Assembly: GCA_017643365.1 (NCBI GenBank)
Contig: JAEPNO010000014.1
Location: 1 to 64,000 of the forward strand
Source of the DNA: Balneolaceae bacterium
GTDB taxonomy: Bacteria; Bacteroidota; Rhodothermia; Balneolales; Balneolaceae
Direction: 5' to 3'
DNA: 64,000 nucleotides
The notes beneath the pieces were generated by a model that worked only from the letters and a program-made list of their open reading frames with translations, ran no database searches and was not told where the DNA came from. How positions within the stretch are numbered: the first letter of the stretch is position 1; each line of letters starts with the position of its first letter. The position numbers and the translations under genes are program-made. Shown one piece after another: positions 1-64,000 of the stretch.

Positions 1-82
1 AGCTTCCACCTTCTCCTTCGACTTGCATGTGTTAAGCCCGCCGCCAGCGTTCGTCCTGAGCCAGGATCAAACTCTCCATTGT
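1..82 (-). rRNA. rrs: 16S ribosomal RNA, 5' end only
   Basis: The reverse complement reads AGAGTTTGATCCTGGCTCAG followed by the standard GACGAACGCTGGCGGCGG helix and ACACATGCAAGTCGA, the universal first 60-odd bases of bacterial 16S rRNA. Only the 5' end lies in the window; the rest of the operon continues to the left. The mature 5' end is set from the usual few bases ahead of AGAGTTTG, so it is uncertain by several bases. Confidence 0.97.
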
Positions 83-275
83 AAAATTTATATATATACT
101 CTGTGAGCTCGACCCTACGCTTCCTCAATCTTCAAAAGAATATCAAGCTTATTTAAGCTCGCACAAACAATCTGTTTTATGCTTCAATATTTCAAAAAAC
201 ATTTCCCGTCTGAGATAAAAAAAGCTGATCTAAAACTATGTTTTTGACCAGCGATTTCGTCCCGTTGACAGGATT

Positions 276-308
276 AAAAAGGTACGAAGATGCGCCCCTT
301 AATGGCAA
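276..308 (-). promoter_or_regulatory. Probable rRNA operon promoter (Bacteroidota type)
   Basis: On the minus strand a TTG (306-308) is followed after 21 bases by TACCTTT (278-284), close to the Bacteroidota -33 TTG / -7 TAnnTTTG pattern. It lies about 195 bases ahead of the 16S 5' end with no gene between, so the stretch 83-275 would be the rRNA leader. The match is by eye; no start site is known. Confidence 0.45.
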
Positions 309-438
309 GCCTTTTTTTCAAAAAAATATTCAATATATTTAAACATCACTTTTACCAATCTAGCAAAGTAATTAATCCCATCAACTTAGCATGATTTACT
401 TTCTTCAGTTACTAAAAATGAAGTTTCGATAATTTGCT

Positions 439-1179
439 TTAAACGCTTGTTCGTGCTTCAGGATCCTCTTCAAAATCTTTAAAAATCCATACTCCCAAAT
501 ACATGAGAGGAGTATCGATGAGCGCGAAGGCAAATTTGAAGAGATAAGAATTGATAATCAGGATAATAACAGCACCTACAGAATTGATTTCCGGACCAAA
601 ATTATTCGCCAAATATAGTATTGTGATAATGGCTGTAGAATCGACTAACTGACTGACAGTGGTTGAAGCGTTATTACGAAGCCAGAGATATTTGCCTTTG
701 GTCTTACGCTTCCAAAAATGGTACAACCTTACATCAACGCTTTGTGCTATTAAGTAAGCAATCATACTTGCGATTACATTGCCAACCATAAACTCATAAA
801 CACCATCAAATAGCTGAAGTCCACCACTTACCCCGGATGCATTGGGAAGCCAAAAATTCACCGTCATCAAAAAGAGCATAAATAAATTCATCCCGAACCC
901 AATCCAAACTACCAGCTGTGCTTTCTTTCTGCCAAATAACTCTGAAATCAAATCGGTGGCTAGGAATGTAAATGGATATACTATCACTCCGGCGGGCACA
1001 CTCATAGTATAGGTTGATTCATTGCGAACCAATTCGGGTGTGATAGCTTTAAGCCATGCCGGCAGATCAATCGAAAATAACGTGACAAACTTTGTTGTAC
1101 CGATCACATTTCCTAAAACCAATGAAGTAAGGAAAATGCCCGTGAGGGTAAGGAATAAGGCGTCGCGTTTATGGCTCAT
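439..1179 (-). CDS. Queuosine precursor transporter, YhhQ/VUT family
   Basis: A 246-aa inner-membrane protein of the DUF165/YhhQ family, which imports the queuosine precursors preQ0/preQ1 for tRNA modification. Visible family features are the early membrane segment followed by NVIGTTKF, the motif YPFTFLATDLISELFGRKKA near residue 70, and about six hydrophobic segments in all. Length fits the family (220-250 aa). It stands alone between the rRNA leader and a divergent TetR gene. The start ATG at 1179 gives the normal N-terminus. Identification of the family is firm; the exact substrate is inferred from family knowledge. Confidence 0.9.
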   Translation of the reverse strand: MSHKRDALFLTLTGIFLTSLVLGNVIGTTKFVTLFSIDLPAWLKAITPELVRNESTYTMSVPAGVIVYPFTFLATDLISELFGRKKAQLVVWIGFGMNLFMLFLMTVNFWLPNASGVSGGLQLFDGVYEFMVGNVIASMIAYLIAQSVDVRLYHFWKRKTKGKYLWLRNNASTTVSQLVDSTAIITILYLANNFGPEINSVGAVIILIINSYLFKFAFALIDTPLMYLGVWIFKDFEEDPEARTSV

Positions 1180-1292
1180 TACTTAATTTTAGATCGAGTT
1201 TACAAATTGATGAGAATGAAACAAAATATGGTTAAATCTGTCGAACGAACTTCAAATTACCGATGTTAGTTCAATTCTAATTGATAAATACT

Positions 1293-2039
1293 ATGGACGC
1301 AGATCACATCAACAAAAAAATAGAGATTACCTGGGCAGCCGTTGACCTCTACCAAGAGCATGGAAGAGTTTCGATTCCAGACTTAGTTAAGGCTACGAAA
1401 CTCACAGCAACAGAAATCTATGAGTTATTCCCAAACAAAAAGGCCATACTCGCATATTTCTATCCGGCATTGGTGCTACAATATTGGGCCATGATTGACG
1501 ACATCGAGGATTTTGAGGACTACTCGATAAGCGAGAAGTTTTCGAATTTCATTTATACGATGTTTGATATGATGGCTGAACGGCAAATATTTGTAGAAGA
1601 CACGTTTAACAAACTCGTTTTCCGAAAAGGATCCTCCTCTGAGTTTCATGAAGAGACAACCACACTATTTAAGGAGTTTCTTACTACCGATGGAAACATT
1701 GCAGTAAGTGCCGGATTCTTTATGGGAGATTTTTTCTACAAGACGTTAGCCTCGCAATATCTTTTCTTGGTTAATTATTGGCTGAAAGATAGCTCTGAGA
1801 ATAAAGAGCGAACCTTGGCATTATCGGATAAACTAGCATCACTATTTGAAGAGCTTGTTTACAATAAAACGGTTGATAAAGGCTTCGACTTGATCAAGTT
1901 TATTTTCAATGGAAATGATTTAGAAAGTTGGCTACCCAATTTGGATGATTGGACTTGTACTTCATCCAACAAAAACAAAGAAGAACACGACCACGTAGAA
2001 ACTGAAATCGAAATAGAAGAAGAGAGCGACGATGAGTGA
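1293..2039 (+). CDS. TetR/AcrR-family transcriptional regulator
   Basis: A 248-aa protein with an N-terminal TetR-type helix-turn-helix (about residues 8-55, ending in the typical YELFPNKKAILAYFY recognition and linker part) and an all-helical C-terminal ligand domain. The last 25 residues are strongly acidic. I choose the ATG at 1293; a TTG four codons earlier is possible. The stop overlaps the start of the next gene by 8 bases, so the two are almost certainly co-transcribed. TetR proteins usually repress their own operon, so it may control the kinase gene and perhaps the PqiA-like gene behind it. Confidence 0.8.
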   Translation: MDADHINKKIEITWAAVDLYQEHGRVSIPDLVKATKLTATEIYELFPNKKAILAYFYPALVLQYWAMIDDIEDFEDYSISEKFSNFIYTMFDMMAERQIFVEDTFNKLVFRKGSSSEFHEETTTLFKEFLTTDGNIAVSAGFFMGDFFYKTLASQYLFLVNYWLKDSSENKERTLALSDKLASLFEELVYNKTVDKGFDLIKFIFNGNDLESWLPNLDDWTCTSSNKNKEEHDHVETEIEIEEESDDE

Positions 2040-3369
2040 TTTTCCATCATCTAAATTTGAGAGAAGTAAAATAATTGCTAAAACCGGCCTTAAAGTTGGC
2101 TCGAATTATGCCCAACGGTACCTAAAGAAAAAAGTACTTGGCAAAAACGGAGATGATAAAAACTTCCATAAAAATAACGCCAACGAGGTATTTAAAGAAT
2201 TCACCAAATTAAGAGGGACTGCACTTAAAATTGCCCAGGGCATGAGTATGGATCAAGGGTTTTTACCGGAGGAGTTTGCTGAAGTGATGACTCAAGCTCA
2301 ATACTCGGTTCCACCTATCAATAAAGCCTTGGTTCGAACTATTATTAAAAGAGAACTCGGTGATTATCCCGAAAAGATTTTTGCGAAGTTCGATTCAGTG
2401 GCTTTCGCAGCAGCATCCATAGGTCAGGTTCACAAAGCTGAGCTAAAAGATGGCCGAAAAGTGGCGGTTAAAATTCAGTATCCGAATGTTCGAGAAACCA
2501 TTGATTCGGATATGGCTGTAGCCAAGCAATTGGCAAAACGTATCATTAAAAAAGGCTCTGATATCGAACCATATTTTAATGAGATCAGAGACACGCTACT
2601 CGAAGAAACTGACTATATAAATGAGGGCTCGCAAATCGATCAATTCCGTAAGCGATTTGGGTCGGATACCATTGTAATCCCGGAGTGGATTAAAGAGTTG
2701 AGTACCGATAAAGTGCTGACTATGACGTTCATCGAAGGTCGGCACATGGGTGAATTCTTAAAAGAAAATCCCAGCCAGGAAGAACGCAATCATTTTGGGC
2801 AATTGATTTGGGATTTCTTTCACGAAGAACTTCGTGTTGGCGGTGCTGTACATGCCGATACTCATCCCGGCAACTTTCTCTTTACTTATGATGGCAAACT
2901 CGGCGTGATCGACTTTGGCTGCGTAAAAACATTCCCTGAAGTGTTTTTTAGAAATTATCTAAAACTCCTGCCCACTCATCTTGCTGACGATAAAGACTCT
3001 ATTCGCGATTTATACATTGAGTTGAATGTGATAAATCCTGATGCAGAAGAGCAGGAAAGAGAGCTTGAGTACTATACTTTTGCTCGAAATTATGGCATCA
3101 TGTTTTCGAAGCCTTACCGCTATGATACTTTCAATTTTGATAACCCGGCTTACGATGCTGAAATCAGGCATTTCACAAAAGAAGCGCCTTTATCGAACGA
3201 ACTTAGAGGCTCGAAGCACTTTCTTTACACCAGCCGAGTACACACGGGCTTGTACAGTATTTTAATTAAGATGGGAGCACGAATCGACACAACTTGGGCA
3301 AAAGAGGTATTATCAGAGTTGTTAGATATGGAGTTTGAGCAATTTAAAGAACCGGAAGTTCTAGCTTAA
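2032..3369 (+). CDS. AarF/ABC1/UbiB-family atypical kinase
   Basis: A 445-aa UbiB-family protein. Family signatures in order: the KxGQ-like segment LRGTALKIAQGMSMD (about residue 60), the Ala-rich nucleotide loop AAASIGQVHKAEL followed by VAVKIQYP carrying the core Lys, the catalytic loop HADTHPGNFLF (about residue 278) and IDFGC for metal binding. UbiB kinases support isoprenoid-lipid (ubiquinone/menaquinone) metabolism or lipid homeostasis through ATPase activity. The KxGQ motif reads KIAQ here, a variation on the usual form. It overlaps the upstream TetR gene by 8 bases. The family call is firm; the substrate is unknown. Confidence 0.9.
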   Translation: MSDFPSSKFERSKIIAKTGLKVGSNYAQRYLKKKVLGKNGDDKNFHKNNANEVFKEFTKLRGTALKIAQGMSMDQGFLPEEFAEVMTQAQYSVPPINKALVRTIIKRELGDYPEKIFAKFDSVAFAAASIGQVHKAELKDGRKVAVKIQYPNVRETIDSDMAVAKQLAKRIIKKGSDIEPYFNEIRDTLLEETDYINEGSQIDQFRKRFGSDTIVIPEWIKELSTDKVLTMTFIEGRHMGEFLKENPSQEERNHFGQLIWDFFHEELRVGGAVHADTHPGNFLFTYDGKLGVIDFGCVKTFPEVFFRNYLKLLPTHLADDKDSIRDLYIELNVINPDAEEQERELEYYTFARNYGIMFSKPYRYDTFNFDNPAYDAEIRHFTKEAPLSNELRGSKHFLYTSRVHTGLYSILIKMGARIDTTWAKEVLSELLDMEFEQFKEPEVLA

Positions 3370-3465
3370 GTAGGTTTTCGGTTTATTTACTTAAGTGATG
3401 CATCCAAGGCTTGCTCAATCTTGTTGCATTGCCTACTATGGCACCTTCAATGAAAGAGCACCAAT

Positions 3466-4713
3466 GTGAATAAATTTCGAGTATCAATATTTATTGTCTG
3501 TTTGATCGGGGTATCGATAGCTTCCACTTTACTTTACAATCAGGAATCTAAGAAAAGAACATTGCAGGCTGAACTGATTGAGCTTTCGATGGTAAAGTAT
3601 GGCATTTTTAGTGTGGATGAATGGGAGCAACGTCTGTCTGATATTATTGTAAAGCGCTTGAACGAGTTCAAACTCGAAGAAAATAAAGAAAGCGAGTTAC
3701 GAGTATCGATCGAAGATTTTCTTCATCAAGCCATCGATAAATTGGAAGAAAGCTTTAATGATCGAAACTCTGGAAGCATAGGCGGAGTGTTTAAACGTGG
3801 CGTCGCCAATTTAACCGATGTATTTGGGGTGATGCGAGAGGATATTCCTTTGATCACTGAAAGCATCCTCGCTTTTATCAAAGATCCCCAAAACAAGGAG
3901 TTGGCACGCGATTTTCTACTTAAAAAACTGGATGAATACTCGGAGGAGACCTTTTCAGAAATCGATTATACAGTATATAATAACATCCTTGAAAAGCATG
4001 ATGCAGAAAACAAAAATGAAGCACGAGAGACCATCAGTGATAAGATTACTGCCTTAGAGAAGAAACAAGCTCCTTTTATCTATTCGGTATTTGGCCTTGG
4101 GTTACTCGCTTTTGTAACCATTATGTTTTCTACCAGCTTTGTGAACATCGAATTTATCATGCTCACCTTTTTATGTGCTGTGTTTCTAGCAGTTGGTTTA
4201 TTATTGCCGATGATCAACATTGATGCACGGATTTCGAGCATGGAAATAATGTTGATGGGCGAATCGATCGTATTTACCGATCAGATATTGTATTTCAAAA
4301 GTAAAAGCATTTTAGAAGTAGTATCGGTGATGCTGCAAGATGGCAATGCTGACGTGATGGCGGTTGGTATTCTGGTATTCTCTTTTAGTGTGCTCTTTCC
4401 TGTTTCTAAGTTGAGCACTTCGCTTTTGTACGTGTATTTCGAGAATCTTCGATCTAATGCCGTGATAAAATTCCTCGTTTTTAAAACGGCAAAATGGTCG
4501 ATGGCAGATGTAATGGTGGTAGCTATTTTTATGGCGTACATTGGATTTTCAGGTATTATCTCATCACAACTACAGGATTTAGAAAATATCACCGATTATG
4601 TAGAGCTGGTAACCACGAATGCATCAAGTTTACAGATCGGATTCTATTTATTTACCACCTTTGCGGTGCTAAGCCTGTTGGTTTCACATAAAATGCAGTA
4701 CTCAAAAAAATGA
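3466..4713 (+). CDS. Membrane protein with C-terminal PqiA-like domain
   Basis: A 415-aa protein. The first 20 residues form a membrane anchor, followed by about 180 helical, charged, probably periplasmic residues. The C-terminal half has at least four membrane segments with sequence typical of paraquat-inducible protein A: GLLLPMINID, then FSVLFPVSKL and KWSMADVMVVAIFMAYI. PqiA works with MCE proteins in lipid transport or envelope stress defence. No pqiB/MCE gene lies next to it. It follows the UbiB-like kinase by 96 bases on the same strand. The PqiA call rests on the C-terminal half; the large N-terminal helical part is unlike classical PqiA and I cannot assign it. Confidence 0.65.
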   Translation: MNKFRVSIFIVCLIGVSIASTLLYNQESKKRTLQAELIELSMVKYGIFSVDEWEQRLSDIIVKRLNEFKLEENKESELRVSIEDFLHQAIDKLEESFNDRNSGSIGGVFKRGVANLTDVFGVMREDIPLITESILAFIKDPQNKELARDFLLKKLDEYSEETFSEIDYTVYNNILEKHDAENKNEARETISDKITALEKKQAPFIYSVFGLGLLAFVTIMFSTSFVNIEFIMLTFLCAVFLAVGLLLPMINIDARISSMEIMLMGESIVFTDQILYFKSKSILEVVSVMLQDGNADVMAVGILVFSFSVLFPVSKLSTSLLYVYFENLRSNAVIKFLVFKTAKWSMADVMVVAIFMAYIGFSGIISSQLQDLENITDYVELVTTNASSLQIGFYLFTTFAVLSLLVSHKMQYSKK

Positions 4714-4733
4714 TCGGTAAGATTGCTATTCCT

Positions 4734-6446
4734 TTATGGAATGTGCTTTCTCATCGCAGAAACCAACTGATCGCGGGTAACCGGCTTAGATAATACTTCG
4801 TGAATTCCAGCAATTTTATAGCTTTCCACATCATCTCTCATTGCGTTGGCTGTTAAGGTTATTATCAACACCTTGTGCTCTATGCCATTATAAAACGTCT
4901 GAATCTGTTTCGAAGATTCTACCCCATTCATTACCGGCATTTGGATGTCCATAAAAATGATGTCGTAGTTAGTTTCTTTAGCCTTTTGTACGGCAATAAA
5001 TCCATTTCCTGCTATGTCAATCTGCGCCGGATTATAAGATTCAATCATGCCTTTTGTAACCACCTGATTAACCAGCACATCTTCTACAATCAGTACTTTT
5101 TTACCTTTTAAGGAATAAAATTGCTGTTCTTCTTTCGAATCCGAAACTAATCCTGAAACAGTAAATGGAATTTCGAACCAGAATGTTGATCCAATTCCTT
5201 CTTTCGATTGGAAGCCAATTTCACCCCCCATGGCTTCAACCAATTGTTTACTGATTGAAAGCCCTAACCCGGTGCCTTCTATTTCTGATTTGTAAGTAAC
5301 TTTATAGAACTTTGTGAACAATTGATCTTGTCTCTCCGGCGGAATTCCCTTTCCAGTATCCGTAACTGTGGTTCTTACCAGCACCTGATCATCGGTTTTT
5401 TCTTTTATTGATAGGTTGACCTCTATCTTACCTTTTTCGGTAAACTTAGCAGCATTACTTAATAAATTGATCAATACCTGTCGAGTTCGAGCAACATCTC
5501 CAAATACACCTTCGGGAATGTCATCCTCAATATTTATATCTAATTCTACCTGCTGAGCCTTTTTCTTTAACCTTGGTATTATTAGCTCGATAGATTTATT
5601 AACCTCCTGATGCAGCGAGAACGACGTTTCGTGTAACACAAGTTTACCGCTTTCGATCATCGTTAAATCGAGAATATCACTTAGTAGGCTGTTTAAGAGA
5701 TTGCTGCTAAACGAAAGATTCTTGATCATCTCCATTTGTTCATCGTTTAGCTTGGTTTCAGATAGCAATTCGGTAATTCCAACAACGCCGTTTAGTGGTG
5801 TTCTCATCTCATGGCTTATCACAGCAAGGAATTCAGATTTCGCCTGATCTGCAGCCAGCGCTTTTTCTTTTTCAACTTGCAGAGCAGCAATCGTTTCGCG
5901 CAATCGCTTTCGATCGTTCATGTATTCTTTCTTAAATAGATAAACAGCCACGCCCATGGTTGTCATCGAAATAAAACCGGCAATCCCAAAATCACGAATC
6001 TGATCAAAACGAGAAGTGTAATACGCTGCTAATTCGGTATTAGAGAGTTCTACAAACAAATAAAAACCTACAATCATTAAACTGCAGGTAATAAAAAGTA
6101 GAAAAGCTTTTAAAGGTAATATTAGAAGACCCGTTATCATTGCTGTAATCAGCATGATTAGAATAACACCCGAAAGACCTCCCGACGGTAGCCAAGTATA
6201 CGCTACCATTACCAAAATGAGAGGATAGTAAATGCCGGCAATCACATTTTGCGAGACTCCTCTATAAAAAGCTATTAACAAGCCACTATATAAAACAAAA
6301 CTAACCCCGTAGGTTAGCTTTATTATCAGGTCGTAGTCGGCAATTAGCGCAATTATTAACCAGATGCCAAAGACGATTACCGTAATCCACAGGGTTACTT
6401 TAAACAGGCGATACTCTATAGATAATTTATCTATTACCTCTTTCAC
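4734..6446 (-). CDS. Hybrid sensor histidine kinase / response regulator
   Basis: A 570-aa protein. Residues 1-175 hold about six membrane helices. A short coiled coil leads into HisKA with the phospho-acceptor His212 in FLAVISHEMRTPLNG, then a HATPase_c domain with NLLSNAAKFTEKG (N box), VTDTGKGIP (G1) and GTGLGLSI (G2). A receiver domain follows (from about residue 450) with VLIVEDV, the phospho-Asp in IIFMDIQMPVMNG and the conserved Lys in EVLSKPV. No periplasmic sensor domain is visible, so the membrane part probably senses directly. Its own output partner is not adjacent; the nearest receiver-only protein is at 14413-14790. It ends convergently with the PqiA-like gene. Confidence 0.93.
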   Translation of the reverse strand: MKEVIDKLSIEYRLFKVTLWITVIVFGIWLIIALIADYDLIIKLTYGVSFVLYSGLLIAFYRGVSQNVIAGIYYPLILVMVAYTWLPSGGLSGVILIMLITAMITGLLILPLKAFLLFITCSLMIVGFYLFVELSNTELAAYYTSRFDQIRDFGIAGFISMTTMGVAVYLFKKEYMNDRKRLRETIAALQVEKEKALAADQAKSEFLAVISHEMRTPLNGVVGITELLSETKLNDEQMEMIKNLSFSSNLLNSLLSDILDLTMIESGKLVLHETSFSLHQEVNKSIELIIPRLKKKAQQVELDINIEDDIPEGVFGDVARTRQVLINLLSNAAKFTEKGKIEVNLSIKEKTDDQVLVRTTVTDTGKGIPPERQDQLFTKFYKVTYKSEIEGTGLGLSISKQLVEAMGGEIGFQSKEGIGSTFWFEIPFTVSGLVSDSKEEQQFYSLKGKKVLIVEDVLVNQVVTKGMIESYNPAQIDIAGNGFIAVQKAKETNYDIIFMDIQMPVMNGVESSKQIQTFYNGIEHKVLIITLTANAMRDDVESYKIAGIHEVLSKPVTRDQLVSAMRKHIP

Positions 6447-6558
6447 GGGGCTTCCATTACTTATGTCCGGAAAATTGACATCTCTTTATCTTACTTTTAT
6501 TCAAGGTGATATAATTAGATAAACTAAGCAACACTATTTTTGGCATGGAATATAGACT

Positions 6559-6780
6559 TTAGCGATCCTGATTATTGGCTTTAAGCTTCATCCACGTCCA
6601 TTCAAACAATATCATTCCTAAACTCCAAAAAAATCCCATTATTAATGATTCGACGATATCAAAGTATTGCTTTGTTAGGTAGATAATTAATGAATACACC
6701 AGAAAATAGATTACAAAGCCCACACCTAGTTTTAGACTTATTTCCTTTATCGTCATGTTTTTCATCAAATTTAAATCCAT
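6559..6780 (-). CDS. Small two-helix membrane protein, unknown
   Basis: A 73-aa protein with two hydrophobic helices (about residues 14-35 and 42-62) separated by a short polar loop and ending in a basic tail. No family recognised. It sits between the HflKC terminator and the hybrid kinase, on the same strand as both. Length and composition support a real small membrane protein, but it could be a chance frame; start taken at the first ATG, with MKNMTIKE a few codons later as an alternative. Confidence 0.5.
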   Translation of the reverse strand: MDLNLMKNMTIKEISLKLGVGFVIYFLVYSLIIYLTKQYFDIVESLIMGFFWSLGMILFEWTWMKLKANNQDR

Positions 6781-6781
6781 A

Positions 6782-6814
6782 AAAAAGGCCTTCGATGCTA
6801 TCGAAGACCTTCAA
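6782..6814 (-). terminator. Terminator after hflKC
   Basis: On the minus strand the 12-base arms GAAGGTCTTCGAT / ATCGAAGGCCTT pair with one mismatch around a 3-base loop and are followed by a T run. It lies 21 bases past the hflC stop codon. Confidence 0.8.
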
Positions 6815-6834
6815 ATATAATTCAATGAATTCTT

Positions 6835-7782
6835 TTAATTATCAATCGAATTCAAATATTTATAGAACTCACTATTGGTTGAGATAATAAGTGACGTTTC
6901 TTTATCAATCGTTTTGGTATACGCTTCCATACTTTTGGTAAAGCTATACAAATCGCGAGACGCAGAATTTCGATTGTATGCGTTGTTATAAATTGCGGCA
7001 GCTTCGGCATCGGCGCGACCTTTAATGGTCTCTGCCTCACGGAATGCTTCCGATTGAATTCTCAACAATTCGCGCTCTTTCTCACCATTAATTCGTGATG
7101 CCTCGCCCTGACCTTCCGATCGGAATTTATCAGCGATTCGGTTACGCTCAGAAATCATACGCTCGTATACAGTACGTCGAACTTCTTCAGCATAATTGAT
7201 ACGTTTGAAACGGAAATCCAGAATCTCGAGTCCTAAATCTTCAGCTCGTTGATTAGCTAGTTCCACAATTTGATCCTGAATTGATCCACGACCAATAGAA
7301 ATTTCTTGCAGCGAATCTTCGGCGATGTCCACCATTACGGCTTCTTGATTTGCTTCACGATTTGTGCTTCGAATCAACTCTACCAAATCATGGCCGGCAA
7401 CGGCATTTCGAGTTTCACCATCCAAAATATCATCCAAACGGGATTGAGCACCGCGCTCATTTCCTAGTCGCTCGAAGTATTTAAGTGGATCGGTTATTTG
7501 CCAGCGTGCGTAGGTATCAACAAAAATGAACACTTTGTCTTTGGTCGGCACTTGATTTGGATCGCCATCCCACTCCAAATATCGCTTTTCGAAGTAGTTC
7601 GCTTTTTGTAAAAATGGAACTTTGTAATGTAAGCCCGGAGTGTTAATTGCTTCGCCTTGAGGCTCGCCAAACTGGGTGATGATAACTTGCTCTTGCTCGT
7701 TTACAACGAAAAAAGCCTGCGATGCAACTAAAGCAATCGCACCTAAAATGATCAGAAAAAATATTCCTTTAACGTCTTTCAT
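6835..7782 (-). CDS. hflC: HflC, modulator of FtsH protease
   Basis: A 315-aa SPFH/band-7 protein: N-terminal membrane anchor (residues 6-26), then VVNEQEQVIITQFGEP and the band-7 core, and a long coiled-coil region rich in Glu/Arg/Ala (SEGQGEASRINGEKERELL). In E. coli HflC pairs with HflK to form a large cage around FtsH in the inner membrane that limits degradation of membrane proteins. It lies 12 bases behind hflK and ends at a strong terminator, so the two form a transcription unit. Start ATG 7782 places the anchor at the very N-terminus as in the family. Confidence 0.93.
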   Translation of the reverse strand: MKDVKGIFFLIILGAIALVASQAFFVVNEQEQVIITQFGEPQGEAINTPGLHYKVPFLQKANYFEKRYLEWDGDPNQVPTKDKVFIFVDTYARWQITDPLKYFERLGNERGAQSRLDDILDGETRNAVAGHDLVELIRSTNREANQEAVMVDIAEDSLQEISIGRGSIQDQIVELANQRAEDLGLEILDFRFKRINYAEEVRRTVYERMISERNRIADKFRSEGQGEASRINGEKERELLRIQSEAFREAETIKGRADAEAAAIYNNAYNRNSASRDLYSFTKSMEAYTKTIDKETSLIISTNSEFYKYLNSIDN

Positions 7783-7794
7783 AGTTTTTTCCTC

Positions 7795-8793
7795 TTATTG
7801 ATTGCTACCGGTTGTTCTTCGTGCGCCATCCATTTGCAACTGTAGCAATGGAATTACCGAATTTCCTTCTTCATCGGTGATGATCTTCTGTCCCATTTGT
7901 GGCAGAATCTCCTCCATGGTCTCAAGGAAAATACGACGTTTGGTTACTTCCGGAGCTTTGATGTACTCTTCGTACAAATCGTTAAATCTGGAAACCTCAC
8001 CTTGTGCAGTGTTTACACGGTTGAGTGCATAACCCTCTGCCTGTTGTATAGTTTGCTGTGCTTCACCATCAGCTCGCGGAATTACTCGGTTGTAATCGGC
8101 ACGAGCTTGGTTGATCAAGGTTTCGCGCTGTTGTTCTGCTTCGTTTACGCCATTGTAGGATGGTTTAACCGGATCCGGTGGATTAGCATCCTGAAGAACA
8201 ACTTGCTCGATCTTAATTCCCATTTCGTATTCGTTGGCAATATTCTGAAGGTTTACTTCAACCTCTGATGCAACTTCAGCACGGCCAACGGTGAGTACTT
8301 CATCAACCGTACGATCACCAACAATTTGGCGCATTGTAGCTTCCGAAATATCTCTCAATGTTTCTTCGATGTTTCGAACTTTGAATAGGTAGTTATATGG
8401 ATCGTCGATTCGATACTGAATCACCCACTCAACATCGGCAAGGTTTAGATCGCCGGTTAACATTAGCGATTCGTCTTCATAACCTGCTTTGCGATAGGTG
8501 GAATTTACTCCTGAAGAAGTAGTTCTGTAACCGAATTCTTGCTTTAACTGCCTTTGAACAGGTACAAACTGTACTTGATCGACAAATGGGAGTTTAAAAT
8601 TCAAACCCGGGCGGGCTTCACTCACATATTTTCCAAAACGTGTGATAACGCCTACTTCCTCAGTTTCTACCGTAAATACGGATGAGAGAGCGGCTGCAAT
8701 CACAACAAAGCCGACTATAAGCAGCCGTATATTTTGTGTAATCTTTTCAAACTGCGGTGGCAGATTGAACTCTATATTTGGTTCTTGAGCCAT
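7795..8793 (-). CDS. hflK: HflK, modulator of FtsH protease
   Basis: A 332-aa band-7 protein with a membrane segment at residues 22-45, FTVETEEVGVITRFGKYV at the start of the SPFH domain, QYRIDDPYNYLFKVRN, and the HflK-type VVLQDANPPDPV and NEAEQQRETLINQARADYN segments. Shorter at the N-terminus than E. coli HflK, lacking the Gly-rich cytoplasmic part. It partners HflC encoded immediately downstream. Ninety-two bases separate it from the SpoIIE-type phosphatase gene upstream on the same strand, so a longer operon is possible. Confidence 0.93.
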   Translation of the reverse strand: MAQEPNIEFNLPPQFEKITQNIRLLIVGFVVIAAALSSVFTVETEEVGVITRFGKYVSEARPGLNFKLPFVDQVQFVPVQRQLKQEFGYRTTSSGVNSTYRKAGYEDESLMLTGDLNLADVEWVIQYRIDDPYNYLFKVRNIEETLRDISEATMRQIVGDRTVDEVLTVGRAEVASEVEVNLQNIANEYEMGIKIEQVVLQDANPPDPVKPSYNGVNEAEQQRETLINQARADYNRVIPRADGEAQQTIQQAEGYALNRVNTAQGEVSRFNDLYEEYIKAPEVTKRRIFLETMEEILPQMGQKIITDEEGNSVIPLLQLQMDGARRTTGSNQ

Positions 8794-8885
8794 ATTTAGA
8801 TTGTGTTATTATTGATTGATAAATCCTTAATGGGTAACCCAAAGATCACGCCATAAAATCCCGTAGTGTTAAATTGGCAGTAGTA

Positions 8886-11414
8886 CTACACTTTTAAACA
8901 AATTACCGTGGTGTCGTCGGCTAGTTTAAAACTACTATAGGTTTGCACCGTTCGTTTTATTTCTTGCGCTATTTCTTGTGCGCTTAGTAATTCGGTGTCA
9001 ATTTGTTCGAGCAAACGCGGTACTTCATCAAAACCAAAACGTTCGCCTGCTTCGTTCTCTGCTTCAGGTAATCCATCGGAATAAAGCAGAAAAACATCGC
9101 CCTTTTTTAATTTAAATGTATGCTCGCCGTATACCGTATCGGGCTTAAAGCCCAATGGTAATTTAGGATCCGGTGTTTGGATGAAATCTGCAACTCCATT
9201 TCGTTTCAACAGTGGTTTACAATGTCCGGCATTGGCAACCACCATATTTCCGGTTTTCATTTCGTATCTGGCCACTGCACAGGTAATAAAAGTACGCTTG
9301 TCAGTGCGATTGTAAATCGGTTCGGCCACTTCGGTTAAAATCTGATCCGGCATCTCGTTTTTCATTTTAGCCAGCAACAATCCACTGGTGAAAACCGCCG
9401 GCATTGCAGCACGCATCGCCTTGCCCGAAACATCAACCACCGTCATGGTTAGCGCAGTAGGATTGCCATCATCATCATAAGAGAGCACATAATCGAAATA
9501 ATCGCCGCCTACTTCTTGTGATGGCAGGAAAAATCCGTAAACATCTAATCCTTCGGCTTTTGGGGGATGGATAGGCATCAACTGGTACTGACTTTCGCGC
9601 GCAATCTCAATTTCTTTCTCCACCCGAAGTTGTTGTGCCAATCGCTCCTCATATTCAGGAATGTAATCGCCAATCTCCGAAACCGACATTCCATATTTAT
9701 AGGCAACAATCCCAAAGAAAAGTATGGCAAGATGAATACCACCCTGAATCCAACTCACCAATGCATGACTGATGCTTGGAGAATTCAGATACGGCATCAC
9801 TAAAATCACCGTAACAAACAGCCACCAAGCAGTGTTTGCCGTAATAATTCCAAATCTTTGATAACTGTACATCAGAACGGCTGCAAGCATCAAGAAAATG
9901 AAAAAGTCATCTAAAAATGTTCCGGGTGTACCTACCAGACGACCCATCACCGTTAAGAAAACCGCCGAAAATAAAATGGCGAAAACTAATGAGCCCCAAT
10001 GGTGTTTAATCCAATGCTTGCAAAAGCCATACACAAAACCTACTTGAGCAAAACCAATCAACCATGTTGAAGTCCATGCCGACATATTAATGGTAAGTAA
10101 CTTTGCATTAATGGCAGGCTCAGAAACTCCAAATTGGCTATCCGCTTGCAGAAAAAATGTGTCTTGTAAAAAAATCATCAAAGCAAACACGCCCAGTAGA
10201 ATACCCCCAACTGCAAAGCCATGAATAAGTGCCAAGCCTGTTTCACGCACAAAAAATTTGCGTTGCCAAAGCGTATCAACCAATTCAACCTGCCCATTCC
10301 GTTGCGAACGTGCAAAGGCTTCCCAACTTATATAAGCCATAGCGCCATATACACCAACAAGTAGTCCGGAAATGATATTGTTTAGATTAATCTGCAAAGC
10401 GCCGGAAGAGCCCATAAAGTCGCCATAGGCACTGTAATAAAAAATTGTTCGCCAGCCGATATAGCCTACTGCAATACTTATTAAAATGATTAACGCTCGG
10501 CGCCATTCAACTTTTCCTTTAAATATATTGCGTGTGCCCACTGTAAAAACAAGGATTGACAATACAATAATAGCGCCAATAAAAAACACCGCAAAAGTAG
10601 GCAGTGTGTCTTGATTGGTTATAACCAACTCTTCGGGTTCTACCTCATATTTGGCAGAAAAGTCGACTAATTCGTAACCGAACTGTGTTCGAAGTTCACC
10701 ATTTTCTTCAACTTCACGCACTTTTTGGCGAAGAAGCATTGTTAAATTAACCGGGCCTTCTACTCCGCTTTTAGCTCTCCATGAATACTGAAATTCAGGA
10801 GCTTCAAATTCCTCGTCATTTTCTTGCGATGTTCTACCGGTTGAAACTTCGATTTCGAGATCTGGAGCTGATACGCTAAGGTCATCCATCGAATATTTGT
10901 CGAGATTGTAGCCAAAAAATTCACCTGCAATTTTAGTGGCAACATCTTCTGCCGAACTCCCCTGTATAAACGTTGGATTCGCTTGATCTTCTTTTGAATC
11001 AAAGCGAATAACCCTACCGGAATTTGAGCTACGCAATCTGATTTTGCCCATTACATCGTAGGCATTGGTAGGAGTAATCACCATAGCGCTCATGCTTTCG
11101 GGTGTACCAATAATTCCTACCCAGCTTTGAATGTGCCCATCTTTTTTGTTTAAATCGGCGGGTGTTAGTTCGCTGTTTATCGAATCTCGTAGTTCTTTAA
11201 AATATCGCCCATGCTGCTGATACATTACCGATAAAGCCAATGTATCCATCGAAAAGCCTAATTGTTGAGAAAGTAGATTATACTCAGCTCGCATGGTTTC
11301 GCGATCTTTTTCGATAGGACCCGAAGCGTTAAAATCAATCGTTGATCGGAGCATCGCAAACACAGCAATGCCAATAATTCCGCCTACAATTAAGATTTTA
11401 GTGATATTCTGCAT
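8886..11414 (-). CDS. Membrane-bound PP2C/SpoIIE-family serine phosphatase
   Basis: An 842-aa protein. One membrane anchor at residues 5-25, a large probably periplasmic part to about 265, then about eight membrane helices (270-595), a coiled-coil linker (EIGDYIPEYEERLAQQL), and a SpoIIE-type phosphatase domain in the last 220 residues with SQEVGGDYFDY, TVVDVSGKAMRAAMPAV, NAGHCKPLL and VFLLYSDGLPEA, which carry the metal-binding Asp and Gly residues. Such phosphatases commonly act on anti-sigma antagonists or other phosphoserine switches; no STAS or RsbW-like partner is seen in this window. The membrane region looks faintly like CPBP-type membrane proteins but lacks motifs I can rely on. Confidence 0.85.
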   Translation of the reverse strand: MQNITKILIVGGIIGIAVFAMLRSTIDFNASGPIEKDRETMRAEYNLLSQQLGFSMDTLALSVMYQQHGRYFKELRDSINSELTPADLNKKDGHIQSWVGIIGTPESMSAMVITPTNAYDVMGKIRLRSSNSGRVIRFDSKEDQANPTFIQGSSAEDVATKIAGEFFGYNLDKYSMDDLSVSAPDLEIEVSTGRTSQENDEEFEAPEFQYSWRAKSGVEGPVNLTMLLRQKVREVEENGELRTQFGYELVDFSAKYEVEPEELVITNQDTLPTFAVFFIGAIIVLSILVFTVGTRNIFKGKVEWRRALIILISIAVGYIGWRTIFYYSAYGDFMGSSGALQINLNNIISGLLVGVYGAMAYISWEAFARSQRNGQVELVDTLWQRKFFVRETGLALIHGFAVGGILLGVFALMIFLQDTFFLQADSQFGVSEPAINAKLLTINMSAWTSTWLIGFAQVGFVYGFCKHWIKHHWGSLVFAILFSAVFLTVMGRLVGTPGTFLDDFFIFLMLAAVLMYSYQRFGIITANTAWWLFVTVILVMPYLNSPSISHALVSWIQGGIHLAILFFGIVAYKYGMSVSEIGDYIPEYEERLAQQLRVEKEIEIARESQYQLMPIHPPKAEGLDVYGFFLPSQEVGGDYFDYVLSYDDDGNPTALTMTVVDVSGKAMRAAMPAVFTSGLLLAKMKNEMPDQILTEVAEPIYNRTDKRTFITCAVARYEMKTGNMVVANAGHCKPLLKRNGVADFIQTPDPKLPLGFKPDTVYGEHTFKLKKGDVFLLYSDGLPEAENEAGERFGFDEVPRLLEQIDTELLSAQEIAQEIKRTVQTYSSFKLADDTTVICLKV

Positions 11415-11609
11415 CGAATTATTTGCCCAAATACTTGTGTTGAAATACCGAAACGACTACGAGATATTCCAATTTTAGTTACTATAATTGTGATACATAC
11501 TATCGAACGAAAATTAAAAGACGGTTTTTTTAATACCTGGAAAAGTAAAACATTCGTGCATTCCAATACGTACTCCGTCTCGATTATTTAGTTTGTTGAA
11601 ACTATCGCT

Positions 11610-12641
11610 ATGCTAAAACCATTTTTCACTGCAATTTTATTGATCAGTTTCCTCCCAACAATTGGGATGTCTCAACCACATTCCGGTTCAAACGATGTGT
11701 CTCTTGAGTCGATTTCGGAAAATGCTTCTACAATCACTTCCCTCCGATCGTTGATGATTCAACAACATGGCGAGCTTCTTCACGAAGAGTACAACAATGG
11801 GCGAAATGCCAACAAAGATTACAACATCAAATCGGCTTCAAAAAGCATTATTGGTTTATTAACCGGTATCGCGATCGAAGAAGGTTTTATCCCGTCGATC
11901 GATGAACCTATCAGCACTTATTTTGGCGATTATTTTGATGAAAACCCCAATCCGAAAAAGGAAAACATTACCGTCAGAAACCTTTTGTCGATGCAAGCAG
12001 GGCTTCGATCAACAAGCTCAGGAAATTATGGCGCATGGGTGATTAGCGATGATTGGATTGAGTATGCATTGGAACAGGATTTTGTCTCAGAAATTGACGG
12101 CCGAATGGTGTATAGCACAGGAACCTTGCATTTACTTTCAGTAATTATATCCCGAGCAACCGGCATGAGCACCAAAGCATTTGCCGACGAGTATCTATTT
12201 GGTCCACTTAACATAAAAGTTGGTGGTTGGGATAAAGATCCACAGGGAAATTATATGGGTGGAAATAATATGGCACTTTCCCCACGGGATTTACTAAAAA
12301 TCGGGCAGATGTTGATCGATGACGGAAAATGGGAAGGCCAGCAAATTATCAGCTCAGATTGGATCAAAGATTCTTTCAAAACCTATACGTACAGTAACTA
12401 CAATCCGTATGGGTACGGCTACCAATGGTGGAATAAAGAAACCGCCGGTTATACCACTTTTTTTGCCTGGGGACATGGCGGACAATACATCATGATGATC
12501 CCCGAATTGGATGCTGTAGTTGTGATGACTTCATCCGTAACCAATGCCAGTCGACGCCGGACTTATAAACGCCCCGTTTTTGTGTTGCTTGAAGATCACA
12601 TCATTCCTTTCCTTGAAGAAACGCTAAATTCCGAAAGCTGA
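11610..12641 (+). CDS. Serine hydrolase of the beta-lactamase (class C/PBP) fold
   Basis: A 343-aa protein with an N-terminal signal peptide (residues 1-21, ending near GMSQP). Active-site motifs: SASKS (SxxK nucleophile motif), YSTG in the Y-x-N position, and WGHGGQYIMM, the HGG counterpart of KTG. This is the arrangement of esterase/peptidase members of Pfam Beta-lactamase (PF00144) rather than true antibiotic-resistance enzymes. It stands alone, divergent from the phosphatase gene, with a 195-base gap. The substrate cannot be told from the sequence. Confidence 0.85.
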   Translation: MLKPFFTAILLISFLPTIGMSQPHSGSNDVSLESISENASTITSLRSLMIQQHGELLHEEYNNGRNANKDYNIKSASKSIIGLLTGIAIEEGFIPSIDEPISTYFGDYFDENPNPKKENITVRNLLSMQAGLRSTSSGNYGAWVISDDWIEYALEQDFVSEIDGRMVYSTGTLHLLSVIISRATGMSTKAFADEYLFGPLNIKVGGWDKDPQGNYMGGNNMALSPRDLLKIGQMLIDDGKWEGQQIISSDWIKDSFKTYTYSNYNPYGYGYQWWNKETAGYTTFFAWGHGGQYIMMIPELDAVVVMTSSVTNASRRRTYKRPVFVLLEDHIIPFLEETLNSES

Positions 12642-12723
12642 ACTTTCCGTTGAGTATCCACAATCCTTACCTTTAAGCCTGCGAAAGCTTTACTAATGTT
12701 TGGGCTAAAATTTTTTATTGAAT

Positions 12724-14412
12724 ATGCATTCACTCCGATCTATTCCATTTTTATTTTTCATCTTTCTTTTATTCACAGCACCTGCATTCGCGTTTCAAGA
12801 TGCGCCGGCTTCAACCGATGGGTATTTATCTAGCCCTCGTCGTGCTGTACACACGTTTTTGCACTGGCAACAGCAGGGGCATCTAAATTTAGATCGGGTA
12901 ATTTTACCCATGCAGCTCAGCGATGGTGACAAAGAAGAGAAAGTCGATTTAGCGGTAGAATTACGCAAAGTGCTGGATGCTCTTGGCTTGTTAGTTGTTT
13001 ACGAAAACATCCCCAATAACCCCTCTTACACCGATAGCCTCTCCGGACTCAATCAATACATTTTGTTTGATGAAGTCCCCGAGGTGTATTTGGTAAAGCG
13101 CGACAATAAATGGGTATTTTCGGAAGCCACCATCGAACAAATCCCGATTCTGTATCGCAACACCTTTAATTCGCTGGTAGAAGCTCTCATCGATAAACTA
13201 CCAATTTGGGCAAACAACGAATGGTTTGGCGTTGCAATCTGGCAATACATGGCCGTTCTATTTTGGTTGGCACTTGGGATGATCCTTCGAAAGATTTTCG
13301 AATTTGTGCTGGATAATTACATCCGTCGTATCACCAAAAAAACACGCTTTACCTGGGACGACGACCTACTGGATGGCGTTGAACGTCCGGCCGGCTTCAT
13401 CTTTCTGATGGGCTTTTTTCTTATCAGTTACACCAATCTTCAGTTGTCGGTAACGGTAAACGTTTACTTGTCCAACATTCTTGAAATTGCTTTGATGGCA
13501 GGATTTGTGTGGCTGTTTTATAATCTGGCCGATGTTTTTGCGAAGTACATGACGGTAGTAACCGAACGAACCGAAAACACACTCGACGACCAGCTCGTAC
13601 CGCTCATCCGAAAAACGCTTCGGTTTTTTATTGTGGTGATGGGTGTGATCCTGATTCTCCAAAACAACGGCTACAACGTGGCATCGTTAATTGCAGGTTT
13701 GGGGATTGGTGGTTTGGCAGTAGCCTTGGCTGCAAAAGATACGCTGGCCAATTTCTTCGGATCGGTTACCATTTTCGTGGATAAACCTTTTCGAATCGGC
13801 GATTGGATTAAAGTAGGCGATGTAGAAGGAACCGTTGAAGAAGTCGGATTCCGAACTACCCGCATTCGCACTTTCTATAATTCGTTGATTTCGGTACCAA
13901 ATTCCAATATTGCCACCACCGATATCGACAATCTGGGGATGCGCCAATACCGCCGTTTCAGAACTATGCTCAACCTCACCTATTCAACCACTCCATTACA
14001 AATGGAGGCGTTTGTCGAAGGAATTAAAGCCATTGTTAAAGCCAATTCAAACTTCCGGCAGGATTATTTTGAGGTTCACTTTAACAATATGGGTGCCCAC
14101 TCGTTGGATGTTTTGGTGTATGTGTTTTTTGATGTCCCCGATTGGAGTACCGAGCTGCAGCAACGCCATAATTTTTTGATTGAGATTCTTCGCCTTGCTG
14201 ATGAAGTAGGTGTAGAGTTTGCGTTCCCTACTCAAACCTTACATGTGGACTCTGTTCACACTGAAGAACCTCGAAAAGTTGGGCAAGATAAATCTGAAGA
14301 TGAGCTAGCTGCCGGAATCACCGCTTTTGGTCCGGGTGGCGATAAAGGAAATCCTGAAGGAATGCGGATTTTTAAAGATGGGAAAGAAATCGATTTTGGG
14401 GCAAAATCTTAA
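12724..14412 (+). CDS. MscS-family mechanosensitive ion channel
   Basis: About 562 aa. A signal peptide (to about residue 24) leads a periplasmic domain of about 130 residues, then four or five membrane helices. The pore-lining helix and MscS core are clear: LIAGLGIGGLAVALAAKDT, then NFFGSVTIFVDKPFRIGDWIK and VEEVGFRTTRIRT with VPNSNIA. These channels open on membrane tension and release solutes at osmotic downshock. I take the ATG at 12724 rather than the TTG two codons before it. The C-terminal tail (residues 510-562) is charged and probably cytoplasmic. Its stop codon touches that of the convergent regulator gene. Confidence 0.92.
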   Translation: MHSLRSIPFLFFIFLLFTAPAFAFQDAPASTDGYLSSPRRAVHTFLHWQQQGHLNLDRVILPMQLSDGDKEEKVDLAVELRKVLDALGLLVVYENIPNNPSYTDSLSGLNQYILFDEVPEVYLVKRDNKWVFSEATIEQIPILYRNTFNSLVEALIDKLPIWANNEWFGVAIWQYMAVLFWLALGMILRKIFEFVLDNYIRRITKKTRFTWDDDLLDGVERPAGFIFLMGFFLISYTNLQLSVTVNVYLSNILEIALMAGFVWLFYNLADVFAKYMTVVTERTENTLDDQLVPLIRKTLRFFIVVMGVILILQNNGYNVASLIAGLGIGGLAVALAAKDTLANFFGSVTIFVDKPFRIGDWIKVGDVEGTVEEVGFRTTRIRTFYNSLISVPNSNIATTDIDNLGMRQYRRFRTMLNLTYSTTPLQMEAFVEGIKAIVKANSNFRQDYFEVHFNNMGAHSLDVLVYVFFDVPDWSTELQQRHNFLIEILRLADEVGVEFAFPTQTLHVDSVHTEEPRKVGQDKSEDELAAGITAFGPGGDKGNPEGMRIFKDGKEIDFGAKS

Positions 14413-14420
14413 CTAAGATT
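14405..14420. repeat. Palindrome spanning two convergent stop codons
   Basis: AATCTTA-AC-TAAGATT is a perfect inverted repeat. It contains the TAA of the MscS gene (14410-14412) and the TAG of the opposing regulator gene (14413-14415), so the two genes end with no base between them. A T-run is lacking, so it is not a good intrinsic terminator. Confidence 0.6.
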
Positions 14421-14790
14421 CTGAGCCAAGAATTTGGTCGACGGCATCGGAAAGTTTTTCTTCAGAAATCGGCTTTACCATAAAGCCTGAATTGGGGACT
14501 TCTTTCGCCCGGTTTCGGTAACGGGCATCAGAGTTTCCGGTAATAAAAAGGATAGGAACATCCGAAAACTCTCGAATCATTTCTGCAGCTTTTACTCCAT
14601 CAATGGTGCCTTCAAGCATGATATCCATGATCACGATGTCGGGCATATATTTTTTCACCAATTTAACGGCAGTTTCTCCATCTCTGATTTCACCTAAGGT
14701 TTTAAAAACCTTTTGTTCAAGATAATTTTGATAGAGTACCGAAAGGATAAGGTTATCCTCAACGATCATCGCTTTTTTTGAATATTTCAT
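14413..14790 (-). CDS. Single-domain response regulator (CheY-like)
   Basis: A 125-aa receiver domain without an output domain. MIVEDN carries the acidic pocket, IVIMDIML the phospho-acceptor Asp, LFITGNSD the conserved Thr position and GFMVKPIS the conserved Lys. Stand-alone receivers take phosphate from kinases and act through protein contacts. No kinase is adjacent; the hybrid kinase at 4734-6446 or the TPR kinase at 47018-48907 are possible partners only by being in the window. It lies downstream of the bacilliredoxin terminator, so it is likely its own transcript. Confidence 0.92.
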   Translation of the reverse strand: MKYSKKAMIVEDNLILSVLYQNYLEQKVFKTLGEIRDGETAVKLVKKYMPDIVIMDIMLEGTIDGVKAAEMIREFSDVPILFITGNSDARYRNRAKEVPNSGFMVKPISEEKLSDAVDQILGSES

Positions 14791-14811
14791 CCCGAAACCG
14801 ATTAAGATTAT

Positions 14812-14844
14812 AAAAAAACCCGATGGCTAAGTATCGGGTTTTTT
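14812..14844 (-). terminator. Terminator after the bacilliredoxin gene
   Basis: AACCCGAT / ATCGGGTT arms around an 8-base loop with A and T runs on both sides, so it can work in both directions. It sits 26 bases past the stop of the minus-strand gene at 14870. Confidence 0.85.
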
Positions 14845-14869
14845 ATACATAAATAAATCGCTAAATCGA

Positions 14870-15316
14870 CTATTTTTCGGTCTCTTTTCCGGCAAATGCC
14901 TCGAAAACCATTTTCAGGTCGTTCGCCACATCTTGGCTGGTACGGCCTTCAATTCTATGACGCGGAATCATTGCTTTAATTTCACCATCTACAAAATATG
15001 CGAACGACGGCGATGATGGCGGATATTCGCTAAAGTAAGCACGCGCATGTGCAGTAGCTTCTTTATCCTGCCCTGCAAATACAGTTACCATATGATCCGG
15101 CTTTGCTTCCGATTGGTCTAAGGCAATTCCTAAACCCGGACGTGCATTTCCGGCTGCGCAGCCACATACCGAGTTGATCGCCATCAACATCGTGCCTTTA
15201 TATTCTTTCATTGCGCGATCTACATCTTCGGGAGTTTTTAATTCTTCAACTCCGTACTTAGTTAATTCCTCTCTCATCCACGAGGTGTCGGGTCCCATTC
15301 CAAATCCAAATTGCAT
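14870..15316 (-). CDS. BrxA/BrxB-type bacilliredoxin (YphP/YqiW, DUF1094)
   Basis: A 148-aa protein of the bacilliredoxin family. The CxC motif lies in NSVCGCAAGNARPGL (about residue 52), and the family ending IPRHRIEGRTSQDVANDL is present. In Bacillus these proteins remove bacillithiol from mixed disulfides and isomerise disulfides; Bacteroidota relatives are assumed to do the same in thiol redox repair. It is near the superoxide dismutase gene, on the same strand and 251 bases downstream of it, but separated from it by a terminator-like hairpin. Family firm, thiol partner inferred. Confidence 0.88.
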   Translation of the reverse strand: MQFGFGMGPDTSWMREELTKYGVEELKTPEDVDRAMKEYKGTMLMAINSVCGCAAGNARPGLGIALDQSEAKPDHMVTVFAGQDKEATAHARAYFSEYPPSSPSFAYFVDGEIKAMIPRHRIEGRTSQDVANDLKMVFEAFAGKETEK

Positions 15317-15504
15317 AATAGTTGCTCCTTACTGGTTTTCTCTAAAGTTAAAATAATATTGCGTTAATTGCTTGATGTGATTATTAAACGACAAATGACG
15401 GTTGACGGCCGACTAACGGATGACGATCGACGAATGACCATCGAATCCTAGATTCCATAATTCTCGGTTTCACATATTTAAATGCCATTAACACATTCAT
15501 TAAA
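15317..15504. other. Intergenic stretch with short degenerate direct repeats
   Basis: Between bacilliredoxin and sod. It holds several near-copies of GACGAATGAC / GACAAATGAC / GATGACGATCGAC (15388-15438), a motif seen again at 15538-15550 in inverse form. No gene is visible. A promoter for the bacilliredoxin gene must lie here, but I see no convincing match. Confidence 0.4.
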
Positions 15505-15535
15505 AGACAAACGACTGTGATTTAACCCACAGCCG
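15505..15535 (-). terminator. Terminator after superoxide dismutase
   Basis: On the minus strand CGGCTGTG pairs with CACAGTCG (one G-T) around a loop of about 8 bases and is followed by TTTGTCTTTT. It lies 32 bases beyond the sod stop. Confidence 0.65.
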
Positions 15536-15566
15536 TTCGTCATTCGTCGTAAATCGGTCGTCGTAC

Positions 15567-16175
15567 TTACTTCGCTGCAGCGTAATATTCTGCTACTTTA
15601 TCCCAATCCACTACATTCCAAAATGCTGAAATGTAATCCGGGCGACGGTTTTGATAATTCAAGTAGTATGCATGTTCCCAAACGTCTAATCCGAGGATTG
15701 GAGTCATGCCTTCCATAATTGGGCTGTCCTGATTTGCAGTTGAATGCACATTCAGGTTTCCGTCTGCATCAACGCTTAACCACGCCCAACCTGAGCCGAA
15801 ACGAGTAGCTGCTGCATTGGCAAAAGCTTCTTTAAATGCATCGAAAGAACCAAAAGTACTATCGATTGCTGCTCCTAAATCTCCATCTGGAGTTCCGCCA
15901 CCGTTTGGCGATAAGATGGTCCAAAACAACGAGTGATTAGCATATCCACCACCGTTGTTAATCACAGCTTGTACTTTATCGGTTGGCAATGCCGAGATGT
16001 TTGATAACACATCTTCAATCTCTTTATCGGCAAATTCGGTGCCTTCAAGTGCTGCATTAACCTTGCTGGTATATCCGGCGTGGTGCTTTGAGTGGTGAAT
16101 TTCCATGGTTCGAGCATCAAAATGAGGCTCTAGTGCATCGTAATCGTATGGTAATTCTGGTAATGTATAAGCCAT
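15567..16175 (-). CDS. sodA: Superoxide dismutase, Mn/Fe family (Mn-like)
   Basis: A 202-aa cytoplasmic enzyme that converts superoxide to peroxide and oxygen. The metal ligands are visible: His in [12 protein letters not shown] (His27 region), His in [10 protein letters not shown], and Asp and His in [15 protein letters not shown]. The second-sphere Gln in [10 protein letters not shown] is the placing typical of Mn-type rather than Fe-type enzymes, so Mn or cambialistic use is most likely. No signal peptide. The leader (see 16202-16257) holds a nested hairpin that could regulate expression. Confidence 0.95.
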
Positions 16176-16201
16176 GATCGTTTTAAATTTTTAGGTTGAT
16201 G

Positions 16202-16257
16202 TATCCAACGTACTTCAAAAAAAATGAGCGAGTTTTTCAGCTCGTTCCTGTTGGATA
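16202..16257 (-). promoter_or_regulatory. Nested hairpin in the sod leader, terminator-shaped
   Basis: In the minus-strand leader the outer arms TATCCAAC / GTTGGATA (8 bp, perfect) enclose an inner 7-bp hairpin (16226-16232 with 16241-16247) that is followed directly by eight T. The structure ends 26 bases ahead of the sod start codon. It looks like an attenuator or a terminator of an upstream transcript; no known riboswitch class is recognised. Confidence 0.4.
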
Positions 16258-16319
16258 GCAATTATTTATCTCCATTTAAAATAACGAACGACACGGAAAA
16301 AATCGTTCCTGTTTCTATA

Positions 16320-16500
16320 CAAAGAATCTATACTGTTGATAGGGGGAAAATGAATTAGGAATATGGGAATTAGGAATTACGAATATGGGAATTAGTGTAG
16401 AAGACATCCCTTTGGGAGAATATGGGAATTGTGGATATGAAGATTGAATCTCGTGATTGTTTATCTGTCTGATGGCTTGAATTCGTAAGGCAAGCACGAG
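16320..16500. repeat. Short direct repeats, non-coding
   Basis: GGAATTAGGAAT / GAATATGGGAATT recurs four times between 16354 and 16432. An open frame on the minus strand covers this region, but it is made of repeat sequence and has no protein-like character. No gene is seen between the sod leader and the repeat at 16510. Confidence 0.5.
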
Positions 16501-16509
16501 ATTTCTGTC

Positions 16510-16740
16510 TGACGGCTTAAGTCCGTCCGACAGATTCAATTCGAAATTAGAATGAGTGCAAAAACTCAACACACCCCTAAATCCCCTCTCAAGAGGGGAC
16601 TTTTTCCCGAACCAAAGATTCTGTGTCCAGCTTAAAAAAAGGAAATTGACCAATCATCTGTAGGACTGAAACAAACTAGTGCCACATATAGATCGTAGCA
16701 CTCGACCACTTTGTTACTCTGTGACTCAGTGCCTTAGATC
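16510..16740. repeat. Long direct repeat, copy 1 (with CCCCTCTCAAGAGGGG hairpin)
   Basis: Matches 18598-18895 over most of its length, with an insertion in copy 2. Shared landmarks in order are a CTGTC..CGGCTTAAG..GACAGA inverted repeat, AACACACCCCTAAATCCCCT, the palindrome CCCCTCTCAAGAGGGG, ACCAAAGATTCTGT, CAATCATCTGTAGGACTGAA and CACTTTGTTACTCTGT. The copies bracket the two miniature elements. No coding capacity seen. Confidence 0.75.
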
Positions 16741-16757
16741 CTTTGAACCTTTGCTCC

Positions 16758-17091
16758 ACTAGCGCAAGCGTCCGCTTGTGCTTTCTTTTAATATCAAATT
16801 TCAACATCTAATAATCACGGATTTCCATAATAATTCCGGGCGCTGCTATACATCCAATGTTCCGGGCTTTCTACCAGTTGATCGCAATAAACACTTCTAG
16901 TAAAAACTTCTACCCAATTCATTGTAACAAAGCTTACAAAAAAGGCATGGTGCTGAACTAACAACTTATACTTTCTACTCATACTTATTTCCGTTTTTAG
17001 CTATAATGCCTCACAATGCTAAGCCTTACATTAGAATGTGGCAAGTACTTAAAATCGGGCTTTAATTGCACAAGCGGACGCTTGCGCTAGT
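16758..17091. mobile_element. RAYT-derived miniature element, copy 1 (334 bp)
   Basis: Perfect 24-bp terminal inverted repeats (16758-16781 and 17068-17091). Each end is itself a small REP-like hairpin (GCGCAAGCG / CGCTTGTGC). A second copy of the same length lies at 17721-18054, with roughly 95% identity by eye. The interior carries an internally deleted RAYT transposase frame on the minus strand. This is the design expected of a REP-bounded non-autonomous element that needs a transposase in trans. Confidence 0.8.
16815..16982 (-). pseudogene. Internally deleted REP-associated tyrosine transposase (Y1_Tnp/RAYT) relic
   Basis: A 55-codon open frame. It begins MSRKYK and continues FFVSFVTMNWVEVFTR, the usual N-terminus of Bacteroidota Y1 (transposase 17) RAYT proteins, and then jumps to VESPEHWMYSSARNYYGN, the family's C-terminal part. 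The middle, which in the family holds the HUH (MTNHVHLI) motif and catalytic Tyr, is missing, so it cannot be catalytic. The frame is still open in this copy, unlike copy 2. The relic shows what the element descends from. Whether the 55-residue peptide is made is unknown. Confidence 0.7.
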
Positions 17092-17346
17092 TTGGGGCCA
17101 ATAGAAAGATTAAATAGAGATCTCTTTGCAGTTCAAGGGCTGACGACCGAAGAAGGTGGTGTGAGTGTACCAGTGTATTATTATATTACCGTAGGCGGAG
17201 GATATTCTTTTACTCCTTCAGATGAAGGGTTTTCAATTACTGCAACTGAGTTTAATGCCGGAATAGGGACTGGACTCAGTATTGATGTTGGAAATACCTC
17301 AACTCAAATATTAGTGGACACCAAAGATTTACTAAATGATGAATAA
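17092..17346 (+). pseudogene. C-terminal remnant of a larger exported or toxin-like protein
   Basis: The frame enters directly from the end of the miniature element (open back to 17053) and has no credible start of its own. The 84 residues end VGNTSTQILVDTKDLLNDE and include a Gly-rich stretch (YYYITVGGGYSF..FNAGIGTGLSID) that resembles the C-terminal tips of RHS/polymorphic-toxin-like surface proteins. The 5' part of the gene is absent, so I call it a remnant cut off by the element. Its stop overlaps the start of the next frame by 11 bases, the spacing often seen between a toxin tip and its immunity gene. The toxin link is inference. Confidence 0.45.
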
Positions 17347-17725
17347 GAGCCTTCTATATCAGTTAATTTTTGTTTTAGTTGTTTTTTGGATAATTCTTCC
17401 ATTTGTGAATCGATATGTAATAAAAAGAGAAGTTGCGCCAACCGAAAGTTTTGTCCTTTTCTATGAAACCGAGTTTTATGATGTGATTAAATCTTACGAT
17501 ACCGATGTAGGGGCAATCTATATAAAGTTTACAGGTAAGTACAAGGAATATTCATTTGGAGAAATTGCTAGCAAGAATATTGATTTTAATGATTTTGGTA
17601 GTGTTGGTGATACGTTAATTAAAGCAAAATTTGCAGATTCTTTTATTGTGAAAAAAAACAATAGAAGTGAACAAAGATTCTATTTTTACACAGATTATTT
17701 TCAATCGGGAGAAGCACCAAACTAG
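17336..17725 (+). CDS. Small membrane-anchored protein, unknown (immunity-like context)
   Basis: 129 aa with one N-terminal membrane helix (residues 6-24) and a soluble domain of about 100 residues with beta-type sequence (SFVLFYETEFYDV, GAIYIKFTGKYKEYSFGEI). No family recognised. The ATG at 17336 overlaps the preceding remnant. The frame ends in CCA AAC TAG, where the TAG belongs to the inverted repeat of miniature element copy 2 (17721-18054), so the natural C-terminus may have been replaced on insertion. AT-rich compared with core genes. Position directly behind a toxin-tip-like remnant suggests an immunity protein, without direct evidence. Confidence 0.5.
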   Translation: MMNKSLLYQLIFVLVVFWIILPFVNRYVIKREVAPTESFVLFYETEFYDVIKSYDTDVGAIYIKFTGKYKEYSFGEIASKNIDFNDFGSVGDTLIKAKFADSFIVKKNNRSEQRFYFYTDYFQSGEAPN

Positions 17726-18054
17726 CGCAAGTGTCCGCTTGTGCTATCTTTTAATATCAAATTTCAACATCAAATAATCACGGATTTCCATATTAATTCC
17801 GTGCGCTGCTATACATCCAATGTTCCGAGCTTTCTACCACTTGATCGCAATAAACACTTCTAGTAAAAACATCTACCCAATTCATTGTAACAAAGCTTAC
17901 AAAAAAGGCATGGTGCTGATCTAAAAACTTATACTTTCTACTCATACTTATTTCCGTTTTTAGCTATAATGCCTCACAATGCTAAGCCTTACATTAGAAT
18001 GTGGCAAGTACTTAACATCGGGCTTTAATTGCACAAGCGGACGCTTGCGCTAGT
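17721..18054. mobile_element. RAYT-derived miniature element, copy 2 (334 bp)
   Basis: Same orientation and length as copy 1 (16758-17091). Terminal inverted repeats match with one change (GTGTCC for GCGTCC on the left), and here the flanks extend the symmetry to CCAAACTAG / CTAGTTTGG. It follows the 129-aa frame and precedes a short reading-frame remnant. The 'GTTTGG' flank is also present right of copy 1. Confidence 0.8.
17778..17945 (-). pseudogene. Second RAYT transposase relic
   Basis: Collinear with the relic in copy 1 and the same length (168 bases). It reads MSRKYKFLDQHHAFF, which is closer to intact RAYT N-termini, then VNWVDVFTR-like sequence and SSEHWMYSSARN, where an in-frame TAA stops it five codons before the copy-1 stop. 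The central catalytic part is missing as in copy 1, so the deletion predates duplication. Confidence 0.7.
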
Positions 18055-18058
18055 TTGG

Positions 18059-18109
18059 GTCGGAAGTACAGGAGGTTATACAATAGGTCGTAGAAATTTC
18101 CCTTATTAA
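18059..18109 (+). pseudogene. Reading-frame tail, toxin-tip-like remnant
   Basis: Directly after miniature element copy 2 the frame reads V-GSTGGYTIGRRNFPY and stops at 18107-18109. Nothing upstream in the element could be its natural start. It resembles the last residues of a larger surface or toxin protein and lies 9 bases ahead of the next small gene, repeating the remnant-plus-small-gene arrangement of 17092-17725. Only 16 codons, so the call is tentative. Confidence 0.35.
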
Positions 18110-18118
18110 GTATTCACA

Positions 18119-18415
18119 ATGATTAATGATTACTACATCCATATACAACTTTCAAGCTCATTAATTCTTTCTTCATTTTTATTTTCAATATTTCTTGAAG
18201 GAATTGGCATTTCACAACTTGAACTATATTTCCCTGTTTTTTTGATCAGTGGTATAATATACTTTATATATGGATTAGCTAAGTTAATAGATGAACCGTT
18301 CGAAGATATATATAAAGAATTGCCAAAGATTTATAGTTTTAATTTTTTTAAATGGCTTATGATTTGTGTTTTTTCTGAGTTTAGTTATATTCTAGCTATG
18401 ATTTATTTAAGTTAA
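18119..18415 (+). CDS. Small polytopic membrane protein, unknown
   Basis: 98 aa with three hydrophobic helices (about residues 10-30, 36-57 and 77-97) and a short acidic cytoplasmic or periplasmic loop (LIDEPFEDIYKELPK). No family recognised. Very AT-rich and unlike flanking core genes. It follows the tail remnant at 18059-18109 by 9 bases. Membrane immunity proteins against pore-forming or membrane-acting toxins look like this, but that is an inference from position only. Confidence 0.5.
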   Translation: MINDYYIHIQLSSSLILSSFLFSIFLEGIGISQLELYFPVFLISGIIYFIYGLAKLIDEPFEDIYKELPKIYSFNFFKWLMICVFSEFSYILAMIYLS

Positions 18416-18420
18416 CCCCC

Positions 18421-18597
18421 AGATGTTTTAAGCCCGCCAAAGGGCGGATTGGTCTGTGACTTAAAACTGGTAGGGAGCAAGACTTAGTCTTGCATTAGGG
18501 GAAAGTGCTAATGAGCTAGTTAAATTTAATCTCGTAACGTAGTTCCTCTCGTTCCCAAACTCTAGCTTTCCTTTAAAAAAATAGTACACATTCAATC
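18421..18597. other. Intergenic stretch with hairpins, no gene seen
   Basis: Contains two clear hairpins, AGCCCGCC..GGGCGG (18432-18449) and GCAAGACT-TAGTCTTGC (18478-18495), typical of decayed insertion-element ends. No reading frame of note. Confidence 0.4.
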
Positions 18598-18895
18598 ATC
18601 TGTCAGGCGGTCTTAAGCCGTTGGACAGAATCAATTCTAAATTGAAATGGGAGCAATAACTAAACTTCGAAGTAGTATTTCTGAACTGGTACTAAAACTA
18701 AACACACCCCTAAATCCCCTCTCAAGAGGGGACTTTTTCCCGACCAAAGATTCTGTTTCCAGCTTAAAAAATAGAAATTGTCCAATCATCTGTAGGACTG
18801 AAACAAACTAGAGCCAGATGTAGATCATACTTCTCAACCACTTTGTTACTCTGTCACTTTGTAACTCAGTAACTCTGTGCCTTTGCCACTCAGCC
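18598..18895. repeat. Long direct repeat, copy 2
   Basis: Second copy of the repeat at 16510-16740, in the same orientation, with about 50 extra bases (around 18661-18700) and a short low-complexity expansion of ACTCTGT/TTTGTAACTCAG near the end. Together the two copies bracket 2.3 kb holding both miniature elements. Confidence 0.7.
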
Positions 18896-18918
18896 CCTTT
18901 GCCCCTCAATCCTCAGCC

Positions 18919-19626
18919 CTAAACAAAATGAATCGCTTTGGGTAAGCCTTCTGAGTCATGCTCAACTTCAGCCGGAATGGTTTTGATTCCTTTTTGCTCT
19001 GATTGCTTGGCATAATAAGCCAACGCCATCGCGTCTACAATATCATCTTCACCAACATCCGAACGGCGGTATTCTTCTTTAATTTCGCGGAAGAAATCAT
19101 CGGCAATAGGCTCTTGGTTTCGGAGTAGTTCCAAACGATGACGGATTCCTTTTTTGAGGTTTTTCTTCTGGAAGATCATCCCACCGTTCAGTTTCTGGAA
19201 CAGCAATTCCGGGTGACTTTCCAACACCTTAGTTTTGAAATCGTCATTATCACGAAGTAGCGAATCAATCAGTTTGATTTTAGGGGTGATATTCCACGAC
19301 TGCAGCGATAGTTTTTTCTCGGTCCATTCGAAGCTGGTCATGTTTGCTTCGGCATAGCTTGGGGCATCTAAAGCAGGACGGATAGGCGGACTAAAAACCG
19401 AGGGCGCATATTCGGCGCCGAGCTCTTTTCGAAGTAAGCGATCGCAATCGCGGGTGTATTCTTCGTCTTCCAGCCCAATCGGCATATCGATAAAAATTCG
19501 ATCGTAGAATTCGAAAACAGCTATTAAGTTCTCATCATTTTCGATGATCTGATACTTTTCTTCCCCTTCGGTAAAGCTGATTAAAATCCATCCAAGTTTA
19601 CAACCATCAATTCCCGCTGTCTTCAC
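18919..19626 (-). CDS. DUF429 domain protein (predicted RNase H-like fold)
   Basis: A 235-aa protein of the DUF429 family. It opens with TAGIDGCKLGWI, the family's first strand with the acidic residue, has IFIDMPIGL with a second Asp, SVFSPPIRPAL, ESHPELLFQKLNG and near the C-terminus DDIVDAMALAYYA with further acidic residues. The spacing of acidic residues recalls RNase H-like nucleases, and members are often annotated as predicted nucleases. Function is not established. It is a single gene, and the repeat array begins 24 bases past its stop. Confidence 0.8.
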   Translation of the reverse strand: MKTAGIDGCKLGWILISFTEGEEKYQIIENDENLIAVFEFYDRIFIDMPIGLEDEEYTRDCDRLLRKELGAEYAPSVFSPPIRPALDAPSYAEANMTSFEWTEKKLSLQSWNITPKIKLIDSLLRDNDDFKTKVLESHPELLFQKLNGGMIFQKKNLKKGIRHRLELLRNQEPIADDFFREIKEEYRRSDVGEDDIVDAMALAYYAKQSEQKGIKTIPAEVEHDSEGLPKAIHFV

Positions 19627-20043
19627 ACGTACTCCGTTTTCTTAATTTTCGATGTGATAATGTACATCACTAAAGCGCTAAATCACGAAAAAAATTCATT
19701 CCGAAAATTTATTCTGCCACTAAATCACGAAAACACCAATTGTGTTGAACCCTAGTAATACAATGGACCAGTTAGCAATTTATGAGTCATTAACTATCGG
19801 TCAGACGGGTAATCCTTCAAACCGATATTAGAATCACGCAAAAGCACATCTCATCTTATTGCCACTAAAACACTAATTGTGATGAATCTTAGTATAACAC
19901 TGGAACATTAACCAGTAACCAGTAACGATAATAGAATATATCACGAGAATGCTATGTTGAAATGCAATTGTGGTAGGGTTCGACAAGCTCACCCACCAAT
20001 ATATTCCTTTCGTGATTTCGTGTTTATGTGGCCAACAATTGAA
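19627..20043. other. Intergenic stretch with degenerate repeats
   Basis: No gene visible in 417 bases. Two related segments, CCACTAAATCACGAAAACACCAATTGTG (split here: first 15 bases at 19727, rest following) and GCCACTAAAACACTAATTGTG at 19861, are each followed by 'tga(a)c/t..TAGTA', so this is an old duplicated unit. GACAAGCTCACCCACC occurs near 19992. It must hold the DUF429 promoter and the aspS 3' end region. Confidence 0.4.
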
Positions 20044-21816
20044 TTACTTCACAATTCGCTTTAGGCTGATGTGCAACTCGTCTAGCTGATCGCTTTCCAC
20101 TTCTGCCGGAGAGTTATCCATCATGCTTTGTGCCCGCTGATTTTTCGGGAATGCAATCACATCACGCAAACTTCCTGCGCCGGTTAACAGCATCACAATA
20201 CGATCGAGTCCCAGAGCAATTCCGCCGTGAGGTGGAGCGCCATATTTGAAGGCATCCAACAAGAATCCGAATTTCTCTTCCGCTTCTTCCTGTCCAATTC
20301 CCAGCAGCTTGAACATCTGCTCTTGCACCTTTCGGTTATGGATACGAATCGAGCCACCGCCAATTTCCGAGCCGTTCATAACTAAATCGTAGGCTCGGGC
20401 TTTTACTGCGGCCGGATCAGATTTCAGCTTGTCCATGTCTTCGTCTTTTGGAGATGTAAACGGATGATGCATCGCGTGGTAACGGCGACTTTCTTCATCC
20501 CACTCCAACAATGGGAAATCAGTAACCCAAAGCAGGTTAAATGCATCTTTGTTGATCAGATTAAACTCTTCACCCACCATCAAGCGCAACGCACCTAATT
20601 GCTCAAGCACAGAAGGTTTAGGTCCGGCAAGCAAGAACACTAAATCGCCGGTTTTGGCACCGGATGCTTCCACCATTTGATCTGCGATTTCCGGAGTCAG
20701 GAATTTCGCAACCGAGCAAAGCACGCCACTTTCCTGCATTTTGATGTAAATCAAGCCACCTGCGCCGGTCTCTTTCTTCACGCGTTCGGTCCATCGATCG
20801 ATTGCGCCACGACCCATTTCGCCTTGGCCGGGAATAGTAATCCCAACTACAGCACCGCCGTTTTTAACGGTATTCGAAAACACTTTAAACTCTGCATCGC
20901 GTACAATTTCAGAAAAATCAACAAACTCGAGCCCAAAACGAATATCCGGCTTATCCGAACCGTACGTACTCATAGCGTCGTCGTAGGTCATGCGAGGAAA
21001 TGGAGTCTGGACATCCAACCCAACTGTTTCCTTAAAAATATTCTTGATTAACCCTTCGTGCATCTCGAAGATCGCTTCTTCATCCACAAAACTCATTTCA
21101 ACGTCAATCTGGGTGAATTCAGGCTGGCGATCGGCTCGCAAATCCTCATCACGGAAACACTTTGTGATCTGGAAATAACGGTCGTAACCCGACACCATCA
21201 ACAACTGCTTGTAGGTTTGTGGAGATTGCGGAAGTGCAAAAAACTTACCGGGATTCACACGGCTGGGAACCAAATAATCGCGTGCGCCCTCCGGAGTGCT
21301 TTTCATCAACACGGGAGTTTCCACTTCGGCAAAATCTTGCGCATGATAAAATGCCCGTACCGCCTGATAGGTTTTCGAGCGGAGCATTAATTTTTCTTGC
21401 ATCTCGGGGCGACGCAAATCTAAATAACGATAGCGTAAACGAGTTTCTTCGTTGGTCGTAATACCATCTTTAATTTCGAATGGTGGAGTATCCGCTTCGG
21501 AGTAAATTTCTAATTCGGTTACTTCAATTTCGATCTCACCCGTAGTCAAATTCGGGTTTTTATTTTCATCACCACGGGGAATCACTTTTCCTTTAATCCC
21601 AATCACATACTCAGCACGCAACTTCTCTGCTTTTGCATGCAGATTCTCATCCGTTTCGGTAAAAACGATTTGAGTAATGCCATAGCGATCACGAAGATCA
21701 ATAAAAATAACGCCGCCAAGATCACGACGTGGTCCAACCCAGCCGTTCAGAATTACTTCGTCACCAATGTTTTTGGCGGTCAACTCGCCACAAGTATGTG
21801 TTCTTTTAAAAGTCAT
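20044..21816 (-). CDS. aspS: Aspartyl-tRNA synthetase, bacterial type
   Basis: A 590-aa class IIb synthetase that charges tRNA-Asp. Order of parts: OB-fold anticodon domain (residues 1-105; GWVGPRRDLGGVIFIDLRDR), motif 1 with ALPQSPQTYKQLLM, motif 2 with FRDEDLRADRQPEFTQIDVEMSF split over FRDE and QPEFTQID, the bacterial GAD insertion (about 285-415), and motif 3 GIALGLDRIVMLLTG. Length is normal for bacterial AspRS. No GatCAB gene is near, so discriminating versus non-discriminating behaviour cannot be told. Start at ATG 21816 gives the usual RTHTCGEL N-terminus. Confidence 0.97.
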   Translation of the reverse strand: MTFKRTHTCGELTAKNIGDEVILNGWVGPRRDLGGVIFIDLRDRYGITQIVFTETDENLHAKAEKLRAEYVIGIKGKVIPRGDENKNPNLTTGEIEIEVTELEIYSEADTPPFEIKDGITTNEETRLRYRYLDLRRPEMQEKLMLRSKTYQAVRAFYHAQDFAEVETPVLMKSTPEGARDYLVPSRVNPGKFFALPQSPQTYKQLLMVSGYDRYFQITKCFRDEDLRADRQPEFTQIDVEMSFVDEEAIFEMHEGLIKNIFKETVGLDVQTPFPRMTYDDAMSTYGSDKPDIRFGLEFVDFSEIVRDAEFKVFSNTVKNGGAVVGITIPGQGEMGRGAIDRWTERVKKETGAGGLIYIKMQESGVLCSVAKFLTPEIADQMVEASGAKTGDLVFLLAGPKPSVLEQLGALRLMVGEEFNLINKDAFNLLWVTDFPLLEWDEESRRYHAMHHPFTSPKDEDMDKLKSDPAAVKARAYDLVMNGSEIGGGSIRIHNRKVQEQMFKLLGIGQEEAEEKFGFLLDAFKYGAPPHGGIALGLDRIVMLLTGAGSLRDVIAFPKNQRAQSMMDNSPAEVESDQLDELHISLKRIVK

Positions 21817-21966
21817 GATAAATATTCGATGAATCGTCGAGTGAATAACGATGTTGAAAGGCGCTGAAAATACACAACTCTATAACGAATCGCTTGTTAG
21901 AGTGCATTTCTAGTAAGATTTTTTGATATCGTCGCTATGGAATCGTTTCCATGAACTGAATTAAAT

Positions 21967-21999
21967 TTTGTGGCATTCGCCTTTTTTTAGCTACATTGG
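21967..21999 (+). promoter_or_regulatory. Possible promoter of the NarL-type regulator
   Basis: TTTTG ending at 21970 and TACATTGG from 21992 are spaced 21 bases, as in the rRNA promoter proposed at 276-308, and resemble TTTG / TAnnTTTG. It lies about 50 bases ahead of the start codon at 22050. Confidence 0.35.
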
Positions 22000-22049
22000 T
22001 TGTCCATCTACGGAAATTGTAATTCATTTTGAGCCTGGGGAGGTCTCAA

Positions 22050-22688
22050 ATGGGCACAATCAAAACGATTGTTGCGGACGGCAACGAAATTTTTCGCCAT
22101 GGGCTTAGCTCTATTTTGCGTTATGCAGACTTTGATGTTTGCAGCGAAGTGGATAACGGCGCCCTGATTTTAACTGCTTTCGAAAGTGTACAGCCCGATT
22201 TATGTGTGCTTTCTTTCGAGATGCCGGAGATCAACGGAATACAGCTTGCCAATAAAATGATCGCCCGTTTTCCCCATGCGAAAATTTTGATGCTCACCGA
22301 TTCCGATTCTGACGCAGTTCTTAATCAGTTCTTGGATTCCGGAGCTCAAGGATTACTCCTCAAATCAGCGCATCGCATCGAACTAATCGACGCTGCTACC
22401 AAAGTTTCCGGTGGCGATAACTTCCTTGGCAAGCAATTTTCGCACATGATGACTCGTGAATACATGCGACTCGCTAAAATGCGAAAAACCAAAAAGCATG
22501 TTACAGTTCGCGAGCGCGAAGTACTTGGGCATTTAGTAGAAGGACTCACCAGCACCGAAATTGCCAAAAAGCTGTTTATAAGTCCACGGACGGTGGATAA
22601 ACATCGCACCAATCTCCTCAAAAAATTAGGCCTCAAGAACACTCCTGCCCTCGTTCGATACGCTTTGGAAAACAAGCATTTGGTTTAA
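22050..22688 (+). CDS. NarL/FixJ-type regulator with degenerate receiver domain
   Basis: 212 aa from the ATG at 22050, which is preceded at good distance by GGGGAGG; an in-frame TTG at 22029 is less likely because it precedes that site. The N-terminal half has receiver fold sequence (IFRHGLSSIL, MPEINGIQLANKM, GLLLKSA), but Ser55 stands where the phospho-acceptor Asp belongs (CVLSFEMP for VLLDIxMP), and Gly11 replaces the second acidic-pocket Asp. Lys of the switch is kept. The C-terminal LuxR-type HTH (TVREREVLGHLVEG..FISPRTVDKHRTN) looks intact. It therefore probably binds DNA without Asp phosphorylation. Single gene with its own terminator. Confidence 0.9.
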   Translation: MGTIKTIVADGNEIFRHGLSSILRYADFDVCSEVDNGALILTAFESVQPDLCVLSFEMPEINGIQLANKMIARFPHAKILMLTDSDSDAVLNQFLDSGAQGLLLKSAHRIELIDAATKVSGGDNFLGKQFSHMMTREYMRLAKMRKTKKHVTVREREVLGHLVEGLTSTEIAKKLFISPRTVDKHRTNLLKKLGLKNTPALVRYALENKHLV

Positions 22689-22708
22689 TTTTCCTTCTTT
22701 AAAAAACG

Positions 22709-22728
22709 ACTACGTAATTATACGTAGT
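22709..22728. promoter_or_regulatory. Perfect palindrome, possible operator
   Basis: ACTACGTA-ATTA-TACGTAGT, 8-bp perfect arms, 21 bases past the regulator stop and well ahead of the terminator at 22819. There is no T-run, so it is not the terminator itself. The size and spacing suit a dimeric LuxR-type HTH site. Confidence 0.4.
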
Positions 22729-22818
22729 TAAATTACATAAAACCCACCATTGAGCAAGGCGTTTCAATCACTTAGCTTGGAAGTGCAAATGGGGTAATAG
22801 CCGTCTGTAGATGATATT

Positions 22819-22855
22819 AGCCGACCAACATTGAGTTGTGGTCGGCTTTTTTTAT
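22819..22855 (+). terminator. Rho-independent terminator
   Basis: AGCCGACCA..TGGTCGGCT arms with a 15-base loop and a T7 run. It lies 131 bases past the regulator stop, leaving an unusually long 3' untranslated stretch or a separate small transcript between. Confidence 0.85.
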
Positions 22856-23006
22856 GGGCAGTACTCACTTTGCCAAACTCCTTTCGCTTATTCGCAATAT
22901 TCAAGCGTGGTTTTTCATCCGGGAACCCAGTCATCAGAGTTTTTTCGACCTGAAATTATGCTATCATGTAAGCATCTACTTCCCCTAAATAAATCCACAA
23001 ATTCTG

Positions 23007-23618
23007 ATGATTAAATCGTTTGCTCTCGTTCTTTGCCTCGCGTTGTTCACTTTTTGTACCAACACACCCGATACTAATCCAACTGAAACAGCTGTCACTG
23101 ACGAAAACGCCGGCTCGATACAGTTTTGGGACCAACTCTCTTCGCTATGCGGGAAATCATTTGAAGGTGAATTGGTTAGCGATCCGGTTGAAGGGTTTGC
23201 CGGGAAAAAACTGGTGATGCACGTTCTTTCATGTGATGAAGAACAAATTTTAGTTCCTTTTAATGTGGGTGATAACCTCTCTCGAACGTGGATTTTTACT
23301 AGTAAAGAAGGCAATAGAATTGAATTAAAGCACGATCACCGAATGGAAGATGGAAGCGACGATGAGGTTACGATGTATGGAGGAACTTCCACTAATGCCG
23401 GAACCTCGAATATGCAACTCTTCCCTGCCGATCAGGAAACGTTGGATAATATCCCTTATGCCTTTTCAAATGTTTGGTGGGTAACGCTGAGTGATAGCGT
23501 GTATTCATACAATCTTCGTCGAATTGGCCGACCCAGTGTATTTACCATTGAGTTCGATTTAACCAATGAAATCGAAACACCGGAACCATCGTGGGGATGG
23601 GAAGATTTTGGGGAGTAA
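23007..23618 (+). CDS. Conserved hypothetical exported protein
   Basis: 203 aa. Residues 1-18 form a signal peptide ending LALFTFC, so Cys17 could be a lipoprotein cysteine, although the lipobox is not ideal. The rest is a conserved domain with SLCGKSFEGELV, KKLVMHVLSCDEE, NLSRTWIFTS, ELKHDHRMEDGS and YGGTSTNAG. I recognise this pattern from uncharacterised proteins of marine Bacteroidota and Proteobacteria, without known function. The conserved His and Asp cluster (KHDHRMEDG) could bind metal. It stands alone, 150 bases past the preceding terminator. Confidence 0.75.
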   Translation: MIKSFALVLCLALFTFCTNTPDTNPTETAVTDENAGSIQFWDQLSSLCGKSFEGELVSDPVEGFAGKKLVMHVLSCDEEQILVPFNVGDNLSRTWIFTSKEGNRIELKHDHRMEDGSDDEVTMYGGTSTNAGTSNMQLFPADQETLDNIPYAFSNVWWVTLSDSVYSYNLRRIGRPSVFTIEFDLTNEIETPEPSWGWEDFGE

Positions 23619-23794
23619 CCTCTCGTGCCAGACATTCACACAAATTAACAATAGTTGAAATTTATAATTCTCTTCCAGTGGAAGAGGAAGAAAATGATTT
23701 CTGGAAAACAGGTGCAGGTGCTTTTTTATTGGCTATTCTTATTCACGGAAAGTTAAAATTAACCTCTCTTCATCTTAGAAAAGAGGTTTAATGT
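23619..23794. other. Intergenic edge of the AT-rich region
   Basis: Holds a CTCTTCCAGTGGAAGAG hairpin (about 23668-23684) and, on the minus strand, a terminator-like AACCTCT / AGAGGTT stem (23761-23788) followed by AATTTT that would end the DUF2188 operon. A 66-codon frame crosses it, but it overlaps the previous gene and is not protein-like. This is a plausible left border of the foreign region. Confidence 0.5.
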
Positions 23795-24043
23795 TTAATG
23801 CTCCCGATCTCTTGGAGGAAATGGATCCTTTTTCCCAATGGTATCTTTACTCCGGATTCTCCCATTTAGACCCATTGTTTTTAGTTCCCCTCCTCCTTGT
23901 TTCAAAAGGTTTGCACGAGCAGCATTTTCAGCCTCTCGTTGTGTATTGTGTAAAGAAGCAGGTTTAGATGCGCTGTCTTTTTTATTTGCCCATAATCCAT
24001 CTTCTTTTCTTCGGTATACAGATCTGTCATTAGATTTACTCAT
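23795..24043 (-). CDS. DUF2188 domain protein
   Basis: 82 aa. Features of the DUF2188 family: RSVYRRKEDGLWANKKDSA at the start, SLHNTQREAENAARANL and the Gly-rich middle, then GLNGRIRSKDTIGKKDPFPP, the typical ending. DUF2188 proteins are small, basic and of unknown role, and are frequent on islands and near defence genes. It lies 17 bases behind the 301-aa gene on the same strand, so the two form an operon. Function unknown. Confidence 0.8.
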   Translation of the reverse strand: MSKSNDRSVYRRKEDGLWANKKDSASKPASLHNTQREAENAARANLLKQGGGELKTMGLNGRIRSKDTIGKKDPFPPRDREH

Positions 24044-24060
24044 TGCTATTTCTCCTTTAG

Positions 24061-24966
24061 TTAATTGAAGAGTTCATTTATTTGTTGATTCCATCCTTTT
24101 TTGTGAATAATTCTATGGGAGTGAAACTCACCTGTAAGGATTTCTTTCTTTGAAAGATGTGAGTAAGCCTCCCAATTTTCATTAAAAACATAAGTTGCAT
24201 TGCCATATGTTGTATTTTCGAGGATATAAATTCCCTTTTTAGGGAAACCGAAAACCCAATATCCACTAAACCCTCCTCTACCTACAGCTATATAATTGGG
24301 ATTGTGACTTGTTATAGTTCTGACTCTATTTTCAATTACTGGTTGGTTTCCCGAAGGAGCTCTTTGGATATTTTCTCGAACATGGTCTTCTACCTCTTCC
24401 CAGGGATATTCACCCGGTGGCAAAATCTGCCAGTTTAGCCTTTTAATCTTTGGAACTTTAAAGTTCTCAAAATCTGAATTTAGAACTACACATTTTCCGA
24501 ATATCTCTAGAAATAGGTTAATTATGTGTTTCACAGTTTCCTCTTGCTCGCCTCTTTTGAAGGCTTTTGAAACTAGATACTTAGAACCGTCTGCTTCGAT
24601 TATAGTCAGTTCTTCGCTTGGAGGAGCTATGAATTTTCTTGGATATCTTTTATATGGAACATCCACGACACGTGAGTAAGGATTTCCATTCCAATCTTCC
24701 CATTTCCAAAGAATCTGGCGATAAGCAGTCTCCTTTGGTCGATCAGTTAGTTTGATAAATTTTCCGTGTGCATTAAATCCCGTTACATTTCCTATAGAAT
24801 TTGGAAGTATTTTTTCGCCAACTTCTAAATCATCTGTAAATCCTATGCTTGATAGTTCTTTTGAATTTTCTTCTAAATCAGTAATTGAAATGTAAAAGCT
24901 CTCTCCATCTGCTATATGATTTAGGTGAGATCCAAGCGACCTTATTCTTTTTTGTTCAATAATCAT
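24061..24966 (-). CDS. Unknown 301-aa protein, operon with DUF2188
   Basis: A 301-aa soluble protein with no signal peptide or membrane helix and no family I recognise with confidence. The N-terminal half is charged and strand-rich (residues 1-125). The C-terminal third is more conserved-looking: NYIAVGRGGFSGYWVFGF, YILENTTYGNATYVFNENW and LSKKEILTGEFHSHRIIHKKGW. It is the first gene of a two-gene minus-strand operon and is divergent from the sigma/ImmA operon. AT-rich, unlike the core genes. I have an impression that such sequences recur in island or defence contexts, but cannot prove it here. Confidence 0.6.
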   Translation of the reverse strand: MIIEQKRIRSLGSHLNHIADGESFYISITDLEENSKELSSIGFTDDLEVGEKILPNSIGNVTGFNAHGKFIKLTDRPKETAYRQILWKWEDWNGNPYSRVVDVPYKRYPRKFIAPPSEELTIIEADGSKYLVSKAFKRGEQEETVKHIINLFLEIFGKCVVLNSDFENFKVPKIKRLNWQILPPGEYPWEEVEDHVRENIQRAPSGNQPVIENRVRTITSHNPNYIAVGRGGFSGYWVFGFPKKGIYILENTTYGNATYVFNENWEAYSHLSKKEILTGEFHSHRIIHKKGWNQQINELFN

Positions 24967-25064
24967 AATAATTTCCTCTTAATGTTTTTATTTTTTATTG
25001 TCCCTACATATATATATAGCTATTGAAGAACATCGTTTTACAAATCTTTTTGAAATTTCTTTAA

Positions 25065-25078
25065 AGTAGCTAGCTACT
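25065..25078. promoter_or_regulatory. 14-bp palindromic operator candidate in the divergent promoter region
   Basis: AGTAGCTAGCTACT is a perfect palindrome, 20 bases ahead of the sigma-like gene's start codon in the 131-base region between two divergent operons. An (AT)n tract lies at 25011-25018. A repressor or the operon's own regulator binding here could control both directions. Confidence 0.5.
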
Positions 25079-25097
25079 AATTGTAATAGCACCAAAT

Positions 25098-25691
25098 ATG
25101 ACCGATAAAGCAGATACAATATTAGATGGGTTATCTAAAGATGAGTGGATCGCAATCTATCGAGATCTGGTTAGATATGGAGAATACCTGCTAAGGATTT
25201 ATGGGATCAAATATGATACCCAAGGTATTAACGCTAACGATTTTGTAGGGAGAGTAGTTATGAAAGTTTTAGATGTAGATGCCGATGACCATCGTGTTTG
25301 GAATCCAAAAAAAAATCCAGATGTAGTGAAGTTTTTTAAAGGATGTATATCAAGTGAAATTAGTAATCATTTGGTATCAAAAAGACATTCAACAACAATT
25401 GATATGAATATAGATCCAGAGTTAGATTTTTTTGAGAACATTGGTACTGACACATCAATTATATCTGAAGTTGATGCAAACATTATTCAGGAAAAGATAA
25501 TTAATAAACTAATGGAAGAAGATGTGGAACTTGTTGAAGTTTTGTTTTTAATTCAGGAAGATATTTCATTTCAAGACATTGCTAAGAGAAGGTCATATCC
25601 GAATACTAGGAAAGTTTATTATGCTAGAGATAAAATCCGATCAATATCTGATGAAGTTTTAAATAAACTTAGTGAGGAAAAAGATGAGTGA
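25098..25691 (+). CDS. Sigma-70-like factor (ECF-type domains)
   Basis: 197 aa. Residues 45-95 look like sigma region 2 (INANDFVGRVVMKVLDVD..FFKGCISSEISNHLV), and residues 135-190 look like region 4 with a helix-turn-helix (VEVLFLIQEDISFQDIAKRR, TRKVYYARDKIRSI). This is the pattern of short RNA polymerase sigma-like proteins found on bacterial islands; the similarity is by eye and region 2 is divergent. It is the first gene of a tight three-gene operon, overlapping the next by 8 bases, preceded by a 14-bp palindrome. The family to which it belongs often controls its own operon. Confidence 0.65.
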   Translation: MTDKADTILDGLSKDEWIAIYRDLVRYGEYLLRIYGIKYDTQGINANDFVGRVVMKVLDVDADDHRVWNPKKNPDVVKFFKGCISSEISNHLVSKRHSTTIDMNIDPELDFFENIGTDTSIISEVDANIIQEKIINKLMEEDVELVEVLFLIQEDISFQDIAKRRSYPNTRKVYYARDKIRSISDEVLNKLSEEKDE

Positions 25692-26058
25692 ATTAGGAAA
25701 AATACTTCAATGGGTTGAAACTTTTGAAGACGAAAAGAAGAGAGAGGAATATCTTAAAAGCAAAGGTTTTGAAATTGAAGCAATCGACAACAAGGCAATA
25801 GATATATTTGATCAGATTAGCTCTAAAAATATTCTAAGGAGAGCTAGACATAGAAAAGCTCTTTTCGAAAGAGCTAGTGAACTTATTCAAGAAAGAGATT
25901 CGATTAATGTAAAAGAGCTTATTTCATCATTTAAAACAAAATCTTCAAATCAATTTGCTTACCAGTTTTCTAAACTTGATAACGTCTCTGATGAAGATGT
26001 ATTAAATATGTTAAAAGACGAGGAATTGCTAAAAGTAATTGAGAATCTTGAAAAATAA
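25684..26058 (+). CDS. Small helical protein between sigma-like and ImmA-like genes
   Basis: 124 aa from the ATG at 25684, which follows a GTGAGGAAAAAG ribosome site; a GTG at 25672 would place the start inside that site. Almost wholly helical and highly charged (EDEKKREEYLKSK, RRARHRKALFERASELI), with no Cys, signal or membrane segment. The start overlaps the sigma-like gene by 8 bases, and the end is 5 bases from the peptidase gene. No family recognised. Position and composition suggest an anti-sigma or adaptor protein acting between its neighbours; that is inference. Confidence 0.65.
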   Translation: MSELGKILQWVETFEDEKKREEYLKSKGFEIEAIDNKAIDIFDQISSKNILRRARHRKALFERASELIQERDSINVKELISSFKTKSSNQFAYQFSKLDNVSDEDVLNMLKDEELLKVIENLEK

Positions 26059-26063
26059 GCTTT

Positions 26064-26834
26064 GTGAGTAGAGGATTAAGGGTTGCTGATTTAGTACGAA
26101 ATGAGTTCTACCTTAAAGGGCCAATTCCTTACGAAATACTTGTGGAAGTCTGTTTTGCTAAAGATGCTTTTGTTAAGCAAGAAAAAATTCATGGTGCTCA
26201 AGGAAGAATTTTATTCAGTAAAAACTCTTCTGCTTCAATAATCACTATTAACTCTGAAATAAAATTTGAGTCTAAAAAGAAGTTTGTTTTAGCACATGAA
26301 CTTGGTCATAGGCTTTTACATTATAGAAAGATGAATTTTTTATGTAATGATAAAGATGTTAGTAGTTGGAGCAGTAATAATAAGTTTGAATTTGAGGCTA
26401 ACGAGTTCGCAGCTGAACTATTGATGCCTCAACGATTGATTTTGGAGATAACAGATACAAAAATATTTTCAAAACAAGAGGTCTTAAAGATTTCTAAAAA
26501 CCTTGGATCAAGTATAACATCTTCCAGTATTCAATATAGCAAATATGGGCATGTTCCCGTTTATGTTATAGCCTCTTCAAATGGAAGTATTGATTGGTTT
26601 TCTAAACCTTCAGATTTTTACCTTGGCCATTTTGAGAAAGGTCAATCATTACCTAGAGGATCCTTTGCAAATAAGTTTTTTGATGATGGTAAGAAAGAAA
26701 ATGATAAAAGTATTTGTTTAGCAAAAGATTGGTTCCCAGATGCTAAACAAGACCAGTATTTATATGAAGAGTGCTTTTACTTTGAAAACTATAATTCAGT
26801 CATCACCTTCTTATGGATATGTAATGAATACTAA
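26064..26834 (+). CDS. ImmA/IrrE-family metallopeptidase
   Basis: 256 aa starting at GTG 26064. The zinc site is clear: HELGH at residues 78-82, followed by the second family signature EFEANEFAAELLMP around residues 108-121, which gives the third ligand. The last 100 residues (GHVPVYVIASSNGSIDWF..FLWICNEY) form a C-terminal domain that may sense a signal, as in other members. Family members cleave a partner regulator, such as ImmR or DdrO, on stress. Here the candidates are the two upstream gene products. Last gene of the operon; the next feature is a tRNA-type terminator on the opposite strand. Confidence 0.9.
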   Translation: MSRGLRVADLVRNEFYLKGPIPYEILVEVCFAKDAFVKQEKIHGAQGRILFSKNSSASIITINSEIKFESKKKFVLAHELGHRLLHYRKMNFLCNDKDVSSWSSNNKFEFEANEFAAELLMPQRLILEITDTKIFSKQEVLKISKNLGSSITSSSIQYSKYGHVPVYVIASSNGSIDWFSKPSDFYLGHFEKGQSLPRGSFANKFFDDGKKENDKSICLAKDWFPDAKQDQYLYEECFYFENYNSVITFLWICNEY

Positions 26835-26877
26835 CCACCTTTATCTCAAAAAAGTAATTGCTGCACCTTATTAAACA

Positions 26878-26911
26878 AAAAAAGCCCAGCTCATTTCATT
26901 GAACCGGGCTT
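26878..26911 (-). terminator. Terminator belonging to the displaced tRNA 3' end
   Basis: On the minus strand AGCCC..GGGCT with further pairing (TTCA/TGA) in the loop, followed by T7. It lies 12 bases past the att half-site at 26923, just where a tRNA terminator would be, and probably is the original terminator of the tRNA-Met gene before integration. Confidence 0.75.
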
Positions 26912-26922
26912 AAAATGTTAAT

Positions 26923-26938
26923 TGTAGCGTGGGACGGA
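26923..26938. repeat. Left attachment site (tRNA 3'-end copy)
   Basis: TGTAGCGTGGGACGGA matches 15 of 16 bases of TGTAGCGTGGGGCGGA at 34661-34676, which is the 3' end of the tRNA-Met gene read on the plus strand. This is the duplication that integration into a tRNA 3' end leaves. Confidence 0.8.
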
Positions 26939-27040
26939 GTAATTCACACTTCTATCCGCTTCCAAATTATTGGCACATTCAACCAAAAATAGCCTTTAAA
27001 CATCATTATAAACGTTTTTAAGTTCCAATGAAAAGGAAAA

Positions 27041-27074
27041 TAAAACAATAATTGTTTTACTATTGTTTTACCCC
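27041..27074. repeat. Arm-type repeats at the left end of the element
   Basis: ATTGTTTTAC occurs at 27051-27060 and again at 27062-27071, 11 bases apart (one helical turn), with an inverted near-copy (TAAAACAAT) at 27041-27049. The 16-base form ACTATTGTTTTACCCC (27059-27074) recurs at 34590-34605 near the other end. Placement beside the integrase gene at both ends fits integrase arm-binding sites. Confidence 0.6.
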
Positions 27075-27130
27075 TTACTATTTATTAGCTATATTCGCTT
27101 AACAATATTGGTAACCATAACGGCGAAATC

Positions 27131-28399
27131 ATGGCAACCTCATTCCATTTATACCTTAAGGGGTATCCGAAAACGAAAACTAATAAGGACGGGGAAAAGA
27201 GAGTAAAATCACCTAAAAAAAACGGTGAATACCCTATCTATTTACGGATCACTAATAACCGTAAACACAAATACATTAGTACCGGCTTATCAGTTAAAAA
27301 AGATGACTGGCACAAAGACAAAGAAGAAGTCCGTAGAAGCCACGACAATTATAAAGCACTCAATAAAACGCTACGTGCAAAAGTCAAAGAAGCTGAAAAT
27401 GTTCAATCTGATTTGGTGGAACAAGGGCAAGAATCTGCAAAGGCTATTCAGGAAAGAATAAAGAATACCCAAACAGCTGATTTGTTTGAAATGGCTAAAG
27501 AATTGGAAGCCAATTATTCTAAAACTAAAAAGTATTACTCGTCTAGAACCTTGAAAGGTTTATTAAACAAGTTGGAAGAATTTGAAGGAGAATCTTCATT
27601 GCCATTCAATAAGATTGATTCAAATTACCTACAACGTTTTGAAGAGTTTCTGAGAAATGAACACGGAAACAAAGACTCTACTATCAATAAAAAATTTGAG
27701 CCGTTTAGAAAGCTTATAAACATGGCTTTACAACGGCACTTAATACCAATTGATCCGTTTATCAGTTACTCCGTTCCAACACGAAAGAAAGCAACTTCTA
27801 AAACTAAATTAACTATTGAGCAAATTCGAGCTATTGAAGCAATCGAGCTAAAAAAAGGTTCTTATGATTGGCATATAAGAAACGCTTTCTTATTTAGCTT
27901 TTATAGTGGCGGTATTCGATTTGGTGATATTTGTTGCCTTACATGGAACAATGTGAAGGACGGGAAATTGAGCTATCAAATGAACAAAAATGAAAAGCCT
28001 TTTACTTCTGATTTAAATGAATACCAAATTCAAATATTAGCTAATTACTCCGGCGCCGGTTCTGAATTTATCTTTCCATTTCTAAACAATCATAAAGACT
28101 ATTCTGATCCGGTTGTATTAAGAAAAGCAATAAATATTCAGAATGTAAAAGCGAATGGTAAAAGCACTAAAACGAAAAAAACCGGACTCAAAAATATAGC
28201 TGAACTAGCAGGAATTACTGAGAATATATCTTTTCATGTTTCAAGACATTCATTCGCACAATACGCCGTATCTGATAAGGGGTTGAGTATGTATGAAACA
28301 ATGCAAGTGTTGCGACATAGTAAGATCGAAACTACTCAAAGATATTTGAAAGGCTTAGACGAAGAATTAGCTAATAAAGCAATGAAAAAGGTGTTTTAA
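27131..28399 (+). CDS. Tyrosine-type site-specific integrase
   Basis: 422 aa. N-terminal arm-binding part (residues 1-105, with PIYLRITNNRKHKYISTGLSVKKDDW), a SAM-like core-binding domain (about 110-215), and the catalytic domain with Arg in FSFYSGGIRFGDICCLTW, the H-x-x-R box HVSRHSFAQYA, and the nucleophile Tyr in KIETTQRYLKG. This is the Bacteroidota-type phage integrase with an Arm-DNA-bind_5-like N-terminus. It catalyses insertion into and excision from the tRNA-Met site. The next gene begins on the base after its stop codon. Confidence 0.95.
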   Translation: MATSFHLYLKGYPKTKTNKDGEKRVKSPKKNGEYPIYLRITNNRKHKYISTGLSVKKDDWHKDKEEVRRSHDNYKALNKTLRAKVKEAENVQSDLVEQGQESAKAIQERIKNTQTADLFEMAKELEANYSKTKKYYSSRTLKGLLNKLEEFEGESSLPFNKIDSNYLQRFEEFLRNEHGNKDSTINKKFEPFRKLINMALQRHLIPIDPFISYSVPTRKKATSKTKLTIEQIRAIEAIELKKGSYDWHIRNAFLFSFYSGGIRFGDICCLTWNNVKDGKLSYQMNKNEKPFTSDLNEYQIQILANYSGAGSEFIFPFLNNHKDYSDPVVLRKAINIQNVKANGKSTKTKKTGLKNIAELAGITENISFHVSRHSFAQYAVSDKGLSMYETMQVLRHSKIETTQRYLKGLDEELANKAMKKVF

Positions 28400-29623
28400 A
28401 TGACTAAAGATGAATTTGAAAAATTCTGCCTTTCGGAATTGGAATACATTGAAGAGTACAAACAAAAAGACAATTTCGATTTTCAACCAGCGGATCAATA
28501 TTTCAGTTGGGTTTATATGGGTTTTCACGAACCCTTCAAGGAATTAATTCAATCAGGTAAACTTAAAGATGACTTATTTGATGATATTGAAAAGCTTAAA
28601 ACAGAGTTAAAGAGAGTTCAAATAGATATACATCAATGGATAATGAAAGCGTGTGTATATCTCAGATTTATTTATCTAAATGATTCAAACTTGCCTTATC
28701 AGAAAAAAGCGGCGCTATTTAGTTCTGTGTCAATAAAAATACTCAATGGCTATAACTCTGAATTAATACTAAAGAAGTTCATTTTTGATTGCGGGGTATC
28801 ATATAAACCAGATCAATTAGATAAACTGGAATCTGTATTAGACAGGCGAGATAAAATATTAAAGAACACATTACAATTAATAGAAAAGCGAATAACAAAC
28901 CGGCAAATACTTACAATAAATAACGAGCTTGAATCGAGTCTAAAGAAACTTTCTTCAAACATAGAATTAATTACTAAACCAATTTCAGAGTCAGTTAAGC
29001 AAACAAGAGAAACTTTAAATAAAATAAGTGTTCAACTAAAGGAACTTATTAAGCAACATCGAGCTGAATTTGATCGCAGGTACGACAAATATTGGTCATC
29101 AATGGAAGCGTACTTAAAGTATCACGGCTACATAGTGCCAAGCGATCGTAACGAGTTCTATCAAATATTTATCTATGAAATTCTAAAAGATGAAGATGAC
29201 TCCTTTGAACGATCATTGGAAAGGAAAGATTTTATTTCATTTCACAAAATCATAGAATCTAAACTACTAAAGGTTAATCAGGAAAATTTTAACACAATTA
29301 CCCAAGATTCATTCTTAGAAATAGGCACTTCTAATCCTATTTCTCATAACCTTAAAGAACTTGCAAAACGCTTTTATAATAGAAGTAAGAAAAAAAGTTT
29401 TACTGAGAACGAATATTATAACGCTCTTACTATAATAGAAAAATACCCTAAAGATAGTTATCAATCACTGATCCGTAAGATACAAAGCAAATTCTCGTGC
29501 TATATAGATCATGAATTACCGGAATCAGGAATGGGAAAAAATAATAAGTTTCTGCAAAGACTCATTAAGAACTATGACACTGAAACGGGAAATTCGCGCA
29601 AAGGAAACAGTAATACCCAATGA
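28400..29623 (+). CDS. Unknown coiled-coil protein abutting the integrase
   Basis: 407 aa; the ATG follows the integrase TAA with no gap, so translation is probably coupled. Mostly helical, with a long coiled-coil stretch at about residues 155-225 (LTINNELESSLKKLSSNIELITK..). The N-terminus is acidic, the C-terminus basic (RKIQSKFSC..KGNSNTQ). No motif for a nuclease, ATPase or relaxase is visible. Constant position beside the integrase suggests a role in excision or control, or a cargo function. Unassigned. Confidence 0.6.
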   Translation: MTKDEFEKFCLSELEYIEEYKQKDNFDFQPADQYFSWVYMGFHEPFKELIQSGKLKDDLFDDIEKLKTELKRVQIDIHQWIMKACVYLRFIYLNDSNLPYQKKAALFSSVSIKILNGYNSELILKKFIFDCGVSYKPDQLDKLESVLDRRDKILKNTLQLIEKRITNRQILTINNELESSLKKLSSNIELITKPISESVKQTRETLNKISVQLKELIKQHRAEFDRRYDKYWSSMEAYLKYHGYIVPSDRNEFYQIFIYEILKDEDDSFERSLERKDFISFHKIIESKLLKVNQENFNTITQDSFLEIGTSNPISHNLKELAKRFYNRSKKKSFTENEYYNALTIIEKYPKDSYQSLIRKIQSKFSCYIDHELPESGMGKNNKFLQRLIKNYDTETGNSRKGNSNTQ

Positions 29624-29670
29624 GTTCATTAAATACCCGTAAAAATACCCAAATACCCAGATTGAATACC
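29612..29670. repeat. AATACCC repeats upstream of the excisionase-like gene
   Basis: AATACCC at 29612, 29632, 29644 and 29652, and AATACC at 29665, all in the same direction. They start in the last codons of the 407-aa gene and end 51 bases ahead of the HTH gene, so they could bind that protein (excisionase or repressor) or mark a replication site. Confidence 0.6.
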
Positions 29671-29721
29671 TGAAATAGCAACAAGTAAGTTTTCAGCAAC
29701 AATTAATTAAAGCTGAAAGCA

Positions 29722-30006
29722 ATGCAGGCATACATACCCACCAAACAAGATTTAAGAGAGTTTATTCGCCAAGCGGTTAAAGAAGAATTTAAAACTTCCA
29801 TACCCCAAGCAATCAAAACGGCGAACCGCAAAGAATGGCTAACTACAGACGAAGTAATGGAAATACTTCAATGTTCACGCCGTCATGTTCAACATCTTAG
29901 AGACTCCGGCAAGCTACCTTTTACTCAACATCGAAGAACCGTTCGATATAGATACAATGACGTTGAGCATTTTCTCAACAAGGGATTTGTAGAAGCCGAG
30001 ATTTAA
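29722..30006 (+). CDS. Helix-turn-helix protein, excisionase-like (HTH_17)
   Basis: 94 aa. The N-terminal 40 residues are a helical basic stretch. The C-terminal half is a MerR-like winged HTH (EWLTTDEVMEILQCSRRHVQHLRDSGKLPF), then a beta wing (RRTVRYRYNDVEHFL). This is the HTH_17 excisionase-like pattern common on Bacteroidota integrative elements. Such proteins direct excision or regulate the element. It follows an AATACCC repeat cluster that may be its target. Confidence 0.85.
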   Translation: MQAYIPTKQDLREFIRQAVKEEFKTSIPQAIKTANRKEWLTTDEVMEILQCSRRHVQHLRDSGKLPFTQHRRTVRYRYNDVEHFLNKGFVEAEI

Positions 30007-30008
30007 AA

Positions 30009-30284
30009 ATGCGGTCAACAAAAAAAGGTCATGCAACGGCGAAGCAGCACGACCTTAATATTGGTAACCGGAAATCCGGCACGAGTAATTTAAGCTTTCA
30101 TCAAAGCATGTGCAATGCTGCTAAAGACGGGCGTAATCTCGCTTTTCTTGTACGCAATTCTGTTTCTGGATTAGATACCATAGAAAAGGCTTTTAACGGC
30201 TTAAAAGCAAAATATGAACCATTCTTAGACGAAGTATTTAGAAACAGTTTTGACGAAGAAATAGAGAGGTTAACAAATGAATAA
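30009..30284 (+). CDS. Small unknown element protein
   Basis: 91 aa, starting 3 bases past the HTH gene stop and overlapping the ATPase gene by 8 bases, which supports it as a real operon member. The basic N-terminus (STKKGHATAKQHDLNIGNRKSG) may bind nucleic acid; the rest is helical. No family recognised. Confidence 0.6.
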   Translation: MRSTKKGHATAKQHDLNIGNRKSGTSNLSFHQSMCNAAKDGRNLAFLVRNSVSGLDTIEKAFNGLKAKYEPFLDEVFRNSFDEEIERLTNE

Positions 30285-31251
30285 GGAATTAAACATACCG
30301 GAAGGGGTAAACTTGAATGATTTGAATCCGGATACATGGTTTTCCCTTTCCGATCCACTTAAAGAACCTGTTCCACCTTTAGAATTTATTATTGAAGGTT
30401 ATTGTGCTAAAGGATTAATAACTGTTATTGGTGGAAGCGCCGGAAGCGGTAAATCTCTATTCAATCAACTTCTATTTCAGAAACGAAATAACGAATTATT
30501 ACCAACTAATAAAGGTAAAGCAATTTATTTCACGGGTGCAGATAGTTCAGAAATTGAACTCCGGCGCAGGGCAAAAGCGATTAAAACAAACAGAGGTCTT
30601 TATACTGTAGCATTACCTGAAAACCTTTATTGCGTGGTTACCAATGAAGTATTTATGAAAGAAGTTGAAACGCAAATCTTAAACGGTGGTTTTGATGCTG
30701 TAATATTTGATACAATCGCAGATTTTCACGAAGGCAATTTGTATGAAGCGGAAAAAGCTAATATTACAATGCAGCATTTCACACGATTAGCAAGAACTAC
30801 TAATACAGCTGTAATACTAATTACCCATACTCGAAAAGGTTCAAAGATTAAATCGAAATACGATGTAGAAGATATTTCAGACTCTCGAATTTTTGCAACT
30901 AAAGCCGATTTTGTTTTTGGATTAAGGAGCGAATACCAATCAGACAAATCAAACCTGATTGAACTACAATGTATTAAAAGCCGTAGCGCTCAAGCTATGC
31001 CACCGTTGAGAGCTTCAATTCACTATGACAGTTTCATGAGTCAGCTTAAAATTTCGAAAACGGATAGGCTTTTTTCTGTAGAGCTTGAAACACAATCAAA
31101 AGAAGAACAGCGACTGCATAAAATAAATGAAGTTGGAAGATTGATTAATGACGGTCATTCGGTTAGAGAGGTATCCGAAATAATAGGTATTGCAACAGGA
31201 ACGGTCTCAAATTACAAAAAACAGTTTGAACAGCTTTCACAGACTCAATAA
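30277..31251 (+). CDS. RepA-like AAA ATPase / helicase with C-terminal HTH
   Basis: 324 aa of the RecA-like RepA/AAA_25 family. Walker A GGSAGSGKS at about residues 52-60, Walker B region DAVIFDTIADF near 147-157, and the sensor-type VILITHTRKGSK around 185. The C-terminal 60 residues hold a helix-turn-helix (SVREVSEIIGIATGTVSNYK), which could bind the iteron-like repeats that follow the gene. Members are replicative helicases or partners of primases on small plasmids and integrated elements. It is followed by a VirE-N-type primase gene, so the pair probably replicates the excised element. Confidence 0.85.
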   Translation: MNKELNIPEGVNLNDLNPDTWFSLSDPLKEPVPPLEFIIEGYCAKGLITVIGGSAGSGKSLFNQLLFQKRNNELLPTNKGKAIYFTGADSSEIELRRRAKAIKTNRGLYTVALPENLYCVVTNEVFMKEVETQILNGGFDAVIFDTIADFHEGNLYEAEKANITMQHFTRLARTTNTAVILITHTRKGSKIKSKYDVEDISDSRIFATKADFVFGLRSEYQSDKSNLIELQCIKSRSAQAMPPLRASIHYDSFMSQLKISKTDRLFSVELETQSKEEQRLHKINEVGRLINDGHSVREVSEIIGIATGTVSNYKKQFEQLSQTQ

Positions 31252-31337
31252 AGTGTTCATCGTTCAAATCACATACCTATATGAACGTGAACAACTAATG
31301 TTCAACAACTTGTTCAACCTTGAACACCAAATTGAAC
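31227..31337. repeat. Iteron-like GTTCA/TGAAC cluster, possible replication origin
   Basis: GTTCA or its complement TGAAC occurs nine times in 111 bases (31227, 31255, 31262, 31282, 31288, 31300, 31312, 31321, 31333), in both directions. The cluster sits between the helicase-like ATPase and the primase gene and stops 4 bases ahead of the primase ATG at 31341. Position and density are what an iteron origin would show. Confidence 0.6.
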
Positions 31338-31340
31338 ACT

Positions 31341-32195
31341 ATGTTTAATACTGATATTAGCGTATTCAAAAACATTTACTCAGAACCTCAAACTATAAAT
31401 TTGAGAAGCTGGATACTCGCATGTAAACAAGGCTCTCGTTTTGCCAAGCAAGTAATAGAATATCGAAATATAAAAAATGAAGAGCTGAAAAAGATGCTAC
31501 CACTCGCTACCGTTGGTGCTATTTGTGCAAATGGTAGAAAGCTTGAAAATGTAAAGTCAAAAACAGGTTGGATAGCATTAGATATTGACGCAAAAGATAA
31601 TCAGCATTTACCCAATGCGGAGTGTATTCGAAATGAAATTGCCAAAATTAAGAATGTAGCTTTTGCAGGTCTTAGTACAAGTGGTAAAGGCGTGTGGGCT
31701 TTAGTAAAAATATCGAACCCAGATAAACAGGCACAACATTTTGAATGCATAATCAAAGACTTTAATTCGTTCGGAATTAATCTTGATACAAGTAAAGGGC
31801 GTAACCCAAATGATGCACGCTTTTATAGTTACGATCCTGAAGCTATCATTAAAAATGAAATAGTTGTTTACACCAAACTACCAACGGAGCGTACTCAGAG
31901 TAAAGCGCCGGAGATTGTTAAAATAAAATCTAACAGATATGTAATGAGTGCTTTTGAATCTGAAATTCAAGCTCTTAGCAAGGCAAAAAATGGTATTCGA
32001 AATGAAACACTTTTTAAATGTTCTGCAGCTTTAGCAGGATTTGTTGCAGCCGGCGCATTGAATGAAATCGAAGTACGCCAAGCAATCGAACAAACAGCTT
32101 TAACCATAGGTTTAAAACACTCTGAAATCAATTCAACAATTAACAGCGGATTTAATAAAGGACTTCAAACACCAAGAAATTTACAAACAACCTAG
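31341..32195 (+). CDS. Primase-like protein, BT4734/BF3469 (VirE N-terminal) family
   Basis: 284 aa from the ATG at 31341; a TTG at 31320 would place the start inside the repeat cluster. Family signature: LPLATVGAICANGRK, then GWIALDIDAKDN with paired Asp as in primase/AEP active sites, AGLSTSGKGVWALVKI and ARFYSYDP. A C-terminal helical domain (AGFVAAGALNEIEV) follows. These proteins act as primases of Bacteroidota mobile elements. Directly downstream of the RepA-like ATPase, so they are likely a replication pair. Confidence 0.8.
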   Translation: MFNTDISVFKNIYSEPQTINLRSWILACKQGSRFAKQVIEYRNIKNEELKKMLPLATVGAICANGRKLENVKSKTGWIALDIDAKDNQHLPNAECIRNEIAKIKNVAFAGLSTSGKGVWALVKISNPDKQAQHFECIIKDFNSFGINLDTSKGRNPNDARFYSYDPEAIIKNEIVVYTKLPTERTQSKAPEIVKIKSNRYVMSAFESEIQALSKAKNGIRNETLFKCSAALAGFVAAGALNEIEVRQAIEQTALTIGLKHSEINSTINSGFNKGLQTPRNLQTT

Positions 32196-32357
32196 CAGCG
32201 TTTAGGGTACCCCGATCAAATTCTTTTGAGCCTTTTGGAACCGCAAATCAATGACGCTACTATTTTTTTGTGTACGCAATTTTTCAAGGGGGGGGGTGGT
32301 TAGTTTTCTGCTCAACTGCTATAATCCACAAATTTATCTGTAACCAATTGAAAGGAT
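32196..32357. other. Leader and promoter region of the cargo genes
   Basis: Contains the G9 tract, a TATAAT hexamer at 32320-32325 (with no clear -35) and AAAGGA just ahead of the start. No gene. A T7 run lies at 32265-32271. Confidence 0.4.
32288..32296. repeat. Poly-G tract (G9), upstream of the YbjQ-fusion gene
   Basis: Nine G in a row, 62 bases ahead of the start codon at 32358 and 24 bases ahead of TATAAT at 32320-32325. In AT-rich DNA such a run is not expected, and a second G9 lies inside the gene. A slippage-prone tract beside a promoter can alter its strength. Confidence 0.7.
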
Positions 32358-33398
32358 ATGTTTTTTTCTACATCAGACAATTATGATCAAAGTGATATAG
32401 TAGAAAACTATGGGCTTGTCGATTCAACTATTGTAATTGGAGCCAATATTTTTAGGGATGTATTTGCAGGGCTAAGAGATATTGTTGGTGGAGAAACTAA
32501 GGGATATAAAAAAGACCTTGATAAATTAAAAAACGCTGTAGAGGAAGAGATTAAAATAAAAGCTTCAAAACTAGGGGCAAATGCAATTATTGCTATTAAA
32601 GTTGACATGGATGAAATTTCGGGGGGGGGCAAGTCTATGTTCATGTACCAAATGATTGGTACAGCTGTCAAATTAAAAGATGGTATAGCAGAACCTAACT
32701 CAGTCAATAAAGCTGAGGTTATTGACTTCGATGATTTTACTGAATTAAGAAAAAGAGTTGCCGCAAGAAATCGAATTATTAATGAGCCAAATAAAATAAA
32801 CAACTTTAGAGTAATAATAGAGAAAGATTGGTGGGATGAAGACCTCTATAGAAATCTAGTAAACATTATATTCGATAGTAATCGAGAACTCATTCCGGAG
32901 GATATAGCTCTTTTGTCAGCGGTGCCTCCAGAGTTTTATATCGATATCATTAAAGCTGATTTAGCTACGATAAGCAAGACTAGATTTTTTTATTGCATAG
33001 AATCTATGAAAAAACATAATTGGTTCAATGTGAATGATATACTTGAAATACTAAAATCAGAATCATACATAACTCGATTTAGAGGTCTGCACTTTATTTA
33101 TTTCAATAGGCTAAATTATTCCATAGATGACCTAAATGATTACAAAGTCTTGCTTTATTTTCTTAATAATAATTTCGATAAATCCATTACAACTGAAAAC
33201 TCGAAAGGAGTTTTTGGCTCAAAAGAAGTTCATCAATGCGTAAACTGTCTTGTAAACCGTCCAAAAGATGAGGGTAAAAGTTGCCCTAATTGTGGGGCAA
33301 ATTTTCTTGGTTTTAGAGAAGAGAATATTCAATTAAAGAATATCTACTATAAAATTCTCAGTATAATTAACACATTAGAATTTATATCAAAAGAGTGA
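32358..33398 (+). CDS. YbjQ-domain / zinc-ribbon fusion protein, poly-G tract inside
   Basis: 346 aa. Residues about 15-112 are a YbjQ/UPF0145-type domain (VDSTIVIGANIFRDVFAGL..ELRDIVGGETKGYKK..KLGANAIIAIKVDMDEI..MYQMIGTAVKL). A 200-residue helical middle of unknown type follows, and near the end there is a four-Cys zinc ribbon: CVNC and CPNC, 12 residues apart (about 298-317). Codons 88-91 contain nine consecutive G (32621-32629). Loss or gain of one G would stop translation within about 12 or 25 codons after the tract, so the gene can be switched off by slippage. It is followed 6 bases later by a 97-aa gene. Function unknown; YbjQ domains are pentameric barrels of unclear role. Confidence 0.7.
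   Translation: MFFSTSDNYDQSDIVENYGLVDSTIVIGANIFRDVFAGLRDIVGGETKGYKKDLDKLKNAVEEEIKIKASKLGANAIIAIKVDMDEISGGGKSMFMYQMIGTAVKLKDGIAEPNSVNKAEVIDFDDFTELRKRVAARNRIINEPNKINNFRVIIEKDWWDEDLYRNLVNIIFDSNRELIPEDIALLSAVPPEFYIDIIKADLATISKTRFFYCIESMKKHNWFNVNDILEILKSESYITRFRGLHFIYFNRLNYSIDDLNDYKVLLYFLNNNFDKSITTENSKGVFGSKEVHQCVNCLVNRPKDEGKSCPNCGANFLGFREENIQLKNIYYKILSIINTLEFISKE
32621..32629. repeat. Poly-G tract (G9) within the coding sequence
   Basis: Nine G in the YbjQ part of the gene (ISGGGKSMF). The present length keeps the frame open. This is the form of a phase-variable contingency tract. Confidence 0.7.
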
Positions 33399-33404
33399 CT
33401 TCAC

Positions 33405-33698
33405 ATGACACACTATGGGGGTACATTTCAAAAAGATCAATTAGAATTGATTGCACTAGCCTTTGCCCAATGTGAGAAAAATGAGAAAATGACAAGTTCC
33501 CAATTTATAGTGCCTGATCCTGGTCAGGTTACTTCTTTATCTGTAGATGATATTGATGATTACTATTACAGAGCGTTTAAAATGAATGCGCCGGTATTTA
33601 TAAATGAATCTAAAGTTTTGATTCTCGAATATCAGCAAAAAGAGCCTTTGGCGTTTAGGTACGGTCATTCTGCAATAGTGAGAGTTAAAAGCCTATAA
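33405..33698 (+). CDS. Small unknown protein, coupled to the YbjQ fusion
   Basis: 97 aa, starting 6 bases past the previous stop. No signal, no membrane segment; mixed alpha/beta (SQFIVPDPGQVTSLSVDDI, KVLILEYQQKEPLAFRYGHS). No family recognised. The tight spacing suggests that it is translated together with the poly-G gene and would share its expression state. Confidence 0.6.
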   Translation: MTHYGGTFQKDQLELIALAFAQCEKNEKMTSSQFIVPDPGQVTSLSVDDIDDYYYRAFKMNAPVFINESKVLILEYQQKEPLAFRYGHSAIVRVKSL

Positions 33699-34096
33699 AA
33701 GCAATGTTTCTACCATTACTTGAATATTTGAAGCCCTTAGAATCGAAATTTGAAAACTGTTTCTTACTATTTCCCAACTATTGATTGATTACGTTCCAAA
33801 GTGGGAAAGTGAGCAACACTAAGTGGGAAATCATTAATTCCCATTTCCCATTGTTATTACGCACCATACAAAGACTTTTTTCACACGGTAAAGGATATTT
33901 TTTCGGCACGATAAAGGAATTGTTTTTACAACGGTTTAAAAAGGGAGTGGATCCGGCACAATCGGACACTAAAAAAGGGAATAAGCAAAAAAGCCTACTC
34001 CCTTATAGGAATGGTTACACATTTATTTAAATGCATAATATTCTAATTTACATCATCTAAATTCTGAAGCAATAAAAAAATTTGTAAGGAATAGTT
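33699..34096. other. Non-coding stretch with repeats
   Basis: No credible gene. It contains the TTCCCA/TGGGAA cluster at 33771-33850 and 8-base complementary segments AAGGGAGT (33941) and ACTCCCTT (33997). An 81-codon frame (33785-34030) exists but starts inside the repeats and lacks protein-like composition. Confidence 0.4.
33771..33850. repeat. TTCCCA/TGGGAA repeat cluster
   Basis: Five copies of TTCCCA or TGGGAA (33771, 33802, 33824, 33838, 33845). Two are parts of the direct repeat AAGTGGGAAA spaced 22 bases, two helical turns apart. Possibly an operator or a second origin-type site near the right end of the element. Confidence 0.5.
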
Positions 34097-34390
34097 GTGA
34101 AAACGATCATACTACTAACAACTATCTTACTTTATAATATACAAACAGCAATTATGAGTAGAATAATAGACAGGAAAATAAAAACTAAGAAAACTGATAA
34201 TTATGGTGAAAACGTAACAAAGGGCACTTGTTATGCATTTATACTAGTTTCAATAATTTTCTTAATTGTACTTTTTATAGACTCAGATAATTGGGCAATT
34301 TATTTAGGTTTCTGTTTTACATCTTTAGTCTTCAGTTCACTATTCTATGCATTAGCAAATATTATTAGACTTCTGAAAAAGACTCTTTAA
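34097..34390 (+). CDS. Small membrane protein, unknown, on the element
   Basis: 97 aa with three hydrophobic helices (residues 1-18, about 41-58 and 63-85) and a basic loop after the first (SRIIDRKIKTKKTDNYG). The first helix could act as a signal anchor. No family recognised. It lies near the right end of the integrated element and is followed 10 bases later by a 38-aa frame, so they may be a pair. AT-rich. Confidence 0.5.
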   Translation: MKTIILLTTILLYNIQTAIMSRIIDRKIKTKKTDNYGENVTKGTCYAFILVSIIFLIVLFIDSDNWAIYLGFCFTSLVFSSLFYALANIIRLLKKTL

Positions 34391-34400
34391 TCTTGGATAA

Positions 34401-34517
34401 ATGAGTGAAGTACAAAGAGAAGCAATTGAACGTGAAAGGGATCGTATGGGATATGGGTTTTGGCGAACTGTTCGACCAATTCTTGGATTAGTAATATTAC
34501 TACCTTTAATCGCTTGA
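34401..34517 (+). CDS. 38-aa membrane peptide
   Basis: A short frame with a charged N-terminus (MSEVQREAIERERDRMGYG) and a hydrophobic C-terminal helix (PILGLVILLPLIA), ending in TGA. It lies 10 bases past the membrane gene and has the shape of a small single-pass membrane protein. There is no family evidence, and it may be a chance frame. Confidence 0.4.
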   Translation: MSEVQREAIERERDRMGYGFWRTVRPILGLVILLPLIA

Positions 34518-34589
34518 ACTCTTATGATCATTCTACATCTATAAAAAAATATCTGTAGCAGATAGTATAGAAAACAGGGACTTTGTTTC

Positions 34590-34605
34590 ACTATTGTTTT
34601 ACCCC
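34590..34605. repeat. Arm-type repeat at the right end of the element
   Basis: ACTATTGTTTTACCCC is identical to 27059-27074. It sits 56 bases inside the right attachment site. Confidence 0.6.
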
Positions 34606-34611
34606 AATGAA

Positions 34612-34652
34612 ATAAAAAAAGCCTATGCAATTATTATTAAATCACATAGGCT
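34612..34652 (-). terminator. Terminator of the tRNA-Met gene
   Basis: On the minus strand AGCCTATG / CATAGGCT arms around a 17-base loop, followed by T7, 10 bases past the tRNA 3' end. It lies inside the element, so the element carries its own terminator to restore the tRNA transcription unit. Confidence 0.75.
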
Positions 34653-34660
34653 AATTAGTG

Positions 34661-34676
34661 TGTAGCGTGGGGCGGA
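34661..34676. repeat. Right attachment site, inside the tRNA 3' end
   Basis: TGTAGCGTGGGGCGGA, 15 of 16 bases identical to 26923-26938; it covers the tRNA acceptor and T-arm 3' strands. Confidence 0.8.
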
Positions 34677-34736
34677 ATTGAACCGCCGACCTCACGATTA
34701 TGAGTCGTGCGCTCTAACCATCTGAGCTACCACGCC
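34663..34736 (-). tRNA. tRNA-Met (CAU anticodon)
   Basis: On the minus strand GGCGTGG..TAGCTCAG (D-arm), anticodon stem CACGACTCATAATCGTG with CAT anticodon, and T-arm GGTTCAATTCC are all present. The 7-bp acceptor closes with CCACGCT. CCA is not encoded. A CAU anticodon could also be tRNA-Ile2 if the C is modified, but the CTCATAA loop and the rest fit methionine better. Confidence 0.93.
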
Positions 34737-34872
34737 ATGCATTTCGCAAAGAGCACTAAATATACGCACTTCCTAACTTTTCTGTAAGTACTTTTTTCAG
34801 TAATTCTGCCCAATCTAATTTTTAAGTTCCTTACCTTCATTTTTCTCCAAAATCTTAAGATTCAGATCAATA

Positions 34873-36339
34873 ATGGCGCAAAAAATCACAAAAAGAGAAA
34901 ACGATTATTCTCAATGGTATTTAGATGTAGTAAGAGAGGCTCAACTGGCTGAACATTCGCCTGTTCGTGGATGCATGGTTATTCGCCCAACCGGAATGGC
35001 TTTGTGGGAGAATATGCAGCGTGGATTAGATCAAATGTTCAAAGACACCGGGCATGAAAACGCCTATTTTCCGCTTTTCATCCCAAAATCGTTCTTATCC
35101 AAAGAAGCGCAACACGTTGAAGGATTTGCCAAAGAATGCGCCGTTGTTACCCATTCGCGCCTTAAAGCCGTTGATGGAGGCGTAGAAGTTGATCCTGAAT
35201 CAAAATTAGACGAAGAACTAATCGTTCGTCCAACTTCGGAAACCATAATCTGGGATACCTACCGAAATTGGATCCAATCGTACCGAGATCTTCCGATTCT
35301 GGTAAATCAGTGGGCGAATGTAGTGCGATGGGAAATGCGTACACGCCTCTTTTTGCGCACCATGGAATTCTTGTGGCAAGAAGGTCACACCGCGCATGCC
35401 ACCGAAGAAGAAGCTATAGCAGAAACCAAACAAATGCTGGAAGTGTATCGCACTTTTGCCGAAGAATTCATGGCAATGCCGGTTGTTACCGGTGTTAAAA
35501 CCGAAAGCGAACGTTTTGCCGGTGCGATCGACACATATTGCATCGAAGCGTTAATGCAGGATGGCAAGGCGCTTCAAGCCGGGACTTCCCACTTTTTAGG
35601 GCAGAATTTTGCCAAGGCTTTTGATGTAAAATTCCAAGACAAAGACGGAGATCACAAACTGGTTTGGGCTACAAGCTGGGGTGTTTCTACCCGATTAATT
35701 GGCGGACTTATTATGACGCACTCCGATGATCAAGGACTGGTTCTTCCTCCGAAATTGGCACCAACTCAAGTGGTGATCGTTCCTATCTACCGAAAAGATG
35801 AAGAGCGTGAAGTTGTGCTTGAATATGGCGATGCTATATATAATGAGTTGAAGGAGCTCGGAATCCGAGTAAAACTGGATGACCGCGACAACTTCAAACC
35901 GGGTTTTAAATTTGCTGAGCACGAAGCTCGTGGCATTCCTTTACGAATTGCAATTGGTCCACGCGATGTTAACAACGGAAATGTAGAACTCGCCCGTCGT
36001 GATACTCTGAACAAAAACATTGAATCGCGAGAGGGAATTGGTTCACGAATCAAGGATTTGTTGGATGTAATTCAAAATGATCTGTTTGAAACGGCCAAAA
36101 AGCGTCAAGATGAAATGACATCGGAAGTAGAAACCTACGATGAATTCAAGAAAGTACTCGACGAAAAAGGCGGGTTTATTTATGCACATTGGGATGGCAC
36201 TGCAGAGACCGAAGAACGCATCAAAAATGAAACGAAAGCAACCATTCGTTGCATCCCGCTAACCGATGGAAAACCAGGAAAATGCATGGTTACCGGAAAT
36301 CCATCGCAACAAAAAGTGTTATTCGCTAAGTCGTACTAG
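34873..36339 (+). CDS. proS: Prolyl-tRNA synthetase, type 3 (eukaryote/archaea-like)
   Basis: A 488-aa class II synthetase. Family parts: [23 protein letters not shown] at the start, [12 protein letters not shown] (motif 2 neighbourhood), [29 protein letters not shown] and [17 protein letters not shown] (motif 3), then the anticodon domain (VVIVPIY) and the extra C-terminal zinc-binding-like domain with [18 protein letters not shown] typical of type 3. It lacks the INS editing domain of bacterial ProRS. Type 3 ProRS is usual for Bacteroidota. The next gene begins 4 bases past its stop. Confidence 0.97.
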
Positions 36340-36343
36340 TTGG

Positions 36344-37849
36344 ATGAACGTCCCCTATCCTTTCCATATCACATCGGCTGAGCAGAATCGACGCATGGAT
36401 AAGCGTACGATTTCTGAGTTTGGGATTGATGGGTTTACGCTGATGGAGGTTGCCGGTACACGTGCCGCTGATTTCATCATGAGACATACTTCGAGCGAAT
36501 CGAAGGTGCTCTTGGTTTGTGGGAAAGGAAATAATGCCGGCGATGCATTTGTGGTGGGCAGGCTGCTTTCTCAACAAGGTTATGCGTGCAGTTTTTACCT
36601 TTGTTTTGGGGATGAAGACTTATCGCCCGATGCACAAAAGAACTACGATCTACTACATAAACTTGAGGCAGAAATAAGCTTTCTTGATTCCTCAGATCTT
36701 CAATCAATTTCCGATTTCGATGTAGTTATTGATGGAATTTTTGGAACCGGGTTGAATTCTGAAATTCGCTCGCCAATCGATGCGGTTATCAAATCGATAA
36801 ATCAATCTGAAGTAACGGTCTTTGCTCTCGATATCCCTTCGGGTTTATCAGCTGACAACGGCCGAATATTGGGAACTGCGATTCAAGCTGATTTTACTTT
36901 AAGTTTTGGAGCTCTAAAGGCCGGCAGTTTTTTGAATGATGGGAAAGCAAATTCAGGGGAAGTCATACTTTGCGACTTACCCTTTCCCAATAAATACCGG
37001 GAACATGCCGGATATCTTATTGATGAAAGCTGGGTAGACTCCATCACTCAAAAAAAAGAACAGCGACAACACAAGTATGCCGATGGTATCTTATACGTCA
37101 TAGCCGGATCTGAAGGATTAACCGGTGCGGCAATTCTAGCCACAAAAAGTGCCTGGGCTCAAGAATTAGGGGCTGTAACGGTTATCATGCCGAAGGCTCA
37201 GCTCGATGTGTACGAAAAAACGTTGATTCAGATCATCAAAAAAGCAGTTGGCGATTCTGACGATAAACACTTTACAAGTGCACATTCAAATCAGGTTTTA
37301 AGCATACTCGATGAAAAACCCGGAACTATTTTAATCGGCCCCGGTTTAGGAAGAGAACCCGAAACCATTGAATTTATTCGAACTGTGCTATCAACTTTTA
37401 CCGGAAATACTGTGATTGATGCCGATGCTCTTTTTGCATTAGATGAAGACTTCATCAAACAGAAACCTGAAGAGGCTAAATGGATTTTAACTCCTCACCC
37501 CGGTGAATTATCGCGTTTATTGCCAAATAGTGATTCAATCAACGATGACTTCGATCGAATGATTCAGGTTTGTGCGTTCGCAAAATCTTTCGGCATCACC
37601 GTTTTATCGAAAGGATATCCAGGTATTGTAGCCACAAAAGATGGAGAAGCATTTGTTACCAATTACGATACGCGAATGTTCGCCCGTGCAGGTTTTGGGG
37701 ATGTACTTGCCGGTAAAGTCAGCGCTTTCTGGATGAATCTAAAAAATGAACCCTTAGCATGTATAAAAGCATTGCTCGATGGTAAAAATAAAGTGGAAAC
37801 TGCGTTCGAAATGGGAAATAATTCACCTGAACCCTTAGACATTATTTAG
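36344..37849 (+). CDS. nnr: Bifunctional NAD(P)H-hydrate epimerase / dehydratase
   Basis: 501 aa from the ATG at 36344. N-terminal YjeF epimerase domain (about 1-215): MEVAGTRAADFI, VLLVCGKGNNAGDAFVVGR, DVVIDGIFGTGLN. C-terminal carbohydrate-kinase-like dehydratase domain (about 235-500): GLTGAAILATKSA, GTILIGPGLG, WILTPHPGELSRLL, and ARAGFGDVLAGKVSAF (normally GTGDVLAG). It repairs hydrated NADH/NADPH using ADP or ATP. The Phe in place of Thr in the GTGD-type motif is a small variation. The stop overlaps the next gene's GTG by one base. Confidence 0.93.
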   Translation: MNVPYPFHITSAEQNRRMDKRTISEFGIDGFTLMEVAGTRAADFIMRHTSSESKVLLVCGKGNNAGDAFVVGRLLSQQGYACSFYLCFGDEDLSPDAQKNYDLLHKLEAEISFLDSSDLQSISDFDVVIDGIFGTGLNSEIRSPIDAVIKSINQSEVTVFALDIPSGLSADNGRILGTAIQADFTLSFGALKAGSFLNDGKANSGEVILCDLPFPNKYREHAGYLIDESWVDSITQKKEQRQHKYADGILYVIAGSEGLTGAAILATKSAWAQELGAVTVIMPKAQLDVYEKTLIQIIKKAVGDSDDKHFTSAHSNQVLSILDEKPGTILIGPGLGREPETIEFIRTVLSTFTGNTVIDADALFALDEDFIKQKPEEAKWILTPHPGELSRLLPNSDSINDDFDRMIQVCAFAKSFGITVLSKGYPGIVATKDGEAFVTNYDTRMFARAGFGDVLAGKVSAFWMNLKNEPLACIKALLDGKNKVETAFEMGNNSPEPLDII

Positions 37850-38229
37850 TGCGTTTTTTTCTTAAATATCCAAAGTCGATTCTGGTATTATTCATCATCG
37901 TGACAGTTACGATATTATATGGCACGCTTTATCCCGCAGAGAAACTTGCCAGTATTAATATTCTGGCTTACGATAAAATCGCTCATTTTGGGGCCTTTGC
38001 CGTCTGGACTTTTCTGTTCGGCTTGGTAAAAGCTGTACGAAGTAAAGGGACACCTAATTTATGGATGATTTTTTTTCTCGGATTATTTTATGGATTACTT
38101 GTAGAAATACTGCAATTCATTTTTCCAACAAATCGTAGCCCGGAACTGTATGATTTTATTGCCGACGCTCTTGGATCCTTTGCAGCAGTTATTGCTCTTC
38201 ACTTTATCTTGAAAAAGAAATCGCCCTAA
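37849..38229 (+). CDS. VanZ-like membrane protein
   Basis: 126 aa starting with GTG in TAGTG, overlapping the nnr stop by one base. Four membrane helices with the VanZ-family pattern ILAYDKIAHFGAFAVWTFLFG, LFYGLLVEILQFIFPTNRSPELYDFIADALGSF (given here in parts; the key residues are Glu-Ile-x-Gln-x-x-x-Pro, Arg and Asp). VanZ-like proteins are common and of unclear function; teicoplanin resistance applies only to the vanA-cluster member. Confidence 0.88.
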   Translation: MRFFLKYPKSILVLFIIVTVTILYGTLYPAEKLASINILAYDKIAHFGAFAVWTFLFGLVKAVRSKGTPNLWMIFFLGLFYGLLVEILQFIFPTNRSPELYDFIADALGSFAAVIALHFILKKKSP

Positions 38230-38316
38230 AGCACTTGCCTGCATTTTAATGCGATAACAATGCAGTTTTGCTCTTCTATTTTTAGTGATGTCACCACTAA
38301 TAAAACTCAGGGCATC

Positions 38317-38961
38317 ATGACAAACAATTCGCATTCGAATCTAAAACGAAATTACACTCTCTATTTTCAAACGAGTTTGGCACTCTCTCTCGTTTTTATT
38401 TTGGCACTTACCAAAATCCCTATGGATCGAGGTATAAGTGAAGATACTGGCCCTATTATTCATCACGATCATCCGGAGATAATAAATATTCCAAACACTG
38501 ATGATATTAAAGCTGCACCTCCAAAACCATACGTTCCAATCGAAGTAGCCGACAATGAACCCATTGAAGATTTAGACATTCAATTTCCGGATTTCGAATT
38601 CAACGAGTCTCGCATCGCTCTGCCACCAAAGCAAAAGGAAGAAACTACCAACGACATAGTTGACACTTGGGGTTTAGAAGTGATGCCTATCATGATTGAC
38701 GGTATGAAAGCTCTTTATTCTGAACTCAAGTATCCTGAAATGGCGAAAAGAGCAGCAATCGAAGGAAAGGTAATCGTTCAGTTTACAGTTGATAAACTTG
38801 GCGCTGTTAAAAACCCTCAAATACTTCGAGGAATCGGAGGTGGTTGCGACGAAGAGGTGCTCAAAGTTATTAAGAAAATGAAGTTTTCGCCCGGCATCCA
38901 AAACGATAAAACAGTAAACGTACGCATGACTCAAACCGTTGTTTTTAGGATCACAAACTAA
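38317..38961 (+). CDS. Energy transducer TonB-family protein (paralogue 1)
   Basis: 214 aa from the ATG at 38317 (an upstream in-frame ATG at 38260 gives a polar extension ahead of the membrane anchor and is less likely). A short cytoplasmic part (NLKRNYTLYFQ), one membrane helix (about 18-36), an acidic, Pro-poor periplasmic linker, and a TonB_C domain from about residue 135 with MKALYSELKYPEMAKRA, EGKVIVQFTVDKLG and RGIGGGCDEEVLKV. TonB transmits proton-motive force to outer-membrane transporters. No ExbB/ExbD lies adjacent. It is a paralogue of the next gene. Confidence 0.85.
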   Translation: MTNNSHSNLKRNYTLYFQTSLALSLVFILALTKIPMDRGISEDTGPIIHHDHPEIINIPNTDDIKAAPPKPYVPIEVADNEPIEDLDIQFPDFEFNESRIALPPKQKEETTNDIVDTWGLEVMPIMIDGMKALYSELKYPEMAKRAAIEGKVIVQFTVDKLGAVKNPQILRGIGGGCDEEVLKVIKKMKFSPGIQNDKTVNVRMTQTVVFRITN

Positions 38962-39078
38962 TCAAAAACTAAAACTGAGTTAGAATCGTTACTTAATGTA
39001 ATAATGGGATTAATTACTTGCGAGCTTTTAAAAAAATCCCGTTCTTTTTAGTTCCTATAAATTAATCAAGATCAGAAT

Positions 39079-39735
39079 ATGACTAACGAACGCAAAAGCG
39101 CGAAGGCAGACTTGAGGAGATCATACAATATCACTCTTCAATTCGGTCTTATTGTAGCATTACTATTTATGATTGGACTTGTTCGCGTAAACCTGTACAG
39201 CGAACCTCCAACACCACCACCCATCGAGCAAATGGAAGAAGTGGTGATGGAAGAAGTTATTCAAACCAAGCAAATTGAAACCCCTCCACCTCCTCCGCGT
39301 CCACCGGTTCCTGTTGAGGTTCCAAATGACGAGATTATTGAAGATGATGTAGTTGATCTTGACCTTGAGTTCGATCTTGATGGTCCAATGGATCTTCCAC
39401 CACCTCCACCACCACAAGAAGAGGAAGAAGAAGATTTCTTCGTAGTGGTTGAAAACATGCCTGTACTTCAAGGCGGTTTAGGTGAACTTCAAAGAAAAGT
39501 GAAATATCCTGAAATGGCGCGTCGTGCCGGTATCGAAGGTCGTGTAACCGTGCAGTTTATTGTAAACGAGCGTGGCGAAGTTGAAAACCCTCGTGTGATT
39601 CGTGGAATAGGCGGTGGTTGCGACGAAGCAGCACTTGAAGCAGTAAAACAAGCTAAGTTTACACCTGGTATGCAACGTGGTCGTCCGGTACGTGTTCAGT
39701 ACTCACTTCCAATTGTATTCCGTCTGCAAAACTAA
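39079..39735 (+). CDS. Energy transducer TonB-family protein (paralogue 2)
   Basis: 218 aa. N-terminal RRSYNITLQFGL-type cytoplasmic stretch, one membrane helix (about 18-35), then the typical Pro-rich linker (PPPPPRPPVPVEVP, PPPPPPQEEEEED), and a TonB_C domain with YPEMARRAGIEGRVTVQFIV and RGIGGGCDEAALEAVKQ. It shares the GGGCDE sequence with its upstream neighbour, from which it is separated by 117 bases. The Pro-rich linker spans the periplasm. A strong terminator follows 24 bases after its stop. Confidence 0.93.
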   Translation: MTNERKSAKADLRRSYNITLQFGLIVALLFMIGLVRVNLYSEPPTPPPIEQMEEVVMEEVIQTKQIETPPPPPRPPVPVEVPNDEIIEDDVVDLDLEFDLDGPMDLPPPPPPQEEEEEDFFVVVENMPVLQGGLGELQRKVKYPEMARRAGIEGRVTVQFIVNERGEVENPRVIRGIGGGCDEAALEAVKQAKFTPGMQRGRPVRVQYSLPIVFRLQN

Positions 39736-39758
39736 TTTATTCTGATTAATCAGATGTT

Positions 39759-39790
39759 AAAGCCCGCTCAATCGAGTGGGCTTTTTTTAT
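39759..39790 (+). terminator. Terminator after the tonB pair
   Basis: AAGCCCGCTC / GAGTGGGCTT arms around a 4-base loop, followed by seven T. Bidirectional use for the opposing Nudix gene is possible. Confidence 0.9.
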
Positions 39791-39794
39791 GTCT

Positions 39795-40214
39795 CTAGTT
39801 TTGAATCCAGTTTCTGAACCGAACTAACACATCTTCAAGGTTTTCGAACCCTACTCTTTCTATAGCTTCATCTAAAGCAACCCACTCGATCTTTTCAATT
39901 CCTTCTTCGGTTTGAGGAGTCAAATCCTGAGCCCTTGGAAATGCCATCGCATACCAGTAGGTAGTTTTACCGTACAGTTTCTTTTTCTGCTCGTACTCGT
40001 GATAAGTTGTTCCGAGCTCAGAAACTATAATTGGAAGTTCTGTACCGGTTTCTTCGGCAACTTCTCGCGCTGCACACATGGCAATCGATTCTCCCTTCTC
40101 CAACTTCCCTTTTGGGATATCCCACACCTTATTTCGGTAGATAAGCAAAACCACCGGGCGGTTGTGTCTTATTTCGAAGACAACCCCACCGGCAGCTGAT
40201 ATTGATTTAGGCAC
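39795..40214 (-). CDS. Nudix hydrolase
   Basis: 139 aa with a complete Nudix box in GKLEKGESIAMCAAREVAEETGTEL (G-x5-E-x7-R-E-x2-E-E-x-G), which binds Mg and cleaves nucleoside-diphosphate derivatives. N-terminus SAAGGVVFEIRHNRP and VWDIPKGK fit the diadenosine-tetraphosphate/MutT-like group. Substrate not determinable. Its ATG lies 2 bases past the stop of the DUF1844 gene, so the two are an operon. Confidence 0.92.
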   Translation of the reverse strand: MPKSISAAGGVVFEIRHNRPVVLLIYRNKVWDIPKGKLEKGESIAMCAAREVAEETGTELPIIVSELGTTYHEYEQKKKLYGKTTYWYAMAFPRAQDLTPQTEEGIEKIEWVALDEAIERVGFENLEDVLVRFRNWIQN

Positions 40215-40216
40215 GA

Positions 40217-40552
40217 TTACGAATCAGTAGATTCTGATTTAGACTCGGCGTTATCGTCGCTTTCACCAGCACTGTCTTTTGAGGCTTCATCCGCATAATT
40301 CAATCGAAGTGTAGTGAGCGTTTGATCGAGGAAGCTTTTCAATTCTTTGGGGAGATTTCCTTCGGTATATTTTTCGATCACCGAAAGGGTATCGATAGCA
40401 TATTTTGCTGAGGCAAGATCACGTTCGATGGAATCTGTACCCGGGTTTTTCAGCTTACCTAAACCCATCATTCCAATTTGTTGATGCTGTTGAATCAACA
40501 TCATAAATAGTAGTTGGTCTTGCTGATCTTTGTTTAACGAACCTTCGTTCAT
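40217..40552 (-). CDS. DUF1844 domain protein
   Basis: 111 aa. The DUF1844 pattern is visible: QLLFMMLIQQHQQIGMMGLGKLKNP, then SIERDLASAKYAIDTLSVIEKYTEGNL, LTTLRLNYA. The last 22 residues are a Ser/Glu/Asp-rich tail. DUF1844 proteins are small, widespread and of unknown function. It is the first gene of a two-gene operon with the Nudix hydrolase. Confidence 0.85.
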   Translation of the reverse strand: MNEGSLNKDQQDQLLFMMLIQQHQQIGMMGLGKLKNPGTDSIERDLASAKYAIDTLSVIEKYTEGNLPKELKSFLDQTLTTLRLNYADEASKDSAGESDDNAESKSESTDS

Positions 40553-40655
40553 AGTGCTTTTAATTTTAAAGTTTTCCGTCCACTTTTGATACTGATTTAA
40601 ACTTAATAAAGTTCTTTTTTCTTTACCTTGATTAAATCATTTAAAAGAAGAATAT

Positions 40656-41855
40656 ATGGCTGTTTTAAGACCTTTTAAAGTATGGCGACCAACTCCTGAA
40701 TTTGTACAGGAGATTATTAGTGTGCCTTACGATGTTATTGAGACCGATGAAGCTCGCAAACAAGCGGACGGAAATGACTTTTCCTTTTTACGCGTGGTTC
40801 GCCCCGAGATTAATCTCTTGGAATCTACTTCCATTTACGACGATGCCGTATATCAATCCGGAGCAGAAACATTGGAGAAGTTTTTAGCTTCCGATCGATT
40901 TATTCAAGATGAAGAGCCTTCAATTTATATATACCAATTGGCTTGGGATGGTCAAACTAAAACCGGACTTTTCGGCTGTGTTTCGGTAGACGATTATGAT
41001 TCCGATGTCATCTTAAAACACGAAAATACCCGTCCTGATAAAGAAGACGATCGAACTAAACATTTGGTCACCCAAAAAGCCCACGCCGAACCTGTAATGA
41101 TGACCTTTCGGACAACAGAAGCCCTTCAAAAACTCACCGATCAAGTAACTGAAACCAAACCTTTATATGAGGTGGAAGACGATCATTCGGTTATTCATAG
41201 GATCTGGAGAATGGATTCCGAAAGTTCGCAAAACGCGTCAAAGTTATTTGAACACATTCCCAATATTTATATCGCTGATGGGCATCATCGTTGCGCAAGT
41301 GCATCGCGAGCGGCTAAGGAAGTTGATCTGGAAAATTATCCTGAGGCAGCATTTTTCCCCGCAGTACTATTTCCGATTGAAGAGGTGCGAATCTTAGCTT
41401 ACAATCGGATTATTTATCAACTGCCCGATTCTTTTCTGTCGGATTTGAATGCATCGTTTGATCTTCAGCCAACTCAAAATCCTGTCCCAACTCAACCGGG
41501 TACCGTTTGTTTTTATGTGGATGGGGGTTGGTATTCGATGGATTTGCCTACTTCAAAAGCTTCTGATGTTGCCTCACAACTGGATGTGGCTCGCTTACAG
41601 GAATTCATACTCGAACCCATGTTGGGCATTACCGATCAACGTACCGATAAGAATATTTCATTCGTTGGTGGTATTCACGGCACCTCTCAATTAGAAAAAC
41701 TTGTTGATGGGAAATCGGCTGAAATGGCTATCAGCATGTATCCAACCAGTATCCACGAACTGGTAGATGTTTCGGATGCAGGCCAACTTATGCCCCCAAA
41801 GTCAACTTGGTTTGAACCAAAGCTGAAATCCGGTTTTTTAATTCATACTTTTTAA
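40656..41855 (+). CDS. DUF1015 family protein, serC neighbour
   Basis: 399 aa. DUF1015 features: FKVWRPTPEFVQEIISVPYDVIE at the start, LKHENTRPDKEDDRTKHL, IYIADGHHRCASASRAA and the C-terminal TDKNISFVGGI and STWFEPKLKSGFLIH. DUF1015 genes are commonly next to serine biosynthesis genes, as here with serC 39 bases downstream. Function is not known experimentally to me; a kinase-like role in serine metabolism has been discussed for archaeal relatives. Confidence 0.88.
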   Translation: MAVLRPFKVWRPTPEFVQEIISVPYDVIETDEARKQADGNDFSFLRVVRPEINLLESTSIYDDAVYQSGAETLEKFLASDRFIQDEEPSIYIYQLAWDGQTKTGLFGCVSVDDYDSDVILKHENTRPDKEDDRTKHLVTQKAHAEPVMMTFRTTEALQKLTDQVTETKPLYEVEDDHSVIHRIWRMDSESSQNASKLFEHIPNIYIADGHHRCASASRAAKEVDLENYPEAAFFPAVLFPIEEVRILAYNRIIYQLPDSFLSDLNASFDLQPTQNPVPTQPGTVCFYVDGGWYSMDLPTSKASDVASQLDVARLQEFILEPMLGITDQRTDKNISFVGGIHGTSQLEKLVDGKSAEMAISMYPTSIHELVDVSDAGQLMPPKSTWFEPKLKSGFLIHTF

Positions 41856-41894
41856 ACTCAATCTCACAAAGCAATCACTCATCATAATTACTCA

Positions 41895-42974
41895 ATGAAC
41901 AGAATTCATAATTTTAGCGCAGGCCCGGCAATCCTACCTCTTGAAGTACTCAAAAAAGCTCAAGAAGAATTTGTCGACTACAAAGGAACCGGAACATCCA
42001 TCATCGAAAAATCGCACCGAGGGGCCGATTACGTAGACGTTGATGCGCAAGCTAGCGCTCGACTTATCGAAATTTTAGGTTTAGGCGACGATTTCGAAGT
42101 AATGTTTTTGCAAGGCGGTGCCAGCTCGCAGTTTATGATGGCACCATTTAATTTCTTAAGCGAAGGCGAAACGGCTGATTACATCAACACCGGGACCTGG
42201 AGTACAAAAGCTATTAAAGAGGCTAAACTTTTTGGTAATGTTAATGAAGCCTTCTCAAGTGCAGATTCCAATTTCAGTCGTGTGCCAAACAGTAGTGAAT
42301 TAAACCTCACTGATGGCACAAAGTATGTTCACTATACGTCGAACAACACCATTTTCGGAACTCAATTCCCAAGCGAGCCTGAAGCAAACGGTGTTCCATT
42401 GATCTGTGATGCTTCCTCTGATTTCCTCTCGCGTCCGTTAGATTTATCGAGATACGGTATGATATACGCCGGAGCACAAAAAAACCTTGGTCCTGCCGGG
42501 GTTACAATTGTGATTATCAACAAAGAATTCTTGGCTTCATCAACTAAAACTGATATACCCACCATTCTGAACTATAAAACCCATGCCGGTAAAATGTTTC
42601 ACACACCGCCTGTGTTTGGCGTTTACATGGTTGGCTTGGTGCTCGAATGGATTCAAGAAAAAGGCGGCTTAGAGTATTTCAAAACCTTTAATGAAGAGAA
42701 AGCCTCTTTGCTCTACAACGAAATTGATGCAGATGATTTCTATCGTGGTACAGCAGATGAGCGTTCACGATCGAACATGAACGTTTGTTTCCGTTTAGGT
42801 AGCGAAGAGCTTGAAGCGAAATTCATATCTGAAGCAAAATCCCATAATCTTGATGCCCTCAAAGGACACCGAAGTGTAGGCGGCGTTCGAGCGAGTATTT
42901 ATAATGCATGTCCACGCGAAAGTGTGGTTGCCTTGGTTGAATTCATGAAGGAATTCCGAACCAATAACGGGTGA
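41895..42974 (+). CDS. serC: Phosphoserine aminotransferase
   Basis: 359-aa PLP enzyme that makes 3-phosphoserine in serine synthesis (and the parallel step of pyridoxine synthesis). It opens with HNFSAGPAILPLEVL, has GTGTSIIEKSHRG, VMFLQGGASSQFMM, and the PLP Lys in YAGAQKNLGPAGVT, then GVRASIYNACP near the end with the phosphate-binding Arg. Length is normal. It follows the DUF1015 gene closely, so an operon. Palindromic repeats lie directly behind it. Confidence 0.97.
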   Translation: MNRIHNFSAGPAILPLEVLKKAQEEFVDYKGTGTSIIEKSHRGADYVDVDAQASARLIEILGLGDDFEVMFLQGGASSQFMMAPFNFLSEGETADYINTGTWSTKAIKEAKLFGNVNEAFSSADSNFSRVPNSSELNLTDGTKYVHYTSNNTIFGTQFPSEPEANGVPLICDASSDFLSRPLDLSRYGMIYAGAQKNLGPAGVTIVIINKEFLASSTKTDIPTILNYKTHAGKMFHTPPVFGVYMVGLVLEWIQEKGGLEYFKTFNEEKASLLYNEIDADDFYRGTADERSRSNMNVCFRLGSEELEAKFISEAKSHNLDALKGHRSVGGVRASIYNACPRESVVALVEFMKEFRTNNG

Positions 42975-42990
42975 AATACCGTTTTTATAT

Positions 42991-43023
42991 AACGTAGGGT
43001 GAATTCATGAATTCACCTTACGG
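42991..43023. repeat. Palindrome between serC and rhomboid genes, copy 1
   Basis: CGTAGGGTGAATTC / GAATTCACCTTACG, a near-perfect 14-base inverted repeat around AT. The same motif recurs at 43097-43127. Located between convergent genes, it may serve as a transcription stop or be a REP-type repeat. Confidence 0.6.
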
Positions 43024-43096
43024 TTTATAACAGATTGCACGCGGTAGACGATAGTCAGCACACATTATATTACTATATCGTGTGAAGTAGATTTGG

Positions 43097-43127
43097 GTTG
43101 GGTGAATAATAAATTCACCTTACGTTT
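43097..43127. repeat. Palindrome between serC and rhomboid genes, copy 2
   Basis: GGGTGAAT-AATAA-ATTCACC with a TTACG end as in copy 1 at 42991-43023. It sits immediately past the rhomboid gene's stop on the minus strand. Confidence 0.55.
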
Positions 43128-43130
43128 TGA

Positions 43131-43724
43131 TTACCCATAAAATCCGAATACCGTAAGGAAATGATCGATGGTATTGGGTACAAATGCGAACATGTAGATT
43201 AAGCCCCAAACTGCGCCGCCAATATGTGCTTCGTGATTGATCTTCCCTTCTTTCTTGCTGGCCCAAATGCTATACGCAACAAATAGTGCCCCAAAAATTA
43301 TGGCCGGGATACCGATCGGGATAAAGAATAAGTAAATCTTCTCGAAAGGAAAGATCACAATAAATGCAAAAAGTACGGCCTCAACTGCACCGGATGCACC
43401 GATTGTAGCATACTGTGGATTGTCTTTATGTTTGATAAGTGATGGCACTGATGACGCCAGCAATCCAGTGAAGTAAAGAATCAGAAAATGTACTTCGCCA
43501 ATGGCTTGTTCTAAAATCGGACCAAAGAAAAAGAGCGTTATCATATTAAACGCCAGATGTGTTATTCCACCATGTAAAAAACCCGAAGTGATCAATTCGT
43601 ACCATGTTTTCTGCCGAACGGCGCGGTAAGGCATAAACATCCCGATTTCCATTACTTTTTGGGAATTAAATGCGGCTACCGATACTGCAACATTGATGGC
43701 AATAAGTGAAAGCGTTGCGCTCAT
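43131..43724 (-). CDS. Rhomboid-family intramembrane serine protease
   Basis: 197 aa with about six membrane helices. The catalytic Ser lies in ATIGASGAVEAVLFAF, the GxSG motif, and the catalytic His in EAHIGGAVWGLIY. The HN motif is in GITHLAFNMITLFFFG, with the usual His and Asn. Cuts membrane proteins within the bilayer. Substrate unknown. It lies downstream of the surface-protein gene at 43811 but beyond that gene's terminator. Confidence 0.92.
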   Translation of the reverse strand: MSATLSLIAINVAVSVAAFNSQKVMEIGMFMPYRAVRQKTWYELITSGFLHGGITHLAFNMITLFFFGPILEQAIGEVHFLILYFTGLLASSVPSLIKHKDNPQYATIGASGAVEAVLFAFIVIFPFEKIYLFFIPIGIPAIIFGALFVAYSIWASKKEGKINHEAHIGGAVWGLIYMFAFVPNTIDHFLTVFGFYG

Positions 43725-43751
43725 TCTTGTTCAATTGATTTATTTAAAGCA

Positions 43752-43796
43752 TAAAAAAACCCTAACGATGAATCACCGTCAGGGTTCCGTTTTAAC
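43752..43796 (-). terminator. Terminator after the S74 surface protein gene
   Basis: AACCCTAACG / CGTCAGGGTT arms, one mismatch, 9-base loop, with A7 on the left, which is the T-run on the minus strand. It lies 15 bases past the stop at 43811. Confidence 0.85.
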
Positions 43797-43810
43797 GAGT
43801 AAAAAGATAC

Positions 43811-46321
43811 TTATTTATTAGCAGAATGTGGAGTTTCTGTTGATTGAGTACCTGAAATCAATGTCATTAGTTGATTGATTTGTGCTTTCATCGTTTCGAT
43901 GTCATCAACCTGAGCTTGAAGCTCGGTATTTTCTGATTCGAGTACTTCAATTTTAGCATTTAACTCTTTTACCGCCTCGATGAGTACTGCAACCATCTGA
44001 GTATAATTTACTGATTTCATGCCTTCATCGTCAGTTCTCACTAACTCCGGATAGATTTCTTCCACTTCCTGTGCAATCACACCAATTTGAGTCGCTTGGG
44101 TTTTGTTCGAGTCTTTCCAAGTATAACTCACGCCACGAAGCGCCAAGGTGTTATCCAGTGCATTTGATAGCGTCGAAACGTTGGATTTAAGTCGTAGATC
44201 AGATGACTGAGTTACCGTTCCAGCAAAATTGGCATTTCCAGAACTGAAGATGCCTACCGTTGGGGTTCCGCCACTGTACATTTCGAATACAGAACCACCA
44301 CTTGCATTGTGATTAAGTACAAACCCATTGGTGTAGGATTCTTGTCCACCGCTAATACTTCCATTGCCAATGTAGAATTTTTGGTCGTCTGCTAAATCCC
44401 CTTGGATTTCCAAGCCTGCAGTTCGAATGGTACCTGAGTTTCCATCAATGGAAATAGTTTCTTCCGAGCTTTGGTTTGCTATATCGGTTTTCATAAATGA
44501 TGCATTTGTCCATTCATGAGTTCCGTCCGAACCAATTCCCATAAAATAATTAGTGTGATACCATCCATCGCCATTTTGGGTTGAACCATACAATTGGAAA
44601 TAGCCGTGGTCTGCGTTTTCCCATTGCATGCCACCCATTTGAATATTTGGCGAAGATTCACCCCAAGCGAATAGCTCTGCTGCTTCACCATTAGGATCGT
44701 TTCCATTAGCATCATTCACAATGTTAATTGAGAATAAATCACCACCATCCGCCTCTTTTTTAGCTAAAGAAGACATATTGAAATAAGTTCGCCCACCTTC
44801 AGCTGCGCTTGTGGTTCCAAGATTTACGGTTTCGTAGAAACTTTCGTTTTGGAAGATGTCCATATATAAGCGACCTGCCGTCATACCCGCTGCTTGCTCA
44901 CCATTCGGATAATTTTCTGACGCCACCTGCATGCCACCTTTGTTGTACCAGTTGTACACTCCGGCATCGTTATAATTGCCATACTGAAGTACACCACGAG
45001 TTAAAACCGAGAAGTTCCCATCTTGATCGGTATAGCGTTGATATCCCGGGTATATGAATGAATTTCGTTGGAATTCGTTTTCCGGCGGGGTAGCGAAAAA
45101 CAAAGAATCTAAGGTCGAACCATTGGCAGATCCGCCTCCAGCACCATTAAAGGCTCCATTTACCGTAAGATCGCCGTTGATAACTGTTGTTCCATTAAAA
45201 ACAGCGGCTGTGTCGCCATTGGCAAGTAAACCAATATTTGAAGTCCCATTAAAAGATTCCGCAAGTACGCCTATATTTTTGGCTCCACCTGAGGCTACCC
45301 CTTCAGCACCAACGTTAACTGTCGATGAATTAAAAGCTGCAAATCTTCCCCCGATGTTTCTTCCATCAGCAGAGGTTCTCGCTGTACCAATTACACCAAA
45401 ATTTCTGAGGCTCCCTTGATCACTTGCAGTTACACCTTCAAGCCCAACGTTGCCATTTAAATTGCCATAAGCTTGAAAATAACCACCAACATTGAAAGAG
45501 CCAAAATCACCGTTTTCAGGATCTGTTTCACTCGTACCGTCGCCTTCACCGGCAGCAATACCAAACATTCCATAATTATATTTCGATTTTGAGGCTGCCT
45601 GACCATATACCCCACGGCGAGAACTTCCGGTTGCATCAAAATTTACCGCCCCACCAAAAAGGCCGATATGTTGACCCGTTCCAGATCCATTTGCCATCCC
45701 ATACACGCCTCGTTGGTTTTCTGTATTTGATTCATCACTTACAGCCTCTCCCCAAATACCTCGGTTAGATCCAGTTGCCTTGCTATATGCCTGTAAAGCA
45801 ATTCCATCGCCTTCACCTTCAACGTTAATTATTAAACTTGTATCCGGGTCGGTAGTTGCAATATCAATACTAAGGTCAAGTTCTCCTCCGGTACCGGTGC
45901 CATTAACTACATCCTGTGCTAAAAGTGCATAGGGTACAGAAAGTAATCTTGTTTTTCCGAGACTTACGAAACTTCCTGAGTTTGTCTCGTCAATTCCAAG
46001 TCCTACAAAATAGTTATCGGAGCCCCAGTCGACGGTTGAGAAATTATTGCCTTCTGCTGCGGTTCCCTGTCCAATTGTAAGTTGAAACAAGCCAACTACA
46101 TTGGTAGTAACCGAGTGCGTTTCTGTGTAGATGATGTCACCTTCGTCGGTTCCTTTTACAATTTCGATTTGTACACTAATTTCTTGTTCTGCAATGGGTG
46201 TGCCGTCGGCCCCGGTTGCTACCGCTTGAAAGTTAAAACCTTGCGGTACTTGTGCGTATGCTTCCATCCCAAATAACGAAAGCAATAGAGTAATAAATAG
46301 TAGAGTGTTTAATTTTTTCAT
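43811..46321 (-). CDS. Exported protein with C-terminal peptidase S74 chaperone domain
   Basis: 836 aa with an N-terminal signal peptide (residues 1-23, ending in AYA). It then has a domain seen in many Bacteroidota exported proteins (PQGFNFQAVATGADGTPI), a long repetitive Gly/Asn/Ala-rich beta part, and at about residue 720 the S74 intramolecular chaperone (TQSSDLRLKSNVSTLSNAL, GVIAQEVEEIYPELV, KSVNYTQMVAVLIEAVKEL) followed by a coiled coil. S74 domains assist trimer folding of tail-fibre-like proteins and cut themselves off. No T9SS tail is visible on this protein, but the next gene has one. Probably a surface fibre. Confidence 0.85.
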   Translation of the reverse strand: MKKLNTLLFITLLLSLFGMEAYAQVPQGFNFQAVATGADGTPIAEQEISVQIEIVKGTDEGDIIYTETHSVTTNVVGLFQLTIGQGTAAEGNNFSTVDWGSDNYFVGLGIDETNSGSFVSLGKTRLLSVPYALLAQDVVNGTGTGGELDLSIDIATTDPDTSLIINVEGEGDGIALQAYSKATGSNRGIWGEAVSDESNTENQRGVYGMANGSGTGQHIGLFGGAVNFDATGSSRRGVYGQAASKSKYNYGMFGIAAGEGDGTSETDPENGDFGSFNVGGYFQAYGNLNGNVGLEGVTASDQGSLRNFGVIGTARTSADGRNIGGRFAAFNSSTVNVGAEGVASGGAKNIGVLAESFNGTSNIGLLANGDTAAVFNGTTVINGDLTVNGAFNGAGGGSANGSTLDSLFFATPPENEFQRNSFIYPGYQRYTDQDGNFSVLTRGVLQYGNYNDAGVYNWYNKGGMQVASENYPNGEQAAGMTAGRLYMDIFQNESFYETVNLGTTSAAEGGRTYFNMSSLAKKEADGGDLFSINIVNDANGNDPNGEAAELFAWGESSPNIQMGGMQWENADHGYFQLYGSTQNGDGWYHTNYFMGIGSDGTHEWTNASFMKTDIANQSSEETISIDGNSGTIRTAGLEIQGDLADDQKFYIGNGSISGGQESYTNGFVLNHNASGGSVFEMYSGGTPTVGIFSSGNANFAGTVTQSSDLRLKSNVSTLSNALDNTLALRGVSYTWKDSNKTQATQIGVIAQEVEEIYPELVRTDDEGMKSVNYTQMVAVLIEAVKELNAKIEVLESENTELQAQVDDIETMKAQINQLMTLISGTQSTETPHSANK

Positions 46322-46331
46322 GATTCCCAGG

Positions 46332-46850
46332 TTATTTGATCAATAGCATTTTTTTTGTTTCGATAACATTCCCATCTGCCACTAAACGATAGAAATACAT
46401 CCCGCTTGAGTAGGCAGATGCATTAAACCGAATGGTGTGATAGCCGGCTGACTGTTGTTGGTCAACTAATACAGCTACTTTCATCCCGATTGAATTGTAC
46501 ACCTCGATGCGTAAATCCGCACTTTTTGGGAGCATATACTCAATATTTGTAGACGGATTGAATGGGTTTGGATAATTTTGACTGATCCCAAATGTTGAGG
46601 GAATGTCGTTATTAACTACTTCATCAGATGTGATAAGTCCCGAACTGATCAAGCTGAAGCCTGAAGAGAGGGTAAGCTCATCGGACGAGAAAGCTCCCGA
46701 GACTGCTTCGCCACTGGTAAAGGTGAGCGATATCTCGCCGTTGGATAAATGTCCGCCGGCAAAATTAATCGATACCTGTTGCGTAAAAGCAGTAGTCGAA
46801 AGCATACAGATAAAAACTAAAGCTACTGAAAGCTTTTTAAACGTATGCAT
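46332..46850 (-). CDS. T9SS type A sorting-domain protein
   Basis: 172 aa with a signal peptide (1-23). Residues about 90-172 are a type IX secretion C-terminal sorting domain: GISQNYPNPFNPSTNIEYMLP, then VEVYNSIG-like IEVYNSIGMKVAVLVD, AGYHTIRFNAS, YSSGMYFYRLVADG and the final KKMLLIK. The N-terminal part (VSINFAGGHLSNGEISLTF) is short with no known catalytic domain. It is exported through the outer membrane by T9SS and either anchored or released. It lies 10 bases ahead of the S74 protein gene on the same strand, so the two may be expressed and exported together. Confidence 0.9.
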   Translation of the reverse strand: MHTFKKLSVALVFICMLSTTAFTQQVSINFAGGHLSNGEISLTFTSGEAVSGAFSSDELTLSSGFSLISSGLITSDEVVNNDIPSTFGISQNYPNPFNPSTNIEYMLPKSADLRIEVYNSIGMKVAVLVDQQQSAGYHTIRFNASAYSSGMYFYRLVADGNVIETKKMLLIK

Positions 46851-47017
46851 ATTTCGATATTTAATTATTAAATGTGCGAGTAATTATTACTATGTAAGCG
46901 AAAAAGCAACTTATATTTTAAGATTTAAAAAACACCGCATGATCATGCGAAGTTTATTTGCACAGCATCATAATTTGGGGCATTTTCTAGTAGGAGTTTG
47001 ACAAAATATAGTTTTAG

Positions 47018-48907
47018 GTGACAGATTTTAAACGGCGATTGAATAAAATTGCAGGCATAGTACTGTTTTCGGTACTAGCGTATAGTTTCGGAAATGCCCA
47101 AGCAATACCAGATCTTCCTAAGGAAGAATTTATTACACAACAAATAACTGCCTACCAAGATGCTACCGACTTAGCTGAAAAATATGAGCAGGCACGGCAG
47201 ATATATCGTTTTCTCAGATTTGAAGATTTAGAGCGTGCTCGAGACTACATCCAACTAACGTTAGAACATGCCCGTGCTCTCGAAGATCCTGTAAGAATTA
47301 TATACGCTTACAGCGAATTAGGCGCTGTGTATTCTGAACTTGGAGATTTTGAAGGTGCGTTCGAAGAGTACTCAGCTGCTTTTTCTATGAGTTCGGTTTC
47401 CGGCATTACCAGCGAGACCTTTCATACTAATTACCATTTGGGCAAAACGTATTTTGATATTCAGTTGCCCACCTTCGCTGAACCATTGCTTCGTTCTGCA
47501 TTCGAAAACTACAGTAACGATCGAAACCGCTGGATCCCAAATTACGATTTAGCAGTACTTTACTTAAACAGTGGCGATACGGTTCGTGCTTTTCAAGAAT
47601 TTGAGAAACTGGAAGCACAACTCAACAATTTCGAAAATGTAAATGAGCTCATCGATTTACAGTACACCATATTACTGGCCGAGTTGATGGTGGATTTAGG
47701 AGAGCATGAGAAAGCGTTACGCTTAATGGAATCACGGCAATCAGAATATGACGAACTTGATTTATGCTTATTTAATGGGTTACTAAGTCTAAACAAAAGT
47801 AGAATTGCTACACATAACAATCAGTTGACTACTGCATTAACTCTGGCAAACAATGCCCTCGCCGATTTCTCTGCTCACAAAGATGTATCGTACGTAAGTA
47901 AAACCTTACTACATCTTTCAGAAGTTCATGCTGCCATGGGCGATTATGAAAACTCTTATTCCTACATGAATGAGTTTCATCAGCACTTTAACAATGCATT
48001 ATCCCAACAATATTCTGCTATTGGCTCGCGATTGGTAAGAGAATCGGAAGCAGCCCAACAGGCCGAGTTGGAACTACAGCGTTTGAGCGAGATTCTTCAA
48101 ACCCGCACTTTTTACAATGTTGCACTGCTGGTACTACTACTTGTAGTAGCCGTTCTTTTTGTAATTTTATATCGGCTGTATCAGAAACGCAAAGAAATTA
48201 CTCAGCAATTTCAAGATTTGAATACCGATAAAAACCACTTTATTGGCGTTGTTTCGCACGATTTACGTAGCCCACTTAACTCGGTGATGGTTCTTTCTGA
48301 ATTCATGAAAGACGATCCAGATATGATTGATGCAGAAACCGCTAAAGAATACGGTTCCATTATCTATAACTCTACCCAACAAATGCAACAATTGCTTAAC
48401 AATATGTTGGATGTGAATAAAATTGAATCGAAAACTGCCGGTGTTAGCACAGAAGAAATTCAATTAGAGAATATTTTAAAGAGCGCATATTCTACCCTTT
48501 CGATTTTTGGGAAAGAAAAGGATATCGTAACCATTCTAGATATTGAAGGAGAATTACCTCTAGTCCAAGCTGATGAAAGTGCCGTTCATCGTATTTTGGA
48601 GAACCTTGTAAACAACGCCTATAAATTTTCGCCGGAAGGTAGAATCGTTAAAATTTGCGCCAAAGAAATCGGTACTCAAGTTGAAATTTCGGTTGTTGAT
48701 CAAGGCCCCGGTTTTACCGATCTGGACAAAACGAAGTTGTTCAAGAAATTCGAAAAACTCTCTGCAAACCCTACCGCAAACGAAAAATCTACCGGACTAG
48801 GTCTATACATCGTAAAAAACCTGGTTCAACAGATGAATGGAACCATTTTAGTTGAAAGCGAACAAGGCAAAGGAACTACTTTTAAAGTATTACTTAATAA
48901 AGCCTAA
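47018..48907 (+). CDS. TPR-containing sensor histidine kinase
   Basis: 629 aa starting with GTG at 47018. A signal peptide (to about residue 29, FGNAQA) leads TPR-like helical repeats (about 35-345) in the periplasm, one membrane helix (about 367-390), then HisKA with FIGVVSHDLRSPLNS and HATPase_c with NLVNNAYKFSPEG, VVDQGPGF and STGLGLYIVK. No receiver is fused. This architecture is common in Bacteroidota and controls metabolism or stress genes. No partner regulator is adjacent; the receiver-only protein at 14413-14790 is far away. Confidence 0.9.
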   Translation: MTDFKRRLNKIAGIVLFSVLAYSFGNAQAIPDLPKEEFITQQITAYQDATDLAEKYEQARQIYRFLRFEDLERARDYIQLTLEHARALEDPVRIIYAYSELGAVYSELGDFEGAFEEYSAAFSMSSVSGITSETFHTNYHLGKTYFDIQLPTFAEPLLRSAFENYSNDRNRWIPNYDLAVLYLNSGDTVRAFQEFEKLEAQLNNFENVNELIDLQYTILLAELMVDLGEHEKALRLMESRQSEYDELDLCLFNGLLSLNKSRIATHNNQLTTALTLANNALADFSAHKDVSYVSKTLLHLSEVHAAMGDYENSYSYMNEFHQHFNNALSQQYSAIGSRLVRESEAAQQAELELQRLSEILQTRTFYNVALLVLLLVVAVLFVILYRLYQKRKEITQQFQDLNTDKNHFIGVVSHDLRSPLNSVMVLSEFMKDDPDMIDAETAKEYGSIIYNSTQQMQQLLNNMLDVNKIESKTAGVSTEEIQLENILKSAYSTLSIFGKEKDIVTILDIEGELPLVQADESAVHRILENLVNNAYKFSPEGRIVKICAKEIGTQVEISVVDQGPGFTDLDKTKLFKKFEKLSANPTANEKSTGLGLYIVKNLVQQMNGTILVESEQGKGTTFKVLLNKA

Positions 48908-48963
48908 ATTTTAACTTATATGATGACGTGGTATATTTGGCGAACCACTCTTAAAAATAGAAT

Positions 48964-49629
48964 ATGTCGTCTACAAAAAGTGTAATCTTACTTCTTTCGG
49001 TGTACTTGCTTACTGCAGCTTGCGGTGTAGTTCCTAAAACCAAAGGCATGGAAGCCGGGGCAAAAGGCTCAAAAAACGCTATCGAAACAGGTGTTGCTAG
49101 TTGGTACGGTCCTAATTTTCATGGTAAACTTACTGCCAATGGCGAAGTATACGACATGGATGGCATGACGGCCGCCCATCGAACCCTCCCATTTAACTCA
49201 GAAGTTGTTGTTGAAAACCTGGACAATGGCCGCACTACTCGTGTTCGTATTAATGATCGAGGTCCATTCGCCAAAAATCGAATTATTGATCTTTCGAGAG
49301 CTGCAGCAACCGAAATAGGTATGATCGGCCCCGGAACTGCACGTGTTCGGATTTATTTGGTGAAAGGAGATTTAGAAAATTCACGCGTTACCGATCTAAA
49401 AGTGGCAAATTTCACCATTCAATTAGGCTCCTTTTCTGAAGAAATCCTCGCAATGCAGGAATCCGAAAAAATAAATGGCAGTCGAGTAGAGCAAGTTACC
49501 GTTAACGGGATGCAGGTTTATCGAGTTTATTTCGGGCTTTATCAAAACCCGGATGATGCCAGAAACGATCTGGAAGCTTTACAAGCCGATGGCTTCGATG
49601 GGTTTGTAAAACAAGTAGAAAACGATTAA
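48964..49629 (+). CDS. rlpA: RlpA-family lytic transglycosylase / lipoprotein with SPOR domain
   Basis: 221 aa. A signal peptide with lipobox LLTAAC (Cys20) makes it a lipoprotein. Double-psi beta-barrel RlpA domain (about 42-140): GVASWYGPNFHGKLTANGE, MTAAHRTLPFNSEVVVEN, RINDRGPF, IIDLSRAAA. The C-terminal SPOR domain (about 150-220, FTIQLGSFSEE) binds denuded septal peptidoglycan. RlpA cuts naked glycan strands during division in some bacteria. Single gene, 56 bases past the kinase gene. Confidence 0.93.
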   Translation: MSSTKSVILLLSVYLLTAACGVVPKTKGMEAGAKGSKNAIETGVASWYGPNFHGKLTANGEVYDMDGMTAAHRTLPFNSEVVVENLDNGRTTRVRINDRGPFAKNRIIDLSRAAATEIGMIGPGTARVRIYLVKGDLENSRVTDLKVANFTIQLGSFSEEILAMQESEKINGSRVEQVTVNGMQVYRVYFGLYQNPDDARNDLEALQADGFDGFVKQVEND

Positions 49630-49695
49630 TTCATTTCTCGGGATTGATAGCTGAATGTTTTGGGTTATAAGCACTCAATCAGAACAAACAGCTAC

Positions 49696-51174
49696 ATGAA
49701 AAAGAATATCATTGTTATTGGAAGTGGTTTTGGTGGATTAGGCGCCGCTTCCCGATTATTAAGCGCCGGGCATAACGTTACCATTCTGGAAAAAAGAGAC
49801 AAATTGGGCGGACGCGCTTATATGTACGAGAAAAATGGGTTTAAATTTGATGGTGGCCCCACTGTAATCACCGCTCCTTTTATGTTCGACGACATTTTTG
49901 AAGCAGCCGGAAAAAAACGCTCCGACTATGTAGAGTTTGTTCCGTGCGATCCGTTCTACCGTATTTTTGACGATAAGGGCGAGAAGTTCGATTACAATAA
50001 CGATCATGAATTCACCCTGAAAGAAATCGAAAAAAGAAGCCCGGGGGATACCGAAGGCTACGAGAAATTTTTAGGCACCACCAAAGCAATTTTTGACAAA
50101 GGCTTTACCGAGCTTGCCGATCAGCCCTTTTTGAAATTCACCGATATGTTGAAAGTGGCCCCCGATTTGATCAAGCTGCAATCGTATAAAAATGTTTACA
50201 AGTACGTTGCTCAATATATAAAAGACGATTTTCTGCGGATGTGCTTTTCGTTTCATCCATTGCTTGTGGGTGGCAATCCGTTCGACACCACTTCCATCTA
50301 CGCGATGATTCATTATTTAGAGCGGGAATGGGGCGTACATTATGCCATGGGCGGTACTGGAGCCATTGTAAATGCTTTTGAGAAACTCATCACCGAGCAA
50401 GGCGGCAATATCCGCCTAGAAACTGAAGTGGAAGAAATTCTGGTGAAAAATGGAAAAGCGCATGGTGTTCTGTTAAAAAATGGTGAAGAGCTGGATACCG
50501 ATGTGGTTGTTTCGAATGCAGATGTGGCGTTTACCTATAAAAATATGATCAAGCCCGTGCACCGAAAGAAATACACCGATCGCAAGATTGAACGCACCAA
50601 GTACAGTATGTCGCTATTTGTGATTTATTTCGGCACCAAAAAACGCTACCTCGATTCCGGCTTGGCACATCATAACATTATTTTAGGTCCACGCTACAAA
50701 GCGTTACTCGACGATATTTTCCACAAGAAACACGTTGCGGATGATTTCTCGTTATATCTGCACATGCCAACTATCACCGATAGCAGTATAGCACCTGAAG
50801 GCCATGAAGGCTTTTATGTACTTTCGCCGGTTCCACATCTCGATAGTGGCACCGATTGGAACGAATTTGCGCCTATTTATCGGGATCGAATTATGGATTT
50901 CCTCGAAGAAAATTACCTGCCCGATTTAAAAGAAAACCTGGTAGCCGAGCATTACATCGATCCACTACACTTCCAAGATACACTGAATAGCTACAAAGGC
51001 TCAGCGTTCTCAGTAGAACCAATTTTGACTCAATCGGCTTGGTTCCGTCCACATAATAAGTCGGAAGATGTTGACGGTTTATACTTTGTGGGAGCCGGTA
51101 CTCATCCCGGTGCAGGCTTACCCGGCGTACTTTCCAGTAGTATCATCGCGCAGGATCTAATCGGTCCGGCATGA
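49696..51174 (+). CDS. Phytoene desaturase-type FAD oxidoreductase (CrtI family)
   Basis: 492 aa from the ATG at 49696; an earlier in-frame TTG gives a polar extension ahead of the FAD motif. The Rossmann fold [18 protein letters not shown] at residues 4-21, [22 protein letters not shown], the CrtI family stretch [23 protein letters not shown], and at the end [20 protein letters not shown]. Desaturates or isomerises carotenoid precursors. No crtB or other carotenoid genes are nearby, so CrtI versus related CrtD/CrtN/CrtO-type activity is open; overall it fits CrtI best. Confidence 0.88.
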
Positions 51175-51199
51175 TGAATGTCTACTATTTGAATCGAAT

Positions 51200-51733
51200 A
51201 TGATGATTTCACTTCTTCTACTTTTGCTTTTCACCGATCCCATTCTGAATTATGATTTCGGAAGTTTTAAATCCGGCTCAAATTGGTTGGTGATTAATGA
51301 TGGAGTTATGGGAGGCAGATCCGTTGGAAATGCGTTTTTATCGGATAACCGTATTCATTTTGAAGGAGCCATTTCTTTCGCAAACAATGGAGGATTTGCC
51401 TCACTTCGCAGTAATCGGCTACAGCTGGATTTATCGGAAGCCAAAACCATTGAAATTCGTTATCGACTGGAAGGGCTTGATTTTGCATTGATGTTGGAGC
51501 AATACAATCAGTTTTATCGTCCTTATTTCTCTTATCCCTTGAATAAAACCGAGGGACAATGGGTAACCAAGATCATTTCCATCGAACAGTTATATGAAAC
51601 CCGAATGGGTGATTATACCGGTAAATTCTTCGACAAAAAGAAATCCAAGCCGTTTAGACGACTTGGATTCATATCGAAAGAAAAAAAGGAATCGAACTTT
51701 ACACTCGAGATCGATTACATCTCAATCAATTAG
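51200..51733 (+). CDS. CIA30-family (complex I intermediate-associated) protein
   Basis: 177 aa with a short hydrophobic N-terminus ([14 protein letters not shown]). CIA30-domain features: [53 protein letters not shown] and the C-terminal [18 protein letters not shown]. Bacterial members are NDUFAF1-like proteins of unknown role. It follows the carotenoid gene by 25 bases and ends 4 bases inside the transaldolase gene on the opposite strand. Confidence 0.85.
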
Positions 51734-52389
51734 TTCTTCAGGCTTTCTTGTAGATCTTCCCAATCTTTTAGGAAGCGAGCCAAACCGCTATCAGTTAGCG
51801 GGTGCTTCAACAAACCATTGATTACGCTAAGTGGCATGGTTGCAACATCTGCACCGGCTTTGGCACATTCAACAACGTGCATTGGGTGGCGAATACTTGC
51901 CGCCAATACTTCAGTCGGGAATCCGTAATTCACATAAATCTCCACGATATCGCGGATCAACTGCATTCCATCCGAAGAGATATCATCTAAACGACCTAAG
52001 AACGGTGAAATGTAGGTTGCACCGGCTTTTGCAGCTATGAGTGCCTGTGTTGAAGAAAAGCAAAGTGTACAATTGGTTTTGATGCCTTCTTCAGAAAAAG
52101 TTTTAATGGCTTTGATTCCATCTTTGATCAATGGGATTTTAACCACCACATTGTCAGCGATTTTGGCAATTTTTCGCCCCTCTTCCACCATTTCGTTGTA
52201 GGTAGTTGAAACGACCTCAGCTGATACATCACCTTCAACGATGTCGCAAATCTTTTTGATATGCCCTTCGAAATCTCTGACTCCGATTTTTGCGCATAAG
52301 CTCGGATTGGTAGTTACGCCATCAAGCACACCCAGATCATTGGCTTCCTGTATTTCTTCAAGGTTTGGGGTATCGATAAAAAATTTCAT
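51730..52389 (-). CDS. Transaldolase, fructose-6-phosphate aldolase-like group
   Basis: 219 aa from the ATG at 52389, the usual [16 protein letters not shown] start; an upstream ATG adds 21 unrelated residues. VTTNPSL and [14 protein letters not shown] carry the Schiff-base Lys region, then [29 protein letters not shown] (key residues Cys/Ser and the phosphate-binding RLDD) and [19 protein letters not shown]. This is the short TalC/Fsa-type. It transfers dihydroxyacetone units or splits fructose 6-phosphate; which one is active cannot be read from the sequence. Its last codons overlap the CIA30 gene end. Confidence 0.95.
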
Positions 52390-52564
52390 GTAAACGTTTT
52401 TTTGAGGTGGAATTTCGAGCCTGAAATTACGGAATAACCAGCTCCCGTTCATTTCAAAATGTAAACCACCAATTGCTTTTTTTTACAAGCTAAAACTCAT
52501 TACTGCTGAACTATTTAGCGAAATTTAGAGTCTTAAGTACCAAACTCAACTCATACATATTTCA

Positions 52565-53950
52565 GTGAAAAATTTACTCTTTTCGGCATTCATTCTTTCT
52601 TTGGTTTTTCTGGGCTGTGGAGGCTCGGATGAAGAAACTTCTTCAAATTCCGGCGGTGGTGGCTGGGGTAGTTGGGGCGCCGGTGGTAACAACGACCGTA
52701 TTACTAGCGTTGAAACACAAAACGTAACTTTACAACCCATTGCAGATCAGGTGCGATCTTTTGGAACGATTAAAGCTCAGGATGTAATCTCCATCACTCC
52801 ACAAGTTTCTAACAGAATCACCCGTTTTTACGTTGATTTGGGCGATACCGTACGTCAAGGACAGCTTTTAGCCAAAATAAACGACGCTACTTTTCGGGAT
52901 CAACTTTTACAAGCAGAAGCTCAAGTAGCTCAAAGTCGCATTGCCGTTTCGCGAGACAGCGCGGCTTACTACCGCCTTCGAACCCTTATTGATCGAGATC
53001 TTAGCAGCCCAGCTGAGTTAGAAGCGGCTCAGGCTTCATACCAAAGTTCGGTTGCTTCTTTTCAATCAGCAAAAGCATCACTCACTCAAGCTAAAGAAAA
53101 TTTCAACTATACAGAGGTACGATCTCCGGTTCGTGGAGTGATTATCTCGCGCACAGGCGAAGAAGGTGATATTGCAAACGCATCGCAAGCATTATTTGAA
53201 ATAGCTAATTTAGTAGGCTACGAATCGCGCGTATTTTTACCGGTTCAAGATTGGCGATTTGTGAAAATCGGACAACAAGTGAAGCTTCGTGTATCAAACG
53301 AAAATAATGCAACTGCTGAAGGAGTCATCAGCAGAAAAAGCCCGCAACTTGATGCCACAACCGGTTTAGGGGAAGTAGTAATTTCGCTAACTAATACCGG
53401 TCCTAGCATTTATCCCGGCGTACTTACCGAAAGCATCATCGACATCGATTATAAGCCACAAGCTGTAGTTGTACCTCGAAGTGCATTAGTAGAAAAAGTA
53501 GAAACTGTGGTAGAACCAGAATCAAATACCATTTCTTTGGATCGAACTTATTCGGTATTTGTTTCGGTAGGTGATTCGGTAGCCGAATTACGCCCTTTAC
53601 AGTTAGGCATTGAGCAAGGCGATAAGATTGAGGTTCTTTCCGGATTACGTCCCGGCGACAACATTATCGTAACCGGTCAAGCAAGCTTAAAAGACGGTGG
53701 TAAAATCAGAGTAGCAACAGGATCTGATTTCTCTTCGCCACAAAGCGCTGAAATTGCTGGTGGAGGTTCTGAGCAAGGTCAAACCGCACGTCCTGCCGGT
53801 GGCAGACCGGGTGGCCAAGGCGGTGCAGCTTTTGCAAACATGAGTGACGAAGAACGCCAAAAAATGCGCCAGCGCATGCAAAACATGAGTCAGGATGAAC
53901 GTCGTGCACTCATGGACAGCATCAGAACCGCTAACGCTACTAATAATTAA
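52565..53950 (+). CDS. RND efflux periplasmic adaptor (membrane fusion protein)
   Basis: 461 aa starting with GTG at 52565. Lipoprotein signal VFLGCGGS (Cys19). Fold in order: a Gly-rich linker, VTLQPIADQVRSFGTIKAQD (barrel start), the biotinyl-lipoyl part VDLGDTVRQGQLLAKI, an alpha-hairpin (about 95-170), SPVRGVIISRTGEEGDI, and a barrel and membrane-proximal part ending DNIIVTGQASLKDG. The last 65 residues are unusual: a Gly-rich segment followed by a charged Met/Gln/Arg helix (SDEERQKMRQRMQNMS). It links the two permeases to an outer-membrane channel; none is encoded nearby. First gene of the operon, 2 bases ahead of the first permease. Confidence 0.92.
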   Translation: MKNLLFSAFILSLVFLGCGGSDEETSSNSGGGGWGSWGAGGNNDRITSVETQNVTLQPIADQVRSFGTIKAQDVISITPQVSNRITRFYVDLGDTVRQGQLLAKINDATFRDQLLQAEAQVAQSRIAVSRDSAAYYRLRTLIDRDLSSPAELEAAQASYQSSVASFQSAKASLTQAKENFNYTEVRSPVRGVIISRTGEEGDIANASQALFEIANLVGYESRVFLPVQDWRFVKIGQQVKLRVSNENNATAEGVISRKSPQLDATTGLGEVVISLTNTGPSIYPGVLTESIIDIDYKPQAVVVPRSALVEKVETVVEPESNTISLDRTYSVFVSVGDSVAELRPLQLGIEQGDKIEVLSGLRPGDNIIVTGQASLKDGGKIRVATGSDFSSPQSAEIAGGGSEQGQTARPAGGRPGGQGGAAFANMSDEERQKMRQRMQNMSQDERRALMDSIRTANATNN

Positions 53951-53952
53951 TT

Positions 53953-56900
53953 ATGGGCGGTCTATCAAAACTGGCAGTTCAACGCCCAATCACATTTTTA
54001 ATGGTCAGCTTGATTCTGATCGGATTCGGTATTTTCGGAGTGTCTCAACTTCGGCTGAATCTATATCCGGATGTTAGCTTTCCAACCATCACTATTTACA
54101 CGGGCTACGAAGGCGTAGCTCCCGAAGATATTGAAGCACTGGTTACTCGCCCGATTGAAGAGCAAGTTGGGAGTATTAGTGGGATTCGCAGAGTGCGCTC
54201 ACTTTCGAGCCAAGGCGCATCGGTTGTAAAACTAAATTTCAACTGGGGCACCGATCTTTACGAGGCCGAAAATGATGTTCGTAAACAACTTGGTTTTGTG
54301 TCGAGGGCTATCCCCCGCGATGCAGAAACTCCACTCGTGTTCAGTTACGATCCAAACCAAGAGCCGATTGTGGTATTGGCGGTTACTTCTGATGTACGAT
54401 CATCTCGTGACCTCAGGACCTACGCCACACAAGTGCTGGAGCAACGCATTGAACGTATTAATGGCATTGCATCGGCAGAAACATCCGGTGGCTTAGAACG
54501 GCAAATTAATGTGACCATCGACAGCGAAAAAATGCGCTTATACAATGTCACCATTTCTGATATTTCATCTCGTTTATCTGCAGAAAATATTCAGGTACCG
54601 GCCGGACAGTTGATCGAAGGAAATACCGTGTACTCGCTGCGTACCATGGGTGAGTTAAAAACGGTTGAGCAAATCCGAAATACAGTAGTCGAAGTTCGCG
54701 ATGGACAAACTCTATTTCTTAAAGATGTAGCCACTGTTGAAGATGGAATCGCTCAACCCATTGGCAATGTTCAGGTAAATGGCGAAGATGGAATTATCAT
54801 CAATATTTATCGCCAAAGTGATGCCAATGTAGTAGTTGCTGCCGATGAAGTGATTTCCAGCCTTGGCACTATTCAGGAAAGTCTGCCAGATGACATCGTG
54901 GTTGAAGTGCTTACCAACAAAGCCGAGTTCATCAAAATGTCGATCGAGAACTTACTGCTTACGGGATTGCAAGCCATCATTCTGGTAGTCTTAATTCTAC
55001 TCGCATTTTTACGAAGCGGACGTTCTGCACTCATTATCGCCATTTCGATTCCGGTTTCTATCATCACCACCTTTGCAGTGATGGATTTTGCAAATCTGAG
55101 TTTGAATATCATCTCACTTTCCGGTTTAACACTGGCCGTGGGGCTTGTGGTTGATGATGCTGTAGTAGTGCTTGAGAATATTTTCCGATTTCGAGAGGAA
55201 GGGAATAATCGAAAAGATGCAGCGGTTATGGGAGCCAAAGAGGTTGCTGTACCGGTTGTGATTTCCACCCTTACCACATTGGTTGTATTTCTGCCGATTC
55301 TATTCGTACCTGGAATTGCAGGATTCTTATTTCGTGATTTAGCACTTACTATTTCGTTCTCTCTTTCTGTTTCCTCGTTGGTTGCTTTAACGCTAATCCC
55401 AATGATGACTTCTCAGTTTTTTAAAGATGGTGAGTCGAATTTTCAATCTGAAAACCGAGTTGCATTATTCTTCAGCAATCTACTTTCTAAGTTAGAAGAA
55501 ATGTATTCTCGCCAGCTTGATTCTGCCTTACATCGAAGTGGATTAATTATTCTCGGCTCGGTTGTATTTTTTGTGATTACCCTACCCATTTTCAATACTC
55601 TGGGCGGCGAATTCTTCCCTCGGGTGGATGAAAACGCATTTACTTTGGAAATTAGTCGCGAACCGGGAGTAAGCCTATTGGAGCTCGAACGTTCTATCAA
55701 ACAGGTTGAAAGCGTGCTTTCCCGAACCATTCCTGAAGCCCGAATTATTGTATCGGATTATGGCGATAAGGAAGGAATTGAAGGTGCCGACAATCCCGGA
55801 GGCTTCACCGGAACTATCCGTGTTGAGTTGGTTGGGCAAGATGAACGAGAGCGCTCTCAGTTCGATATTGTAAATCAGGCCTTAACCGATTTGCAGATTG
55901 TACCCGGCGTAGATGTACAAGAAATTGTGATCGATCCGCTATCTCCTGATGGAGAAAACGGCTTAATCGTTCAGATTTATGGCTACGATCCCGAAATCAA
56001 AAAAGACCTTACCGAAGGCGTAAAAGAGCGTCTACTTCAAATTGATGGTGTGGTCAGTTCCTATTCAACCGCAGATCAAGGTCGGCCGGAATTGAGATTG
56101 GTGATGGATCGTGAGCGAATTTCATTAGTTGGAATGAATACCAATCAAGTTGCAAGTGCAGTGAGTAATGCGGTTCAGGGTTCTATTGCTACCAGTTTTG
56201 TAGATCAAGGTGTGGAATTTGAAGTCTTGGTAGAGCTCGATCCACTTCAGAAATCAGCTTCTTCCGATCTCGAAGACATACAGATTCAAACTCCATCCGG
56301 CGAATGGATGCCACTAAGTAATCTTGCCAGGATTGAGCGTTTTACCGGCCCGACGAATGTTACTCGCATTGATCAGGAGCGTGTGGTTGAGATTTTTACT
56401 GAATTGGACGACATCGATCTGAAAAATGCTTCAGCCGAAGCTCGACTTCTTCTCGACGAAATTCAATGGCCCGAAGGCTACCGATATGCCCTTGCCGGTT
56501 CAGCTGAAGAACAAGCCGAATCGTTTAACTTCTTGTTGATCGCTTTTACTATCGCCGGAATTTTAACCTACATGGTAATGGCATCTCAGTTCGAAAGTTT
56601 GATCGAACCGTTTATCATCATTTTCACTATTCCTTTAGCCCTTTCGGGCGTGTTAATCATGCTTGGCTTAACAAGCACGCCCATCAGTGTCACATCCATG
56701 GTTGGCTTGATTTTACTCTCGGGTATTGTTGTGAACAACGGAATTGTGATGATCGATTACATCAAGATTTTGCAAGCTCGGGGAATGAGCCGCCATGAAG
56801 CAATTGTACAAGGCGCAACCCGACGTTTACGCCCTATTTTAATGACTGCGCTAACCACCATTTTATCGATGGTACCACTGGCGCTTGAAATCGGCTCCGG

Positions 56901-57078
56901 TTCGGAAACCTGGAGTCCAATGGCACGAACAGTAATTGGCGGACTTACCATGTCTACCTTTTTGATGCTGTTTGTTGTTCCAAGTATTTACAACCTGATT
57001 AATAAAGGGGTAAGTAAAATGGGATTCGATGCCATCCACAAAGATGATCCACTTGCCAAAGAAGAGGTAACAGCATGA
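53953..57078 (+). CDS. RND efflux permease, AcrB/MexB superfamily, first of two
   Basis: A 1041-aa inner-membrane transporter with twelve membrane helices. Family marks: FLMVSLILIGFGIFGVSQL at the N-terminus, GVAPEDIEALVTRPIEEQ, and LSGLTLAVGLVVDDAVVVLENIF with the paired Asp of proton relay in TM4. Second half repeats the plan, ending with LLSGIVVNNGIVMID and LEIGSGSETWSPMARTVIGG. The two permeases differ in sequence, as in MdtBC-like systems. The last 4 bases overlap the second permease gene (ATGA). Confidence 0.95.
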   Translation: MGGLSKLAVQRPITFLMVSLILIGFGIFGVSQLRLNLYPDVSFPTITIYTGYEGVAPEDIEALVTRPIEEQVGSISGIRRVRSLSSQGASVVKLNFNWGTDLYEAENDVRKQLGFVSRAIPRDAETPLVFSYDPNQEPIVVLAVTSDVRSSRDLRTYATQVLEQRIERINGIASAETSGGLERQINVTIDSEKMRLYNVTISDISSRLSAENIQVPAGQLIEGNTVYSLRTMGELKTVEQIRNTVVEVRDGQTLFLKDVATVEDGIAQPIGNVQVNGEDGIIINIYRQSDANVVVAADEVISSLGTIQESLPDDIVVEVLTNKAEFIKMSIENLLLTGLQAIILVVLILLAFLRSGRSALIIAISIPVSIITTFAVMDFANLSLNIISLSGLTLAVGLVVDDAVVVLENIFRFREEGNNRKDAAVMGAKEVAVPVVISTLTTLVVFLPILFVPGIAGFLFRDLALTISFSLSVSSLVALTLIPMMTSQFFKDGESNFQSENRVALFFSNLLSKLEEMYSRQLDSALHRSGLIILGSVVFFVITLPIFNTLGGEFFPRVDENAFTLEISREPGVSLLELERSIKQVESVLSRTIPEARIIVSDYGDKEGIEGADNPGGFTGTIRVELVGQDERERSQFDIVNQALTDLQIVPGVDVQEIVIDPLSPDGENGLIVQIYGYDPEIKKDLTEGVKERLLQIDGVVSSYSTADQGRPELRLVMDRERISLVGMNTNQVASAVSNAVQGSIATSFVDQGVEFEVLVELDPLQKSASSDLEDIQIQTPSGEWMPLSNLARIERFTGPTNVTRIDQERVVEIFTELDDIDLKNASAEARLLLDEIQWPEGYRYALAGSAEEQAESFNFLLIAFTIAGILTYMVMASQFESLIEPFIIIFTIPLALSGVLIMLGLTSTPISVTSMVGLILLSGIVVNNGIVMIDYIKILQARGMSRHEAIVQGATRRLRPILMTALTTILSMVPLALEIGSGSETWSPMARTVIGGLTMSTFLMLFVVPSIYNLINKGVSKMGFDAIHKDDPLAKEEVTA

Positions 57079-60000
57079 AGAAATTTAGCCTGACCGGAGG
57101 AATACTAAACCGCCCGATTACCGTAATCATGTGTACGTTGATTATTGTAGGGTTCGGGATATTCTCGCTCACCAATTTAAGGGTTACGCTTTTCCCAAAG
57201 CTTAATATTCCTGTGTTGGCTATTTCAACAGGTTACCAAAATGTAGCGCCTGAAGATATCGATCGGATTATTGTAACACCGATTGAAGGCGCTGTTTCAG
57301 CTATCGAAGGCATTGAAAGTCTGGAAGCACGAGTTAGCCGTGGAAACGCATTTATCATTATGCGTTTGTACGAAGGCACCGATATCCGAAAAACGGAGTT
57401 GAAAGTTCAAAAAGCGATCGATCAGATTCGAAACGATCTACCTCAACAAGCGCGTGAGCCTGTTATTTTCCAGTTTGATCCCGAAAACCGACCTATCATG
57501 CAATTGAGTATTAACTCAGGGCAAAAGGGATTGGATGAGCTGAGAAACCTCGCTATTGAAGTGGTGGAGCCAAATTTAGAACGGTTAATCGGATTGGCTT
57601 CTGCTGACACCCGTGGGGGATTAGAGCGACGAATTTATGTGGATGTTTCGCCCATGCGGCTGGCACAACACAGCTTAGTTCCGCAGGAAATCGAAAGTGC
57701 GATTTCTAGCAATAATACTCAGTTGCCAATGGGTAACGTGCTTGCCCAGAATATCAGTTATAGCGTTCGGGCTGAGTCGATGTATAAAACCGTGGAAGAA
57801 ATCCGGCAGACCATCATTAAAGTGTCTGAAAACGGAGTTCCAATTCGTGTAGGCGATGTTGCCGACGTTTCGGATGGATTCACTGAGGTAACGAGCCTTG
57901 TAAATGTGAATGGCAACAATAGTGTATCCATCGAAATACAGAAAAACTCGGATGCCAATACACTTGATGTTGTAAACGCGGTAAAAGCCGTGGTGCCTGA
58001 ACTAAATGAGAAACTCCCGCCGGATGTGGAACTGCGCATTTTGAGCGATGAAGGCCAAACCATCGACGACTCCATCAACAATTTGGCACAATCGTCGTTG
58101 ATTGCCTTGCTGGTGGTAGTGTTAATTATTTTGATATTTATGGGCGGATGGCGCATTTCTTTGGTAGTGGCCATTTCTATTCCGGTTTCTATTGCAGCTT
58201 GTTTTGCAGCTATGTACGCTGTAGGCTTAACGTTAAACATCTTTACGATTTCAGCACTTGCGCTGGCCATTGGTTTATTGGTTGATAATGCCATTGTAGT
58301 TTCGGAAAGTATTGCCCGAAAAATGGAAGACGGCGTAGCCAAAATGGAAGCTGCGCTTACAGGCACCAACGAAGTAATCGGGCCGCTTCTTGGGTCAACC
58401 TTAACCACACTAGGTGTTTTTATACCAATTACGCTGATCACCGGAGTACAAGGAGCCTTGTTTCGCGAGTTCGCAATTACCATTAGTTTTGCAATCGGAA
58501 TATCATTTTTATCATCCATAATTCTTGTTCCGGTAGTTGCTTTGCTTTTGCTCGATGTAGATCAGTTCAACAAAGGTGGCTTGGTTTTTAAAGCCATGCA
58601 CAAACTTGAAGGTGGATATGGCAAAACGTTAAACTGGATTATGCATCACAAATGGTTACCAACCCTGATGTTGATTGGAATTTTATTTGGTACCATTTAT
58701 TTGTTTCAAAACATCACCAAAGAAGGATTCCCTGAAACCGATTCCGGCGAAATTGATGTAAACGTCACCCTACAGGAAGGCACAAAACTGGTTAAAACAG
58801 TAGAAGTGATGAAGCAATTCGAGGAGAAACTACTTCAAAAGCCTGAAATTGAAACATTGATTTCAAGTATTGGCCGAAGCCGCTGGACCGAGCAAAGTAA
58901 TCGTGGCAGTTTCACTCTTAATTTAGTTCCTATAGAAGAACGCGACATTACCAGCAACGAAATGGCTGCTGCACTTCGACAAGAATTAACTTATCCCGGA
59001 GCAACAGTACGGGCCTCGGTTGAAGGCGGTGGGTTACGCTTTGGTGGGCGAGGATTTAGTTTTGGTGGAAATTCCCTTCGTCTAACCTTAGTGGGTCCCG
59101 AGATGGAGCAGTTGCTAAAAGTTTCCAATCAATTGGAAGAACGATTGCTAAACGACCCAAATATCATTTCGGTAGATAACGGTCGAACCGACCCAACCCC
59201 TGAATTGCAGTTTGTTGTTGATAGAAATAGAATTGGTTTGATGAACGCAGGAGTAGCAAATGTAGCAAACAATCTTCGTACACAAACACTAGGTAATCAA
59301 GCGGGGTATTTCCGTTCAGAAGGTCGTGAAATTCCGATCGAAGTTCGGACATCTAAAGAAGCGTTGAAATCTCGCGAAGATTTGTTTGATCTAGAGGTGT
59401 TACAATACGGAGATCAACGAATTCCGGTAGTTGCTGTAGGAGAGTTTATCGAAACCAAAGGCGTAGATTCGTACCAAAAACGAAATCGCGAGATTTTATT
59501 GGATGTGAATATTCAATTCAATGGAGAATCGGAAGAATATAAAGCACTGATCACCAATTTTATCGACGAAGAAATTATAATGCCCGAGGGCTATCGGTAT
59601 GAATTCACCGGTGCCAGTTTCGAAACCCAGCAGGCAACCAATCAATTTATGTGGGCCGGCATTGCTGCGATTGTTCTCATGTTTATGATTATGGCTTCGT
59701 TGTTCGAAAATTTCCGTGATCCATTTGTGATTTGGTTCTGTATTCCAATGGCGTTATTCGGCGCACTTGCCGGCTTGATGCTTACCGGATCACCATTAAG
59801 CACAACCGGAAACATCGGGTTGTTTATGCTAGTTGGTATCATCTTAAATAATGGAATTGTGTTAGTAGATTACATGCATTTGAGAACTCGAAATATGGAG
59901 TTCAATCTCGATCGGGATTCAGCCTTTATGCAAAACATTTTAGAAGCATGCAAGCGCCGTATGCGCCCTGTTTTACTTACTGCAATCACCACCATCTGTT

Positions 60001-60218
60001 CGATGATTCCGCTTTCACTGGAGCTAGGTGCCGGAGCTGAAATCTGGTCACCATTAGCTAAAACTGTTATCTTTGGATTACTATTTGGTGTGCTGTTCAC
60101 GTTGTTTATTACCCCCGCTCTATCGCTTGGGTTAAAACAAGTGATTTATTGGATCGCTAAACTATTCAATTGGGTTAAAGAAGTAGTATTTAATAAAAAA
60201 GAACAGGCACATATTTGA
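57075..60218 (+). CDS. RND efflux permease, AcrB/MexB superfamily, second of two
   Basis: 1047 aa, starting inside the previous stop (ATGA). The same twelve-helix plan as its neighbour: NRPITVIMCTLIIVGFGIFS, VAPEDIDRIIVTPIEGAV, TM4 relay ALALAIGLLVDNAIVVSES, the second repeat ending MLVGIILNNGIVLVDYM and LELGAGAEIWSPLAKTVIFG. Proteins of this type pump drugs, detergents or other lipophiles by proton antiport as trimers. Two unlike permeases in one operon suggest a mixed trimer or two substrates. No TolC-type gene is seen in this window. Confidence 0.95.
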   Translation: MKKFSLTGGILNRPITVIMCTLIIVGFGIFSLTNLRVTLFPKLNIPVLAISTGYQNVAPEDIDRIIVTPIEGAVSAIEGIESLEARVSRGNAFIIMRLYEGTDIRKTELKVQKAIDQIRNDLPQQAREPVIFQFDPENRPIMQLSINSGQKGLDELRNLAIEVVEPNLERLIGLASADTRGGLERRIYVDVSPMRLAQHSLVPQEIESAISSNNTQLPMGNVLAQNISYSVRAESMYKTVEEIRQTIIKVSENGVPIRVGDVADVSDGFTEVTSLVNVNGNNSVSIEIQKNSDANTLDVVNAVKAVVPELNEKLPPDVELRILSDEGQTIDDSINNLAQSSLIALLVVVLIILIFMGGWRISLVVAISIPVSIAACFAAMYAVGLTLNIFTISALALAIGLLVDNAIVVSESIARKMEDGVAKMEAALTGTNEVIGPLLGSTLTTLGVFIPITLITGVQGALFREFAITISFAIGISFLSSIILVPVVALLLLDVDQFNKGGLVFKAMHKLEGGYGKTLNWIMHHKWLPTLMLIGILFGTIYLFQNITKEGFPETDSGEIDVNVTLQEGTKLVKTVEVMKQFEEKLLQKPEIETLISSIGRSRWTEQSNRGSFTLNLVPIEERDITSNEMAAALRQELTYPGATVRASVEGGGLRFGGRGFSFGGNSLRLTLVGPEMEQLLKVSNQLEERLLNDPNIISVDNGRTDPTPELQFVVDRNRIGLMNAGVANVANNLRTQTLGNQAGYFRSEGREIPIEVRTSKEALKSREDLFDLEVLQYGDQRIPVVAVGEFIETKGVDSYQKRNREILLDVNIQFNGESEEYKALITNFIDEEIIMPEGYRYEFTGASFETQQATNQFMWAGIAAIVLMFMIMASLFENFRDPFVIWFCIPMALFGALAGLMLTGSPLSTTGNIGLFMLVGIILNNGIVLVDYMHLRTRNMEFNLDRDSAFMQNILEACKRRMRPVLLTAITTICSMIPLSLELGAGAEIWSPLAKTVIFGLLFGVLFTLFITPALSLGLKQVIYWIAKLFNWVKEVVFNKKEQAHI

Positions 60219-60285
60219 AGACGCTAATTTACATTGGAGCGCGTTTTTTATATCCTAAGTGCAATACAGACAAAAGGAGATTATT

Positions 60286-60585
60286 ATGAGTAGATCAGGA
60301 AATTTTTTAGCAGGACTTATCACAGGAGCGATGGCGGGAACTGTAATTGCGTTACTTTACGCCCCCGATACCGGAGCGAATACACGAGGTCGAATCTCGT
60401 ACCGATTAAGCAATTACAGAGACGAACTTAACGAGCTGATAGCCGAGCTTAGAAAGGAAAAGCAAAAGCTTATTTCTGAAGCAAAAGAAAAAGGCGATGC
60501 TGTAGTTCTGGAAGCCAAAGACAAAGCTGAAAGTTTAATTCGCGAAGCAGAAAGCTTACTCGAATCTATTGAGCCGGGATCATAA
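60286..60585 (+). CDS. YtxH-like protein
   Basis: 99 aa from the ATG at 60286, preceded by a good AAGGAG site; the in-frame TTG/ATG upstream at 60259 is less likely. Residues 7-27 form a Gly/Ala-rich membrane helix (LAGLITGAMAGTVIALLYAP), typical of the YtxH family, with DTGANTRGRIS behind it and a long charged helix to the end. YtxH proteins are general-stress-type envelope proteins of unknown role. It follows the RND operon by 67 bases and has its own terminator. Confidence 0.88.
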   Translation: MSRSGNFLAGLITGAMAGTVIALLYAPDTGANTRGRISYRLSNYRDELNELIAELRKEKQKLISEAKEKGDAVVLEAKDKAESLIREAESLLESIEPGS

Positions 60586-60610
60586 GCCTAACTCAACAAT
60601 TTAGTTTATC

Positions 60611-60642
60611 AAGGCATGGGTTTTTACTCATGCCTTTTTTTG
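60611..60642 (+). terminator. Terminator after the YtxH-like gene
   Basis: AAGGCATG / CATGCCTT arms around a 9-base loop, followed by T7. It lies 25 bases past the stop. Confidence 0.88.
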
Positions 60643-60654
60643 TGCCTTTATTTT

Positions 60655-62412
60655 CTAAGACTCTTCTTGATCTTGTTCTTTCTGCTTCCACACTTCATAA
60701 ATAGAATCGAACAACGCGGTATCTATGGTGATGGTTGCTGATTCACGCAGTCCATCTATTTCTGATTTCAACCGGTCGTACACTTTGTATTTAGACTCGA
60801 TGTCCGCTTCGTCGGTTGATGATTTCACTTCGGTTAAGTCTTTGCGAATGATGTACAATACCATCCAACCTTCGTTTTGTGAATGTGCCAGTACAGGCAT
60901 CTCTTCGATCCCTTTTTTGATCAATTCGAAATCATCGTTTCCGGGATCAATAACTTGGTACTCTACTTTTGTAAATGCATCGAAGCTTTCGGGGATGTCA
61001 CCGGAGATGACCTCAGCTTTAATAAATTCTGCGCTTTCTAGGTTTTCAGCCGGAATTTTCCAGTACTCTGCTTTCAATAATACGTTTCGATTGTTGATTA
61101 ATCTATTTCGATAGCTAATCGGCACAGCAATAGAGGAAGTGTCTTCCAGTGCTTCTCTTGTAAGTTGATATTGATACAAGTCCGCTAGCATATCATAGCC
61201 ACGTTTTTCAACTTCATTCTGAACCCGTTCATCGCTCGAGTACTCATTTTCCATGGCTTGTTGATAAAGCACTTCGTTCCGCATTGCTCTTCCTACCGAT
61301 GCGCCGGTCCGAACTTTTGATTCTTGAAAGGCTAAAAATGGAAGCCATTTTAAATACTCTTCGGCTCTAAAATCAATGCGTTCACCATTCAATTCATAGG
61401 TTGCCAGCAAAAGGTTTGGATCAACAGCGGCTTCTAATTGCTCAAGACGCTCATCAGTCCACACATTCGCGTTATTTTCTGGTTGGGGATTATTGTTGAT
61501 GATTGCATCTCCATCCAAATTCAAGATGATTTCGCGAAGTTCATTCAGGTTCTCCCGATCAGGCTGAACATTCAAACTTTCCATCTTGGTTCGGATGTAG
61601 TCGTTTGAAATGAGTTCTTGCTTACGCAATCGAAGCTGGCTGCTAACACCTTGTTTGCGATATTGATAGTCATCTTCGGTCAACAAAGCCGGAAACTCGA
61701 TGTATTCTACATAGATAATGTGATAGCCATAACGGCTACGAACCGGTTCCGTAAATTCATTCTGATTGGTTGAATAGGCCGCTTCCGCAAAGGCATCTTC
61801 AACACCAAAGTAACTTATCGGGCCAATGTATCCTGCTAATGAATCGTACTTTTCGGTGTTGTAAAAATCGTTGGCTACATCTACAAAATCCTCACCGGCC
61901 TGCAAACGCTGATACGGTTCTTCCAAGTCGGTAACATCGGTACTAAATAACTGCCGAACGTAAACGGTTCGCTGGCGCTTTGCATAAGCCAGCCGGATTT
62001 CCTCGTCGGTTAAGGGCTCCATAACGGCTTCCATCTCGTCCACGAAATAGAAATCTATCATCGACTTTTGCTGTTGATAGCGGATTGCGGCTCCATACTT
62101 CGGGTGATCTAACAATCCATTTTGCGAGGCAGCCTGTGCTAATAATAGTCGGTCGATTTGTTGATTTAGAAAACCGTACCGCTCATTCTTTGTATCGTTT
62201 CTTCCTGTTTTGATAAGATGCTCGACATACGCCGTTTCGAAATCAAACACCGTGCGTTCAATGCCGTTAACCTCATAAAGCACCTTGAAGTCGACGTGCT
62301 CATCTTTATTGTTTTCGGATGAACAGCTCATCAATAAGAACAGACCGAGAATAAAAAAGAAAGGCTGCCTTGAAGCAAAGCAGCCAATCGTTGAAATAAG
62401 TTTATGAATCAT
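60655..62412 (-). CDS. PpiC-type peptidyl-prolyl isomerase lipoprotein
   Basis: 585 aa. A lipoprotein signal ending LLMSCSSE. A long SurA-like N-terminal helical part, then a parvulin-type rotamase region (about 155-245: VYVRQLFSTDVTDLEEPYQRL, DYVDVANDFYNTEKYDS-like, GYIGPISYFGVEDAFAEAAY, PVRSRYGYHIIYVE), and a second helical half with a possible further degenerate domain. It acts in the periplasm in outer-membrane protein folding. Follows the PorV/PorQ-type gene with 1 base between, so the operon produces an outer-membrane barrel and a chaperone. Confidence 0.82.
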   Translation of the reverse strand: MIHKLISTIGCFASRQPFFFILGLFLLMSCSSENNKDEHVDFKVLYEVNGIERTVFDFETAYVEHLIKTGRNDTKNERYGFLNQQIDRLLLAQAASQNGLLDHPKYGAAIRYQQQKSMIDFYFVDEMEAVMEPLTDEEIRLAYAKRQRTVYVRQLFSTDVTDLEEPYQRLQAGEDFVDVANDFYNTEKYDSLAGYIGPISYFGVEDAFAEAAYSTNQNEFTEPVRSRYGYHIIYVEYIEFPALLTEDDYQYRKQGVSSQLRLRKQELISNDYIRTKMESLNVQPDRENLNELREIILNLDGDAIINNNPQPENNANVWTDERLEQLEAAVDPNLLLATYELNGERIDFRAEEYLKWLPFLAFQESKVRTGASVGRAMRNEVLYQQAMENEYSSDERVQNEVEKRGYDMLADLYQYQLTREALEDTSSIAVPISYRNRLINNRNVLLKAEYWKIPAENLESAEFIKAEVISGDIPESFDAFTKVEYQVIDPGNDDFELIKKGIEEMPVLAHSQNEGWMVLYIIRKDLTEVKSSTDEADIESKYKVYDRLKSEIDGLRESATITIDTALFDSIYEVWKQKEQDQEES

Positions 62413-62413
62413 T

Positions 62414-63481
62414 TCAGAAATATAGCTTTACATCCACAATGGTGGTTTGGCCTAGATATTCGAAAGGAACTTGGGCAAAATCAACACCGATTGCCATTCC
62501 ATTTGATGTTTTTAGTGTAAAGCCTGCACCATAGGTAATGTGCGAATCTACCTTATCACCCAAAAGTAAATCGCGGTAACCACCCCGCACATGAAATTTC
62601 ACGGTATTGGATAAGTAACTTAGTTGAGTTCCCGAATCGATATTCATGTTGTTATCGTTGGTTTGCTGAACTTCGCTTAAAAGCAAAAGCTGTAAGTTCT
62701 CGCGCTTAATTGCCGGAACGTTTACCCCAAACTTAAACGAGAGTGGAAGCTCCCACGAGTTCAACTTAACATTACCGATAATACCTTCGTTATTTCCGGC
62801 GTGTTGCGGATCGAGATCAACAAAGGTTTCGGAGTTAATCCCCGACATCTGCAATTCGTTTCCAAAATTGGTGATCGAAGCTCCTAATGTTAGTCCGTTT
62901 ATGTAATCGGTTTTCAATAAAAAGCCAAGATCGATGGCTACTGCATTCGCAACCATATCATAAATCTTTTGTTGAATAATTTTTACGCTTCCGCCAAAAT
63001 GAAATTGATCGGTTAAGTTTTGTGCATAGGTTAGTGCAAAGCTCAAATCATGGGCTCCAAATGTTGCACCAATGCCTTCAGGATCTTCAACTGTTCGCAC
63101 ATCCATGCGTCCGTAGTCTACGAAGTTTAAGCCAAGACCTAACACACGCCCCGGTGTTTTACCAATGGGAAAAACTATACCTGCACCGTAAATATCAACA
63201 TCCACAAAATATTGATTTACGCTGAAGAAGCTTGAACTAAACGTACCGCCTTCGTTTTCGATGGAAATTCCAGCCGGATTCCAAAACAGTGCCTCAGCTC
63301 CGGCAACATATACGGTGTTCGCATTTCCAAGTGCTGCACCTTTAGCGCCAACGCCCATGGTTAAAAATTGCGCCGCTGTAGTTCCGGCACGACTTTCGTT
63401 ACCTGATTGCCCCTGAGCCGTCGTAAAGGCAAGTACTAGTATTAGTTGAGTAAAAATGAGTTGTTTTATCATTGTTTTCAC
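62414..63481 (-). CDS. PorV/PorQ-family outer-membrane beta-barrel protein
   Basis: 355 aa with a signal peptide (1-24, ending in AQG). The family opening is clear: AAQFLTMGVGAKGAALGNANTVYVAGAEALFWNPAG. The rest alternates beta strands ending in an aromatic C-terminus (TTIVDVKLYF), as barrels do. PorV/PorQ proteins work in type IX secretion, shuttling cargo to the sortase-like PorU. Between a T9SS-sorted protein gene and a chaperone gene, which fits. Exact member (PorV, PorQ or another) cannot be told. Confidence 0.85.
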   Translation of the reverse strand: MKTMIKQLIFTQLILVLAFTTAQGQSGNESRAGTTAAQFLTMGVGAKGAALGNANTVYVAGAEALFWNPAGISIENEGGTFSSSFFSVNQYFVDVDIYGAGIVFPIGKTPGRVLGLGLNFVDYGRMDVRTVEDPEGIGATFGAHDLSFALTYAQNLTDQFHFGGSVKIIQQKIYDMVANAVAIDLGFLLKTDYINGLTLGASITNFGNELQMSGINSETFVDLDPQHAGNNEGIIGNVKLNSWELPLSFKFGVNVPAIKRENLQLLLLSEVQQTNDNNMNIDSGTQLSYLSNTVKFHVRGGYRDLLLGDKVDSHITYGAGFTLKTSNGMAIGVDFAQVPFEYLGQTTIVDVKLYF

Positions 63482-63492
63482 GATTACTTGCC

Positions 63493-64000
63493 TTATTTAA
63501 TTATCGCAAACTTGTCGGTGTATTCGCCTATACCCGGAGCTTCTACGTGATAGAAATACACTCCGTAAGCAACATCTTCGCCTTGATTAGATCTTAAATC
63601 CCAAGGTGCAGAGCCGTCGTTATTGGCTCCATCATGATCGAGAGTTCGAATTAATTCGCCTCGAACATTGAAAATTCGAATGGTACATTTTCTCGGCAAA
63701 TTGAAGAATTCAACTTTACGTTCTCCACGGCCGATGGCACCACTTGCCCGTTCCCAAGATGCTGCACCGAGGTATGGATTTGGAACTACATATATATCCT
63801 CGAGTTGATCTTTCGCCAATTCATCGTCGATGGCACCAGAACGCATCGCAATTTGGAAAGTATCATCTGAACCAAATTCTCTGGTAGTTGAAATCTTGAT
63901 TTTATCACCAGGTGATGGTGCTACTTCATTTTCGTTTGGAAGTATGCTAACCATGAAGCGATAGTTGTAAACCCGGTCATCGCGCTCTGCAATTAGGAGT
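63493..64000 (-). CDS. C-terminal part of a T9SS-exported protein (runs off the window)
   Basis: The frame is open to the window edge, so only the last about 169 codons are seen, and any ATG here (63954) is internal. It ends with a type IX-like sorting domain: VPNPYLGAASWERASG, KVEFFNLPRKCTIRIFNVRGELIRTLDHDG, SNQGEDVAYGVYFYHVEAPG and DKFAIIK. Upstream are extracellular beta sequences. The gene precedes the PorV/PorQ-type gene (11 bases between), so it is probably the first visible gene of a T9SS-linked operon. Confidence 0.85.
   Translation of the reverse strand, partial: LLIAERDDRVYNYRFMVSILPNENEVAPSPGDKIKISTTREFGSDDTFQIAMRSGAIDDELAKDQLEDIYVVPNPYLGAASWERASGAIGRGERKVEFFNLPRKCTIRIFNVRGELIRTLDHDGANNDGSAPWDLRSNQGEDVAYGVYFYHVEAPGIGEYTDKFAIIK

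Follow-up and report, generated by a model that had tools for sequence, protein, structure and literature searches.

The question raised by this locus is whether two long guanine runs on a single gene act as a genetic switch. The window, a 64-kb stretch of DNA from a Balneolaceae bacterium, belongs to the 88.5-kb contig C5, and the genome as a whole measures 3.77 Mb. A run scan finds nine consecutive G at 32288-32296 and again at 32621-32629, both on the forward strand and exactly where an earlier note on this DNA had located them. The first run lies between a primase gene and a cargo gene (32358-33398, +), the second within the coding sequence of the cargo gene. The earlier note had proposed a phase-variable locus on an integrated element, with a promoter tract grading expression, a coding tract switching it on and off, and selection for reversibility. 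Part of this stands: the tracts are real and rare, exceed a published cut-off, lie early enough for the coding one to switch the product off, and belong to cargo of a tRNA-Met element. The proposed selected or graded switching is not supported. Both runs are probably incidental homopolymers on an accessory gene, subject at most to unselected slippage.

An integrative element in a tRNA-Met gene

The cargo gene is part of an integrative element of about 7.75 kb (about 26924-34676) located in the 3' end of a tRNA-Met gene (anticodon cat, 34662-34736, -, detected with ARAGORN). The core repeat TAGCGTGGGRCGGA is present at both ends of the element, and a direct repeat of 14-16 bases (26923-26938 and 34661-34676) corresponds to the tRNA-Met 3' end. 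A congener, G032, provides the empty site. Its tRNA-proximal terminator matches the left flank of the element and its left-flank DNA is joined directly to an intact tRNA-Met gene, which indicates a precise insertion at about 26924-34676. With an integrase, att-like repeats and an empty site all found, the tRNA-integrated nature of the element proposed earlier is confirmed.

The genes of the element, all on the forward strand, encode a tyrosine integrase (27131-28399; Pfam Phage_integrase, 3e-15, with Arm-DNA-bind_5 and Phage_int_SAM_5), an excisionase-like HTH_17 protein (29722-30006; Pfam HTH_17, 2.3e-14), a RepA-like AAA_25 ATPase (30277-31251; Pfam, 1e-16), a BT4734-like primase-type protein (31320-32195; Pfam, 1.6e-10), the cargo protein and, 6 nt past the cargo gene, a 97-aa protein with no Pfam or PHROG match (33405-33698). 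Relatives of the 97-aa protein and of the AAA_25 ATPase were not found in viral contigs.

Sister elements occur in two other Balneolaceae (L071 and L073). They use the same tRNA-Met target, and their integrase and primase are 56-66% identical to those described here. Both carry the integrase, HTH_17 and BT4734-like primase genes, and L071 also has the AAA_25 gene, with 56-72% identity overall (65% for the integrase and 72% for AAA_25 of L071). However, they differ in the slot between the primase and the tRNA, which holds other genes, and in the primase itself, which is 384-399 aa long in the sister elements and 291 aa here. Neither of these two closest elements contains a G7 run. The primase-type protein of the present element is without the 90-110 or so C-terminal residues of its counterparts (L071:7382-8536 and L073:6753-7952), and its end looks as if it had been replaced by insertion of the cargo.

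A second element-like locus is present in the same genome (G000:C44:254975-255799; L048, L075), with a primase-type protein 46% identical to the one above and an HTH_17 protein. To the left of the element, positions 23622-26872 form a second low-GC stretch without a DNA match at the locus of the congener. An IrrE-type peptidase gene (26064-26834) matches PADLOC capP (1.9e-52) and stands behind two small genes of no assigned family.

The cargo protein

Pfam, alignment and an AlphaFold model (pLDDT 81.6) bear out the YbjQ-zinc ribbon fusion described earlier and place an all-helical domain between the two parts. Residues 1-106 form the YbjQ domain (Pfam YbjQ_1, 8.4e-25; 87.8 bits against a gathering cut-off of 23), and the model matches PDB entries 1y2i (TMt 0.87) and 1vr4. 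The profile score and the same predicted fold thus assign the protein to YbjQ (PF01906). The zinc ribbon cysteines C294, C297, C309 and C312 are invariant in the six members of the Balneolaceae set first aligned. A structure search of the PDB returned nothing significant for the helical domain beyond the YbjQ part.

The N-terminal 106 aa resemble known YbjQ/UPF0145 proteins (PF01906; 1y2i, 1vr4, 2gtc) in both sequence and fold. However, YbjQ of the E. coli type is a stand-alone protein of 107 aa without the SGGGKSMF turn, whereas here the domain is fused to the helical domain and the zinc ribbon. Homologues of the same or a related architecture were recovered from Balneolota, Bacteroidota and Alteromonas, from phage contigs and from a Salinibacter plasmid. 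Members of this YbjQ-KSMF family share the conserved turn, are 25-37% identical to the cargo protein over most of their length, and, like it, are repeatedly associated with integrases or prophages; those from Balneolota and Bacteroidota also share the fusion architecture.

The literature searched for the function of YbjQ or UPF0145 yielded passing mentions only. A surface or defence function had been suggested for the cargo. This finds no support in the predicted domains, and a defence function was rejected since neither the cargo protein nor two of its homologues matches a defence model in PADLOC.

Rarity of the G9 runs

Apart from the pair, the window contains no G or C run of at least 7, and a single C6 is its only other run of 6. 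Outside the element it holds 245 G3, 48 G4 and 5 G5 runs, and G6, G7 and G8 are missing from the whole window, which sets the two G9 apart. The whole genome has 17 G/C runs of at least 7, among them three G8 runs and three of length 9, and this pair accounts for two of the latter three. Under uniform placement, the chance that any two of three G9 runs fall within 333 bp is ~5e-4, a post hoc figure; when all 17 runs of G7+ are considered, it rises to 0.024. The pair is therefore notable but not decisive, because it was singled out by eye during scanning and the odds were computed afterwards. DNA folding at both tracts is no better than in shuffled sequences.

When codons for the cargo protein are drawn at random according to local usage, a G9 run appears in 0.7-0.8% of trials, which is not vanishingly rare across a genome's worth of genes. 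Moreover, 105 of the 129 genomes of the order contain G9 runs, usually a few per genome. The argument that AT-rich surroundings make chance unlikely leaves out of account that the protein itself imposes part of the coding run. The third G9 of the genome (C44:115944-115952; L003, L125) lies between two convergent genes. In one relative, at least 37 consecutive G were observed (G015:C2, from 586716-586752) together with 128 forward G9 matches in that genome; the long run is possibly a sequencing or assembly artefact.

The coding tract and a conserved glycine turn

The coding tract extends from the third base of codon 88 to the second base of codon 91 and specifies Ser88-Gly-Gly-Gly91, written TCG GGG GGG GGC. 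In the predicted structure these residues form the turn of a β-hairpin between strands 76-89 and 92-106. The motif of this turn in the YbjQ subfamily, [ED][IV]SGGGKSMF, is near-invariant in an alignment of 23 homologues, where G89 and K92-M96 never vary and at least 90% of the sequences have S88 and G90. At about 30 homologous loci, the turn is encoded by mixed codons such as GGT GGT GGC or GGA GGA GGA, and the G run never exceeds G5. To judge from these alignments, relatives share the amino acids of the turn but not the homopolymer, which is private to this gene. Since relatives keep the glycine turn anyway, protein constraint would account for much of the coding run. The proposed selection for reversible expression finds no support in such a pattern. 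Retention of a tract in homologous genes, a supporting though not strictly required sign of phase variation, is not seen here.

At its present length the tract is in frame and the product is 346 aa long. A G8 tract would lead to a TGA stop after 98 aa and a G10 tract to a TAA stop after 113 aa, as had been claimed for both frames; G11 also stops at about 98 aa and G7 at about 113 aa, while G12 restores the frame with one additional glycine. The truncated products lack part of the YbjQ fold and everything beyond it, so that slippage by one base would switch the gene off. Two of the features by which poly-G phase variation is recognised, a length of at least G7 and loss of the product on a one-base change, are thus found in the coding tract.

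Relatives fit for a comparison of tract length were sought widely. In the 129 genomes of the order no relative exceeds 40% identity over the full length, nor did the genome, viral, phage and plasmid collections supply one close enough. Viral and genome contigs gave no match to a protein query, and viral contigs none to an exact pattern of the flanking DNA; an alignment query recovered relatives at 25-49% identity only, and plasmids and phages gave distant relatives only.

The upstream tract

The upstream G9 ends 61 nt ahead of the ATG (32358) and 23 nt ahead of a TATAAT sequence (32320-32325, +). The latter is a candidate -10 element, although it may not be a promoter in Balneolota, and no good -35 element stands at the right spacing: the hexamer 17 nt from it is TGGTTA, a poor match that begins just past the tract. 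A promoter scan of the upstream region gave no sigma-70-type match, and no Bacteroidota-type promoter (TTTG/TAnnTTTG) was found there. Because the tract is outside the spacer defined by TATAAT, slippage would leave the distance between -35 and -10 unaltered. Graded switching at a promoter, the role assigned earlier to this tract, is thus not supported by its position upstream of the -35 site or by the promoter scan, which has no match at that site. Nor did any match place the tract in the spacer of a promoter of the sigma-70 or Bacteroidota type. The idea that the region is a conserved element was rejected, since the 129 genomes gave chance-level matches only and no convincing relative. The default reading of the upstream G9 is chance in an intergenic stretch.

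Comparison with known phase-variable systems

Slippage at a run of this length is plausible. The cut-off used by PhasomeIt in a survey of Campylobacter is G7 or more (PMC6321876), which G9 exceeds; a (G)9 gene of Helicobacter canadensis shows G8-10 in reads (PMC2823697); and in Neisseria meningitidis homopolymers of at least 8 are mostly variable even though mutS and mutL restrain phase variation (PMC5084427). The present host carries mutS1 and mutL, which, given the situation in N. meningitidis, does not exclude switching. As in the poly-G phase-variable genes of Campylobacter, Helicobacter and Neisseria, a long G run lies in the 5' third of the gene and a change of one base in either direction leads to an early stop. 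However, those genomes contain many tracts, with length variation at the level of reads and mostly in surface-modifying genes. Here, a single gene is concerned, and the tract lies on a glycine turn imposed by a protein motif. The other G7+ runs of the host are in ordinary genes or intergenic DNA and mark no contingency repertoire. No description of phase variation in this phylum was found in the literature searched.

Incidental homopolymers or a contingency locus

The reading that we favour starts from a YbjQ-KSMF subfamily that would require Ser-Gly-Gly-Gly at its β-hairpin turn. This lineage would have drifted to the codons TCG GGG GGG GGC, thereby creating the coding G9, and slippage possibly helped to attain or maintain a run of such length. 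At present the gene is full-length, with exactly the glycine count usual for the family, and a somewhat raised rate of slippage would produce occasional loss-of-function alleles with no selection for switching. Counted for this reading are the motif constraint, the limit of G5 in relatives, the commonness of G9 in the order, the lack of G7 runs in the sister elements, the presence of MutS and MutL, the ordinary siting of the other G7+ runs of the host and the position of the upstream tract outside the spacer. Counted against it are the clustering of two of the three genomic G9 runs on one strand of one gene, only 333 bp apart, the absence of G6-G8 from a window with two G9 runs, a length distribution of the kind that slippage-driven expansion might leave, and the fact that the coding run is over survey cut-offs and well placed for translational switching. 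The tract is potentially slippage-prone, and phase variation under selection is possible, at perhaps one chance in four.

In its translational form, slippage of the coding G9 would turn the cargo on at G9 and G12 and off at G8 and G10, to the benefit of a cell or element that gains from a mixed population. The severity of the truncations, the length of the tract, the variable (G)9 gene of H. canadensis and the accessory nature of a cargo often found beside integrases or phage repressors, for which costly expression could favour a switch, all argue for it. The private and motif-constrained tract and a host with mismatch repair but no contingency repertoire argue against it, and we regard it as rather unlikely. 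Control at two levels, with the upstream G9 tuning transcription and the coding G9 gating translation, is suggested by the equal length of both tracts on one gene and has a precedent in the promoter tract of Neisseria Opc, a tract of this kind being cited in PMC5084427. Given the 23 nt that separate the upstream tract from TATAAT, the poor -35 and the failure of both promoter searches, it is very improbable. Hardly more credible is an error of sequencing or assembly in one or both lengths. Homopolymers are error-prone, but the coding G9 yields the three conserved glycines and an intact frame that a one-base error would break, which disfavours an assembly error there; the upstream tract offers no such frame check. 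A bolder combination can also be envisaged, in which a mobile contingency locus evolved its poly-G inside the conserved glycine turn, three (or four) glycines meaning on, and the second tract modulates expression; we hold this to be unlikely, slightly more so than translational switching alone.

If the tracts do switch, they would represent a contingency locus that a mobile element carries and disseminates by integrating, in a phylum for which the literature searched describes no phase variation, and they would illustrate how a protein motif such as a glycine turn can seed a switch. As a caution, a poly-G run should be checked against conserved protein motifs before it is called a switch.

The YbjQ-KSMF family and its neighbours

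A more useful lead than the tracts may be the element itself, together with the little-studied YbjQ-zinc ribbon family, which recurs near integrases and phage repressors. Apart from phage genes and a HigBA-like pair, no gene partner is conserved across the fusion loci. In two prophage contigs (L105:6929-8526 and L109:7311-8911) the YbjQ-KSMF gene starts about 11 bases past a Peptidase_S24 gene of the phage-repressor type on the same strand, a placement suggestive of an accessory gene that the lysogen expresses. In two Belliella species (L095 and L099; 7088-7805), genes for a HigB-like toxin and an HTH antitoxin-like protein occupy the opposite strand immediately upstream of the YbjQ fusion, and a related HigB/antitoxin-like pair is found downstream of the fusion in L106.
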